A stretch of DNA of 64,000 nucleotides from Sandaracinaceae bacterium (GTDB taxonomy: Bacteria; Myxococcota_A; Polyangia; Polyangiales; JAFGIB01), in assembly GCA_017881055.1 (NCBI GenBank), contig JADGRF010000218.1, positions 23,468 to 87,467 of the forward strand, in the 5' to 3' direction. Within the stretch, counting starts at the first letter, position 1; every line of letters starts with the position of its first letter. Made by a program: the position numbers and the translations under genes. Below the pieces are notes generated by a model. The model was given only the letters and a program-made list of their open reading frames with translations. It made no database searches and had not been told where the DNA came from. Shown in pieces: positions 1 to 64,000 of the stretch.

Positions 1-1
1 C

Positions 2-616
2 CGCTACGAGCTGGTGCTGGCCGAGAACGGCTCACGCGACAACACGGTGAGCATCTGCCAGGAGCTGGCCCAGCGCTTTCCCCAGGTGAAGCACTTCTCG
101 GTGGGCACACCGGGCAATGGCAACTACGGGCTCGCGCTTCGTCAGGGCATTCTCGATGCGCAGGGCGAGCTGGTGTTCTGCGACGAGATCGACTTGTGCG
201 ACACCGAGTTCTACGCGCGGGCCATGGACGTGCTGAACCGGCACGAGGCCGATCTGGTGATTGGCTCGAAATTGCTGGCAGGCGCTGAAGACGAGCGCCC
301 GCTCTTGCGACACGCGGGCAGCTTGGTGATCAACGGCATGCTGCGTGTCGCGCTTGGCTTCAAGGGCACCGACACGCACGGGCTCAAGGCGTTCCGGCGC
401 GATGCGCTGTTGCACGTGGCCAAGGCGTGCGTGGTCGACAAGGACCTGTTCGCCAGCGAATTCGTGATTCGCGCCGAGCGCATGGGCGTGTCGATCAAAG
501 AGATCCCCGTGCGCGTGATGGAGAAGCGCGCTCCGTCGGTTCATTTGTTCCGGCGCGTGCCGAACGTGCTGAAGAACCTCGCGAAGCTCGTGGTTGCCAT
601 CCGCATCAAGGGATAG
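2..616 (+). CDS. Glycosyltransferase family 2 (DPM1-like), 5' truncated by window edge
   Basis: Frame is open to the window start ([15 protein letters not shown]...); ENGSRDNT and DEIDLCD motifs typical of GT2. Confidence 0.8.
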
Positions 617-690
617 CTCGCGATTCGGCGTTTCATTTGGCGTCGTGCCGGATGCTCAAACCGCGAACAGAAATCATGTAGGCTCGACGG

Positions 691-1647
691 ATGCGCCTGT
701 GCGCCGTATCGGTCGACCTCGACGAGATCCCCTGCTACTCGGCGATCCACGGTCTCTCTGCGCGCGTTCCCGCGCTCGAGGGCGAGGCCTGCCACGCCGT
801 GTATCGTCGCGCGGTGCCGCGCTTCGAGGCGCTGTTCGACGAGCTGGGCATCCCCGCTACGTTCTTCGTGATCGGTCGCGACCTCGCAGACCGCACGGCG
901 GCGGACGCTACGCTGCGCCTCCACGCGCTCGGTCACGAGATCGGCAACCACACGCAGGATCACTTCTATGATCTCGTGAAGCGTGAGCGGGCCGAGATCC
1001 GCGCGCAGATCGTCGGCGGCAACGAGGCGATCGCGCGCGTCATCGGACGCACGCCTGCGGGCTTTCGCGCGCCTGGCTACACGATCACCGACACGGTGTT
1101 CGAGCTGCTGAGCGAGCTCGACATGGCCTACGACTCGAGCGTGTTTCCTTGCCCGAGCTACTACGCCGCAAAGGCCGCTGCGATCACAGGCTACAAGCTG
1201 CGCAAGCGCCCGACGCACAGCGTGATCGACGATCCGCATGTGCTCCTGGCACCCGCCGAGCCGTACCGGGTCGGACGTCCCTACCCCAAGCGCGGCCGCG
1301 GCCTACTCGAGCTGCCGATCGGCGTCACCGGCGAGTGGAGCGCGCGCCTGCCGTACATCGGCACGAGCTTGATCATGGCCGGAAAGCGCGGCGCGCTGAC
1401 GCTGACCAAACTGATCGCGGGGCGCAGCTTGGTGAACCTGGAGCTGCACGGCATCGATCTCGCGGACGCCGAGGAAGACGGCCTGAACGATCTGCGCGAG
1501 CATCAACCCGATCTACGCAAGACGCGCGGGGAGAAGAACGAGATCCTGCATGCTGTGATCGAAGCGCTGCACGATCAGGGCTACCAGTTCGTGACACTCG
1601 CGCAAGCCGCCCACGTATTCTCCAGCATCGAGCGGCACGAGCACTAG
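691..1647 (+). CDS. Polysaccharide deacetylase family protein
   Basis: SVDLDEIP, GHEIGNHTQDH and GFRAPGY motifs of the NodB-homology domain. Confidence 0.88.
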   Translation: MRLCAVSVDLDEIPCYSAIHGLSARVPALEGEACHAVYRRAVPRFEALFDELGIPATFFVIGRDLADRTAADATLRLHALGHEIGNHTQDHFYDLVKRERAEIRAQIVGGNEAIARVIGRTPAGFRAPGYTITDTVFELLSELDMAYDSSVFPCPSYYAAKAAAITGYKLRKRPTHSVIDDPHVLLAPAEPYRVGRPYPKRGRGLLELPIGVTGEWSARLPYIGTSLIMAGKRGALTLTKLIAGRSLVNLELHGIDLADAEEDGLNDLREHQPDLRKTRGEKNEILHAVIEALHDQGYQFVTLAQAAHVFSSIERHEH

Positions 1648-1690
1648 ATTGCATTCCACGTTGTGGACTGCACACTCGGGTTTCGCGCGC

Positions 1691-2362
1691 TCAGTACGTG
1701 AGCCAACCGGTCGTCGATTCGGTCTTCACGGCTTGCACCGCTAACGCGTCAGCGCGCTCGTTGAGCGGGACGCCGGCGTGACCGGGCACGTGAATCAGCT
1801 GCACATCCGTCAGGCGTGAGAGCGCGACCTTCGTGCGCTGCACCAGCTCGATGTTGGCTTTGGCTTTCCAGCCCATGCTGAGCACGCCGATCGCGTACTT
1901 GCTGTCGGTGTGCATGCGAACTGGTCGCGCGGCATCCTCGATCGCGTTGGCGGCTTCGAGGATCGCAGTGAGCTCGGCGATGTTGTTGGTACCGACACCG
2001 AGGAACATCGACAGCTCACGGCGCACCATGCCGTCTTGAAGCACGACACCGAGGCCCGCGGGGCCGGGATTGCCGGAGCATGCGCCGTCCGCGTACACGA
2101 CGTAGGCGTCGGCGGCGTGCGTGAGCGAGCGCGCGCGCTCGGCGGCGACGGCTTTCTTGTCGGGTGCGGCGACGGCTTGGACGCAGGCGTCGTCGGGCAG
2201 GATCTCGCCGGCGTCCGGTGCAGGCTCGAGGTTCGCTTTGCCCGCGCGGTACGCGCGCGGATCCTTGGGCTTGTAGCGGATCTCGACGCGACCGTCAGGG
2301 CCGGTGGTCGGCTCACCACGTTCGTTGCAACGCGCGAGCACGCGGGCTCCACGCAGGATCAT
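1691..2362 (-). CDS. rnhA: Ribonuclease HI family protein
   Basis: YVVYADGACSGNPGPAGLGVVLQDG, ELTAILEA, TDSKYAIGVL, HVPGHAGVPLNERAD; ATG (cat) at 2360-2362. Confidence 0.9.
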   Translation of the reverse strand: MILRGARVLARCNERGEPTTGPDGRVEIRYKPKDPRAYRAGKANLEPAPDAGEILPDDACVQAVAAPDKKAVAAERARSLTHAADAYVVYADGACSGNPGPAGLGVVLQDGMVRRELSMFLGVGTNNIAELTAILEAANAIEDAARPVRMHTDSKYAIGVLSMGWKAKANIELVQRTKVALSRLTDVQLIHVPGHAGVPLNERADALAVQAVKTESTTGWLTY

Positions 2363-2414
2363 CGTTCGCCAAGGCACGAGAGTGTTTAGCACGCGCGTGG
2401 TCACGCGCGGAAGC

Positions 2415-3665
2415 TCACTTGGTGCCAGCTGCGAAGCGCTCGCCGAGGCGGTCGAGAAAACGATCGGCGTCCGCGCTGGGCACACCCGAGAGCGCCAGCG
2501 TGCGCACCCCGTCGAGATCGATCTGCAAGCGCACGTCGCCGCGCACGGACGAACCGAGGACGTCGAATGCCAGGTCGAGGCCGGTGCCGAGCGCACACAG
2601 CACGGCCGAGGCCGAGAGCAGCGCCGAGGCGCCGCCGCGAGCGGCATCGAAGCCGAAGTAGCCGCCAATCAGGACACCGAACGAGAGCGAGAGCATGCCG
2701 ATCACGGTGCGTAGCAGCGCGTAGCGGCCGTAGCGGCGGACGCCGCGGATACGCATCAGGGGAAACACGGCGTCGCTCTTGCGGATCGTGCGTCCGAATA
2801 GCAGCGTGCGGCGCTGCGTGCGCAACGCGCTACCGTCGAGCTGCACCTCCAGCTCGCGCTCGAAGCGCAGCAGAAATCCGATGGCGCGCAGCGCGGCATG
2901 GAGCAACGCAAAACCTGTGAGCCAACGCAGGGCCGCCAAGAACGGCTTGCGCGTGATCGACGCGGTGCGCCCGGTCAAGCGCAGGGGTGCAGCCGTTGGC
3001 GGCAGAGCTTCACCGAGCAACGCCGCGCACGACGCGCGCAGGGCGGGCTCGCGCAGGACAGCGCGCAGGCGTTCGAGCGCGGCCCTGGAGCTCGGCGCAT
3101 CGCCAGTCGCGAGCATGGACAGGCGTGCGGCGCTGCGTGCTCGGACTGCTGCGGCATCGGGGAGCTTCGCGATGTCGGCGCGATCCTCGCTCGTGAGCGC
3201 GTGCTCCAGTGCACTATCGACGGCGCTGCGCGCGTCCGGCTGCAAGAGCGCGTGCAGACAGATCCAGACGCGATAGCGCGTCGCGGTCTCCAGCCACTCG
3301 AGCTCCGAGACCAGCTTGCGCGCCAGGCGCTCGCGGTCGCCGTTGCCGCCATCAGCGGCAAGCAGCGCAACGGACGCGCCCTGTGCTGCGAACGCCGAGA
3401 CCAACGCAAGCTCGCTCGGCTCGCTCGGCCCGCGCTCGAGCACTTGCAGCAGGTTGCCAAGCTCCGTGACCGCACCCGCGACGTCGATGCCATGAGCGGC
3501 AGCGCGCTGAGCCATGAACTTCTGACCGGCGAACAGCGCGTGGCCTTCGGCCTGCGCAGCGATGGCGTCGTAGGCGAACGCCCCGAGCGGGGCAGCACGC
3601 TCGTGCGCACGCACGCAGGCGATCGCGCGTGCGAGCTCGTCGGGCTGCAACGCGGCTTCACTCAT
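2415..3665 (-). CDS. Hypothetical membrane protein
   Basis: 416 aa ORF, hydrophobic C-terminal segments, overlaps upstream gene by 4 nt. Confidence 0.6.
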   Translation of the reverse strand: MSEAALQPDELARAIACVRAHERAAPLGAFAYDAIAAQAEGHALFAGQKFMAQRAAAHGIDVAGAVTELGNLLQVLERGPSEPSELALVSAFAAQGASVALLAADGGNGDRERLARKLVSELEWLETATRYRVWICLHALLQPDARSAVDSALEHALTSEDRADIAKLPDAAAVRARSAARLSMLATGDAPSSRAALERLRAVLREPALRASCAALLGEALPPTAAPLRLTGRTASITRKPFLAALRWLTGFALLHAALRAIGFLLRFERELEVQLDGSALRTQRRTLLFGRTIRKSDAVFPLMRIRGVRRYGRYALLRTVIGMLSLSFGVLIGGYFGFDAARGGASALLSASAVLCALGTGLDLAFDVLGSSVRGDVRLQIDLDGVRTLALSGVPSADADRFLDRLGERFAAGTK

Positions 3666-4867
3666 CGATCGATCCGAAGCGCGTGCCGGTCACGTCGGTT
3701 GGGACGCAAGCGCAGACGCGCCGGGCGTGTCGGGCCCGACACCGCGCGCGGCTCGTCGAGGTACAGGGCGCTGGAGCGGTAGTGCACGAGGCCGTGCATC
3801 ACGAACACTTTGATCACCGCGCTCGCAGGCAGCGCGAGCATCACGCCCACGAACCCGAACAGGTGCCCGAACGCCAACAACGCGAACAGGACCCAGATCG
3901 GCGAGAGGCCGAGCTTGCCACCAACGACGCGCGGTGTGATCACGAAGCCCTCGAGCAGCTGCACGATCGCGTACACGACGACCACGCCGATGACCTGCCC
4001 GATGCTCTCGAAGTGCAGGCCGACCATCAGCAAGCCGAACGCGAGCGCGACGCCGCTGCCGACGTACGGGATGAACGAGAGCAAGCCCGCGATCACGCCG
4101 ATCGGAACGGCGAGCGGGACGCCCACCAAGGCGTAGCCGGTCGCGTAGAGCACGGCCAGGATCGCCATCACGGTCAGCTGGCCTCGCACGAAGTGACCGA
4201 GCACGGTGTTCACTTCGCTCGCGAGCGCAACGACGAGCGGTCGATACGCGCCGGGTACGAGCTCGCGCATGGCCGCGATCATGCGGTCGAAGTCGTACAG
4301 GAAGTAGAACGAGAACACCGGCACCATGACCACGTTGCCGAGCACTCCGAGCACCGACGCCGTGCTTCCGACAGCTGCTTCGATCGCGCCACCCACCGGA
4401 CCGAGCGCGCTCGGCGCCCACCCGAAGGCCTTACTGCTGAGCGTGCCCAGAGCGGTCTGGGCGTCGCTCGGCACGGCGATGCGATGCGCGCGCAGCCAAG
4501 GCCCGAGGTTCTTCAAGAGGCCCGTGAACGCTTCGTAGAGCGCTCTGCCCAATGCGAAGAAGTCCCGCACGATCGGCGGCAACGCCAGGAGCACGAACAG
4601 CGTGAGCAGCGTGATCGCACAGCAGAGCAGGATGCCGATGCTGAGCGCGCGCGGAATGCGCAGCCTCTCCAGGCGATCGACCAGCGGGTCGAGCATGTAG
4701 GCGAGCAGCCAGGCGAAGAACATCGGCCAGAGCAGCGTGCGCAACCCGTAGACGATCAGGCCGAGCAGGAAGAGCCCGAACAGGATCGCAAAAGTCCGGT
4801 AGCGCGACGGCGTGGCAAACACGGGCGAGTTGTACCACGGGGCGTTGGCCGCTACCGCTCGAAGCAC
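3662..4867 (-). CDS. AI-2E/PerM family transporter
   Basis: Multi-TM protein with the PerM-like pattern (LPPIVRDF, SFIPYVGSGVAL, VVGGKLGLSPIWVL). Confidence 0.88.
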   Translation of the reverse strand: MLRAVAANAPWYNSPVFATPSRYRTFAILFGLFLLGLIVYGLRTLLWPMFFAWLLAYMLDPLVDRLERLRIPRALSIGILLCCAITLLTLFVLLALPPIVRDFFALGRALYEAFTGLLKNLGPWLRAHRIAVPSDAQTALGTLSSKAFGWAPSALGPVGGAIEAAVGSTASVLGVLGNVVMVPVFSFYFLYDFDRMIAAMRELVPGAYRPLVVALASEVNTVLGHFVRGQLTVMAILAVLYATGYALVGVPLAVPIGVIAGLLSFIPYVGSGVALAFGLLMVGLHFESIGQVIGVVVVYAIVQLLEGFVITPRVVGGKLGLSPIWVLFALLAFGHLFGFVGVMLALPASAVIKVFVMHGLVHYRSSALYLDEPRAVSGPTRPARLRLRPNRRDRHALRIDR

Positions 4868-5763
4868 GAATCCACGATCCCGAGGCGCTTTCGCAGCGGA
4901 CGGCTGCGGTCGACGAAGCGGCGTGTGACTGGGTCGTGATAGCCGCTGGCTCGCGGCAACTCGGCGTCGTGGCTGGCGTAGAAGCGGTTCTGGCGCTCCA
5001 TCGCAAGCTCGCGCACGTACTTACCGACCATCGACGCGAGGGCCACAGGCAGATGCCGCGCGTCGGCGTCGACCTCGAACGAGAATGTGCCGAGGCCCGG
5101 GCTGCGGTAGCGCGAAGCCTTCGCGGTTTGCTCGAGTACGAAGAGCTCGCGCCCGCGCAGGTGGTCGAAGTAGCTGGGGTAGTCGCGAATGCCGCCTACC
5201 ATGCCGAGCACGGTGTCGAGGTCGGATGGCGCTGCGCTGCGCGCGTCGAGCAGCAGGCGTTCGAAGAGTGAAAGATCGACGGTGGTGCGCGAGCCCAGGC
5301 GCGCGACCTCCTCGCGCAGCGCGCTCACGCACAAAATTTGGCTGCGCACGCGCGCGATCGTGACGCCGTGGCGAGCGAGTCGCGCAAGTGAAGCACGACC
5401 GGCGGCCGAGTCGCCGCCGAACGCAGGCAAGAGCACGCGCGCGGACCAGCACTGCGGCGAAGAGCGTTCTGGACAGCGTGCGCGTAGCGGCAGAAGGCCA
5501 TCGAGCGAGAGCTGATGCAGCAGCTCATCGGCATCGCTCGGCGCGTGGCCGTGCAGCTCTTCGAGCACGGCGAGCGCGAGGCTCTCGGCGGCAGCCATCT
5601 GACCGAAGCCCGCGGTTTGCTTGCTGTCATCGATGCCGACGCGCCCGCCGATGCGGCGCAAGCGCGCGCGGTCGTAGCGTGGCAGATCGAGCGTGACGGC
5701 GGTCGCGATCAACGGCCCTAGCCGCGGTCCGAGCCCATTTTCATCGATGCCGCAGACCAGCAC
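4852..5763 (-). CDS. Divergent RNase HII-like protein
   Basis: GIDENGLGPRLGPLIATAV resembles GIDEAGRGPLAGPVVAAAV; IDDSKQ resembles DSKKL; LPVALASMVGKYVRELAM resembles the SIAAASIIAKVTRD region. Confidence 0.6.
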   Translation of the reverse strand: MLVCGIDENGLGPRLGPLIATAVTLDLPRYDRARLRRIGGRVGIDDSKQTAGFGQMAAAESLALAVLEELHGHAPSDADELLHQLSLDGLLPLRARCPERSSPQCWSARVLLPAFGGDSAAGRASLARLARHGVTIARVRSQILCVSALREEVARLGSRTTVDLSLFERLLLDARSAAPSDLDTVLGMVGGIRDYPSYFDHLRGRELFVLEQTAKASRYRSPGLGTFSFEVDADARHLPVALASMVGKYVRELAMERQNRFYASHDAELPRASGYHDPVTRRFVDRSRPLRKRLGIVDSCFER

Positions 5764-5880
5764 GGGGGCACGCTAGCAGAGTCCGCACGTTTCGGTATGG
5801 GCACAGGTCGGTGGGGCACGCAGATGATCGGGCGCCGGGTGGATTCCTCGGGCAGAATGACGTATAGCGGCCGGCTCGAC

Positions 5881-6954
5881 ATGTCAGAGGGCGACCAAAA
5901 CGTGGGCGATGAAGCGGGGCGCGGGCCGATGGATCAATTCACGGCTCATCTCGACCGCGCGTGGGATCTCGTGCACCGCGGCGATCTGCGTGGCGCGCTG
6001 CTGTCTGCGGAGAAGAGCATCGAGCTCGATCCGCAGTCGCCCGAGGCCTACAACTTGCTCGGCTACGTGAAGGCAGCGCTCGGTCAAGCCGACGAAGCCC
6101 TCGAGCACTACAAGCACGCGCTCGCGCTCGATGACACCTTCGTCGAAGCCATGCTCAATGCGTCGGAAGTGCTGATCCATCCGCTGCACGAGTTCGAAGC
6201 GGCAATCGCGATGGTCGAGGAAGCGCTCGATTTTGCCGAGAACGACGACGAGATCGCTGACGCGCTGTTGCTCAAGTACGACGCGTACCTGCACCAAGGT
6301 GACACCGACAGCGCCGCGCGCGTCGCGAAGCGGCTGCCGGACGGTCCGTTCGAGAGTCCGCGTCTCGACTTTCTGGTCGGTCGCGCGCACTTCGAGACCG
6401 GTGGTCACGCGGAAGCCAAGCGCCTGCTCAGCAGCGCCGTGACGCGCGAGACGTTCGACGCCGACGCGCACTACACGCTCGCGCTCGTGCACGAAGCGCT
6501 CGGCGACACGACGGCCATGGTGGCGGCGTTCCTCGATGCGCGGGCAGTCGACTTGATGGTGCCACCAGTGCCGTGGACGCTGGATCGGCCAGCGTTTGCC
6601 GCACGAGCGAAGGCCGCGATCGAGCGCTTGCCCGTGCCGCTGCGCAACGCGCTCGAAAACGCGCAGGTGATCGTAGCGGAGTCGCCTGGTGCGGAGGTCG
6701 TAGCAGATGGCATCGATCCGCGCGTCGGCGTGCTGCTGGATACGGCGCCGCGCGGCGCAGGCCCAGCACTTGCTGTCGAGCCGAACGTGACTCGCATCTT
6801 CGTGTACCAGCGGAACTTGGAGCGCGCGGCGGAGCAGCTCTCGCAACTAGACGACGAGCTCGACCTATCGCTCGAAGAAGAGCTGTGTGCGCAGTTTCCC
6901 GAGCTGGCTACCCACGCGACACAGCGCACACGACCTGACGGGCACGAGCACTGA
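5881..6954 (+). CDS. TPR protein with C-terminal zincin-like (PF06262/DUF1025-like) domain lacking HExxH
   Basis: TPR repeats; LPVPLRNALENAQVIVAESPG...DPRVGVLLDTAP...TRIFVYQRNLERA; start could be 5797 or 5881. Confidence 0.7.
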   Translation: MSEGDQNVGDEAGRGPMDQFTAHLDRAWDLVHRGDLRGALLSAEKSIELDPQSPEAYNLLGYVKAALGQADEALEHYKHALALDDTFVEAMLNASEVLIHPLHEFEAAIAMVEEALDFAENDDEIADALLLKYDAYLHQGDTDSAARVAKRLPDGPFESPRLDFLVGRAHFETGGHAEAKRLLSSAVTRETFDADAHYTLALVHEALGDTTAMVAAFLDARAVDLMVPPVPWTLDRPAFAARAKAAIERLPVPLRNALENAQVIVAESPGAEVVADGIDPRVGVLLDTAPRGAGPALAVEPNVTRIFVYQRNLERAAEQLSQLDDELDLSLEEELCAQFPELATHATQRTRPDGHEH

Positions 6955-7094
6955 GCGGCCCAACGCCCCGATCGTGAAGACGTAGCGGCCTCGGCTCGTG
7001 CGTGGTGCCTCCGCATCGCGGCGGTCGAGCAAGAAGAGCCTGCGCGCATCCGCCGCAGCTGGGACGACACGGCGCGCGACTCCATCGCGGCTGT

Positions 7095-7853
7095 TCAGGC
7101 GTTCGGTTCCTGACGCAAGTCCTCGCGCAAGCGCTCGAGCTCGAGCAGCGACGGGTCACCGCCCAGCGCGCCGAACAACGCGAGCATGTCAGCGGGCACG
7201 GGCGCTTCGAGCACGAGCACACCTTCGCCGCTCGGCGATGGGATCTTCACCTGCAAGCAATGGAGCATCACGCGCCGCGCGCTCACCACGCGACCGTCGG
7301 GTAGCACCACGCGCGTCGGGCCACCGTAGTGCTTGTCGCCGAACAGCGGTGCGCCCGCCTGCGCCACGTGCACGCGCAGCTGATGTGTGCGACCCGTCTG
7401 CGGAAACAGGAACGAGAGCACCACGTTCGGTAACACGCAGCGCACACGATACTTCGAAAGCGCATGAGCACCCTCTGGGCCGTCCGGCGCAAGCGCCACG
7501 CGGCGCCGCGCATCTCGCGGATCGTGCCCGATGGCCCAGCGCAGCTCGCCCACGCTAGGCTCGAGCGCACGCGCCGACAAACCCAGATAGCAGCGCTCGT
7601 ACGTTCCCGCCTTGCGCGCGGCCAGTAACGCTTGGATCGCGCGATCGCTGCGCGCAAACGTGACCAGGCCCGTGACCTCGGCATCGAGTCGCGACGAGGC
7701 GTGCATGCGCGGAGCCTCGGGGTCCAGCTCGCGCGCGTTGCTGGCCAGGCAGTTGGTCCCGTCCGGGCTCGTGGTCGAGAGCCCAGACGGCTTGTTCAGC
7801 ACGAGCAGATCTGGGTCGCGATGCACGACCTGCACGCGCGTTTCAGCTGACAT
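7095..7853 (-). CDS. RluA-family RNA pseudouridine synthase
   Basis: VLNKPSGLSTTSPDG, SRLDAEVTGLVTFARSDRA, FPQTGRTHQLRVH. Confidence 0.88.
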   Translation of the reverse strand: MSAETRVQVVHRDPDLLVLNKPSGLSTTSPDGTNCLASNARELDPEAPRMHASSRLDAEVTGLVTFARSDRAIQALLAARKAGTYERCYLGLSARALEPSVGELRWAIGHDPRDARRRVALAPDGPEGAHALSKYRVRCVLPNVVLSFLFPQTGRTHQLRVHVAQAGAPLFGDKHYGGPTRVVLPDGRVVSARRVMLHCLQVKIPSPSGEGVLVLEAPVPADMLALFGALGGDPSLLELERLREDLRQEPNA

Positions 7854-7854
7854 G

Positions 7855-10503
7855 CTACGTCCCGCCGTCCCGTAGCACTTGCAGGCGGCCCGTGTCGCCA
7901 TCGAGCAGCACGGTGTCGCCCGTTTTCACGGCGCGCGTCGCCACGCGCAAGTTCACGACCGCAGGAATGCCGTACTCGCGGGCGACCACACAGGCGTGCG
8001 AGAGCGGTCCACCGAGGTCGGCAGCGAGCCCCGCAGCGATCAGGAACAGCGGCGACCAGCCGATGTCGGCGGCGGGTACGATCAGGATCTCGCCGGCCTG
8101 CAGCGAGCTCGCGTCGTTGGCATCCGTGAGCACGCGCGCTCGTCCCCGCACTTGCCCCGAGCTCGCGGCGATGCCATCGAGCCGCGTCTCACGACGCGCC
8201 AGCTGCGTGACCGGCGGTGGATAGTCGACGAACGTATCGGGCGGATCCGGCAAGCTGCGGTCCCGCTCGTAGCCCGCGCGGCGCATGCGTACCAAAGGCC
8301 TCGCGGCACGTAGCTCGCCGCGCAGGAACGCGTGCACTTCCGGCAACGTCAGGTAGAACGCCGCGTCGGGGCCGATGCCGGGCTCACGGATCGCCATGCG
8401 GCGCGACACATCGCAGCACAGCAAGCGAAACAGATCGAGCACCTGCACCACGTCGCCGCGCAGTCGCTCACGCAAGCGCATCGAGTGCCGCACGACGCCG
8501 AGCAGCGCGGTGATCGCGGCGCGCGCCGGCAGCGCTAACGACATCAACGCCGCTTCACTCTGTGCGCGCAACACCTCGCTGCGCGGGCTGGGCTCGCTCA
8601 GCTCGGGCGTGCGCAGGTGCAGGCGGATCGTGTCGAACAGAAAGCGCGGCTGCTCGCGCCAACGTGGCTCCGCCAGCTCGGCCTCGCGAATGCCGCGGTG
8701 CCCGTGACGCAGCAGGAACGCATGGATGGCCGTGCGCGTCGGCCCGAGCGGCAAGTGCTCGACGCGCAGCTCGCGGTCGCCTTGCTCGATCACGGTGCGC
8801 GCCGGCTCGTCGAACGCGGCGATGCCTGCGATCCGTGACAGCTCGCGTCCCGGGTGTGCGCTCTCGACGTCGCGCAACGACGACAGCAAGTCGCGCTGCA
8901 ACTTCTCGGCCTTGTCGCCTGCAAACAGGTGCAACGCCGCCGACAGTGGCACGAGCGCCGCCAAGAGGCTGCCGTACGCGGTGAGCATCAAGCCACCGGT
9001 CTCGTTCAGCAGGCGATGCACGTCGGACAACGTTTCGTCGAGCGATGGGGCCGGCAAGATGCGCAAGTCGAGCGCGCGGATGCGGGCGGCTTCTTCCTCG
9101 AACGCCGGCTCGAAGCGCTCGATGCGCCGGCGCAAGCCCAGGTTCTCGCGGGTGAAGCGTGCCGCCGTCAGCGGCAGGCGCGCCATGAATCGAAACGAAG
9201 GAGCGCTCGGCAAGTCGCGCTCGAGCCGTTCGATCTCCGCACCGCCGCCCAAAGGCAGCACATTGCGCGGCCGCAGGCCCGGAACCTGCGCGGCCACCTG
9301 CGAGAGCTCACTCAAGTTCAAGTAGATGCGCCCGCGGAAGTTGCCGACGAAGCTCGCGCCCTTCGGCACCGAGCAGCCGAGCGCTGCGAACGCTTTGCGA
9401 AAGCCGAGATCGCTGAAGCCTGACAGCACCGACCAGGTTAGCGGTGTCGCCACGCCGGGCAGCGCTTCACCCACGTTCACGTTCGACCACACGCTGCTCG
9501 GCTCGTGCAGCTCCTTGCCGCGACGCGTACGCGCCTTCTTACGCCCACTGCGCTCACCGGGCAGCGCGATCGGTCGCGCCTGCAGCACGTACAGGCTCTC
9601 GCCACTGACCGCCCACTCGACGTCGCGCGCATCGCCAAAGTGGCGCTCGATGCGCGTACCGAGATCGATCAAGCGCGAGAGTGTGTGCTCGTCGAGCGCC
9701 TCTTTGCGCGCCTGCGCCGAAGGCACACGCCGCTCGACGATTCCCCCGCGGGGGTCGGCATCTTGGCGCGTGGCTTTGTCGCCGATCACGCGGTCGCGCA
9801 GAAAGCCGCTGTCCTTGTCGATGTAATAGGTGTCGGGCGAGACGCGACCGTCGGCCACGCTCACGCCGAGGCCATACGCTGCGTTGATCACGATCTCGTG
9901 CGGGTTTGCCGTGAGCGGATTGACCGTGAACAGCACGCCTGCCACGGCTGCCGGCACCATCGCCTGAATCAGCACACCGACCGAGCCCGCCTCGCGGGCG
10001 CCGAGCGCGTGCAGATACGTGAGCACGCGCGGAGAGAACACGCTGGCCCAGCACTCGCGCACCGCGGCGAACAACGCGTCCTCGTCGAACACGTTGAGCA
10101 CCGAGACGTGCAAGCCGGCCGCCGAGGCAAGCTGCGTGTCGTCTGCGGTGCTCGACGAGCGCACCACCAGGCTGGGCGCGCCAAGCGACCGTAGCTCGCG
10201 CAACGCACCTCGTAGCGCCGCCGCGAGGTCGGGTGCGAGCTCGGCGGCCAGGACCCGTTCGCGCGCCTCGGCGAGATCGCTCTCGGCTGGCAGCGACGCG
10301 GCAAACAACGCGCTCGGCTGCAGCCCCGGGGGTAGACACGTCGTGAACGCGCGCTCCGCGGCCTCGCACGGCAAGGCGTGCGCAGCAGGTACCGGGAACC
10401 CAGCACGCGCCAGTGCCGCGAGGTTCTTTGCCTTGCCACCAAAACTGCGTGCGGCCCGCGGTAGGATCGCGTCAATCGGCCGAAGAAGAGCGCTCATGGT
10501 CAC
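7855..10503 (-). CDS. PEP/pyruvate-binding and PEP-utilizing domain protein (PEP synthase-like phosphotransferase)
   Basis: SFGGKAKNLAALARAGFPVP N-terminus; GGPLSHACVVAREYGIPAV phosphohistidine domain. Confidence 0.85.
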   Translation of the reverse strand: MTMSALLRPIDAILPRAARSFGGKAKNLAALARAGFPVPAAHALPCEAAERAFTTCLPPGLQPSALFAASLPAESDLAEARERVLAAELAPDLAAALRGALRELRSLGAPSLVVRSSSTADDTQLASAAGLHVSVLNVFDEDALFAAVRECWASVFSPRVLTYLHALGAREAGSVGVLIQAMVPAAVAGVLFTVNPLTANPHEIVINAAYGLGVSVADGRVSPDTYYIDKDSGFLRDRVIGDKATRQDADPRGGIVERRVPSAQARKEALDEHTLSRLIDLGTRIERHFGDARDVEWAVSGESLYVLQARPIALPGERSGRKKARTRRGKELHEPSSVWSNVNVGEALPGVATPLTWSVLSGFSDLGFRKAFAALGCSVPKGASFVGNFRGRIYLNLSELSQVAAQVPGLRPRNVLPLGGGAEIERLERDLPSAPSFRFMARLPLTAARFTRENLGLRRRIERFEPAFEEEAARIRALDLRILPAPSLDETLSDVHRLLNETGGLMLTAYGSLLAALVPLSAALHLFAGDKAEKLQRDLLSSLRDVESAHPGRELSRIAGIAAFDEPARTVIEQGDRELRVEHLPLGPTRTAIHAFLLRHGHRGIREAELAEPRWREQPRFLFDTIRLHLRTPELSEPSPRSEVLRAQSEAALMSLALPARAAITALLGVVRHSMRLRERLRGDVVQVLDLFRLLCCDVSRRMAIREPGIGPDAAFYLTLPEVHAFLRGELRAARPLVRMRRAGYERDRSLPDPPDTFVDYPPPVTQLARRETRLDGIAASSGQVRGRARVLTDANDASSLQAGEILIVPAADIGWSPLFLIAAGLAADLGGPLSHACVVAREYGIPAVVNLRVATRAVKTGDTVLLDGDTGRLQVLRDGGT

Positions 10504-10682
10504 GTAGCGGAGGGAAACAGAGCACGAAAGCGCGCTCCAAGTACGGCGGAATAGTCGTACGGAGTCACGTCGATAGGCAACGTTTTCCAGGCTCTACTCC
10601 GGCCTTTCGCACGCCAAGAACCTTCACGCTCGCGCCGTTTCACCGTGGACGATCAGCGATGCGGGCGCTATAGGATCGCCCC

Positions 10683-12140
10683 GTGAATCGCCCCGAAGCA
10701 GCCCACGAGTTTGACATTGCCTCGGACGACGACGGTCCGTTGGAAGACGACCACTTCCACGACCAATGCGGTGTGTTTGGAGTCTTCGGCTCGCCGGAAG
10801 CCGCGCACTTTACGTACCTTGGTCTACACGCGCTGCAGCATCGCGGGCAGGAGAGTGCAGGCATCGCCGTCGTCGATCAGGCGCGGCTCACGCTGCATCG
10901 CGAGCTCGGCCTGGTGCGCGACGTGTTCACGGCCAGCGTGCTGGCACGCCTGCCGGGTGATCGCTCGATCGGCCACGTGCGCTACTCCACGGCCGGCGGC
11001 ACGCACATCAAGAACGCGCAGCCGCTCGCTGTCGACTACACGCTCGGCTCGATCGCCGTCGCGCACAACGGCAACTTCACGAACTACGAAGAGATGCGCG
11101 AGCAGCTCGAGGGCATGGGCTCGATCTTCCAGTCCACGAACGACAGCGAGCTCTTGGTTCACCTGATCGCGCGCGCCACCGAAGATCAAGCCGTCGATCG
11201 CGTGGCCGCTGCGCTGCAAAAAGTTCGTGGCGCGTTCTCGCTGCTCTTCCTCACGAACAAAGAGCTGATCGCCGTGCGCGACCCGCAGGGCTTCCGCCCG
11301 CTTTCGATCGGCAAGATCAAAGACGCATGGGTGGTTGCCTCCGAGCCGCCCGCATTCGATCTGATCGCCGCCGACTACGTGCGCGACGTCGAGCCCGGCG
11401 AGATGATCGTGATCGACGAAAACGGCCTGCGCAGCTACCACCCGTTCGCGCCGACGCCGCGCAAGATGTGCATCTTCGAGTACGTCTACTTCGCGCGTCC
11501 CGACTCCGAGCTGTGCGGCATCAGCGTGTACGACGCGCGCAAGCGCCTCGGCGAAGCGCTGGCCCGTGAAGCGCCGTGCGAAGCCGATCTCGTGATCGCG
11601 GTGCCGGACAGCGGCGTGTCCGCAGCGCTCGGCTACTCCAAGGAGTCCGGCATTCCGTTCGAGGTGGGCCTGATCCGCAGCCATTACGTGGGCCGCACGT
11701 TCATCGAGCCCCAGTCCTCGATTCGCCACTTCGGCGTGCGCTTGAAGCTCAACCCGGTGCGCACCGTGCTCGCGGGTAAGCGCGTGGTCGTGGTCGACGA
11801 CTCGATCGTGCGCGGCACGACCAGCCGCAAGATCATCAAGATGCTGCGCGACGCGGGCGCCAAAGAGGTGCACATGCGCATCTCCTCGCCCCCTACCCGC
11901 TGGCCCTGCTTCTACGGCATCGACACCCCGTCGCGCTCGGAGCTGATCGCCTCGAACCACAGCATCGAGGAAATCGCCAAGTACATCACCTGCGACAGCG
12001 TGGGCTACTTGAGCCTGGAAGGCCTGCACAAGGCCGTCGGCGGCAAGGGCTTCTGCGACGCCTGCTTCAGCGGCAACTACCCGGTGGCGTTCTCGAACCC
12101 CACGGGCACGCGCCGTCAGCTGGAACTAATCGGCGTCTGA
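10683..12140 (+). CDS. purF: Amidophosphoribosyltransferase
   Basis: [11 protein letters not shown]-terminus, [21 protein letters not shown]-binding motif. Confidence 0.97.
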
Positions 12141-12146
12141 ACCCGA

Positions 12147-12162
12147 GGCGCGCTCGCGCGCC
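12147..12162. terminator. Candidate hairpin between convergent genes
   Basis: GGCGCG-CTCG-CGCGCC perfect 6-bp stem, 4-nt loop; no T tract. Confidence 0.35.
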
Positions 12163-12176
12163 GAACACACAGCGAA

Positions 12177-12734
12177 CTAATTGACGTCGGCCGGCGCGAT
12201 CTTGTTGCGCAGCACCTGCAGCATGCCTTCCACCTCGGTCGCCACTTCGATCTCCGGGTTCGTCTGCAGGAAGCGGTTCAGGTAGTCCATCGCTTTGGCG
12301 TCGTCGCCGCGCGAGAAGCAGCACGTGCCGATCAGGAAGAACGCGTCCGGATCGTTCGGCGCGCGGATCAGCACCTGCTGCGCCATGCGAATCGCTTCCT
12401 GGTGTCGACCGAGCATGCGCAGCGTGTGCCCCGCGCCGACCATCGCGCCGAGGTAGTCCTGGGCTAGCTCGAGGGCCTTCACGTACGCGGCCAGCGCTTT
12501 CGCATACGTGCCCTGCTCGTAGTGCGCGGCGCCCAGATAGAAGTACGCGTAGCGGTTCTGCGGCGACTCGGCGATCAGCCGCTGCAACACGGCGATGGCT
12601 TCGTCGACTTGGCCGTCGGCGATCAGCTCCGCGCCATCCTGCGCGGCATCCCACTGCGCGTTGGCTTCGAGGTCGTCCTGGTCCTGGGGCCTGTCGTGCT
12701 CTTCGTGGTCGTGGTCGTGGTCGTCCTGCTCCAT
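12177..12734 (-). CDS. TPR protein with His/Asp-rich N-terminus
   Basis: MEQDDHDHDHEEHDRPQDQDD then TPR repeats; ATG (cat) at 12732-12734. Confidence 0.75.
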   Translation of the reverse strand: MEQDDHDHDHEEHDRPQDQDDLEANAQWDAAQDGAELIADGQVDEAIAVLQRLIAESPQNRYAYFYLGAAHYEQGTYAKALAAYVKALELAQDYLGAMVGAGHTLRMLGRHQEAIRMAQQVLIRAPNDPDAFFLIGTCCFSRGDDAKAMDYLNRFLQTNPEIEVATEVEGMLQVLRNKIAPADVN

Positions 12735-12816
12735 GGCGCGGCGTACTTTGCGCGTGCGGGAGGGCCCGTGCAAGGCCGCGATTGCACGCTCCCAACGTGC
12801 GTGGGAGCCTGCGCGC

Positions 12817-13722
12817 ATGTCGATGTTCGCCGCCGTATTCGATCGCGCCGCGCACCTGCGAAAAGACTTGGATTTCCTCGAGGCGCGCCTGTCCGATCCG
12901 AGCACGTTGCTCTTGCCGGTGTGGCGCGAGCAGCACCTGATCGAGGCTGGAGCGCTGGTGCTGCCCGAAGCGCAGAGTGCCGCCGAGCTGCTCGACGCGG
13001 GCGGCGAGCTGGTGTGGCTCGGGTTGCTCGGTGAGCGCTCGTGCTTCGTGGTCGACATCAGTCGCCTGACCTCGCCGCTCGCGCATCCGGCGCTGCAGCG
13101 CGCCGAGCTGGTCGATCTGCGCGGTGTGGTCATGCGCTTGACCGCCAGCGACGTCGAGCTGGCGTGCTGTGCGCGCGCGCTCATGATCTGGCACGCGCGC
13201 GCGCAGTTCTGCGGCGTGTGCGGCCACGCTACGCGCCCGCGCGACGGCGGACACGTGCGCGCCTGCACGAACGCCGAATGCAAAGCCGAGCATTTCCCGC
13301 GCACCGATCCGTGCGTGCTCGCGCTGGTCACGCACGACGACCGCGTGCTGCTCGGCCGACAACCTGGCTGGCCGCGCGGCATGTACTCGGCGCTGGCAGG
13401 CTTCGTCGAAGCGGGCGAGACGCTCGAGCAAGCGGTAGCACGCGAGGTCGCGGAGGAAGCGGGGGTCGAAGTGGACCCTGCCTCGTTGCGCTACGCAGGC
13501 TCGCAGTCGTGGCCGATGCCCGCGTCGCTGATGATCGGTTTCCACGCGCGTGCGCGCCACGATGCGCTGCGCAGCAGTGACGAGCTCGAAGACGCACGCT
13601 GGGTTTCCCGTGCGGAGCTGGCGGAGCGTCGGGACGATTTCTGGGTGCCGCCACCCGCAACATTGGCGGGCCAGCTGATCGCGGCGTTCCTGGCGGGCAC
13701 AGCGCCGAAAGAACGGGCTTGA
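12817..13722 (+). CDS. nudC: NAD(+) diphosphatase (NudC-type Nudix hydrolase)
   Basis: Zn ribbon FCGVCG..C..C, Nudix box GFVEAGETLEQAVAREVAEEAGV, SQSWPMPASLM motif. Confidence 0.92.
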   Translation: MSMFAAVFDRAAHLRKDLDFLEARLSDPSTLLLPVWREQHLIEAGALVLPEAQSAAELLDAGGELVWLGLLGERSCFVVDISRLTSPLAHPALQRAELVDLRGVVMRLTASDVELACCARALMIWHARAQFCGVCGHATRPRDGGHVRACTNAECKAEHFPRTDPCVLALVTHDDRVLLGRQPGWPRGMYSALAGFVEAGETLEQAVAREVAEEAGVEVDPASLRYAGSQSWPMPASLMIGFHARARHDALRSSDELEDARWVSRAELAERRDDFWVPPPATLAGQLIAAFLAGTAPKERA

Positions 13723-13736
13723 AGCTGACACCGCCT

Positions 13737-13747
13737 ACTGTTACAGT
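13737..13747. promoter_or_regulatory. Short palindrome upstream of merR-type gene
   Basis: ACTGT-T-ACAGT, 9 nt upstream of the ATG at 13757. Confidence 0.35.
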
Positions 13748-13756
13748 TGCTTCATC

Positions 13757-14533
13757 ATGACTGTCAACGCCACGGATTCAGAGGCCCCGCAGGCCGAGCA
13801 CGAGTACACGATCGATCAGCTCGCCGCGAAGACGAACGTCCCGAGCCGCACCATCCGTTTCTACCAAGCGAAGGGCGTGCTCGCGCCGCCGAAGCGGCGA
13901 GGACGCGTGGCCTTCTACGACGACTCGCACGCCACGCGCCTCAAAGTCGTATCCGAGCTGCAGGACAAGGGCCTGCGCTTGCGCGCGATCCGTGACTTGA
14001 TCCTGACGCCCGACGCCGACAGCGAGACGATTCAACAGTGGCTGGGCCTGGGCCGGACCATCGGCAACTTCGTCGACGACGGCCCGCAGCTGTACACCGA
14101 GGACCAGCTGCGTGACCTGCTCGGCAATCCTCCCGCGGGCACGATTGCGCGACTGCGTCGCCACGGCTCGGTCACCACGGAAGGCACGGGCCTTTCACTG
14201 CGCTATCTGGTGCAGAGCCCCGCGCTCTTGAAGATCGCGATGCGCCTGGAGGAGGCCGGCATCAGCTTCGAGACGGCGCTGAAGTTCCACGAGATCCTGG
14301 AAAAGCATCTGCGCCGCACAGCCGACGAGGTCGTGGAGTTCGCGCTCAAGCACATCGGCAACGGCTTTGGAAAGTCCTCGCATCCAGAAGACGTGGGACG
14401 CGCGGTGGAGTGTCTTTATCCTACGGCACCGGGCGGCGATGCCGTGCGCGTAGTGTTCGCGCGCGAGATTCAGCGCGCCGTAAGCGAGCAGCTGACTCAC
14501 CACGTCGACGTGCAGAAGCGCGGACGTCGCTGA
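13757..14533 (+). CDS. MerR-family transcriptional regulator
   Basis: YTIDQLAAKTNVPSRTIRFYQAKGVLAPPKRRGRVAFYDDSH. Confidence 0.9.
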   Translation: MTVNATDSEAPQAEHEYTIDQLAAKTNVPSRTIRFYQAKGVLAPPKRRGRVAFYDDSHATRLKVVSELQDKGLRLRAIRDLILTPDADSETIQQWLGLGRTIGNFVDDGPQLYTEDQLRDLLGNPPAGTIARLRRHGSVTTEGTGLSLRYLVQSPALLKIAMRLEEAGISFETALKFHEILEKHLRRTADEVVEFALKHIGNGFGKSSHPEDVGRAVECLYPTAPGGDAVRVVFAREIQRAVSEQLTHHVDVQKRGRR

Positions 14534-14622
14534 CACCCCGGATCACGCTCGCGCCGCGTCCCAACTCGTACTCCGCCATGCACGTGAGCTGTCAGTAATC
14601 CGTGCAGCGCACGCTCGTGTGA

Positions 14623-15363
14623 TCAGAGATTGAAGCTGACTTTGGCGGCGTAGGAGCCTGGGTCCGGCATGCGCCAGGTCTTCACGGCGCTAAGCACGCA
14701 GTCGATCTTGTCGGCTGCGGGCTGCGAGTCGGCCGCAGCGCCGGCAGCGAGCACGCTGCCACCGGTCGAGACGTAGGCCGTCACGACGTAGTGTGCATCA
14801 CCCACGCCGCACGCAGCGATGGCCGCGCGGCCCTTGGTCACGGCGTCGGCCACGCGATCCTGTTGCCATTCGACGGGCGGCCGCACGCCACCGGGCGCGT
14901 CGATCTCGAAGCCCCAGACGAACTCGGCTGCGTCGCCGCCCTGCGGCTTCGGAAAGCGCGTGCGCTTGGCGATGTCGAGCAGGCAGAGCTCGGTCGCGCG
15001 ATGGCCAATGCTCGAGCTGCGCGGGTGCACGTACTCGACGCGTCCGTCAGCGCCGACGCGGAAGTAGAACTTGATGTACCCCGCGAGGAACTCCACCTCG
15101 CCGGTGCCTTCGAAGAAACAGCGCTGGAACGCCGGTAGCTTGCCGGCCATCGCAGCCTCGATGCGCGAGGGCGGGATCGTGCCGAGCGTGCCCTCGATCT
15201 GCATGCGGTGCGCATCCGACGACGCGGCTTCGTTGCCGCTTGTGGCTGCCGGCTGCGGAGCTTCCGTGCTGGCCTCGGACGCAGAGCCGCCGCAGCCGAC
15301 GGCAGCAAGCCACACCACGCACGACAGCGCGCGAGCGAACGACGAAAGGGCGCGCGCTCGCAT
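14623..15363 (-). CDS. Lipoprotein with AgmX/TonB-C-like domain
   Basis: Lipobox-like WLAAVGCGG; IPPSRIEAAMAGKLPAFQRCFFEG repeated-motif pattern of outer-surface proteins. Confidence 0.6.
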   Translation of the reverse strand: MRARALSSFARALSCVVWLAAVGCGGSASEASTEAPQPAATSGNEAASSDAHRMQIEGTLGTIPPSRIEAAMAGKLPAFQRCFFEGTGEVEFLAGYIKFYFRVGADGRVEYVHPRSSSIGHRATELCLLDIAKRTRFPKPQGGDAAEFVWGFEIDAPGGVRPPVEWQQDRVADAVTKGRAAIAACGVGDAHYVVTAYVSTGGSVLAAGAAADSQPAADKIDCVLSAVKTWRMPDPGSYAAKVSFNL

Positions 15364-16501
15364 CAGTCTTTGAGCACGCTGGCTGCGATCACGATGCGCA
15401 TGATCTCGCTCGTGCCCTCGTAGATCTCGGTGATGCGTGCGTCGCGGTAGTGCCGCTCGGCGTCGCACTCGCGCGTGTAGCCGAGGCCACCGTGGATCTG
15501 CAGCGCCTTGTGCGTGACGCGCGTCGCCATCTCGGACGCAAACAGCTTGGCGCTCGCGGACTCGCGGCTGTGCCGCACCTTCTTGTCCTTCAGGAACGCC
15601 GCGCGGTGAATCAACAGGCGCGCAGCATCGATCTCGGTCGCCATGTCGGCCAGCATGAACTGGATGGCTTGCTTGTCGGCGAGCGGCACGCCAAACGCCT
15701 TGCGCTCTTTGCTATACGCGACGGCCTTCTCGAACGCGGCGCGCGCGATGCCGAGCGCCTGCGACGCGATGCCGATGCGACCGCCGTCGAGCGTGCCCAT
15801 CGCCACCTTGAAGCCCTCGCCTTCGCCGCCGAGCCGGTAGCTCTCCGGGATGCGACAGTTCTCGAAGAACACGCTGCACGACTGCGCCGCATGAATGCCT
15901 AGCTTCTCGTCGGGCTTGCTCGCGCTGAAGCCGGGCGTCTTCGTCGGCACGATGAAGGCGGTCACGCCCTTGTGGCCGATGTTCTTCTTCGTCATCACGA
16001 ACACGACGATCAGGTCTGCGAACGGACCGTTCGTGATGAAGTTCTTCGAGCCGTTGATCACGTAGTTATCGCCGTCTTTCTCGGCGAACGTGGCCATGGT
16101 GCCGGCGTCGGAGCCGCTCATCGGCTCGGTGAGACCAAAGCAGCCGAGGATCTTGCCGGACGCCATGGGCGTCAGGAACTCGCGCTTCTGCATGTCGCTG
16201 CCGTGCTTCCAGATCGGATCCGAAGCCAGCGAGTTGTTGACCGACATGATCACACCGAGCGACGCGCAGGCCGCGCTGATCTCCTCCATCGCCAGCGCGT
16301 AGCTGATGTGATCGAAGCCCGAGCCGCCATACTCCGCCGGAATCGCGACGCCCATCAGACCGAGGTCGCCGAGCCGCTTCACGAGATCCGCAGGCCACTC
16401 GCCCGAGGCATCGAAGTGCTTCGCGCGCGGTGCGACTTCACGGGTTGCAAACTCGCGGGCCGTATCCCGCAGCATGGTCTGTTCTTGGGTCAGGTCGAGG
16501 T

Positions 16502-16505
<4 letters not shown>
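15363..16505 (-). CDS. Acyl-CoA dehydrogenase
   Basis: LTEPMSGSDAGTM, SAQ/SCS region, QIHGGLGYTRECDAERHYRDARITEIYEGTSEIMRIVIA. Confidence 0.95.
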
Positions 16506-20812
<4,307 letters not shown>

Positions 20813-20878
20813 CGTACACTGAAAATTCCAGCAGCGCCTCGGTTGAAAAGCCCTCGGGCCCCGCATAGAAGCAACCCC

Positions 20879-21616
20879 ATGCAAGGCCTGCGACGCGCGT
20901 CCAACGGCTCGGTTCTTCCTCGGTCAGCTCATGGCGTCCAGGCTGCGGTCGTTTCATGGCTGGCCGCCGGCCTGCTGGCCGCGAGCTCGACGAGCGGCTG
21001 CGGTGCGGCCCAGCCCAAGGCAGCCACGCCCGAGCAGACCGTGGTCACGTTCGCCCGCGCGCTCGGCGAGGGCAAGCTGGACGTGGCGTATGCGCTGATG
21101 TCGGACGACTACAAGAAGCGCGTCAGCCTCGATGCGTGGAAGAAGCAGCTGAGCGAGAGCACGGACGAGGTGGTCGAGGTCAGCAACGCGCTCGCACGCG
21201 TGCGCGGGCCGAGCACGGAGGAAGCCGTGTTGCGCTTCGGTGAGGACGGCGAGTTGCGCCTACGCAAGCTGGGCGATCGCTGGCTCGTGACCACCGACGT
21301 GGTCAGCTTCTACGATCAGTCGACGCCGCGCGCCGCATTGCACGCCTTCGTGCGCGCGCTCTCGCGCCATCGCTACGACGTGCTCTTGCGCCTGGTGCCC
21401 AACGCCGACAAAGAAGGCATGACTCCGGACCGCATGGAGGCCGCGTGGTCGGGCGAGACCCGCGACGAGGTCGAGCGCATGCTGGCCAGCTTGAAGACAC
21501 ACAGCGAGGATCCGATCGAGATCGTCGGCAGTCACGCCACGATGCCCTACGGCGATCACGCACGCGTGCAGTTCGTGCGCGAAGACGACGTGTGGAAGAT
21601 CGAAGATCCGGAGTGA
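20879..21616 (+). CDS. Secreted lipoprotein, NTF2/DUF4878-like
   Basis: Lipobox-like SSTSGCGA; VVTFARALGEGKLDVAYALMSDDYKKR; ATG at 20879 in frame with stop at 21616. Confidence 0.65.
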   Translation: MQGLRRASNGSVLPRSAHGVQAAVVSWLAAGLLAASSTSGCGAAQPKAATPEQTVVTFARALGEGKLDVAYALMSDDYKKRVSLDAWKKQLSESTDEVVEVSNALARVRGPSTEEAVLRFGEDGELRLRKLGDRWLVTTDVVSFYDQSTPRAALHAFVRALSRHRYDVLLRLVPNADKEGMTPDRMEAAWSGETRDEVERMLASLKTHSEDPIEIVGSHATMPYGDHARVQFVREDDVWKIEDPE

Positions 21617-21640
21617 CGACGGCGACTCGCGTCGGTGAGC

Positions 21641-22345
21641 TCAGCCGCCTGCGGTGCCCGGAGCCCCGCCGCCCCGCGTGCCACCACCCGCGCCGCCCCG
21701 CGTGCCACCACCCGCGCCGCGTCCGGTCCTGCCGCCGTTAGCGGCATTGCCACCGCCCGCGTTCGCGCCACCGCCGAACAGACCGCCGCCCGCGTTCGCA
21801 CCGCCCCCGAACAGACCGCCGCCCGCGTTCGCACCGCCCCCGAACAGACCGCCGCCCGCGTTCGCGCCGCCAGCTGTGCCCAGCCCGCCGCCCGTGCCGC
21901 CGCCGCCGAGGTTCGGAAAGCCACCGGTGGTGTTGCCGAGACCGCCTCCGGTGCCCGCTCCGCCGAGCGCACCGTTGCCCAGGCCGCCTCCGGTGCCCGT
22001 TCGGCCAAGCGCGCCGGTGCCGGTGCCGGTGTTCTGGCCGGTACCGATCGAGGCGGAGCCGCTGCACATCGAGAGGTCGAAGCTGCACGTGACCGCGTCG
22101 CACGCCAACCTGCCGGTGCCCGCGCCGAGCGTCGCGCAGGTCATGCCGCCGAGGTTCGTCGGATCGCACGTACCGCCGCGACCGCAGGCGTTGTCGGACG
22201 TAGCCGCGTCACCGGCAGCGCCACCGTCGGCGGCAGCCGTGATGCCGTCGCCCTCGCTCCCCAGCACCGAGCGCATGCCGCAGCCGAGCGAGAGGGAACA
22301 GGCCAGCGCACAGCCAACCAAGAGCACACGCGTTGCGTTCGTCAT
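21641..22345 (-). CDS. Gly-rich repeat lipoprotein
   Basis: Signal/lipobox LACSLSLGC, then Cys-containing domain, then GGANAGGGLFG repeats. Confidence 0.6.
   Translation of the reverse strand: MTNATRVLLVGCALACSLSLGCGMRSVLGSEGDGITAAADGGAAGDAATSDNACGRGGTCDPTNLGGMTCATLGAGTGRLACDAVTCSFDLSMCSGSASIGTGQNTGTGTGALGRTGTGGGLGNGALGGAGTGGGLGNTTGGFPNLGGGGTGGGLGTAGGANAGGGLFGGGANAGGGLFGGGANAGGGLFGGGANAGGGNAANGGRTGRGAGGGTRGGAGGGTRGGGAPGTAGG
21664..21870. repeat. 27-nt and 33-nt coding tandem repeats
   Basis: 33-nt unit CCGAACAGACCGCCGCCCGCGTTCGCACCGCCC repeated about 3x; CCGCGTGCCACCACCCGCGCCGCC repeated. Confidence 0.9.
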
Positions 22346-22473
22346 CGCAGCCTCCGTGCATGTCTTGGGCAGCGTGGCGCAAACGGGTCGGAACTATCGC
22401 GCAGCCGACTCGCCGCGCGTGCTGGCATTTGCGCAGCGCACGCCTGTGCCCGCAACCCACGCCCACACCACCT

Positions 22474-24165
22474 TCAGTGCGCGGGCAACACGACCAGCTC
22501 GACGCGGCGGTTCAGCGCGCGCCCCTCCGGCGTGTCGTTCGGTGCGAGCGGCTTTGCAGGCCCGTAGCCCATGTACTCGAGTCGATCCGCGGGTACGCCG
22601 CGCGCGACCAGGTACTCCACCACGGCCTTGGCGCGGCGGTACGAGAGGTCCGTGTTGTAGTCGGCGCCGCCGACGTCGTCCGTGTAGCCCTCGACGCGCA
22701 CGCGCTGATTGCGCAAAAGAGGCACGAGCGCACGCGCAAGCTCGTCGAGCACGGGGCGACTCACGCTGCGAATGGTATCGGCGTCGTCCTCGAAGTAGAT
22801 GCGATCCGAGACCAGGATGCGCGTGCCCTCGACGCTGACGCTGATCTTCTGCGGACCGGGCTCCGGGCAACCGTCGTCGTCTTCGTAGCCGTCGCGGTCT
22901 TCGGGATCGAAGCGGCACGCGTCGGCGCCATCCGGAATGCCGTCGGCGTCGTTGTCGGGCTCCGGGCAGCCGTCGCTGTCCTCGTAGCCGTCTCGGTCTT
23001 CGGAGCGTGTGGGACATAGGTCAGCTGCATCAAGCACGCCATCCGCGTCGTTATCGGGATCGGGGCAGCCATCGTCGTCGGCGAATCCGTCGCGATCCTC
23101 GGGATCACGCGGGCAGGCATCCCGCACGTCGGGAACGCCGTCGTGATCCGTGTCGAGCAGTGCACAGCCTGGGCCGCTGGGACACGCACTCGCTGCGATG
23201 CTGCCGCTGACAGCTGCAAACGTGCGAAACGAGGGCGCGCCAAGACCGGCGTCGCCGGGCCACGCACCGATGCCGGCGCCAAACGTGATCTTCGTGGCGA
23301 ACGGGCCCGGCACGCGCGCACCGAGGTCGAGCTCGATCGGGCGGGCGGACGCCCTGGGCCAGCTCTCCGTGAACGCGAGCTGTGCGCGCAGCTCGCCGAG
23401 CACCGCGAGCTGCGACAGCAGCGCATAGCTCGCGCCGAAGCCGAGCACGAACGTATCGCCCTGCTGGTAGCTGAGCACGTGCGCGCGCCGCATCAGGCGA
23501 GAGCCGAGCTTCGTGCTCAGTGTAAGCTTCCCAAAGGCGTGGGCGACGACGAGCGCAGGCGTCACGCTCACGCCTCGCACACCCGCAAACACGGCGGCGC
23601 GACCGGTTGGGAACGTGCTCTCGAACGTCAGCGCGACGGGCCAGGCGCTGCGGGCGAGCGGCACCGTCAGCGACAGGCGCAGATCACCGAGCCCGACCCG
23701 CTGTTGCAGATGCTGCGGCGTGGCCAAGTCGTCGGCAGCGCGCGCGAACAGCACCGGCAGCGCTGCGCCGAGCGTGATCGCGTCGCGCAGCGCGACAGCT
23801 GCCAAGAGATCGAGCTGGGCGAGATCCGTCACGACCGAAGTGCGCCCGTCGCGCGTGCCCGTGAGGCACGAGCTGTCGAGCAGCGTGGCCGAGGCCGGAC
23901 ACGGCACGACACGATCGAGCAGCCCATGCGCATAGTCGAGTGCCGCTCCTAGCTGCAACGCGCTCGACGCTGGTGCGATCGGCGACTCGATCGTCAGCGC
24001 GCTCGACGCGCCCGCGCTCGGCCGAAAGAACAACAGGTCCACGGGCTGCGCCTGAGCCACTCCTACACACAGTAGAAGCGTCACGAGCGTCAGTAGCCCC
24101 GTGGCACGCCAGCCCCACGCCGACGCACGGTCGCTCCCGGCCAAGCCGCGAAATCGCACGCGCAC
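22474..24165 (-). CDS. OmpA-family protein with thrombospondin type 3 repeats
   Basis: DTDHDGVPDVRDACPRDPEDRDG repeats; C-terminal RVEGYTDDVGGADYNTDLSYRRAKAVVEYLVARGV. Confidence 0.9.
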   Translation of the reverse strand: MRVRFRGLAGSDRASAWGWRATGLLTLVTLLLCVGVAQAQPVDLLFFRPSAGASSALTIESPIAPASSALQLGAALDYAHGLLDRVVPCPASATLLDSSCLTGTRDGRTSVVTDLAQLDLLAAVALRDAITLGAALPVLFARAADDLATPQHLQQRVGLGDLRLSLTVPLARSAWPVALTFESTFPTGRAAVFAGVRGVSVTPALVVAHAFGKLTLSTKLGSRLMRRAHVLSYQQGDTFVLGFGASYALLSQLAVLGELRAQLAFTESWPRASARPIELDLGARVPGPFATKITFGAGIGAWPGDAGLGAPSFRTFAAVSGSIAASACPSGPGCALLDTDHDGVPDVRDACPRDPEDRDGFADDDGCPDPDNDADGVLDAADLCPTRSEDRDGYEDSDGCPEPDNDADGIPDGADACRFDPEDRDGYEDDDGCPEPGPQKISVSVEGTRILVSDRIYFEDDADTIRSVSRPVLDELARALVPLLRNQRVRVEGYTDDVGGADYNTDLSYRRAKAVVEYLVARGVPADRLEYMGYGPAKPLAPNDTPEGRALNRRVELVVLPAH

Positions 24166-24246
24166 GCGCGCAGCCTACACCCGGGGCCATGTCATCGTGC
24201 TCGGGAATTCGAGCAGAGTCATTCGCGACCGGTATACTCGCGCTTG

Positions 24247-24918
24247 ATGATCTCCGTCGCCTGCTCCGGTTTCCCCGTGCCCACGAGCACGTATTTTCGA
24301 GAGTTTCGCGCCGTCGAGATCTCCGACACCGAGCTGGGCATACCCGGGGTGGGCACCCGCGACCGCTGGCTGCGCGAAGCGGCCCCGGAGTTCGTGTTCA
24401 CGGTGCTGGCGCCCAAGCAGATCGCGAACGCAGGCTTTGCGCTCGACGCGGAGACCACGCGCGCGCTCGACGAAGTTACGGCCTTTGCCAAGCAGCTGAA
24501 GAGCCGCACCGTGGTGTTCGCTGCGGATCCGAGCTTTCTGCCGACCCGTGCGCACCGCACGCGCATCGCAGCGTTTGCGGAGCACGTGCAGGGCAAGCTG
24601 AAGTCCGCCGTGCTCGATCTGCCCGGTTGGCCGCTCAAGGAGACCGAAGCGGCGCTGAAGAAGGCGAGCAGCTCGATCACGATCGCGTTCGACCCGCTGA
24701 CCGAACAGCCCTCGAGCGTCGGGGACTTCGCGTACGTGCGCCTGCCGGGACCTTCCGGCTACCGCTCGCGCTACGACCCGACTACGCTCGATCGCGTTGT
24801 CGAGTACGGCACGAGCTGCAGCGCCAAGCAGCTGTTCGTGGTGCTGCGCAACATCGATCGCTTCGAGAACGGCAAGTACCTGCAACGACACTTCAATCAC
24901 GCCGACTCAATCACGTAG
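24247..24918 (+). CDS. DUF72 domain protein
   Basis: YFREFRAVEI, WLREAAPEFVFTVLAPKQI; DUF72-like barrel start. Confidence 0.75.
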   Translation: MISVACSGFPVPTSTYFREFRAVEISDTELGIPGVGTRDRWLREAAPEFVFTVLAPKQIANAGFALDAETTRALDEVTAFAKQLKSRTVVFAADPSFLPTRAHRTRIAAFAEHVQGKLKSAVLDLPGWPLKETEAALKKASSSITIAFDPLTEQPSSVGDFAYVRLPGPSGYRSRYDPTTLDRVVEYGTSCSAKQLFVVLRNIDRFENGKYLQRHFNHADSIT

Positions 24919-25854
24919 CGACGTGAGCGCGCGCATGAAGTCGGCCGGCGGCTCTGCGACGAAGCGCAGGCTCTCGCCGGTCGTCGGATGCGTGAAGCCG
25001 AGCACGCGTGCGTGCAGAGCTTGGCGACCGATCAGCTCGCCTGCCGCGCTCGTACGCTCGTCCTTCGACATGCGTCCGTACATCGGGTCGGCGAGGATCG
25101 GAAAGCCGTGGTCCGAGAGATGTACGCGAATCTGATGCGTCCGGCCCGTCTCGAGCGTACAGCGCAGAAAGCTCGTAGCGTGCAGGCGTTCCAGCAGCTG
25201 CACGTGCGTAACCGCACGCTTGCCACGTGTCACGCGCGACGAGAACTTCTTACGGTCACGCGGATGACGTCCGTGCCACGTGTCGAAGGTCAGCGTCGCA
25301 GCCGGATGCCCCTGCACGATCGCCACGTACTCGCGCTCGATCGTGTGCGCCTGAAAGAGCGCAGTCAGGTGCTCGCGCGCCGGCATGGTCTTCGCGATCA
25401 CCATCACACCACTGGTGTCCTTGTCGAGCCGGTGCACGATGCCTGGGCGCTCCGTCGACTCGTGATCCAGATCGGTCAGATCCCGGTGGTAGCGCAGCGC
25501 ATTCACCAGCGTGCCACCCGCATGCCCCGGCGCCGGATGCACCACCATGCCCGCCGCCTTCATGATCACGATCACCTGCTCGTCCTCGAACAGAATCTCG
25601 ATCGGAATGTCCTCAGGAGCTGCAGCTGACGGCGGCGGCGGCAACGGCCGCAAAATCACCCGCTGCCCAACCACAGCCTTGTCGCGCACCCCGGCAACTC
25701 GCCCCTCCACCTCGACGCGCCCCTCGCCAAACAAGCGCTGCACCTGCGACCGCGAAAGCCCCAACCCCTTCCCCGCCAAAACCCGATCCAACCGCTCCCC
25801 CACCTCCGCAGGAAGGATCACAGTCTCAATCGCTTGCTCGTCGTTCTTCGCCAC
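24907..25854 (-). CDS. rluD: RluD-like 23S rRNA pseudouridine synthase
   Basis: S4 domain; GMVVHPAPGHAGGTLVNAL, VHRLDKDTSGVMVIAKT, LETGRTHQIRVH. Confidence 0.9.
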   Translation of the reverse strand: MAKNDEQAIETVILPAEVGERLDRVLAGKGLGLSRSQVQRLFGEGRVEVEGRVAGVRDKAVVGQRVILRPLPPPPSAAAPEDIPIEILFEDEQVIVIMKAAGMVVHPAPGHAGGTLVNALRYHRDLTDLDHESTERPGIVHRLDKDTSGVMVIAKTMPAREHLTALFQAHTIEREYVAIVQGHPAATLTFDTWHGRHPRDRKKFSSRVTRGKRAVTHVQLLERLHATSFLRCTLETGRTHQIRVHLSDHGFPILADPMYGRMSKDERTSAAGELIGRQALHARVLGFTHPTTGESLRFVAEPPADFMRALTSLRD

Positions 25855-25889
25855 TCGATCGTCCCCACGGGATGGGCAAACGTACGGGG

Positions 25890-25999
25890 CGCGATTTTGC
25901 CTCTAGGCGCGAGCGCGCCCACAGCGAGGCGAGGGAGCGTACTCACGTACGTGACCGAGCCGAGTGAGGACGTAAGCCGCGCCTAGAGGCAAAGGCGCG
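25890..25999 (+). repeat. Structured palindromic intergenic element, copy A
   Basis: Perfect 16-nt terminal IR TTTGCCTCTAGGCGCG (25896-25911)/CGCGCCTAGAGGCAAA (25978-25993), outer CGCG/CGCG; core GACGTAAGCCGCG at 25969-25981. Confidence 0.85.
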
Positions 26000-26005
26000 T
26001 CCCGT

Positions 26006-26269
26006 TCACCACATCTTGGAATCGATGTGGGCCTTGGACCGAACCATAATGTCGATGACGGCACGGTCATAGAAGTTCTTGGCATAAAGATCTGCGGTGA
26101 CGCGGCTCTGAAACAGCGCGCGACCCTCTTCCAATTCCTCCGCCATCACTTCGTAGAGGCTGTCGTTGGTGATGCCTTCGACAACTTTTTCCTCGTTGTA
26201 GAGTGAGAGGTCACTCGCGATCGCTCTCGCCAAACGGCGGGCAGCCTCTTCGGTCTCGATCAGCGCCAT
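26006..26269 (-). CDS. Small (87 aa) uncharacterized protein
   Basis: MALIETEEAARRLARAIASDLSLYNEEKVVEGI...; non-repetitive charged, helical sequence. Confidence 0.7.
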   Translation of the reverse strand: MALIETEEAARRLARAIASDLSLYNEEKVVEGITNDSLYEVMAEELEEGRALFQSRVTADLYAKNFYDRAVIDIMVRSKAHIDSKMW

Positions 26270-26351
26270 GACTTCCTCCAGCTCGGGGATGCCGAGTCGG
26301 ACGAGTATCGCGCAGCGGTGGCGAGCCTGTCAAAGCTGGTGCACGGGCAAG

Positions 26352-28319
26352 TCACGCGTCGCTGGAGATCACGGCCAGAAGGCCCGCCCCGTAGCGCGCG
26401 ACCTTCACGGGACCCATGCCGTGCGCCTGCATGAGCTCGTTTTCGGTACGTGGGCGTAGGCGCGCGATGTCGCGCAGTGTGCGGTCACTCGCTACCACAT
26501 ACGGGGGGACCGACTGCTCGCGTGCGATCGAGAGCCGATGCGCGCGCAGGGCTTCGAAGAGCGCCACGCTGGCTTCGTCCTCGGGCGCTTCGGCCGTGCG
26601 CTCAACCGTCGGCTCGGTGGCGTAGGTGCGCGATTTCGGCAGAGGCGTGTCCGCGCCGGTACTAAGCTCGCGCGAGCGCACGCGACGCGAGCGTGTAGTG
26701 GGAGCCACGCGAGCGGGCAGGAGCAGTCTTGCGGGCACGCGGCCTTCCATCACGGCGCGGCCTTCTTCCGTGATCACCACCACCGGGCGGTCATCACCCG
26801 CGAACACGACCCAGCCCGCGGTCACGAGCCGACGCAGAAGGCGCGTGAGCCAGTCTTCGCTCTCACCACGGAGCGCCCCGTACGTGCGCACCGAATCGAG
26901 CCCGGAGCGTTCGAGGCGCACGTCTTTGGCACCCTTCAGCAGCTTCACCGCCGCCTGCAAACCAAAGCGGCCGTGCACGCGCGCCACGCCGCTCAGGGCT
27001 TTGCGCACGATCATCTGCGTCTCTTCGCTGGACGCGCTGCCAGCCTCGTCGCTCGCGTCGATGCGGGTGCACACGTCGCACAAGCCGCAGCCGCCGAGGG
27101 CTTCCGCGTCGGCGCCGAAGTAGCGCAGGATCGCATCGTGGCGACAGCTGCCACCCTCGACCCAACGCATCAGCTCGAGGAACAGCCCCCACTTGTGCTC
27201 GACCACCGCGGGATCGGTGCGCTCGCCGGAGGGCCCCGCTTCGATCAAGCGCCGACGCAGCGGCATGTCCGTGGACGACGTGAGCAAGAGCCCGTACGCA
27301 CGCTCCCCGTCGCGACCGCCGCGGCCGACTTCTTGGTAATACGCCTCGACCGACGATGGCGGCGCCAGGTGCACCACCGCACGCACGTCGCTGCGATCGA
27401 TGCCCATACCGAACGCGTTCGTCGCCACGACCACGTCCAGCTGACGCGCCGAGAACTTGCGCTGGGCCTCCTCGCGCGCTTCGCCGGTGCGACCTGCGTG
27501 GTAGTGGTCCACGCGAAACCCGCGCCGCGACAAGCGCACGGCTTCTTCTTCGGTCGAGGCGCGCGTGGGCGCGTAGATGATGGCCGCACCGCGCGGCGCG
27601 CTCGGCTCGCCGATCGCTTCAGCCAACATCTCGTCGACCCGCGCGTCACGATCCTTCGCGCCGGCGGTCTCCGCAGCGCGCAGCACCAAGTTCGGCCGCG
27701 CAAAGCCGTGCACGATCTGCGGCGTGTCCGGGCCAAGGCCGAGGCGCGTCACGATCTCGTCGCGCACGATCGGCGTGGCTGTCGCCGTGCAGGCCAGCAC
27801 GCGCGCCTTCGGCAGCGCGCTGATCAAGCTGCCGATCTGCATGTACTCCGGCCGGAAGTCATGGCCCCACTCACTGATGCAGTGCGCTTCGTCGATCGCC
27901 ACGAGCGGACACGACAGCTGTGGCAGAAGGCGCCGAAACGCTGCGCTCGTGAGGCGCTCGGGTGCGATGTACAGCAAGCGGTACGCACCGCGTGCTGCGG
28001 CACGAACGCGTCGATCGACCTCGTCCATGGTCAGCGTCGACGCCAGGAACGTGGCTGGCACACCGCGCGCCTCGAGCGCGCTCACCTGATCGTTCATCAG
28101 CGCGATCAGCGGAGACACGACCACGGTCACGCCCTCGAGCAGCACGGCCGGCAACTGATAGACCAGGCTCTTGCCGCCGCCGGTCGGTGCCACGTAGAGC
28201 AGCCGATTCTTCTCGAACAGCGTGGTGACCGCGCGCTCTTGACCTGGCCGGAAGCTGGAGTAGCCGAGCGTGGCGAGGCCCGCGCTGAAGTCCACGCCGT
28301 TCACGCTGCCATCGCTCAT
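26352..28319 (-). CDS. recQ: ATP-dependent DNA helicase RecQ
   Basis: APTGGGKSLVYQLPA, DEAHCISEWGHDFRPEY, Zn Cys cluster, HRDC-like C-terminus. Confidence 0.95.
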   Translation of the reverse strand: MSDGSVNGVDFSAGLATLGYSSFRPGQERAVTTLFEKNRLLYVAPTGGGKSLVYQLPAVLLEGVTVVVSPLIALMNDQVSALEARGVPATFLASTLTMDEVDRRVRAAARGAYRLLYIAPERLTSAAFRRLLPQLSCPLVAIDEAHCISEWGHDFRPEYMQIGSLISALPKARVLACTATATPIVRDEIVTRLGLGPDTPQIVHGFARPNLVLRAAETAGAKDRDARVDEMLAEAIGEPSAPRGAAIIYAPTRASTEEEAVRLSRRGFRVDHYHAGRTGEAREEAQRKFSARQLDVVVATNAFGMGIDRSDVRAVVHLAPPSSVEAYYQEVGRGGRDGERAYGLLLTSSTDMPLRRRLIEAGPSGERTDPAVVEHKWGLFLELMRWVEGGSCRHDAILRYFGADAEALGGCGLCDVCTRIDASDEAGSASSEETQMIVRKALSGVARVHGRFGLQAAVKLLKGAKDVRLERSGLDSVRTYGALRGESEDWLTRLLRRLVTAGWVVFAGDDRPVVVITEEGRAVMEGRVPARLLLPARVAPTTRSRRVRSRELSTGADTPLPKSRTYATEPTVERTAEAPEDEASVALFEALRAHRLSIAREQSVPPYVVASDRTLRDIARLRPRTENELMQAHGMGPVKVARYGAGLLAVISSDA

Positions 28320-30937
28320 GACGCGATCTCGGTCAGGCGCACCAGGCGCTGATCGGTCGCGACTGGCTCGCGCAGGTCGACCTCGCCGCAAAGCGCCCAG
28401 GTGGTCTCGCCGCTCGGGTCGAGCAGCAGCTGACGCACGCGATAGAAGCGCGGCGCCAGCTCTTCGATGATCGTCTTGTCCGACAGTCGCGCCGCGTGAC
28501 CGAAGAAGACCCGCTCGTGCTCGGCGAGGAACGGCGCCAACGCGTGCGCGAAGCGCTCGGGGGTCCAGGTGGCGCTACCGGCATCGGCGCCGGACACGGC
28601 GTCGCCCTCCCCAGCCCGCACCAAGCTCGCAGCCTCTTCGTAGTCCGAGTCGGCGAGCGCCTTCACCAGCAAGTGCAGGTCGGCGCGGATCAATGCACGC
28701 AGCGCCTTCGGGTCGCGCGTAATGTCGTACGCCGGTGGCGCGGCAGGCTCGTCATCGGCTGCAGGCGCCGCCAGCATGCTTTCCCACTCGGCGACCAAGC
28801 TGCTATCGACGCGTTGCAGTGTGGCGCGCAGGAACGACACGATGTCGGTTAGCTCGTCGGTGTAGAACGCCGACGGGACCGATTGCACGAGCGTCTTGTA
28901 CGCGTCGCTCAGATACCGAAGCAAAACGCCCTCGGCGCTGGCCAAGCCGTAGCGCTTCACGTACTCGCTGAACGAGGCATAGCTCTCGTACATGTCGCGC
29001 ACGACGGCCTTCGGACGAATGTTGTCCACGTCGAGCCACGGGTGCTTGCGCGCGTAGTTGTTGAACGTGTCGTAGATGAACTCGGCGTTCGGCTTCGGGT
29101 ACGTGGCCTTGTCGAGCTCGGCCATGCGCGCGTCGTATTCAGCGCCCTCGGCCTTGAGCTTCGCGAACAGCTCGTCCTTCACCTTGCGTTCCTGCGCGTA
29201 GATGACGGGCCGCGGGTGCTCGAGGATCGCCTCGACCAAGCTCACGACGTCCAGCGCATAGCTGGGCAAAAGCGGGTCGAGCAACGCCAGCGTCTCGACC
29301 AGGTACAGCGACAAGGACTGGTGAAGAGAGAACTCGCGTTGCAGCTGCTCGCTCACGCGCACTTCGCAACCTCCGGGAGGTGTGTGTCCGACTCCCGGGG
29401 CACGCGGCCAGACCTCGATCACGGTTGCCTTGCGCAGCGACATGAACAGCTGCTTGCTCTCGCGCTTCAGTCGACCTTTGATCACCGGCCGCTCGTGACA
29501 CGCCGAGACAAGCTCGATCAGCGCGCCGTAGCCGCCGTGCCGCTCGTGGCTGCGGCTGCGTAATAGCTGCAGCAGCATGCCGTGGTTGACCTTGAAGTGG
29601 CTGACCAGCGGCTCGGGCGGGCGCTCGATCAGCTGACGAAAGATCGGCTCGTCCCAGTGCACGTAGCCACGATCGGGCGGCTTCTTACGCACGACCTTCT
29701 TACCGGCCGCCGCCTTGCCTTCGAGGATGCGATTTTCGATCACGTGCTCGGGCGCCTGGCACACCACGCTGCCATGGTTGTCGTGCCCTTTGCGACCGGC
29801 GCGGCCTGCGATCTGCTTGAACTCGCGCACCGACAAGCGCTTTACGTCGGTGCCGTCGAACTTGCAGAGCTTGGTGAAGCAGACGGTGCGAATCGGCACG
29901 TTCACGCCGACGCCGAGCGTGTCGGTGCCGCAGATCACCGTGAGCAGTCCTTGTCGGGCGAGCCGTTCCATGAGGCGTCGGTACTTGGGTAGAAGGCCCG
30001 CGTGGTGCACGCCGATCCCGTGTCGCAGAAAACGCTTCACATCACCGCCGTACGGACTATCGAACCGAAAGCCGGCGAGTTGCTTGGCGATGGCCTCTTT
30101 CTGCGGTTTGTCGCAGAGGTCGAAGCTGGTCAGGCTCTGCGCGAGCTCCGCACACTCGCGCTGCGTGAAACTGACCACGTACACGGGCGTGCGCCCCTCC
30201 GAGAACAGCTTGCGCACGGTCTCGTGCAGCGGCGTCTCGCAGTACGCGAAGTCGAGCGGCACCGGGCGCTGCTCGGAGCGCACCACGGCCACTTCGCGGC
30301 CGGTACGCAGCGCGAGCGCGTCGCTGATCGGCTGCACGTCGCCGAGCGTCGCGCTCATCAGCAGCATCTGCGCGCGTGTCAGTAGCAACAGAGGAATCTG
30401 CCAGGCGTTTCCGCGCTCCGGATCGCCGTAGTAGTGGAACTCGTCCATCACCACGCTCTCGAAGTCCGCCTGGTCGCCGTCGCGCAGCGCAATGTTCGCC
30501 AGGATCTCGGCCGTGGCGCAGACGATCGGCGCGTCGCGGTTGATGCTGGCGTCGCCGGTGAACATGCCGACCTGCTCCGCACCGAACAGCTCGCACAGCT
30601 CGAAGAACTTCTCGCTGGCGAGCGCCTTGATCGGAAACGTGTACGCCGCGCGCTCGCCCAAGCACAGCGCGCGAAACAACAGCGCCGTGGCAACCAGCGA
30701 CTTGCCCGAGCCGGTGGGCGTGTTCAGCACCACGTGCTTGCCGGCGAACAGCTCGAGGATGGCTTCTTCCTGCGCCGAGTACAGCGTGAGGCCGCGTGCG
30801 CTGACCCAGTCGAGGAACGCGTCGAGCATCGCGTCCGGGGTGCAGGCGTCTTTCGGCGGCATGCGCGCGTAGAGCGCCGGAACGCCAGCGGCGGCAGGCG
30901 ATGCGGTTGCAACAGACACGACGGCGGTGCTTTCCAT
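28316..30937 (-). CDS. DEAD/DEAH-box helicase, DUF3516 (Ski2-like)
   Basis: NTPTGSGKSLVA, DEFHYYGDPERG, SATLGDV, QIAGRAGRKGHDNHG. Confidence 0.9.
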   Translation of the reverse strand: MESTAVVSVATASPAAAGVPALYARMPPKDACTPDAMLDAFLDWVSARGLTLYSAQEEAILELFAGKHVVLNTPTGSGKSLVATALLFRALCLGERAAYTFPIKALASEKFFELCELFGAEQVGMFTGDASINRDAPIVCATAEILANIALRDGDQADFESVVMDEFHYYGDPERGNAWQIPLLLLTRAQMLLMSATLGDVQPISDALALRTGREVAVVRSEQRPVPLDFAYCETPLHETVRKLFSEGRTPVYVVSFTQRECAELAQSLTSFDLCDKPQKEAIAKQLAGFRFDSPYGGDVKRFLRHGIGVHHAGLLPKYRRLMERLARQGLLTVICGTDTLGVGVNVPIRTVCFTKLCKFDGTDVKRLSVREFKQIAGRAGRKGHDNHGSVVCQAPEHVIENRILEGKAAAGKKVVRKKPPDRGYVHWDEPIFRQLIERPPEPLVSHFKVNHGMLLQLLRSRSHERHGGYGALIELVSACHERPVIKGRLKRESKQLFMSLRKATVIEVWPRAPGVGHTPPGGCEVRVSEQLQREFSLHQSLSLYLVETLALLDPLLPSYALDVVSLVEAILEHPRPVIYAQERKVKDELFAKLKAEGAEYDARMAELDKATYPKPNAEFIYDTFNNYARKHPWLDVDNIRPKAVVRDMYESYASFSEYVKRYGLASAEGVLLRYLSDAYKTLVQSVPSAFYTDELTDIVSFLRATLQRVDSSLVAEWESMLAAPAADDEPAAPPAYDITRDPKALRALIRADLHLLVKALADSDYEEAASLVRAGEGDAVSGADAGSATWTPERFAHALAPFLAEHERVFFGHAARLSDKTIIEELAPRFYRVRQLLLDPSGETTWALCGEVDLREPVATDQRLVRLTEIAS

Positions 30938-31806
30938 CAGCCGAAGACGACCGTCTTGTTGTTCGATACGAGAACGCGGTCCTCCAGGTGCGCGCGCACG
31001 GCACGCGACAGCACCATGCGCTCGAGATCGCGACCCTTGCGGATCAGATCATCCACCGAGTCGCGATGCGACACGCGCATCACGTCCTGCTCCAGGATCG
31101 GACCTTCGTCGAGATCCACCGTTACGTAGTGCGCGGTGGCGCCGACGATCTTCACGCCACGCGTGTACGCCTGGTGGTACGGCTTGCCACCCACGAACGC
31201 AGGCAGAAACGAGTGATGGATGTTGATCGCGCGCTCGGCGTAGCGCGCGCAGAGCTCGGGCGTCACGATCTGCATGTAGCGCGCGAGCACCACGACATCG
31301 ATCCGCTCGCGCTCGAACAGCTCGAACAGCATCTGCTCCTGCGCCTGCTTGTCGTCCGCTCGCAACGGCAAGCAGTGAAACGGAATACCGTACGAGTGCA
31401 CCGTCGGCCCGAGATCCGGGTGGTTGCTGACCACGATCGGGATCTCGCAGTCGAGCTCGCCGGCGCGCTGACGCAGCACCAGATCGTGCAAGCAGTGGTC
31501 ATACTTCGAGACCATGATGGCCATGCGCTTCTTGGGACTGCCGTAGGCGAGCCGCCAGCGCATCTCGAAGCGCTGCGCCACCTCGGAGATCGCGCGCTCC
31601 AGCGTGCCCCGGTCCACGTGCATCTCGCGCAGGTCCATGCGGATGCGCTGGAAGAACTGGTTCGCCGACGAATCCGCGTGCTGCTCGGCATCGAGGATGT
31701 TGATGCCGTGGCCGTAGAGCAGCTGCGCGAGCGAGGCCACGAGCCCGCGCCGATCGGGGCAGGACACGAGGATGGTGGCAGTGTGCTGGGGCGTCGGCAG
31801 GGTCAT
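30937..31806 (-). CDS. purU: Formyltetrahydrofolate deformylase
   Basis: ACT-like N-terminus SCPDRRGLVASLAQLL; LARYMQIV, NIHHSFLPAFVGGKPYHQAYTRGVKIVGATAHYVTVDLDEGPI. Confidence 0.96.
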   Translation of the reverse strand: MTLPTPQHTATILVSCPDRRGLVASLAQLLYGHGINILDAEQHADSSANQFFQRIRMDLREMHVDRGTLERAISEVAQRFEMRWRLAYGSPKKRMAIMVSKYDHCLHDLVLRQRAGELDCEIPIVVSNHPDLGPTVHSYGIPFHCLPLRADDKQAQEQMLFELFERERIDVVVLARYMQIVTPELCARYAERAINIHHSFLPAFVGGKPYHQAYTRGVKIVGATAHYVTVDLDEGPILEQDVMRVSHRDSVDDLIRKGRDLERMVLSRAVRAHLEDRVLVSNNKTVVFG

Positions 31807-31822
31807 CGGCGTGCGCAGCGTA

Positions 31823-32401
31823 TCATGCGTTCAGGTCGACCGGCCCGCGGCGTAGCACGACCAGCGCGTCCGAGGTTGCGTCGACCAACGTGGAAGGCAG
31901 GCCGCCCGGCGAGAGGCCGGGAACGATCGCGTCGAGTCCATCGCCGAAGATCTCTCCCGCCTGTTCACCGCTCGTAGCCGCCGGTTCACCGGTGCGATTC
32001 GCGCTGGTGGCCGTGAGCGCTCCGCCGAAGGCGCGCACCAGGCGCAGCGCCGGACTCTCACCAGGCACGCGCGCGCCGAGCTTTCCGTCTTTGTGAAGGG
32101 CGGCGGGCAGACCCGACCGGGCGCGCAGCAGCAGCGTCAGCGGGCCCGGCCAGTGCCGCTGCGCCAGCACGCGTGCGCGCGCGGGGATCTCCTCGACCAG
32201 CGCCTCCAGCGCGGGCAGATCCGGCACCAGCACACCGATCGGGTTCTTCTCGTCGCGGCCCTTCAGCGCGCACACACGCTCGACGGCGCGCGCGTTCTGC
32301 GCGTCCGCGAGCAAGCCGACGAACGTCTCGGTGGGACAAGCGACGACGCCACCTGCGCGCAGCACGCGTACCAGCTCGACCATGTCCGTCGACACCAGCA
32401 C
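31823..32401 (-). CDS. L-threonylcarbamoyladenylate synthase (Sua5/YrdC family)
   Basis: GGVVACPTETFVGLLADA, LKGRDEKNPIGVLV, PGPLTLLL, TSANRTGEP. Confidence 0.9.
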   Translation of the reverse strand: MLVSTDMVELVRVLRAGGVVACPTETFVGLLADAQNARAVERVCALKGRDEKNPIGVLVPDLPALEALVEEIPARARVLAQRHWPGPLTLLLRARSGLPAALHKDGKLGARVPGESPALRLVRAFGGALTATSANRTGEPAATSGEQAGEIFGDGLDAIVPGLSPGGLPSTLVDATSDALVVLRRGPVDLNA

Positions 32402-32405
32402 GAGG

Positions 32406-33692
32406 CTACGCCTTATGGGTTGCGTGACTGCGCGCGTGATGCCCGATGTCGCGGCGCAGCTGCATACCTTCGAACTGGATCTGATCCACGGCTTCGTACG
32501 CGCTCGCGGCGACGGCATCGATGCTTGCGCCGCTCGCGGTCACGCACAGCACGCGGCCGCCACTGGTCGTGACGTGCTCGCCGTCGCGACGCGTGCCCGC
32601 ATGCAGCACTTGCACTCCTGGCACGCGCGCGGCCGCGTCGAGACCATGGATCGGCAACCCCTTCTTCACGGTTCCTGGATAGCCGGGCGCCGCCAAGACC
32701 ACGCACAGCGCGGCCGGCGTTTCCCAGCGCGGGGTGACCCCGCGCAGATCGCCGCGCGCCGAGCCGAGAAACAACGGCAGCACGTCGCCGCCGTAGCGCG
32801 CCATCAGCACTTCCGTCTCGGGGTCGCCGAAACGCACGTTGTACTCGAGCACGCGCGGCTCACCGCCGTCGATCATCAAGCCCACGAACAGCGTGCCGCG
32901 AAAATCGACGCCGTCTTCGCGGAAGCCACGCACGGTCGGCTCCACTACGCGTTCGAGAATCTTACGCTCGACCGCCGCCGTGACCACCGGCGGCGGCGAA
33001 TACGCGCCCATGCCACCCGTGTTCGGACCTACGTCGCCGTCCTGCAGGCGCTTGTGATCCTGTGCAGCCGCCAGCGGCACGAAGCGTTCACCGTCGAGCA
33101 CCACGTGGTAGCTGACTTCCTGCCCGAACAGACGTTCTTCGAGCACCACGTCCGCACCCGCAGCGCCGAATTCGCGCTTACGCATCAGACGATCGATCGC
33201 ATCGAGCGTCTCGGCCACGTCAGCTGCCACGATAACGCCCTTGCCAGCCGCGAGCCCATCGGCCTTCACGACCCAGGGCTTGCCGCTCGCGCGCACGAAT
33301 TTCTCCGCGGCGTCGGCATCCGAAAACGTCTCCGAAGCGGCCGTCGGAATGCCATGCGCGTGCATGAAGCGCTTACTCCACACCTTGGAGCCCTCCATGC
33401 GCGCCGCTTCACGACGCGGCCCGAACGCCAGGATCCCCGCCTCCGCCAGCGCATCCACCAGCCCGAGCACGAGAGGCGCCTCCGGCCCCACGAACACGAA
33501 GTCAATCTTCTCGGCCTTGGCGAGCGCCACCACCGCCGCAACATCCTCCGCATTCACCGCCACATTACGAGCAATCGCCGCCGTGCCCCCATTGCCCGGC
33601 GCGCAGAGCAACTCCGAGACCATCGGCGAGCGCACGAGCTTTGCCGCAATCGCATGCTCCCGCCCACCACTGCCAACAATCAACACCCGCAT
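32406..33692 (-). CDS. purD: Phosphoribosylamine--glycine ligase
   Basis: MRVLIVGSGGREHAIAAKL; VKADGLAAGKGV; FRGTLFVGLM. Confidence 0.97.
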   Translation of the reverse strand: MRVLIVGSGGREHAIAAKLVRSPMVSELLCAPGNGGTAAIARNVAVNAEDVAAVVALAKAEKIDFVFVGPEAPLVLGLVDALAEAGILAFGPRREAARMEGSKVWSKRFMHAHGIPTAASETFSDADAAEKFVRASGKPWVVKADGLAAGKGVIVAADVAETLDAIDRLMRKREFGAAGADVVLEERLFGQEVSYHVVLDGERFVPLAAAQDHKRLQDGDVGPNTGGMGAYSPPPVVTAAVERKILERVVEPTVRGFREDGVDFRGTLFVGLMIDGGEPRVLEYNVRFGDPETEVLMARYGGDVLPLFLGSARGDLRGVTPRWETPAALCVVLAAPGYPGTVKKGLPIHGLDAAARVPGVQVLHAGTRRDGEHVTTSGGRVLCVTASGASIDAVAASAYEAVDQIQFEGMQLRRDIGHHARSHATHKA

Positions 33693-33712
33693 GAGTTATC
33701 CCCGGTCTGATC

Positions 33713-33779
33713 GCGGCGCGCCTTGGGCCCTATCCGCGGCTTACGTCCTCGCTCACGGCTAGGACCCAATTCGCGCCGC
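33713..33779 (-). repeat. Structured palindromic intergenic element, copy B (short form)
   Basis: GCGGCGCG-CC-TTGGGCCCTA ... TAGGACCCAA-TT-CGCGCCGC; core CGCGGCTTACGTC at 33735-33747 is the reverse complement of the core in copies A and C. Confidence 0.8.
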
Positions 33780-33798
33780 TCGCGTCGCATGAAGATCC

Positions 33799-35364
33799 TC
33801 AGTGGCGAAAATGACGGGTCCCCGTGAAGATCATGGCTATGCCGGCCTTGTCGGCGACTGCGATCACGTCGGCGTCCTTCACGGAGCCACCCGGCTGCAC
33901 GATCGCTGTGATGCCGGCCGCGATTGCGGCTTCGACGCCATCCGGGAACGGGAAGAACGCGTCCGAGGCGAGCACGCAGCCCTTGGCTTCGGCGCCCGAC
34001 TTCTTCACCGCGATCTCGACGCTGACCACGCGCGACATCTGGCCTGCGCCGACGCCGACGGTGCGCTCGCCGGCCGCGTCGCTCTTTGCGAACACGATCG
34101 AGTTGCTCTTCACGTGCTTACACACGCGCCAGGCAAAATCGAGCGCGCTCAATTCAGCGGCCGTCGGCGCACGCTTGGTCGCGACCTTGGCGTCGCGCAC
34201 TTCGCTGCCGGCCGTGTTGTCGCGATCCTCGACCAGCATGCCGCCGCCCACCTGCTTCAGGTGGTACGCGCGGTGATCCGCGCTGAGCCACGCGCCGGTC
34301 GCAAGCAAGCGCAGGTTCTTCTTCTGCTGCAAGCGCGCAAGCGCGGCGGGCGCATAGCTCGGCGCCACGATGCACTCGATGAATGTCTCCGCTATCACTG
34401 CGGCCGTGGCATCGTCGACTTCGCGGTTCAGCGCCACGATGCCGCCGAACGCGCTCACGGCATCGGCGTCACGTGCAACACGGTACGCATCGACCAGCTT
34501 CTCGGCCACGGCCACGCCGCACGGGTTCGTGTGCTTCACGACCACGGCGGCCGGACGCTCGTATTCGCGCACGGCGTCGAGCGCCGCTTCGAGATCGACC
34601 AAGTTGTTGAACGACAATTCCTTGCTGCCGTTCGACACGACTTCGGCGCGCGCGAGACTGCCGGGCGGTGCCGCGGGATCGCGGTAGAACGCGCCCTTCT
34701 GGTGCGGGTTCTCGCCGTAGCGCAGCCCGTACACCTTCTCGTACACGACACCGAACGTGCCAGGGAACGGATTGCGCGAGCCGTCGTCTTCCACCGAGGT
34801 GAGGTAGCCGGCGATCGCAGCGTCGTAGCGCGCGGTGTGTGTGAACGCTTTGGCAGCCAAGCGCGCGCGAAACGCTCGATCGGTGCCGGTTTCGATCGCG
34901 GCGATCACGGCGGCGTAATCGCTCGGGTCGACCACCACGTTCACGCGCGCGTGATTCTTCGCCGCGCTGCGCAGCATCGAGGGCCCACCGATGTCGATGT
35001 TCTCGATCACTTCTTCGTGCGGCGCACCGCGCTTCACGGTGGCTTCGAACGGGTACAGATTCACGACGACCAGATCGATCGGCGCACCGCCCACCTGCTC
35101 CAGCTCCGCGCGATCGTTCGCTTGGTCGCGCATCAGGATGCCGCCATGCACGCGCGGATGCAGCGTCTTCACGCGGCCGTCCATGATCTCCGGCGACTTC
35201 GTGTACTCGGAGACGTCGGTGACCGGCACGCCCGCATCACGGAGGGCCTTGGCGGTGCCGCCGGTCGACAAGATCGTCACGCCTTTGGCGTGCAGCGCCT
35301 TGCCGAGCTCCACGACGCCCGTCTTATCGGACACCGAAACGAGCGCTCGCTTAATCGACCCCAT
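33799..35364 (-). CDS. purH: Bifunctional AICAR formyltransferase/IMP cyclohydrolase
   Basis: MGSIKRALVSVSDKTGVVELGKAL; LRYGENPHQKGAFY; VKHTNPCGVA; ATG (cat) at 35362-35364. Confidence 0.97.
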   Translation of the reverse strand: MGSIKRALVSVSDKTGVVELGKALHAKGVTILSTGGTAKALRDAGVPVTDVSEYTKSPEIMDGRVKTLHPRVHGGILMRDQANDRAELEQVGGAPIDLVVVNLYPFEATVKRGAPHEEVIENIDIGGPSMLRSAAKNHARVNVVVDPSDYAAVIAAIETGTDRAFRARLAAKAFTHTARYDAAIAGYLTSVEDDGSRNPFPGTFGVVYEKVYGLRYGENPHQKGAFYRDPAAPPGSLARAEVVSNGSKELSFNNLVDLEAALDAVREYERPAAVVVKHTNPCGVAVAEKLVDAYRVARDADAVSAFGGIVALNREVDDATAAVIAETFIECIVAPSYAPAALARLQQKKNLRLLATGAWLSADHRAYHLKQVGGGMLVEDRDNTAGSEVRDAKVATKRAPTAAELSALDFAWRVCKHVKSNSIVFAKSDAAGERTVGVGAGQMSRVVSVEIAVKKSGAEAKGCVLASDAFFPFPDGVEAAIAAGITAIVQPGGSVKDADVIAVADKAGIAMIFTGTRHFRH

Positions 35365-35678
35365 CCAGCACCTCCCAGTCGCCTGCGCGACGGTCGCCGG
35401 GATACCTCGGGGGGCACTGGGCGTCAACGCGAAGCCGCGCGCTGCGCACGACCCGCACGCAAACTCGTAGCAGCCTGTGGGTGCGCGGAGCCTGACCGGC
35501 GCCGCCCCAGCATGCAAAGCTGGCGTGAATTCAACGCGCAGGGTATGAGATGGGGCGCCGTTTCCGGTGGGGTCCGCGCCGTATGCGAGGGGCTTACCCG
35601 ATCGCAACTCGCACCGCGATTGGTAGCTTTGTCGTCTCGTCTCGTTTCCGCCCTTTTTTCCCTGAGGCCTTCGCTTAT

Positions 35679-36548
35679 ATGAGCAACGGGACATCGAAAC
35701 GCCAAGCCGCGCTGTCACTGTGGAAATCGCAAGGCTCGCCGTGGGCCGTCGTGTGGCGCGCGCTGAGCGACATGGTTCAGCGCCCGTTCTATCCCGTGTA
35801 CGAGCGCTTCCTGACCGCCGCCGCGGACACGTGGCGCAAGCCGCACCACATCGGCATCATCATGGACGGCAATCGCCGCTTCGCCCGCAAGCTCGGCGCA
35901 TCGGACGTCGCGTTCGGTCACGAGGTCGGCGCCGACAAGCTGCGCGAAATGCTCGACTGGTGCTTCGAGCACAACATCGAAGTGGTCACCGTCTGGGGCT
36001 TCTCGCTCGACAACTTTCAGCGCGACTCGGCCGAGGTCGAGCAGCTGTTCGAGCTCTTCGAGCGCAAGACGCTCGAGATGGTGACGAGCCCCGACCTGCA
36101 CGACAACCACGTGCGCGTGCGCTTCATCGGCCGCCGAGATCTCGTGCCCGAGAGCTTGCAGGCCGCGATCCACAAAGTGGAGCAAGCCACTGCGCACTAC
36201 GAGCGCTTCGTGCTCAACATCGCGATCGCCTACGGCGGGCGCGAAGAGATCACCGACGCCTTCCGTGACTACCTCACGCACGCGCAAGCCACGGGCAAAG
36301 CCCTCGACGCCGTAATCGAAGACTTCAACCCGAAGTCGCTCGAGCGCTACCTGTACACCTCGGGTTTGCCCGAGCCCGATCTGATCATCCGCACCAGCGG
36401 CGAAGTGCGCCTCTCCGGCTTCATGCTCTGGCAGAGCGCGAACTCCGAGTACTACTTCTGCGACACCAACTGGCCGGCGTTCCGCAAGATCGACTTCCTA
36501 CGCGCCCTGCGTAGCTACGACCAGCGCCAGCGCCGCTTCGGTCGTTAA
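35679..36548 (+). CDS. uppS: Polyprenyl (undecaprenyl) diphosphate synthase
   Basis: HIGIIMDGNRRFARK, LNIAIAYGGREEI, PDLIIRTSGEVRLSGFMLWQ. Confidence 0.93.
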   Translation: MSNGTSKRQAALSLWKSQGSPWAVVWRALSDMVQRPFYPVYERFLTAAADTWRKPHHIGIIMDGNRRFARKLGASDVAFGHEVGADKLREMLDWCFEHNIEVVTVWGFSLDNFQRDSAEVEQLFELFERKTLEMVTSPDLHDNHVRVRFIGRRDLVPESLQAAIHKVEQATAHYERFVLNIAIAYGGREEITDAFRDYLTHAQATGKALDAVIEDFNPKSLERYLYTSGLPEPDLIIRTSGEVRLSGFMLWQSANSEYYFCDTNWPAFRKIDFLRALRSYDQRQRRFGR

Positions 36549-36591
36549 AGCGAATCGGCGCTGCCCGCCTCTCGCGTGCCGCGCCAACCAA

Positions 36592-36744
36592 GCGTCGTGA
36601 TTTGGGTCCTAGTCGCGAGCGCGCCCGCAGCGACCGAGGGAGCCGTACTTCTTGTACGGTGACCAAGGAAGCGCTTGTTTTCGGGTTCGCGAACGCGAAC
36701 CCGCAACCCGACGTAAGCCGCGAATAGGACCCAAAGCGCGGCGC
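36592..36744 (+). repeat. Structured palindromic intergenic element, copy C (long form)
   Basis: Perfect 11-bp IR TTTGGGTCCTA (36601-36611)/TAGGACCCAAA (36725-36735); core GACGTAAGCCGCG at 36710-36722; internal hairpins CCGTAC..GTACGG and GGGTTCGCG-AA-CGCGAACCC. Confidence 0.85.
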
Positions 36745-36745
36745 G

Positions 36746-37321
36746 CTATAGGTTCTTGTTGGCGAAGTCCCAGTTGACGAGCTGATCGAGGAACGTGTCG
36801 GCGTACTTCGGGCGCGCGTTGCGGTAGTCGATGTAATACGCGTGCTCCCAGACGTCGATCGTGAGGATCGGCTTGGCGGCGGTCGTGATGGGCGTCTCGG
36901 CGTTCGGGGTCTTCACGACCTTGAGCTTGCCGCCTTCCTTCACGAGCCAGGCCCAGCCCGAGCCGAACTGCGTGAGCGCAGCCTCGACGAACTGCTTACG
37001 GAACGTGTCGTAGTCGCCGAAGCTGGCGGTGATCTCGGCGGCAATGGCGCCCGTCGGCTGACCGCCGCCCTTGGGCTTCATCGAGTGCCAGTAGAACGTG
37101 TGGTTCCACACCTGTGCGGCGTTATTGAACATCGCGCCCTGCGAGCTCTTGACGATCTCCTCGAGCGACTTGCTCGCTTCCGGCTTGCCGGCGATCAGCT
37201 CGTTGAGCTTGGTCACGTAAGCCTGATGATGCTTGCCGTAGTGAAAGTCGAGGGTCTCGGGGCTGATGTGCGGCGCGAGGGCGTCCTTCGCATACGGCAG
37301 GGTGGGTAGCTCGATGGCCAT
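36746..37321 (-). CDS. sodB: Superoxide dismutase (Fe/Mn)
   Basis: FHYGKHHQAYV, NNAAQVWNHTFYW, DVWEHAYYIDY. Confidence 0.97.
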   Translation of the reverse strand: MAIELPTLPYAKDALAPHISPETLDFHYGKHHQAYVTKLNELIAGKPEASKSLEEIVKSSQGAMFNNAAQVWNHTFYWHSMKPKGGGQPTGAIAAEITASFGDYDTFRKQFVEAALTQFGSGWAWLVKEGGKLKVVKTPNAETPITTAAKPILTIDVWEHAYYIDYRNARPKYADTFLDQLVNWDFANKNL

Positions 37322-37413
37322 GGCGGTCTCCTTGATGCTTTATTGAGGGAACTCCAGATGAGGAGATCCTGAAAGCGGACAGCCCAAAGCTGCTCCGCGT
37401 GTCTGCAACCAGA

Positions 37414-37752
37414 CTACAACGGCGATCTAGAGTCGGAAAGGCTTACCGCAATGGGCGCCAGGCGCTCTTGACCGGCGCTTGCCACGACGATCGGCTTGCG
37501 CGGCTCGAGGCCCGCGGCGTTGTGCTCGTCGATGGCCATGATGCGCCGCCAGGCGTGGTAGACGAGCGTGCCGAGCGTGACGACCGGCACCACCATCATG
37601 AAGATGGTGCCCCAGAAGAACGCGCCCTGGTTGATGCCATTGCCCGAGAAACACATTGGGCAGGCATGAGCGACACCGGTGAAGGACACGAGCGTGGTGC
37701 CGAGGACGACGCAGGCCGCAAGCGCCGTGGCAAGCTGCGAATTCTTCTTCAT
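37414..37752 (-). CDS. Small exported membrane protein with post-signal CxxC
   Basis: Signal peptide then HACPMCFSGNG, one TM; last gene of oxidase operon. Confidence 0.7.
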   Translation of the reverse strand: MKKNSQLATALAACVVLGTTLVSFTGVAHACPMCFSGNGINQGAFFWGTIFMMVVPVVTLGTLVYHAWRRIMAIDEHNAAGLEPRKPIVVASAGQERLAPIAVSLSDSRSPL

Positions 37753-38330
37753 AGGTAGACCCTCAAATAGAGCACCGGCCATACGGCCACGACGAAGTAC
37801 CAGAAGAAGCGTGTCGCCCGAAACGCCGGCTCGCTCACCCCGCGACCCGCCATCTTCAGGTAGACGATACCGAGAGCGAGGATCGCGGCCGACGCGTGCA
37901 GGCCGTGCATGCCGATGATCAAGTAGAAGAACGCGCCGTGGTTGCTCGAGGTGAGCGTGAGACCCTCGTGGATCAAGCGCACCCACTCGGCGCCCTGGAA
38001 GCACACGAAGAACAAGCCGAGCACGAGCGCGATCAGCGTCGGACGGCGGGCCAGAGCCGGGTCGCGCTGCCAGGCGCGCGCAGCGAAGTGCATCATGATG
38101 CCGCTGGCGATCAACGCGCTGGTGTTGATCAGCGTCGCGCCCGCAGGCAAGCGCGGCTGGCCGATTGGCGGCCAGGTGTTGTACGCGGCACGGGTGATCG
38201 TGAAGGCGCTGACAAAGCCAGCGAACATCATGATCTCCGTCGCGATGAAGATCAGCACGCCGATCACGGCGTTGGGAGCGACCTGCTGGCGCGGCAGCCG
38301 ACGGGGAAAAGTCAGGATGTTCTCGCTCAT
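37749..38330 (-). CDS. Cytochrome c oxidase subunit III-like (second paralog)
   Basis: LIFIATEIMMFAGF, QGAEW, FFYLIIGMHGLHASAAI. Confidence 0.85.
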   Translation of the reverse strand: MSENILTFPRRLPRQQVAPNAVIGVLIFIATEIMMFAGFVSAFTITRAAYNTWPPIGQPRLPAGATLINTSALIASGIMMHFAARAWQRDPALARRPTLIALVLGLFFVCFQGAEWVRLIHEGLTLTSSNHGAFFYLIIGMHGLHASAAILALGIVYLKMAGRGVSEPAFRATRFFWYFVVAVWPVLYLRVYL

Positions 38331-38396
38331 CTCTCCGCCTCTCCTGTTCGCGTCCAGCACGTGCCGTCAGCCGTGGGTCACACCGTGAGTCACGCC

Positions 38397-38828
38397 CTAC
38401 TCTGCGTGCTCCGCGCCTTCGTGCTCGCCGGGATGCGCGGCACGCTCGGCCTGCTCCTTGAGAGCCGACGCCGTCTCTTCGCGGGCAGCAACGTTCTCCC
38501 AGTTGCGGCCGCGGTGCTCCATGATGTCCGGGCTCACACCCGCGAAGAACAGGAACATGAAGACGAGTGCGGTCGTGAGCATGTAGATCACGAACTTCTT
38601 CTCGACGTTCAGATGCATGAAGTGCGCGCACACGAGGTACGCCTTCACCAGCGCAATGCCGAATGCGGTCACGAGCACCAGCGCCTTGCTGTGCACGAAG
38701 TGATCGCTGATGAACGGACCGGAAACCGAGACGAGGAACAGCACGACGAGCGTCCTGTAGATCTTCATGTAGTGCGCGAGATGCGCGGCTTCGTCGTGCT
38801 CGCCGTGAGTTGCTGCTGCGTCTGACAT
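38397..38828 (-). CDS. Cytochrome c oxidase subunit IV-like
   Basis: Short 3-TM protein YMKIYRTLVVLFLVSVSGPFI... in the cox operon. Confidence 0.75.
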   Translation of the reverse strand: MSDAAATHGEHDEAAHLAHYMKIYRTLVVLFLVSVSGPFISDHFVHSKALVLVTAFGIALVKAYLVCAHFMHLNVEKKFVIYMLTTALVFMFLFFAGVSPDIMEHRGRNWENVAAREETASALKEQAERAAHPGEHEGAEHAE

Positions 38829-38844
38829 GATCAGGTTCTCGCTT

Positions 38845-39417
38845 TCACTTCGCGATGTAGAGCAGGGGGAAGAGGAAGATCCAAACGACGTCGACGAAGT
38901 GCCAGTAGATGCCGATCAGCTCGACACGCTGCAGCTCTTGGTTCTTCTTGGCGTCCTGCGCGATGATCAGCATGATGATCGCGCCGCCGATGACGTGGCA
39001 GGCGTGGAGGCCAGCGGCCGTGTAGTAGAACGACCAGAAGGCGTTCTTCGAGATCACGAAGCCTTCGCTGATCTCGTGGTGCCACTCGTAGCCCTTGATG
39101 CACAAGAACGTGAGGGCGCCGCCGACCGTCATGTACAGCCAGTTCGCCGCGGACTTGCCGCGACCGTGCTCGGCCTCGAAGTGCGCGCGCACGGCGAACA
39201 GGCTCGACGTGAGCAGCACGAACGTGTTGGTGGCGCCGAGCGCGGTGTTGGTGTGCGCGGCGTAGCCACCGAACTCGGGGTGACCGAGGCGGTGCATGAG
39301 ATACGAACAGAGCAGGCCGCCGAAGATCACGATCTCGGAGGCGAGCACCCACCACACGGCCAGCTTGCCGGTGGCGATGCCTGTCACGCTGCGCGTGGTT
39401 GCGATGGGTCGCGACAT
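38845..39417 (-). CDS. ctaE: Cytochrome c oxidase subunit III
   Basis: KLAVWWVLASEIVIFGGLLCSYL, FYYTAAGLHACHVIGG, YWHFVDVVWIFLFPLLY. Confidence 0.92.
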   Translation of the reverse strand: MSRPIATTRSVTGIATGKLAVWWVLASEIVIFGGLLCSYLMHRLGHPEFGGYAAHTNTALGATNTFVLLTSSLFAVRAHFEAEHGRGKSAANWLYMTVGGALTFLCIKGYEWHHEISEGFVISKNAFWSFYYTAAGLHACHVIGGAIIMLIIAQDAKKNQELQRVELIGIYWHFVDVVWIFLFPLLYIAK

Positions 39418-39420
39418 AAT

Positions 39421-41163
39421 TCAGCCAACCTCGTTCTGCGGCCAGAAGTCTTCTTCGCGACCGGGCACGCTGTACTCGTACGGACCGCGGTAGCAGTTCG
39501 GCAGCTCGGCGAAGTTGCCGTGTGGGGGCGGCGACACCGTCTGCCACTCCAGCGTGTTGGCGTTCCAGGGGTTGTTACCCGCGGGCTTGCCTTTGAACAT
39601 GCTGTAGAAAAAGTTGATGAAGAAGATGCCCTGGAACGCGATCAGCACCAGCAGCGACACGGTCGCAAACTCGCGCATCTGGATCAGGTGCGGCGTCCAC
39701 TGCTCGGGGAAGTTCGCGTAGTTGTAGATGCGGCGGTGGTCGCCGCCCATGCCCGTGATGAACAGCGGGATGAAGATGCCGTTGAACGGGATGACCGTGC
39801 CCCAGAAGTGAATCTTGCCGAGGGTCTCGTTCATCATCGTGCCGAACATCTTCGGGAACCAGTACGTGGTCGCCGCGAACACGGCGATGACCGCGATCGG
39901 CACGAACGTGTAGTGGAAGTGCGCGAGCACGAAATACGTGTCGTGGAAGTAGATGTCCGAGCCGCTGGACCCCAGGAAGATGCCGGTCACGCCGCCGATG
40001 ATGAACTCACCGATGAACCCGAGCGCCCAGAGCATCGGCGTGGTGAGCGTGATCGAACCGCCGTAGAGCGTTGCGACGTAGACGAACATCATCTCGGCGA
40101 TCGGAATCGAGATCAGCACGGTGGTGGCCGTGAACACGTTCGCCATGCGCGGGTCGATGCCGGCGATGAACTGGTGATGCGCCCAGACGAAGAAGCTGAG
40201 CACGGCCGTACCGAACGCGGTGTAGAGCACGGTCTTGTACGCGAACAGCTTCTTGCGCGAGAACACCGTGATGATCTCCGCGACGATGCCGACCGCCGGC
40301 AACAGCACCACGTAGACCTCAGGGTGACCGAAGAACCAGAACAAGTGCTGCCAGAGGATCGGGTCGCCACCGCGGACCGGATCGAAGAAGCCGGTTCCGA
40401 GCTGCTGATCGAACACGAGCATGACGGCGCCGGCGACCAGCGGCCCGACCGAAGCCATGAACAGGATGCTGGCGATGACGATCATCCAGACCACCATCGG
40501 GATGTCGAACATCTTCATACCGGGCGCGCGCGAGTTCATCGCGGTCGTCACGAAGTTGATGCCGCCGAGCAGAAACGCCACGAACTCGAGCGCGACTGCG
40601 ATCACCCACATCGTGGAGCCGAGCGGCGTCAGGTTGTACTGCGACTTGGCCGAAAGCGGCGGATACGCCGTCCAGGCGCCGCCGAAGCCGCCACCCGGAA
40701 CGAACCACGACGCAATCAGCACGATCGCGCTGAGCAGGAAGATTTGGTAGCTGAGGCGATTGATGCGTGGGAACACCATGTCGTCGCAACCGAGCATCAG
40801 CGGGATCAGGAAGTTGCCGAACGCGGCGATCAAGACCGGCATGGCCAGCCAGAAGATCATGATCGTGCCGTGGTTCGTGATCAGCTGGTTGTACTCGTTG
40901 GGCGAGACCACACCGAAGCCGGGCACGTTGTGACCGGGGTACGCCATCTGCATGCGGAAGGCGTACGAGAAGAAGCCACCGATCAGGCCCATGGCCATGC
41001 CGGTGAACAGGTACTGCTTGGCGATCATCTTGTGATCGACCGACCACAGGTACTTCTTGATGAAGCCGTCTTCGTGATGACCGTGCGCGCCAGTATCACC
41101 GTGATCGTGATCATGTCCGTGGTCGTCATGCGCGTGCGCGTGTTCTTCTGCGGGCTGAGACAT
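39421..41163 (-). CDS. ctaD: Cytochrome c oxidase subunit I
   Basis: DHKMIAKQYLFTG, LFWFFGHPEVYVVLLPAVG, VWAHHQFIAGID, HDTYFVLAHFHYTF; His-rich N-terminus. Confidence 0.97.
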   Translation of the reverse strand: MSQPAEEHAHAHDDHGHDHDHGDTGAHGHHEDGFIKKYLWSVDHKMIAKQYLFTGMAMGLIGGFFSYAFRMQMAYPGHNVPGFGVVSPNEYNQLITNHGTIMIFWLAMPVLIAAFGNFLIPLMLGCDDMVFPRINRLSYQIFLLSAIVLIASWFVPGGGFGGAWTAYPPLSAKSQYNLTPLGSTMWVIAVALEFVAFLLGGINFVTTAMNSRAPGMKMFDIPMVVWMIVIASILFMASVGPLVAGAVMLVFDQQLGTGFFDPVRGGDPILWQHLFWFFGHPEVYVVLLPAVGIVAEIITVFSRKKLFAYKTVLYTAFGTAVLSFFVWAHHQFIAGIDPRMANVFTATTVLISIPIAEMMFVYVATLYGGSITLTTPMLWALGFIGEFIIGGVTGIFLGSSGSDIYFHDTYFVLAHFHYTFVPIAVIAVFAATTYWFPKMFGTMMNETLGKIHFWGTVIPFNGIFIPLFITGMGGDHRRIYNYANFPEQWTPHLIQMREFATVSLLVLIAFQGIFFINFFYSMFKGKPAGNNPWNANTLEWQTVSPPPHGNFAELPNCYRGPYEYSVPGREEDFWPQNEVG

Positions 41164-41200
41164 GGGTTTCCTGTCCTCTAACTAAACTCTGCCGAAGGAG

Positions 41201-41878
41201 TTACTTGGTGGCCAGCGCCGCTTGGGCGGCCATCCACGCGTTGTGCTCGCCGGCGCTCTCGATCACGATGCGTGCGGGCATCAGGCCGTGGCCGATGCCG
41301 CAGATCTCCGCGCACTGGATGTCGTGCGTACCGGTCTTCTTGGCGCGGAACCAGCCCGTGATCACGCGACCCGGAATTGCGTCCTGTTTCAAACGAAAGA
41401 CAGGAACGGAGAACGAGTGCAGCACGTCGCGCGCTTCGAGCTTGAAGTGATAGGTGGTGTCCACCTTCACGTGCAGCTCGTCGACGGTCTTGATGTCGTC
41501 CGCGGTGTCCAGCTTACCGTCGGGGCCCGGCTGCACGAAGCTCCACGCCCACTGCTGGCCGATGATGCGCACGGTCTCCTGGGCGGGCGGCATGGTCTGC
41601 TTCACGTCGACCCAGACGCGTACGGCGCCGATGATGACCGCGATGTCGCACAGCAACACGAGCTCGTGCGGGATGCCGATCCAGCGCTTCTGGTGCTTCT
41701 CTTCACCCGTGATGTACTGCGCCTTGACGCCGGGCTTCTTGCGGTACGCGACGATCAGACCGAGGAACACGACCTCGACCAGCACGAACCAGAAGCCCGT
41801 GATGACCGCGATCATCGTGATCAGGTTGTCGATGTCGGCCGCGTAGGTCGACACCTGCTCGATGTAGTGCTCAATCAT
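41201..41878 (-). CDS. ctaC: Cytochrome c oxidase subunit II
   Basis: CuA motif CAEICGIGHGLM; two N-terminal TM helices. Confidence 0.95.
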   Translation of the reverse strand: MIEHYIEQVSTYAADIDNLITMIAVITGFWFVLVEVVFLGLIVAYRKKPGVKAQYITGEEKHQKRWIGIPHELVLLCDIAVIIGAVRVWVDVKQTMPPAQETVRIIGQQWAWSFVQPGPDGKLDTADDIKTVDELHVKVDTTYHFKLEARDVLHSFSVPVFRLKQDAIPGRVITGWFRAKKTGTHDIQCAEICGIGHGLMPARIVIESAGEHNAWMAAQAALATK

Positions 41879-42087
41879 TGCGCACTCCGTGAGTCTTGGT
41901 CTTGGTGCACTCCGTGCACCGGCGCGCCCGCATGCTCATAGTCGCTCGGCTTCATGTGCGCTTCCTCGCGGCGGTTACCACCGATCACGAACATGAACAC
42001 GACGCTGATGTAGAGGACGGCAGCGAGGATCGTCACGGCGAACGTCTTCGCAGCCAGCGATTCGGGAGTGATGTTTGGGTTCGCCAT
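41875..42087 (-). CDS. Small oxidase-operon membrane protein
   Basis: MANPNITPESLAAKTFAVTILAAVLYISVVFMFVIGGNRR; 4-nt overlap with ctaC. Confidence 0.65.
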   Translation of the reverse strand: MANPNITPESLAAKTFAVTILAAVLYISVVFMFVIGGNRREEAHMKPSDYEHAGAPVHGVHQDQDSRSAQ

Positions 42088-42095
42088 GTTCTGCT

Positions 42096-42752
42096 CTATT
42101 GCTGCAGGGTACCGATGTGCGCGATCACGTCCTTCATCGCCTGCTCGTCGACCAGCGTCTGAGACATCGGGCGCATCGTCGCGCCGGAGACGTCCAGCGG
42201 GTTGGTCCCGCGGATACCGGCCTTGAACTTCTTCAGCGACGCAAACAGGTACCAGTCGCTGGCGTGGTTGAGCGGCGGCGCCTTCATGGCTTCCATGCCG
42301 CCGGCCTGTGGGCCGTGACACGCCAGGCAGGTCGCAAACAGCGTCTTGCCGTGCTCGGCGTTGCCGTCCTTGAGCTCGGCGGCCGGCTTCACGACCGGCA
42401 GCTTCGAGACGTACTCCGAGACCACGGCGATCTCGGCATCGGTCGCGAGACTCATCGCCATCGGCCGCATCTGCATGCCGGTGAGATCGTCGAAGTGGGT
42501 GCCGCGCCCGCCCTGCTTGAACTTCTTGAGCTGCGCTTCGATGTACCACTGCGGCAAGCCCGCAATCTCGGGTGCGTTCACCGCGCGGTTTCCAGCTGCT
42601 GTCGGGCCGTGGCACTGCGAGCAGAGCTGGAAGAGCTCGTGACCTTCAGGCGTCGGCGCCGGGCCAGCCACGGAGCACGCGCTTGCGAGCATGCAGAGGA
42701 CAAACAAGGCAGGGACGGTTCGCGCTTTCATGGGGGCCATGATCTTGGTCAT
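42096..42752 (-). CDS. Diheme c-type cytochrome (lipoprotein-like signal)
   Basis: Two CxxCH motifs CSQCH and CLACH. Confidence 0.9.
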   Translation of the reverse strand: MTKIMAPMKARTVPALFVLCMLASACSVAGPAPTPEGHELFQLCSQCHGPTAAGNRAVNAPEIAGLPQWYIEAQLKKFKQGGRGTHFDDLTGMQMRPMAMSLATDAEIAVVSEYVSKLPVVKPAAELKDGNAEHGKTLFATCLACHGPQAGGMEAMKAPPLNHASDWYLFASLKKFKAGIRGTNPLDVSGATMRPMSQTLVDEQAMKDVIAHIGTLQQ

Positions 42753-42775
42753 GAGGGCATCGCTCGGGGTGCAAA

Positions 42776-43456
42776 TCAAGGCTTGGCGGGCGGCTTGGCC
42801 GGCGCCTTCTTGGTGGGAGCCGCGGGAGCGGCGGGGGCGACGGGCGCGGCTTCGGGCGCCGGTGCGGGCGCGGCACCACCTGCAGCCGGACGCAGCGCAT
42901 TCAGCTCGGTGGCAGTCCAGTTGGCGGTGTGGCTCGCGATCGCGGCGCGAACGGCCGCGACCTGATCCTTCGTGATGGCGCTCGCTTTGTTGCCGAAGTG
43001 CGTGCGCACCCAGGTCAACGCGTCGGCGATCTTCTGATCGTCGGCGGACACGCCTGGCGGCGGCGGCATGAGCGAATTGAACTGACTGCCGTTCACTTGG
43101 ATCGGACCGCTCAGACCTGCGATCACGATACGGATCGGCGTCTCGGCGTCTTCGGCGGCCCAGCTCGAGCCCGCGAGTGGTGGGAACGTGCCCGCGAGAC
43201 CCTTGGCGTCCGCCTGATGGCAGGTCGCGCACACGGTCGTGAACACCTTCTCGCCCGGATCGCTGGGACCCGACGACGTGACGATCGACGCGGCATACGG
43301 CGAAGGCGGCTCGACCTTCGGGTACGTCGGGAGATCTTCGACGCTCGGGATGAACGGCCGACCGAACCACAGGTTCAAGCCCGCGAAGATCATCACTCCG
43401 ACTGCGACGCCTGTCGCCACCGGAACCACGAGCTTGCCGCCTTGCGCTTCCATCAT
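42776..43456 (-). CDS. Membrane-anchored monoheme cytochrome c with Ala/Pro-rich tail
   Basis: N-terminal TM, CATCHQ, APAPAPEAAPVAPAAPAAPTKKAPAKPPAKP tail. Confidence 0.88.
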   Translation of the reverse strand: MMEAQGGKLVVPVATGVAVGVMIFAGLNLWFGRPFIPSVEDLPTYPKVEPPSPYAASIVTSSGPSDPGEKVFTTVCATCHQADAKGLAGTFPPLAGSSWAAEDAETPIRIVIAGLSGPIQVNGSQFNSLMPPPPGVSADDQKIADALTWVRTHFGNKASAITKDQVAAVRAAIASHTANWTATELNALRPAAGGAAPAPAPEAAPVAPAAPAAPTKKAPAKPPAKP

Positions 43457-43508
43457 GTCTCTTACCTTGTCTGGCGTGTCAGGTGGCCGGTGTGACTACG
43501 AAAGCTCC

Positions 43509-43973
43509 TCAGCGCGTGCCCGAAGGAGCGGCGCCGGGGGCACCGGCTGCGTCGGGAGCCGCGTTCGGATCGATGACGGCGGCCGCTGCGGCAGGTACAG
43601 GAGCAATCGGTGCGCGCGCAACACGAATCGGGTGCGCGACGGCGGCCTGAAAGCCAGGCTTGCGAATCCAGCCCGAGACTGCAGACAGATCGTCCGACTG
43701 CACGGGCGCGATCGTGCCGATGCCGACGCGGCCGCGCTGAGCGATCAGCGCCTTGGCCTGTTCGATCGGCAGCTTGCCGTTGTCGAGCTTCTCACGCTGC
43801 GTGGCGCGCTCGGCCAGCAGCGGCTCGTTGGCGGCGGTTTCCATGAGCTGCGCGTGGTAGCTCATGTCGATGTACGTGCCGTAGAAGATCTGGGCGGCGA
43901 AGAGACCGCCAGCAACGGCGCATGCCACCCCGATGTAAACGAAGAACTCGGATCTGCTGTCTTCTTGGGACAT
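43509..43973 (-). CDS. Single-TM protein at head of oxidase operon
   Basis: MSQEDSRSEFFVYIGVACAVAGGLFAAQIFYG; ATG (cat) at 43971-43973. Confidence 0.65.
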   Translation of the reverse strand: MSQEDSRSEFFVYIGVACAVAGGLFAAQIFYGTYIDMSYHAQLMETAANEPLLAERATQREKLDNGKLPIEQAKALIAQRGRVGIGTIAPVQSDDLSAVSGWIRKPGFQAAVAHPIRVARAPIAPVPAAAAAVIDPNAAPDAAGAPGAAPSGTR

Positions 43974-44213
43974 CGCTTTGACTCGGTGGGCGTGTGGGTC
44001 CAGTGCGTGCCGCGCCGCAAGGGCGGCTCTTGACCTCTGGCCTCGGATTGCAAGGCGGCGGGACTCGACGCGGTGCGACCCGAAGTACCTGAGGTTGCAG
44101 CGCGTGGCAGCGCGTTTTGCGCGCAACGTGAGCGCCCGGGGGCCTTCGGCGGGGGCGATAGATGGCACAGTTGGGCTGGCCGATCAAGCGTTTGCAGCGC
44201 GGGTTACGGGGGT

Positions 44214-45347
44214 TTACACGCGCTGGCCGACCTCATCCTCGACCCGCATCCGCGCCTCGGTCTCGGCCGCAAACTCGCGGTACCGGCCAGCCCGGATCGC
44301 GTCGCGCGCGGCCTGAGTCAGGCGCTGGTAGAAATGCAGGTTGTGCTGCGTGATCAGCCGCGGGGCCAAGAGCTCGCCGGCGGCCACCAAATGCCGCAGA
44401 TAGGCGCGGGAAAATGTGCGACAGACGGGGCAGTCGCAGCGCGCGTCGAGGGGGGAGTCGTCCTCGCGGTGGCGGCTCTGCTTGAGGTTGACGCGGCCTC
44501 CCCAGGTGAGGGCCTGGCCGTTGCGCGCATTCCGGGTCGGGAGCACGCAGTCGAACATGTCGACGCCAGCGCCGATCGCGCGCAGCAGATCGATTGGCTT
44601 GCCAACCCCCATCAAGTACCGCGGACGGGAGCGCGGCATCTTCGGGGCGACCTCGGCGAGGACCCCGTAGGTGACCTCCATCGACTCGCCGACGGAGAAG
44701 CCGCCAAGCGCCAAGCCGTCGAACGGCATCTCAGCCAGCTCGGCCAGGTGGGCCAGGCGCAGATCCGGGAAGCTGCCGCCCTGGACGATCCCGAAGCGGG
44801 CCTGGCCGGCAGGTGCGGGCACAGCGAGACAGCGCGCGGCCCAGCGCGTGGTGCGCGCGACCGCGGCCTCGACGCTCGCGCGGTCGGCGGTGCCGGGGGG
44901 ACACTCATCGAGCACCATCGCGATGTCCGAGCCGAGCAGCGCCTGGACTTCCATCGAGCGCTCCGGCGAGAGCGCGTGCTGGGCGCCGTCGATGTGCGAG
45001 CGGAACACGACGCCGTCGTCGTCGAGCTTGCGCATCTTCGCCAGCGAGAAGACCTGAAAGCCGCCGCTGTCGGTGAGCAGCGCGTGCGGCCAGGCCATGA
45101 AGCGCTGCACGCCGCCGAGCTTGTGCACCAGCTCGGCACTCGGCCGCAGCATCAAGTGATAGGTGTTCGCGAGGATCAGGCGCGCGCCCGTTGCGGAAAG
45201 CTCGTCCGGCGTCTGCGTCTTCACCGTGGCCTGCGTACCCACCGGCATGAACACAGGCGTCTCGACCACGGCGCGTGGCGTGGTCAAGCGCGTGACACGC
45301 GCCGGGCCGTCTTCGGCCAACACCTCGAACGCGAAGCCCGGTGTCAT
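44214..45347 (-). CDS. tgt: tRNA-guanine transglycosylase
   Basis: TPVFMPVGTQATVKT, LLTDSGGFQVFSL, RYLMGVGKP, FDCVLPTRNARNG. Confidence 0.97.
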   Translation of the reverse strand: MTPGFAFEVLAEDGPARVTRLTTPRAVVETPVFMPVGTQATVKTQTPDELSATGARLILANTYHLMLRPSAELVHKLGGVQRFMAWPHALLTDSGGFQVFSLAKMRKLDDDGVVFRSHIDGAQHALSPERSMEVQALLGSDIAMVLDECPPGTADRASVEAAVARTTRWAARCLAVPAPAGQARFGIVQGGSFPDLRLAHLAELAEMPFDGLALGGFSVGESMEVTYGVLAEVAPKMPRSRPRYLMGVGKPIDLLRAIGAGVDMFDCVLPTRNARNGQALTWGGRVNLKQSRHREDDSPLDARCDCPVCRTFSRAYLRHLVAAGELLAPRLITQHNLHFYQRLTQAARDAIRAGRYREFAAETEARMRVEDEVGQRV

Positions 45348-46393
45348 TACGGAGCGCCCGTGATCAACATCGCGTCACCATAACTGAAAAAGCGATAGCG
45401 CGCGGCGACGGCCTGCGCATACGCGGCGCGCACCGCGCTCGTGCCACCGAACGCCATCACGAGCGCGAGCAGCGTCGAGCGCGGCAAATGAAAGTTCGTG
45501 AGCAGCGCGTCGACGACGCGAAAGCGATACGGCGGGTAGATGAAGATGGAGGTGCGCCCTGCCCCAGCTCGCACTGCGCCGTGCTCGTCGGCTGCGGCCT
45601 CGAGCGTGCGCACGACGGTGGTGCCAACCGCAATCACGGGCCGCCCCTCGCCCTTGGCGCGCGCGATCGCGTCGGCCGTCGCAGGCGGCACCACGTAGCG
45701 CTCTTGGTGCATCGGATGATCAGCAAGCTCTTCACTGCGCAGCGGCGCGAACGTTCCGGGCCCGACGTGCAACGTGAGCTTCGCTAGCTCGTGGCCATGC
45801 GCGTGCAGCTGCGCGAGCAGCGCTTCGCTCAAGTGCAGACCCGCGGTCGGTGCGGCCACCGCGCCTTCGTGCGCAGCGAACACGGTTTGGTAGCGCGTGG
45901 TGTCGTGAACATCGTCGGCGCGGCGAATGTAGGGCGGCAGCGGCATGTGCCCGTGGCGCGCAATCTCGGCGGCCACACCGGACGCGGCGCGCAGTGTGAC
46001 CTCGAGCCTGCCCTCCCCGCGCGCGTCTTCTATCGTGATCGTGAGCGGCGAGTCCGGCACCTGCAGCACCGTGCCGACACGCAAGCCTTTCGACGCCTTG
46101 CCAAGCGTGAACCAGCGCTGCTCGCCGTGACCCTCGACCAGCTTCTCGACGAGCAGGATCTCTGCGCGCCCGCCGCTCGCTTTGTGCGCGAACAAACGTG
46201 CCGGAATCACCTTCGTGTCGTTCACCACGAAGAGCGCGCGAGCGAGCAGCCCGGGGAGCTCGCGGATCTGGCGATGCTCGACCGACTCGCGTTCACGCTG
46301 CATCCACAGCAGGCGCGCGCCGTCGCGTTCCGGCAGCGGGGCCTGCGCGATCAGCTCGGGGTCCAAGTCGTAGTCGAGGTCGCTAGCGCGCAT
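45347..46393 (-). CDS. queA: tRNA preQ1(34) S-adenosylmethionine ribosyltransferase-isomerase
   Basis: MRASDLDYDLDPELIAQAPLPERDGARLL; PTAGLHLSEALLAQL; VGPGTFAPLR. Confidence 0.97.
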   Translation of the reverse strand: MRASDLDYDLDPELIAQAPLPERDGARLLWMQRERESVEHRQIRELPGLLARALFVVNDTKVIPARLFAHKASGGRAEILLVEKLVEGHGEQRWFTLGKASKGLRVGTVLQVPDSPLTITIEDARGEGRLEVTLRAASGVAAEIARHGHMPLPPYIRRADDVHDTTRYQTVFAAHEGAVAAPTAGLHLSEALLAQLHAHGHELAKLTLHVGPGTFAPLRSEELADHPMHQERYVVPPATADAIARAKGEGRPVIAVGTTVVRTLEAAADEHGAVRAGAGRTSIFIYPPYRFRVVDALLTNFHLPRSTLLALVMAFGGTSAVRAAYAQAVAARYRFFSYGDAMLITGAP

Positions 46394-46453
46394 GCGGTTT
46401 CAACTCGGCCATGCCGAACGCAACCAGGAAGGGCCACCGCCCGTGCACACGCA

Positions 46454-48409
46454 TCACGGCTTCGCGGGCAGAATGAAGCTCGCCTTGATCTTGGGCACGG
46501 TGACCACGTCGTTCTTTTCCGAACGAAACTGCTGCTCACCCTCGACTATGCCGAGCACGCGGATCCAGTCGTCGACTTTGACCTCGGTTTCTGTAGGATC
46601 GCTGATCCACACGGAGCAGCGCTGGCTGCTCGGGCACGGACGCGCGAACATTTGAATCACGCCTTCGCCGCCGCGCGCATCCGTCGCGTAGACGCGGCCT
46701 TCCAGCGCAATCTTTTGCCCGCGGTAGATCGCGGGGTTCGGCGCCAGCTTCGCGTACGTGATGTCCCTGTCGGCGCCGAACTCGGCCTCGGCGCTGGCCA
46801 AGCTCTCGACGCGACGAATCTCGAGCGTCACGCCCATCGGCGCTTTGCCGGCGGCGCTCGCCACGACACGCGGCTTGTACGTGTTAGGCGCCGGCAGTGG
46901 ATAGCGATACCGGAAACGACCGTCCTTCACGGGCACGACCACACCGTCCACGGTCACCTGGCTGTCTTTGCCGACCTCGCCCGCGATGTCGATCGATTCG
47001 TGCGCCGTCACGACTTGGCGGCCCGGGCGATCGACTTGCAAGCCCGCGACGGGCACTTGCGTGTGCAGCGCGTCGACGACGGTCTCACCCGAAGGCGGCT
47101 GCACGCGGTAGTGCACGACGTGATCGATCATGCCGGCTTTCGCATCGGTCATGACGTCGATCGGATAGCTGCGCGTCGCGCGACCTTCGGCGTCGAGCTT
47201 CACGTCTTCGCCGTCGAGCGTGATGCGCGTGCCGGGCAGCGCGGTCACGATCACGTCGAGCGAGGACTTGTCGCTGCGCAGCGCGGCCGTGTCGACCCAG
47301 ATCCGATAGAACACAGCGAGCGTGATGCGTGCTGGTTCGCTGGTTCCGTCGGGAGACACCACGTCGGCGAGCACGACGTTGTCGCCGACGCGCAGCGAGT
47401 CCGCAGCGAGCGCGAACGTCGCACGCCCCGCTTGCAACGGTTTCTCCTGACCGCCGAAGCGCACCTTCGAGCCGGCAGGCGCTGTCGGCACTTCGAAGAG
47501 CAGCGCTTCACCGGTGTCGATCGTGACGATCTTCGCGGTGACGTCGCTGTGCTGCGCGCCGCGCGACGAGCGCAGGAACATGAAGCCCGCGGCCGCCAGA
47601 AGGCCGAGACCGACCACGAGCGCCACCAACACCAGCGGGTTCTTGCGTGGGCGCGGCACCGAAAGCGTGTCGCCGTCCTCGCGGCGTATGCTCCCGGGCG
47701 GCTCGGAGCCGGGCGAGCGCGCGAAGCTATCGAGCTCGGTGCCGGTACCCCCGCTGCTACCGCCGCCATTACCTATGCCGCTCGGCTCACCGAACGACGA
47801 GTCGTCCTGTTGGTCGGGCTGCGTCATCGAGAGCGGAACACCGAGCATGGTGCGCCCACCGCCTGCCATGCCCGCTGCCGATGAATTCACACTCGGTGGC
47901 TTTGCGGCGGGCGGAGCAAAGCCTGCACCGCCGATCATCGTGTGCTTGCCGGCCCGCCCGGCATCGGGTGCCGCAGGCGCAGCCTGCGCGGCAGGAGCCG
48001 CGGGTGTGACCATTGCGCCGCCGATCATCGTGCGGGCAGCGAACTGCTTATTTCCAGCTGCTGGCGCAGCTGCCGCTGTCGGCTGCGGCGCTGCAGCTGG
48101 CGCAGCCGCGTGACCCGCCGTGTGCGCGGCGAGCTCGCTGGCGGAGATACCAATCATCGTCTTCGCGGGTGGCTTGCCGCCAGCCTCTGCCGCCATCGGC
48201 TGCGGAGCCGGCGCAGCCGCTGCCGCTGCTTTCGCCTTGTCGGCTGCGGCTTGCAGCGCCGCAGGATCGATGCCGAGCATCGTGCGCGCGCCAGGCCGCT
48301 CGGCGCTTCGACTCGGCGCCGCGATCGATTTGCCGCAGTTGCCGCAAAAACGCGTGTCCGCTGTGACGGGGGCTTGGCAATGCGGACAAGTCAGCTCGGT
48401 CTGGGCCAT
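46454..48409 (-). CDS. Zinc-ribbon protein with repeated TM[I/L]G motifs and single TM
   Basis: CPHCQAPVTADTRFCGNCGK; RTMLG, KTMIG, RTMIG, HTMIG, RTMLG in Ala/Pro linker; LVLVALVVGLGLLAAAGFMFL TM. Confidence 0.75.
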   Translation of the reverse strand: MAQTELTCPHCQAPVTADTRFCGNCGKSIAAPSRSAERPGARTMLGIDPAALQAAADKAKAAAAAAPAPQPMAAEAGGKPPAKTMIGISASELAAHTAGHAAAPAAAPQPTAAAAPAAGNKQFAARTMIGGAMVTPAAPAAQAAPAAPDAGRAGKHTMIGGAGFAPPAAKPPSVNSSAAGMAGGGRTMLGVPLSMTQPDQQDDSSFGEPSGIGNGGGSSGGTGTELDSFARSPGSEPPGSIRREDGDTLSVPRPRKNPLVLVALVVGLGLLAAAGFMFLRSSRGAQHSDVTAKIVTIDTGEALLFEVPTAPAGSKVRFGGQEKPLQAGRATFALAADSLRVGDNVVLADVVSPDGTSEPARITLAVFYRIWVDTAALRSDKSSLDVIVTALPGTRITLDGEDVKLDAEGRATRSYPIDVMTDAKAGMIDHVVHYRVQPPSGETVVDALHTQVPVAGLQVDRPGRQVVTAHESIDIAGEVGKDSQVTVDGVVVPVKDGRFRYRYPLPAPNTYKPRVVASAAGKAPMGVTLEIRRVESLASAEAEFGADRDITYAKLAPNPAIYRGQKIALEGRVYATDARGGEGVIQMFARPCPSSQRCSVWISDPTETEVKVDDWIRVLGIVEGEQQFRSEKNDVVTVPKIKASFILPAKP

Positions 48410-48474
48410 GGCCTCGCTACCCTATCAAATCTTCGAGACTGCTAGGAGTCCCAGCTGCTCGCACTCGTGCGCCA

Positions 48475-49287
48475 TCACGTCGCAGCTAGACCGAGCACGT
48501 CGGCCATTTCGTAGAGACCCGGCGCGCGGCCCGTGACCCAGTGCGCCGCGCGCACAGCGCCGCGAGCAAAGATCTCGCGTGTGTGGCCGCGGTGCGTGAG
48601 CTCGATGCGCTCGCCAGGGCCTGCTAGCACCAGCGTGTGATCGCCCACGACGTCGCCGCCGCGCAGGGCATGGACACCGATTTCGTCCGCACGGCGCGCA
48701 CCGACGAGACCGGTGCGGCCCGGCGTCACGGCCCGCGCCAGATCGAGCCCGCGGGCTTGCGCCACGACTTCGGCCAAGCGCACCGCCGTGCCGCTCGGCG
48801 CGTCGACCTTGTGCTTGTGATGCATCTCGACGATCTCGATGTCGAATTCCGGACCGAGCAGACGCACGGCCTGCGCTGCCAGCGCCCAGAGCACGTTCAC
48901 GCCAACGCTGTAGTTCGGCGCAGCAATCACGGGAGCCACTTTGCACAAGGCTTCGAGCGCGAGCCTGGCAGGTGCATCGAGGCCGGTCGTGCCTACCACG
49001 GCAGCCACGCGCCGCTCGGCGCACAGCTCGAACAGCACCTTCGCCGCTGGCGGCAGCGAGAAGTCGATCACGACTTCGGCGTGCTCGATCCCGGAGCGCA
49101 GCGACGAGGTCAGCGCGACACCGAACGGCTCAGACAAGCCAGCGAGCACGCCTGCGTCCTGTCCGAGCGCAGGATGATCGGCGCGATCCAGCGCGGCCAC
49201 GAGCGTGGCGGCGCCATCCTCGGCGAGCACCTTCACGATGTTGCGACCCATACGACCAGCGGCACCATGAATGGCGATGCGCGTCAT
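48475..49287 (-). CDS. dapB: 4-hydroxy-tetrahydrodipicolinate reductase
   Basis: IAIHGAAGRMGRNIV, EIVEMHHKHKVDAPSGTA. Confidence 0.97.
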   Translation of the reverse strand: MTRIAIHGAAGRMGRNIVKVLAEDGAATLVAALDRADHPALGQDAGVLAGLSEPFGVALTSSLRSGIEHAEVVIDFSLPPAAKVLFELCAERRVAAVVGTTGLDAPARLALEALCKVAPVIAAPNYSVGVNVLWALAAQAVRLLGPEFDIEIVEMHHKHKVDAPSGTAVRLAEVVAQARGLDLARAVTPGRTGLVGARRADEIGVHALRGGDVVGDHTLVLAGPGERIELTHRGHTREIFARGAVRAAHWVTGRAPGLYEMADVLGLAAT

Positions 49288-50168
49288 AGCAGGCCGAGCT
49301 CCGCGAGCGCGGCACGCACGCGCGCGAGCGTGGCCTCGCCGGGCGTCACCATGGGTAGACGAATCTCTCCGGTCATCAGCCCGCGCATCGCCATCGCCGC
49401 TTTCACCGGGCCAGGGCTGGTCTCGAGGAACATCGCCTCGACCAGCGCACGCAGACGCTGATGTTGCTTGCGCGCGGCGAGTAGATCGCCTGCGCGAAAC
49501 AGATCGACGAGCTTGCTCACTTCTTTCGGCGCCACGTTGCTCGCGACGCTGATCACGCCGTGACCACCGACCGCCATCACGGGCAGCGTGAGCGCGTCAT
49601 CACCGGACAAGATCGTGAAGCGATCGCCGAAGACCGCGGCGATGTCCGAGCTGCGCAGCACGTTGCCGGTCGACTCTTTGACGCCGACGATGCTCTTCAC
49701 GTCCGCGAGCCGCTGCAGCGTGGACAGCGCCATGTCGACGCCCGTGCGACCCGGGATGTTGTAGAGCAGCGTGGGCAGCGGCACGGCACGAGCCACGGCG
49801 GTGTAGTGCTGGAACATGCCTTCCTGCGTAGGCTTATTGTAGTACGGGACGACTACGAGCAGGCCGTCGACGCCGACGCGCCGGGCGATCTCGGAGAGCT
49901 CGATGGTGTGCTTGGTCGAGGCGCTGCCCGAGCCGGCGATCACGGGCACGCGGCCGCGCGTCTCGCTCTTCACGATCTCGAGCACACGGGTGTACTCGGC
50001 GGCAGACAGGTTCACGCTCTCGCCGGTCGTGCCGCACGGCACGATGCCGTCGATGCCACCGTCGATCTGGTCCGCGACGATGGCACGCAGCGCAGCTTCG
50101 TCGACGCGATCGTCGCGCAACGGCGTCACCAAAGCCGTCAACGCACCTTCGAACATCCCCATGACCAC
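49284..50168 (-). CDS. dapA: 4-hydroxy-tetrahydrodipicolinate synthase
   Basis: GIVPCGTTGESVNLS, VVVPYYNKPTQEGMFQHY, VGVKESTG. Confidence 0.97.
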   Translation of the reverse strand: MVMGMFEGALTALVTPLRDDRVDEAALRAIVADQIDGGIDGIVPCGTTGESVNLSAAEYTRVLEIVKSETRGRVPVIAGSGSASTKHTIELSEIARRVGVDGLLVVVPYYNKPTQEGMFQHYTAVARAVPLPTLLYNIPGRTGVDMALSTLQRLADVKSIVGVKESTGNVLRSSDIAAVFGDRFTILSGDDALTLPVMAVGGHGVISVASNVAPKEVSKLVDLFRAGDLLAARKQHQRLRALVEAMFLETSPGPVKAAMAMRGLMTGEIRLPMVTPGEATLARVRAALAELGLL

Positions 50169-50253
50169 GCTCCTCCGCTAGGCGCGAACCATTACACGCC
50201 AACGCCCACTTTTCCATGAGACACACAACGCCAAAGCGCGCCGCGTGCCAGCG

Positions 50254-51423
50254 CTAGCCCATCGAGCGTTCGACGAGCCGGTCGATCAAGAAGCTCGACT
50301 GCTCGGTGGCCTCGATCGTGAAATCACCGAAGAACGCGCGCACCTCGCGAAACATGGCCTCGAAACGCGCTTGGTCGCGGCTCGCTAGGATCTCGGACAG
50401 CTCGCTGGCGGCTGCGCAGAACGTACCGACCACGTGTCCGGTCTGCGGGTTGAGCATTTCGATGGGCCCGTACAGCTCGGGCGCCTGCGCGAAGTGACGC
50501 GCGGCGACGTACAGCTCCATCAGATATGCGGGTGAGGTGAAGCGGCGTGACGCAGCGAGCGGCAAGCCCGCGCGCGCCAAGGCCAACCCGAGCACCTGCG
50601 TCTGGAAGTGCGTGAGCACCTGCACCAGCGCCATCGCGCGATCGTGCTCGTCGGCGGAGGCCTCGGTCACGACCAGGCCGCGAGCCTGCAGGTTCTCGAC
50701 GAGCCAGGCGTGCCACGCCTCGCCCCGGCCCGCGCACACGACCACGCGCTGGCCCTGCAGCGAATGCACGCCGGGGCCGAACATCGGGTGCGTACCGACC
50801 ACGCTGGCTTCGGTCGACGCGAGCATGGTCGCGAGCGGTGCGGCCTTCACCGAGGTCACGTCGAGCAAGAGCGCGTCTCTGCGGACCAGCGGCCCGAGCC
50901 GCTTGATCACGCCCTCGGTGGCCAGGATCGGCACCGAGATCACGACGACGTCGGCTTCGGCAGCTGCTTTTTCCGGCGTCAGCGCGGTGGCGACGTCCGC
51001 AACCTCCACGTGATGACCCAAGTCGCGAAACATGCGCGTGAGCACGCCGCCCATCTCGCCGGCGCCTCCGATGATCGCGACGCGCTTCTGCTCGACCTCT
51101 TCGTACGAGGCCGCGCCGAGCGAAGCCTGGTAGTCGCGGCTGGACACCATGATCTGCCGGTAGATCGACTCGATCGGCTCGGGATCGAGGCCTAGCTCGA
51201 TCGCACGCGCGCGCCGGGCATCCAAGATCTGCCGCTCGCGTTCGTAGTCACGAATGTCGACCTGTTCCTTGCGCTTGAACTGCGCGACCTCGGCCACGAT
51301 CTGCATGCGCTTACGCAGCAGCTCGAGCACCTCGCGATCGACCGCGTCGATGCGCTTGCGCAGCTCGGCCAAGCCCGAGGGTGTAGCTGGTGGAGACGCA
51401 GGTGGAGCCACGGGGCCTCCCAT
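50254..51423 (-). CDS. tyrA: Bifunctional chorismate mutase/prephenate dehydrogenase (T-protein type)
   Basis: AroQ-like LRKRIDAVDREVLELLRKRM; VAIIGGAGEMGGVLTRMF; GTHPMFGPGV. Confidence 0.9.
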   Translation of the reverse strand: MGGPVAPPASPPATPSGLAELRKRIDAVDREVLELLRKRMQIVAEVAQFKRKEQVDIRDYERERQILDARRARAIELGLDPEPIESIYRQIMVSSRDYQASLGAASYEEVEQKRVAIIGGAGEMGGVLTRMFRDLGHHVEVADVATALTPEKAAAEADVVVISVPILATEGVIKRLGPLVRRDALLLDVTSVKAAPLATMLASTEASVVGTHPMFGPGVHSLQGQRVVVCAGRGEAWHAWLVENLQARGLVVTEASADEHDRAMALVQVLTHFQTQVLGLALARAGLPLAASRRFTSPAYLMELYVAARHFAQAPELYGPIEMLNPQTGHVVGTFCAAASELSEILASRDQARFEAMFREVRAFFGDFTIEATEQSSFLIDRLVERSMG

Positions 51424-51436
51424 AGCGCATTCGTGA

Positions 51437-52897
51437 CTACAAAACCAAGGGGCTGGTCATCGGGCTGCTGGACAGGTCGGTCTGACCGACCAAGAACGCG
51501 TCGACACCGCGTGCGGCCTCGCGACCTTCCCAGATCGCCCAGACCACGAGCGATTGTCCGCGGCGCATATCACCGCACGAAAACACACCGGGCACGCTGG
51601 TCATGTAGTTGTCGTCGGCTTTGACTGCGCCGCGATCGGTGAGCTCGACGCCGAGCTGCGAGAGCAGCGGCTTTTCGGGACCGACGAAGCCGAGCGCAAG
51701 CAACACCAGATCGGCATCGAGCACGAACTCCGAGCCGGGCAGCGGCTCCATGCGCTTCTGGCCGCGGTTGTCCATCTTCCACGTGAGATGCACGCCGTGA
51801 AGCTTGTTCACGTTGCCGTGCTCGTCGCCCGTGAACTTCACGGTGTTCACGCTGAAGTCGCGCTCGACGCCTTCTTCCTGCGAGCTGCTGGTGCGCATGA
51901 TCATCGGCCAGTACGGCCACGGCATCTCTTCGGTACGAGCATCCGGCGGCTTCGGCAGCAACTCGAACTGACGCACCGATGCAGCACCCTGACGGTTGGC
52001 GGTACCCAGGCAGTCGGACCCCGTGTCGCCGCCGCCGAGAATGATCACGTGCTTGCCCTTGGCGAGCAGCTGGTTTGGAACTTGGTCGCCCTCGTTCACG
52101 CGGTTCTGCTGCGTGAGGTACTCCATCGCGAGATGCACACCCTTGAGGTCGCGGCCCGGCAGCGGCAGATCACGCGCTTGCGTGGCGCCTCCCGAGAGCA
52201 CGATCGCGTCGAAGCTCGCGCGCAGCTGCTCGACGGTGATGTCGACGCCCACGTTGGTGCGGCGGCGGAACTTGACGCCCTCGCCTTCCATCTGGCGCAT
52301 GCGCGCGTCGATATAGTGCTTCTCCATCTTGAAGTTCGGGATGCCGTAGCGCAGCAGCCCGCCGATGCGATCGTCGCGCTCGAATACAGTCGGCGAGTGG
52401 CCCGCGCGTGCCAGCTGCTGCGCACACGCCAGGCCCGCCGGACCCGAGCCGACGATCGCCACCTTCTTGCCCGTGGGCTTGCGCGACGGACGTGGCGCGT
52501 ACCAGCCATGATCGAGCGCGCGATCGGCGATGTGCTTTTCGATTTGCTTGATCGTGACGGGCTCGTCGTTGATGTTGAGCACACACGCTTCCTCGCACGG
52601 CGCCGGACACACGCGACCGGTCACCTCGGGGAAGTTGTTCGTGGCATGCAAGCGCGACGCAGCCTGGTCCCAGCGATCACGGTAGACCGTGTCGTTCCAA
52701 TCCGGGATCACGTTCCCGAGCGGACAGCCGGTGTGACAGAACGGGATGCCGCAATCCATGCAGCGCGCGCCTTGGTCACGAGCTTCGGCCTCGCTCAAGT
52801 TCTCCTCGAACTCGTTCCAGCTCGAAAGGCGCTCCTTCACCGGTGCGCGCGGCGCCTTCTTGCGCTTGAACTCCAAAAAGCCTGTGATCTTTCCCAT
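51437..52897 (-). CDS. gltD: Glutamate synthase (NADPH) small subunit
   Basis: [55 protein letters not shown]. Confidence 0.97.
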
Positions 52898-52942
52898 AAT
52901 TTCTCTACGCGGAGAACCGAAGGTTGCTCCGCGGGTATGTAA

Positions 52943-57552
<4,610 letters not shown>

Positions 57553-57556
<4 letters not shown>

Positions 57557-58089
57557 GCTGCTCCACTCACTTCGTCATGATCTTTAGGCGGCGGCTCGGT
57601 ATTGCCGGCCTTCAGTGCTTTGGTTCCAAGACCGGCACGCTCGACCAGCGTCGAGAGCACGACGTTGGTTTCGGTACGTTCGACATCGGGCAGCGCGCGA
57701 ATCGCGCTGATTAAGCGCTCGAGCGACTGCGTATTGCGCGTCTTCACCTTGAGCAGCAGCGTCGGTCCGCCGGTCACGTGATGACACTCGAGCACGTCTT
57801 CCAGCTCTTTCAGATGCCGCTGAAACTCTTTGATCGCGCGCGCATGCGTGGTCCACACGCTGATGAACGCGGTCACGTCCAGGCCCAGGCGCCGCGCGTC
57901 GATGCGCGCGTGATAGCCCTTGATGAAGCCCTCATGTTCCAGCTTACGCACGCGCTCGATGATCGATGGCGCCGACAAGCCCACCTGCTCGCCGAGCTTC
58001 GCGAGCGCGAGCTTGCAGTCGTCCTGCAGCATCGCGAGGATGCTGCGGTCGATCTCGTCCAAGCCCCGTTGATCGCGTTTTGGTCGCAT
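57553..58089 (-). CDS. Lrp/AsnC-family transcriptional regulator
   Basis: [55 protein letters not shown]. Confidence 0.94.
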
Positions 58090-58114
58090 TGGCTGGCTAC
58101 ACGACTCGGCGCGA

Positions 58115-58207
58115 ATTCGGCCGGTCGAACCGAACTTTTAGAGGCCGAAGTGCCAAGTGTCAAACGAAAATTCGGTTAGCCCCGGGTGGTAGCCGAATAA
58201 AATTCGG
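58115..58207. promoter_or_regulatory. Cluster of (A)TTCGG/CCGAA(T) half-sites upstream of lrp-gltBD
   Basis: ATTCGG 58115-58120, CCGAAC 58130-58135, CCGAA 58144-58148, ATTCGG 58170-58175, CCGAAT-aaa-ATTCGG 58193-58207. Confidence 0.6.
58135..58163 (-). promoter_or_regulatory. Predicted sigma70-type promoter for lrp-gltBD
   Basis: On - strand TTGACA (58158-58163), 17-nt spacer, TAAAAG (58135-58140). Confidence 0.55.
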
Positions 58208-58283
58208 AAACGTGTTCCGATAGCTGGAACGCTGTCCCACGGGTGTTCGTGATTTGCACGCTGGGCGACGCCACCGGCGCACC

Positions 58284-58326
58284 AAAAGAAAGAGGGCTCG
58301 ACCCGCAATGGATCGAACCCTCTTTT
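58284..58326 (-). terminator. Rho-independent terminator of porin gene
   Basis: - strand AAAGAGGGTTCGA ... TCGAGCCCTCTTTCTTTT; one G-U pair in RNA and T-rich 3' tail. Confidence 0.85.
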
Positions 58327-58371
58327 CACTCTCGCGCTGCGACGCCCGCGGCGTCGCGAGCTGCGCTGCGA

Positions 58372-59622
58372 TCAGAACGTGAACTCGGCCGCGACCTCAG
58401 TCAGGAACTGAGCCTTCTTCAGACCGCTCTTCTCGGCCAAGACCTTCTCGGTCGCGATGTCGGCGCGCAGGTCGGCTCGCAGCTTGAAGCCTTCGACGAT
58501 CTTGTAGCCGGGCGTCAGGGTCACGTCGATGTAGTTTGCCTTGGTGCCGAGCACGCGAGCGCCGCCCGCATCGTCGAACCACTCGAGACGGCTACCGAAG
58601 CTGAAGTCGCCGCTGGTGTAGACCGGCTGCACGCCGAGACCGAACCACGACGCCGTCTTGCCGGTGGCGACGTTGGCGTGCGGCTGCATGCCGAAGTTGC
58701 CCTGGAAGTTCAGCACGAACGAGTCGCTCAGCGTGGCAGCACCGGTGAGATCGACCGAGAGCCGGTGATTCTTGTCGTTGGGCTGCTCGGAGCCGAAGCT
58801 CGCCGACAGCTGAACCCACGCCGAGGAGCTGGGCGTAAACTTGGCGGCGCCGATGATGGTCTTCATCGAGTTGTTGTCGACGATGTTGTCCCAGCCGTTC
58901 ACCACACCGATGCCGAGGTTGATCTGGTCGGTGACCTGCGAGTGCGCCTTGAAGCCGGTGTGATAGACGGGCTCAGCGTAGTGGTAGAGCAAGCCGTGCG
59001 TGACGGTCGGGTTCGACGGCGCGCCGACGACCTCGATGCCTTCGTACGTGACGAACTTACCGGCGGTGAGCGTCCACGTGCCGCCCGTGTACGCGCCGTA
59101 AGCTTCCTGCACGTCGATCAGGCCCTGAAGAGCGGCCGGGTACGCGTACTCGTTCACGATCGCGTCCGTGCCGACGTCGACGCCGACGTGGACCAACAAC
59201 GCGTCCGACAGCTTGTGGTCGACGTTCAAGTGGGCCGAGTGCAGGATGAAGCTGTGCCCCGTGGGGTTGTACGGGGTGAGCGGAACCGGTGCGTGCGAGG
59301 TGATGTTCGTGAAGTTCACGGAGTAACCGGTCGAGATGTAACCGCCGATGGTGGTCGCGCTCGGGGCAGCAGCCGGCGCCGCATCAGCGACGGGCGCAGC
59401 TTCCAGCACGGGAGCCGGCGCGGCTTCCGGCATCGGAGCAGGCGCGGGCTCGGCCATCGGCATCGGCATCGGCGCCGGCGCGGGAGCGGCCGGAGCGGCA
59501 GCGGGCGCGGCAGGCGCGGGAGCGGCCGGAGCGGCCTGTCCCTGTGCCACCGCTGCGATCACAGGCAGGGACACCACGGCCATCAGTGCCGACAGTGCCA
59601 TTCGAAGAATCGTCTTATCCAT
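58372..59622 (-). CDS. Outer-membrane beta-barrel porin (OmpL-like/BBP2 type)
   Basis: Signal peptide, Ala/Pro-rich linker, beta-barrel pattern, terminal aromatic FTF. Confidence 0.75.
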   Translation of the reverse strand: MDKTILRMALSALMAVVSLPVIAAVAQGQAAPAAPAPAAPAAAPAAPAPAPMPMPMAEPAPAPMPEAAPAPVLEAAPVADAAPAAAPSATTIGGYISTGYSVNFTNITSHAPVPLTPYNPTGHSFILHSAHLNVDHKLSDALLVHVGVDVGTDAIVNEYAYPAALQGLIDVQEAYGAYTGGTWTLTAGKFVTYEGIEVVGAPSNPTVTHGLLYHYAEPVYHTGFKAHSQVTDQINLGIGVVNGWDNIVDNNSMKTIIGAAKFTPSSSAWVQLSASFGSEQPNDKNHRLSVDLTGAATLSDSFVLNFQGNFGMQPHANVATGKTASWFGLGVQPVYTSGDFSFGSRLEWFDDAGGARVLGTKANYIDVTLTPGYKIVEGFKLRADLRADIATEKVLAEKSGLKKAQFLTEVAAEFTF

Positions 59623-59716
59623 CGTGTCTCTCCTGCCCTTTATGTGGGGCTTAGTCTGCGGCTATGGGTCGGTTGGCTCCGCACAAGGCAACATCGTCAG
59701 TCGGTGTTTCAAAAAC

Positions 59717-59753
59717 GTTTCGCATGAGCAACAAGTTGTTTTGGACGCGAAAC
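59717..59753. promoter_or_regulatory. Nested symmetric 37-bp dyad upstream of porin
   Basis: GTTTCGC-N6-AACAA-G-TTGTT-N6-GCGAAAC. Confidence 0.5.
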
Positions 59754-59813
59754 AATCGCCGCGGTCAGTCGGGCGAGGGCGCGAGCGTGCGAGGGCTCGC
59801 GATCGCTGCGATT

Positions 59814-60938
59814 TCAACTAGCTGGCGGCGGATCGAGCGACTCGGCTTCGCTGCCGATCGCCTCGGTGATCCGCGAAAAACCTTCGGATCGGGCGCGCAT
59901 GGCGAGCTCGCGGGCGATCTTCGAGGGCAGTCCCGGACCGCCGTAGATGAGGCTGGTGTAGATCTGGACGAGCGTCGCGCCGGCACAGATCCGGGCCCAG
60001 GCGTCGTCTCCTGTTTCGATTCCGCCTGCCGCCACGAGCAGCACACGCGTACCGACCCGCGCGCGCAGACGGCGTAGCACCGCAAGGGAACGAGCCTTGA
60101 GCGGAGCGCCAGACAGCCCACCGGCTCCGCACGCCTCGACCTCGCGCGGATCGCTCGCGAGCCCGGTGCGAGCAATCGTAGTATTCGTTGCAATCAGCCC
60201 GTCGAGCGAGAGCTCGAGCGCAAGATCGCCGATCGCGTCGATGTCGTCGTCCGCGAGGTCCGGGGCGATCTTCAGCAGCAGGGGCACGCGCGGGTCGGCA
60301 GGACGTGCAGCGTCGAGCACCGCACGCACACGCACGAGCAGCGGTCGCAGCGTTGCAACTGCTTGCAGATCGCGCAGGCCCGGTGTGTTTGGCGAGCTGA
60401 CGTTGATCACCATGTAGTCGGCGTAGGGCGCGAGCAACTCGGCGCTCTTCGCGTAGTCGTCGATCACCAGCTCGTTCGGCGTGAGCTTGGTCTTGCCGAT
60501 GTTGATGCCGAGGCACGCGCGGCGCGAGCCAGCACGCGAAAGGCGCTCCGCGGCAGCGCGCGCGCCGCGGTTGTTGAAGCCCATGCGGTTGACGAGCGCG
60601 CGATCCTTCGGCAAGCGAAACAAACGCGGGCGCGGATTGCCGGGCTGAGGCTCGGCCGTGATCGTACCGACCTCGACGAAACCAAAACCGAGCGCGCCGA
60701 ACGCCTCGAAGGCCTGCGCGTCCTTGTCGAGACCGGCGGCGAGACCGAGCGGCGAGCTGAGCTCGCGACCAAACGCCTCGACCGCGAGCACAGGATCGGA
60801 CCAACGCAACAGGAGCCCCACGATGCGGGTACCAAACGGCAGCGCCGACAGTATGCGCATGCCCGCCATCACCAGGTGATGCGCGGTCTCCGCGGGCAGC
60901 GCATAGAGCAGGGGCCGCAGAACGAGCCGATAGAGCAT
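59814..60938 (-). CDS. pyrD: Dihydroorotate dehydrogenase (quinone)
   Basis: [41 protein letters not shown]. Confidence 0.96.
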
Positions 60939-61067
60939 GCGCGGGCGGAACTACCGCATTTCGCCCCGCATCAGAAGGGCCGAGCACGGGTAACGCGCCG
61001 GCAACGCGGGGGAAAGCCTTGCCGCGCTGCGCGTTTCAGTCTATTGGCGCGTAGCTTTTCGCTCGCC

Positions 61068-62648
61068 ATGGCCCATCCCAAAGATAAGCGCCGCACGTTC
61101 GCGATCATCTCGCACCCGGACGCCGGCAAGACCACGCTCACCGAGAAGCTGCTGCTGTACGGCGGCGCGATCCACGCGGCCGGTGCGGTCAAGTCACGCA
61201 AGGCGCAGCGCGCGGCGACCAGCGACTGGATGGAGATCGAGCGCAAGCGCGGCATCTCGGTCACGTCGAGCGCGATGGCGTTCGACTTCGGCGGCTACCG
61301 CTACAACCTGCTCGACACGCCGGGCCACCAGGACTTCAGCGAGGACACGTACCGCACACTGACCGCGGCCGACTGCGCGATCATGCTGATCGATGCCGCC
61401 AAGGGCGTCGAGACGCAGACCCGCAAGCTGTTCGAGGTCTGCCGGATGCGGGGCACGCCGATCGTGACGTTCGTGAACAAGCTCGATCGGCCCGCACGCG
61501 ATCCGATGGAGCTGATGACCGAGGTCGAAGAAGTGCTGAAGCTGCGCACGGCTCCGGTGACCTGGCCGGTCGGCAGCGGTGATCGCTTCCAAGGCGTCTA
61601 CGATCGCGCGCACAAGCAGGTGCTGACGTTCGAGCGCACCGCGCACAACGCGACCAAGGCGCCCGTGACCGTGAGTGGCATCGACGACCCGGCGCTCGAC
61701 GGCTTGCTCGGCGAAGATGCGGTGAAGACGCTGCGCGAAGAGATCGAGCTGCTCGACGGCGCCGGCGAGCACTACGATCAGGCGCGCTTTCTGGCTGGCG
61801 AGATCACGCCGGTGTTCTTCGGCTCGGCGCTCACGAACTTCGGCGTGGAGCCGTTCTTGCTCGCATTCGCGGCGATGTGCCCGACACCCGGCGCGCACAA
61901 GGCGAACGTCGGTGTGATCGAGCCGGAAGACGAACGCTTCAGCGGCTTCGTGTTCAAGGTGCAAGCGAACATGGATCCGTCGCACCGTGATCGCATCGCG
62001 TTTCTGCGCGTGTGCTCGGGCAAGTTCACGGGCGGCATGCGCGTGCATCACTTTCGGCTCGGCAAAGAGATTCGCTTGGCGCGCGCCGAGCAGCTGATGG
62101 CGCAAGAACGCCAGAGCGTGGACGAAGCCTGGGCCGGCGACATCATCGGCCTGTACGACCCGGGTCTATTTCGGATCGGCGACACACTCTCGACGGGCGA
62201 GCCGCTCTCGTTCGACACGGTGCCGCGCTTTTCGCCGGAGCACTTCGCGCGCATGGTGCTGCTCGATCCGATGAAGCGTAAGCAGATGCAAAAAGGCATC
62301 GAGCAGCTCTCGGAAGAAGGCACGATCCAGCTCTTCCTCGAGCCAGGCCGCGAGAAGGATCCGATCCTGGGCGTGGTCGGCGAGCTGCAGTTCGAGGTGC
62401 TCAAGTATCGGCTCGAGCACGAGTACGGCGCGAAGGTGGAGCTGGAACGCCTCGGCTACACGTACGCGCGCTGGGTCGACGGGCCGCAGACGCCGCAAGA
62501 GATCGCCAAGGCACGCATCGCGATGGGCGTGAGCGATCAGGACGGCCGGCCAGTTGCGTTGCTGCGCGACGACTGGGAGCTGCGCCGCGCGATCGCAGAC
62601 AACCCCACCTGGAAGTTCAACGGCACCGCGCCGATTCGCCCCAATTAG
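61068..62648 (+). CDS. prfC: Peptide chain release factor 3
   Basis: FAIISHPDAGKTTLTEKLLLYGGAIHAAGAVKSRK, RGISVTSSAM, DTPGHQDFSEDTYRTL. Confidence 0.97.
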   Translation: MAHPKDKRRTFAIISHPDAGKTTLTEKLLLYGGAIHAAGAVKSRKAQRAATSDWMEIERKRGISVTSSAMAFDFGGYRYNLLDTPGHQDFSEDTYRTLTAADCAIMLIDAAKGVETQTRKLFEVCRMRGTPIVTFVNKLDRPARDPMELMTEVEEVLKLRTAPVTWPVGSGDRFQGVYDRAHKQVLTFERTAHNATKAPVTVSGIDDPALDGLLGEDAVKTLREEIELLDGAGEHYDQARFLAGEITPVFFGSALTNFGVEPFLLAFAAMCPTPGAHKANVGVIEPEDERFSGFVFKVQANMDPSHRDRIAFLRVCSGKFTGGMRVHHFRLGKEIRLARAEQLMAQERQSVDEAWAGDIIGLYDPGLFRIGDTLSTGEPLSFDTVPRFSPEHFARMVLLDPMKRKQMQKGIEQLSEEGTIQLFLEPGREKDPILGVVGELQFEVLKYRLEHEYGAKVELERLGYTYARWVDGPQTPQEIAKARIAMGVSDQDGRPVALLRDDWELRRAIADNPTWKFNGTAPIRPN

Positions 62649-62712
62649 CGAAGCGAACGCGGTGCCAGCGGGCGCGCCGATTTCTGCTCGGAGCGTCGTC
62701 AGGTGCGCCTGG

Positions 62713-62940
62713 TCAGTCGACGTTGGCGGGCACGATCTGCGCTTCGAACACGAACAGGTTCGGATTGCTGGGATCGATCGTGGCGCGGACCCAGTGCGTG
62801 TTGCGCGCGCCGAACGTCTCGAGGCGCGTGAAGTTCGCGACGACACCGCCCGCCGGTCCGTTGAGCGGCATGTCGATCTTGAAGTAGTGACTGTCGCCGT
62901 GGACCAGCGCGACCTTGTCTGAGCCGACGACGACCCTCGT
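62713..62940 (-). pseudogene. Remnant of metallophosphoesterase-like secreted protein C-terminus
   Basis: KVALVHGDSHYFKIDMPL...NFTRLETFGARNTHWVRATIDPSNPNLFVFEAQIVPANVD is coherent, but no matching N-terminal domain is seen upstream. Confidence 0.45.
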
Positions 62941-63488
62941 CGCGGCAGACAACACTTGGCAGGCGCAAGCTGCGCGATCGGCACGCGGACGGCACATCGA
63001 CGTGAAACCGTCGTGACGCCATGTGACTGGCTAGCGTCCCGAGGCCGGACGCGCGCGCTTCTTTGCAAAGACTTCATCGTGTCGCCATACGACACAGGCC
63101 GGATCTCGTCGTTTGCGCGTGCCGCGTGAAAGCGGCGTTTCCAGCGGATCGGGTGCTGCGTCTTCGCCGATCAAGAAAGTGATCAGCGGCATCGGCCGCG
63201 CTCACCGACACGCGCTGGCGCAGAACGCTGCTTCGCATTCGAGCAGGCCACGCACCCAGCCGGCCGGCACGCGCATGTCTGAGATCGCGAGCAGCAACCG
63301 AGTTGCCCACGGTCACCTCCGACGGCAGCGCCGTGATCGCGCTGACCGCATGGCATGTCACGATGCGCACTTCCACTGCGAGCTCTCCGGTCTTCGGCGC
63401 GGGTTCGCTGCGAGTGTCCTCCGACCGAGCGCTGGCTCATGCTCTTAATGCGGAGCGCGGCGGGCAGGCCTTCGTGACCACAGCCGGC

Positions 63489-64000
63489 TCAGATCCACTT
63501 CCGCCACAGGATGAACATCTTCACGCCTTGGGTCAGCACCATGTAACCAACGAGCGTGAGCCCGAGCAGCGGCCAGTACAGCGACGGCAGCCGGCTGAAG
63601 CCGAGGTACGGCCCCAACGGGGAGAACGGGATCGAGACGCCGACGATCACGATGAACACGCTCATCAGTGTCACGAACCACGAGGCTCGGCTCTGAAAGA
63701 ACGGCAGCTTGTTGGTGCGAATAATGTGGATGATCACGGTCTGCGTCAGCAGGCTCTCGACGAACCAACCGGTCTGAAACAGGCTCGCGCTGTGTGCGGC
63801 GGCCTGGGGCGTCGCGACGTTCCAGCAGCCGAACACATAGAGCATCATGAAGAACGTCGAGTAGTCGAAGACGGAGGAGCAGGGGCCAATGAAGACGATG
63901 AAGCGGGTGAGCTCCTTGATGTCCCAGGCTCGTGGCGCCTGCAGGCGCTCGGCATCGACGTGGTCGGTCGGGATGGCGGTCTGGCCGATATCGTAGAGCA
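63489..64000 (-). CDS. mgtA: Magnesium-translocating P-type ATPase (MgtA type), C-terminal part; continues beyond window
   Basis: LYDIGQTAIPTDHVDAE...FIGPCSSVFDYSTFFMM...FQTGWFVESLLTQTVIIHIIRTNKLPFFQSRAS; frame open to base 64000. Confidence 0.9.
   Translation of the reverse strand, partial: LYDIGQTAIPTDHVDAERLQAPRAWDIKELTRFIVFIGPCSSVFDYSTFFMMLYVFGCWNVATPQAAAHSASLFQTGWFVESLLTQTVIIHIIRTNKLPFFQSRASWFVTLMSVFIVIVGVSIPFSPLGPYLGFSRLPSLYWPLLGLTLVGYMVLTQGVKMFILWRKWI

Follow-up and report, generated by a model that had tools for sequence, protein, structure and literature searches.

A dispersed palindromic repeat with a constant core and covarying arms that abuts stop codons in Myxococcota genomes

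The window, by which we mean the whole 64,000-nt stretch analysed here (contig C13:23468-87467), comes from a genome of 5.88 Mb in 341 contigs (G000, referred to below as the source genome). Copy A of the repeat lies between an 87-aa ORF without a Pfam match and the next gene downstream, which codes for an RluD-type pseudouridine synthase; these flanking genes are as an earlier note on this DNA had described them (Table 1). The note had set the element at 25890-25999, which is the right place, but the full unit is slightly longer (about 122 nt), and its 3′ end touches the stop codon of the ORF (TCA on the + strand, 26006-26008). It forms an imperfect palindrome of 122 nt with 28-nt arms (25884-25911 and 25978-26005) that are 89% complementary. 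The finer features reported earlier were all found again: a 16-nt perfect pair within the arms (TTTGCCTCTAGGCGCG/CGCGCCTAGAGGCAAA), a 2x2 internal loop, an outer CGCG stem and the 12-nt palindrome TCACGTACGTGA at 25943-25954, where the fold pairs CGTAC with GTACG and not the whole palindrome. Folded as RNA, the + strand has a predicted free energy of -85.2 kcal/mol, which in comparison with 200 dinucleotide-shuffled sequences corresponds to z = -9.7.

Table 1. Positions of the repeat copies, their parts and neighbouring genes (window coordinates unless an accession is given)
Feature	Position	Strand	Remarks
Copy A, full palindromic unit	25884..26005	+	better-folding strand, antisense to both flanking genes
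5′ arm of P1, copy A	25884..25908	+	varies between copies; pairs with 25981-26005
Conserved core, copy A	25909..25980	+	GCGAGCGCGCCCRCAGC ... P2 ... CGTAC-loop-GTACG ... P2′ ... GAGGACGTAAGCCGC
Apical hairpin P3, copy A	25938..25951	+	CGTAC/GTACG; covaries to TGCAC/GTGCA in other copies
3′ arm of P1, copy A	25981..26005	+	end touches stop codon
87-aa ORF	26006..26269	-	stop codon abuts copy A
RluD-type pseudouridine synthase	24907..25854	-	next gene downstream
Copy B	33713..33779	-	arms intact, most of core deleted; deletion derivative
Copy C	36592..36744	+	3′ end 1 nt from stop codon of superoxide dismutase gene
Extra palindrome GGGTTCGCGAACGCGAACCC in copy C	36673..36709	+	37 nt, within the 3′ strand
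Fe/Mn superoxide dismutase	36746-37321	-	beside copy C
Alphaproteobacterial multicopy long hairpins	NZ_CP005190.1:86183-86293 (L361); loci L363-L379		plasmids of Sphingobium, Shinella, Ensifer, Phyllobacterium and Agrobacterium

Two further copies in the window, B and C, had also been proposed and both proved real. The extra palindrome of copy C occurs at the same place in other copies too (L139, L052 at about 1500, L133 and L136), and the copies with this insert probably represent a derived subfamily. Related palindromes of the form GGGATTCGCG...CGCGAATCCC lie near other copies of the element. In one further copy (L024 / L135, G000:C304:29137-29261) the 3′ arm is interrupted by a different palindrome, AGTTGGGGTCGGGGCGCCAACCCCGACTAAAT, which looks like a short REP.

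The view that copy A is the founder of a three-member family had to be abandoned, as it is one among about 55 copies in its own genome. BLAST located 40 places with the element. When 23 copies were used to build a covariance model, the number of matches rose to 55, the last two of them weak. At least 24 copies are present in each of the genomes of the same genus, and relatives in other families of the order show 75-79% identity over the core. The note had named dozens of intergenic copies in a covariance-model search as the result that would support it, and the many further copies agree with this. Within the class, 290 genomes were sampled and model R1 has matches in 66 of them, representing 43 of 146 genera. 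A broader model (R2) also detects the element outside the class, in 37 of 284 genomes sampled from other classes of the phylum. When GTDB representatives were scanned with a pattern, the matches listed included Myxococcota-like MAGs and one MAG labelled as Cyanobacteria (G516; L208, G+C 0.51). The latter (2.1 Mb) holds 10 copies (L208, L333-L360) with A+T-richer arms (TAACTGCTCACCAGG...CCTGGTGAGCAGTTA), for which either horizontal transfer or a mislabelled bin is possible. Searches of phage, plasmid and IMG/VR sequences gave no match to the element, and an origin from a phage, plasmid or virus was rejected on these grounds. The earlier statement that the repeat belongs to no named family also held, with no Rfam match above the gathering score and no paper containing the core sequences found in a literature text search. 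The family, found across Myxococcota, was previously unnamed. Tandem duplications (with a period of about 97 nt in G030) were also seen, as were many copies at contig ends (L041, L042, L115, L048), which suggests that the repeat breaks assemblies.

From the outside inwards, each element consists of the P1 arm, an asymmetric internal loop, inner P1, a near-constant stretch (CGAGCGCGCCCGCAG facing GAGGACGTAAGCCG), P2, a second internal loop and the apical P3 (CGTAC/GTACG). The core CGAGCGCGCCCGCAG...GAGGACGTAAGCC is nearly constant across copies, whereas the arms of different genera are fully different and yet pair, for example TAGTGTGCGAGAGATTTT.../...AAAAGATCCGCACACTA in another genus against GCGTCGCGATTTGGG.../...CCCAAAGCGCGACGC in the genus of the window. 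That the arms change together, as had been noted for the first three copies, holds for the family as a whole. In 23 copies from the source genome, double changes were found at 26 of 35 pairs, with 147 double-change cells against 41 in shuffles (0 of 500). The covariation score was 0.526, whereas controls with a slid structure did not exceed 0.11; 34 diverse copies from the whole class gave 348 double-change cells against 134, all of these being counts that ignore phylogeny. Even the constant core contains a pair that is G-C in 25 copies and C-G in 8, and in P2 a tandem G.A alternates with Watson-Crick pairs.

A constant core between widely differing arms, some of them unique to one copy, might be taken to mean that the core alone is mobile and has inserted into many pre-existing host hairpins, the arms being its target sites. 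We regard this as very improbable, since within a genus the arms are common to many copies and share recurrent motifs (ATTTG, a G.A mismatch, the asymmetric internal loop), and no arm pair was seen without a core. The remaining gene ends of the source genome show no enrichment of a hairpin at the same spot, so that pre-existing hairpins after stop codons were rejected as targets.

Gene context was assessed with a simple codon-usage gene finder that had been checked on the window. Among 54 copies in the source genome, 23 lie between convergent genes, 18 and 9 between unidirectional genes and none between divergent genes, and no copy overlaps a gene. In 43 copies the gene next to the 3′ end of the + strand has its own end towards the element, and in 30 of these the stop codon is at most 9 nt away (0-9 nt, with a mode of 2 nt from the end of the model), while on the 5′ side a gene end is this close in only 1 of 33 (p = 7e-10 between the two sides). 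The same holds in other genera, with 21 of 26 gene ends within 9 nt on the 3′ side and 1 of 18 on the 5′ side (p = 1e-6); anchoring is weaker in the Cyanobacteria-labelled MAG. The abutting gene is on the opposite strand, its template strand being the + strand of the element, while neither the distance nor the direction of the left neighbour is fixed. Ordinary genes make up the neighbours, such as that for superoxide dismutase beside copy C; one tRNA gene and the SRP RNA gene are also flanked, with the element about 13-14 nt past their 3′ ends.

All three stop codons occur beside elements, in the proportions found at other genes (p = 0.44), and orthologues without an element end at the same aligned position. 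The possibility that the element supplies the stop codon was rejected for these reasons. A DNA motif of one triplet does not explain the anchoring, which counts against the mobile reading preferred below.

A second feature with a bearing on function is the difference between the strands. Of the two strands, the + strand has the better fold in 50 of 53 copies from the source genome and in 31 of 33 others (81 of 86 in total). Part of this preference is due to the shared core. In the arms alone (53 distinct pairs, equal alignment penalties), G.T mismatches outnumber A.C mismatches by 71 to 27 (p = 1e-5), and therefore it is the pairing of the + strand that has been under selection, whether in RNA or in single-stranded DNA.

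This asymmetry bears directly on the idea that the repeat is a structured RNA of the host, that is, a hairpin that serves the abutting gene as a transcription terminator or shields its mRNA at the 3′ end, and that was selected for this function and spread secondarily. The very stable fold, the covariation and a position always downstream of a gene end and never between divergent genes, including the sites beside tRNA and SRP RNA 3′ ends, would all agree with it, and a role of this kind has been proposed for REPs in such positions (PMC3733652). The abutting gene would, however, transcribe the - strand, so that the asymmetry argues against a role in its mRNA as a sense-strand 3′-UTR; furthermore, no T-run follows the hairpin, most orthologues manage without the element, and other genes have no hairpin at this place. 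On balance we consider a host RNA of this kind unlikely.

A family of antisense or trans-acting small RNAs, transcribed off the + strand in the direction of the abutting gene and ending at its stop codon, would accommodate the strand preference. The core, being constant in tens of copies, might then represent an RNA module common to them, and the alternation of tandem G.A with Watson-Crick pairs in P2 would also agree with this reading. The variable distance and direction of the left neighbour, however, imply that there is no constant position for a promoter, Rfam offers no match, and a mobile repeat accounts better for the copy number and for the insertion polymorphism, so that we judge this explanation to be less probable still.

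Integron attC sites follow stop codons and are active as a folded strand antisense to the ORF. In both respects the element is similar, and some of its right ends read GTTAGGY. In attC, however, the ends are conserved (R boxes RYYYAAC/GTTRRRY) and the interior is variable, whereas the element lacks R boxes, its ends being variable and its interior constant, and its copies are single and dispersed beside syntenic housekeeping genes with no cassette arrays. An attC-type recombination site, recognised as a bottom-strand hairpin just after a stop codon, is already disfavoured and appears to us very improbable.

Evidence for mobility comes from a comparison with two genomes of the same genus (G001 and G002). 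Among the occupied loci whose orthologous gene was found in either of them, most are without the element there, and yet the stop codons of the orthologues align with those next to an element in the source genome. At the few loci occupied in more than one species the arms differ, those of L068 in the source genome and L093 in G002 being unrelated. No clean empty site at the nucleotide level and no target-site duplication was seen in these comparisons, in which the intergenic DNA of the relatives is too diverged for an exact reading; end logos likewise show no target-site duplication, and the flanks share nothing beyond a GA that is internal to the element.

Of these explanations, we favour, with modest confidence, one in which element A is a copy of a dispersed, non-coding and non-autonomous REP-like mobile hairpin of about 120 nt that acts via single-stranded DNA of the template strand. 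It is supported by the number of copies and their spread through class and phylum, by covariation that extends into the constant core, where one G-C pair is exchanged for C-G, by the insertion polymorphism at orthologous gene ends and the unrelated arms at one locus, and by the gene context, the anchoring of the 3′ side and the strand asymmetry. We infer the single-stranded step and any enzyme from these observations. IS200/IS605 elements have HUH transposases with a one-strand chemistry, which the asymmetry would suit. An enzyme provided in trans may recognise the folded single strand, both core and arms, as HUH tyrosine transposases do for the ends of REP and IS200/IS605 elements, and would join the 3′ end of the hairpin to DNA just outside a stop codon. 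Sites beyond stop codons would harm no gene, so that copies could persist and amplify; an unpaired arm would end mobility, so that compensatory changes would be kept. Any effect on the abutting mRNA, such as termination or 3′ protection, would be secondary. Covariation as deep as that observed is, however, unusual for a merely selfish repeat and would equally fit an RNA function.

A mobilising enzyme was not found among the RAYT and reverse transcriptase candidates. The source genome, a MAG of 94% completeness, has neither a Pfam Y1_Tnp match nor a RAYT. Of 19 relatives with the element 16 have RAYT-like genes, compared with 10 of 19 without it (Fisher p = 0.08). Carriers were judged here by BLAST and R1; with the more sensitive R2, G017 and G018 have one match each in addition. 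These divergent proteins (NCBIfam NF047646) are common in relatives, with up to 51 matches per genome. Despite the suggestive co-occurrence, RAYT was rejected as the mover, as RAYT-like genes were not found in G000, G002 and G030, of which the first two are element-rich, and none of 20 RAYT loci inspected in relatives carries the element. A reverse transcriptase was rejected as well, several carriers being without one. The carriers are MAGs, an assembly type that readily loses multicopy genes, and the absence of an enzyme is therefore not firm. No parent autonomous transposon with the same ends was found among the RAYT and reverse transcriptase candidates surveyed. Five relatives (G004, G007, G008, G010 and G015) encode divergent RAYT-like HUH proteins of 300-370 aa with a long C-terminal part, and several RAYT-like genes have ACCCAGGTTG or ACGTGCCAGGGACATTT repeats upstream.

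Among known systems, the element is of the kind described as palindromic mobile repeats at gene ends, a mobile repeat similar to REPs having the best support. Most REPs follow a coding region, no more than 20 bp from its 3′ end, where the neighbouring ORFs are convergent or unidirectional, and they often supply a TAG stop (PMC3733652). Like REPs and REPINs, the element is extragenic, has a high copy number and is found between convergent or unidirectional genes at the 3′ ends of ORFs. It differs from REPs (GTAG/CGTC) in its size of about 118-122 nt compared to 20-40, in end logos that show no GTAG/CGTC tag, and in being a single long rod with a constant core, freely varying arms and a fixed orientation against the stop codon. 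Linkage to RAYT, a feature of GTAG-type REPs, is missing both in the source genome, with the reservation that this MAG is incomplete, and around the RAYT genes, so that membership in the classical REPs was rejected on size, tag and RAYT linkage. MITEs are similar in being short, non-coding, dispersed and polymorphic for presence, with inverted repeats, but the element has no target-site duplication, its terminal repeats are not conserved between copies, and no parent transposon was found among the candidates surveyed. The RIME repeats of rhizobia, compared by description only, are intergenic palindromic repeats of about 100 nt in tens of copies. By description only, the element also resembles the Bru-RS of Brucella, intergenic palindromic repeats in tens of copies with a size of about 100 nt (PMC2267715).

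One locus in a Myxococcota genome (L144:2262-2356, G001:C47) has, where the source genome has the present element, a hairpin with a different type of core, and its sequence led to multicopy long hairpins in alphaproteobacterial plasmids. These share with the Myxococcota element variable but complementary arms, a constant core and a GTAC apex followed by GTGA, while the core itself differs (CGAGAACCGGCGCGCAGCGTAC...GTACGTGAGCACCGGAAGCGCAG). The gene to the right is mostly on the opposite strand, and in 7 of 12 loci inspected, using independent annotation, the distance from core to stop codon is 93-96 nt; the + strand folds better in 15 of 16. This second family, which a literature search did not find by name, is thus similar in its fixed distance to an opposite-strand stop codon and in its strand preference, both of which lend support to the mobile reading. 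Model R2 finds only some of these hairpins, and weakly (E 3e-5 to 0.1). It is possible, and we suggest it only tentatively, that the two belong to one bacterial superfamily of long mobile hairpins, whose core would be of at least two types, one in Myxococcota and one in Alphaproteobacteria. In it the active form would be the folded template strand and insertion or fixation would be coupled to gene ends, one end always coming to lie immediately beyond a genuine stop codon.

That REPs accumulate around gene ends is an old observation for which no clear reason has been given. The family described here is a much sharper case, as its orientation is fixed and it lies only a few nucleotides from real stop codons, which are of all three types and occur in several genera. 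The parallel family extends the anchoring at gene ends to another phylum, and the folding preference for one strand can be measured, so that how such repeats choose gene ends becomes testable. A covariance model is supplied for annotating the repeats, which may explain many of the contig breaks in Myxococcota assemblies.
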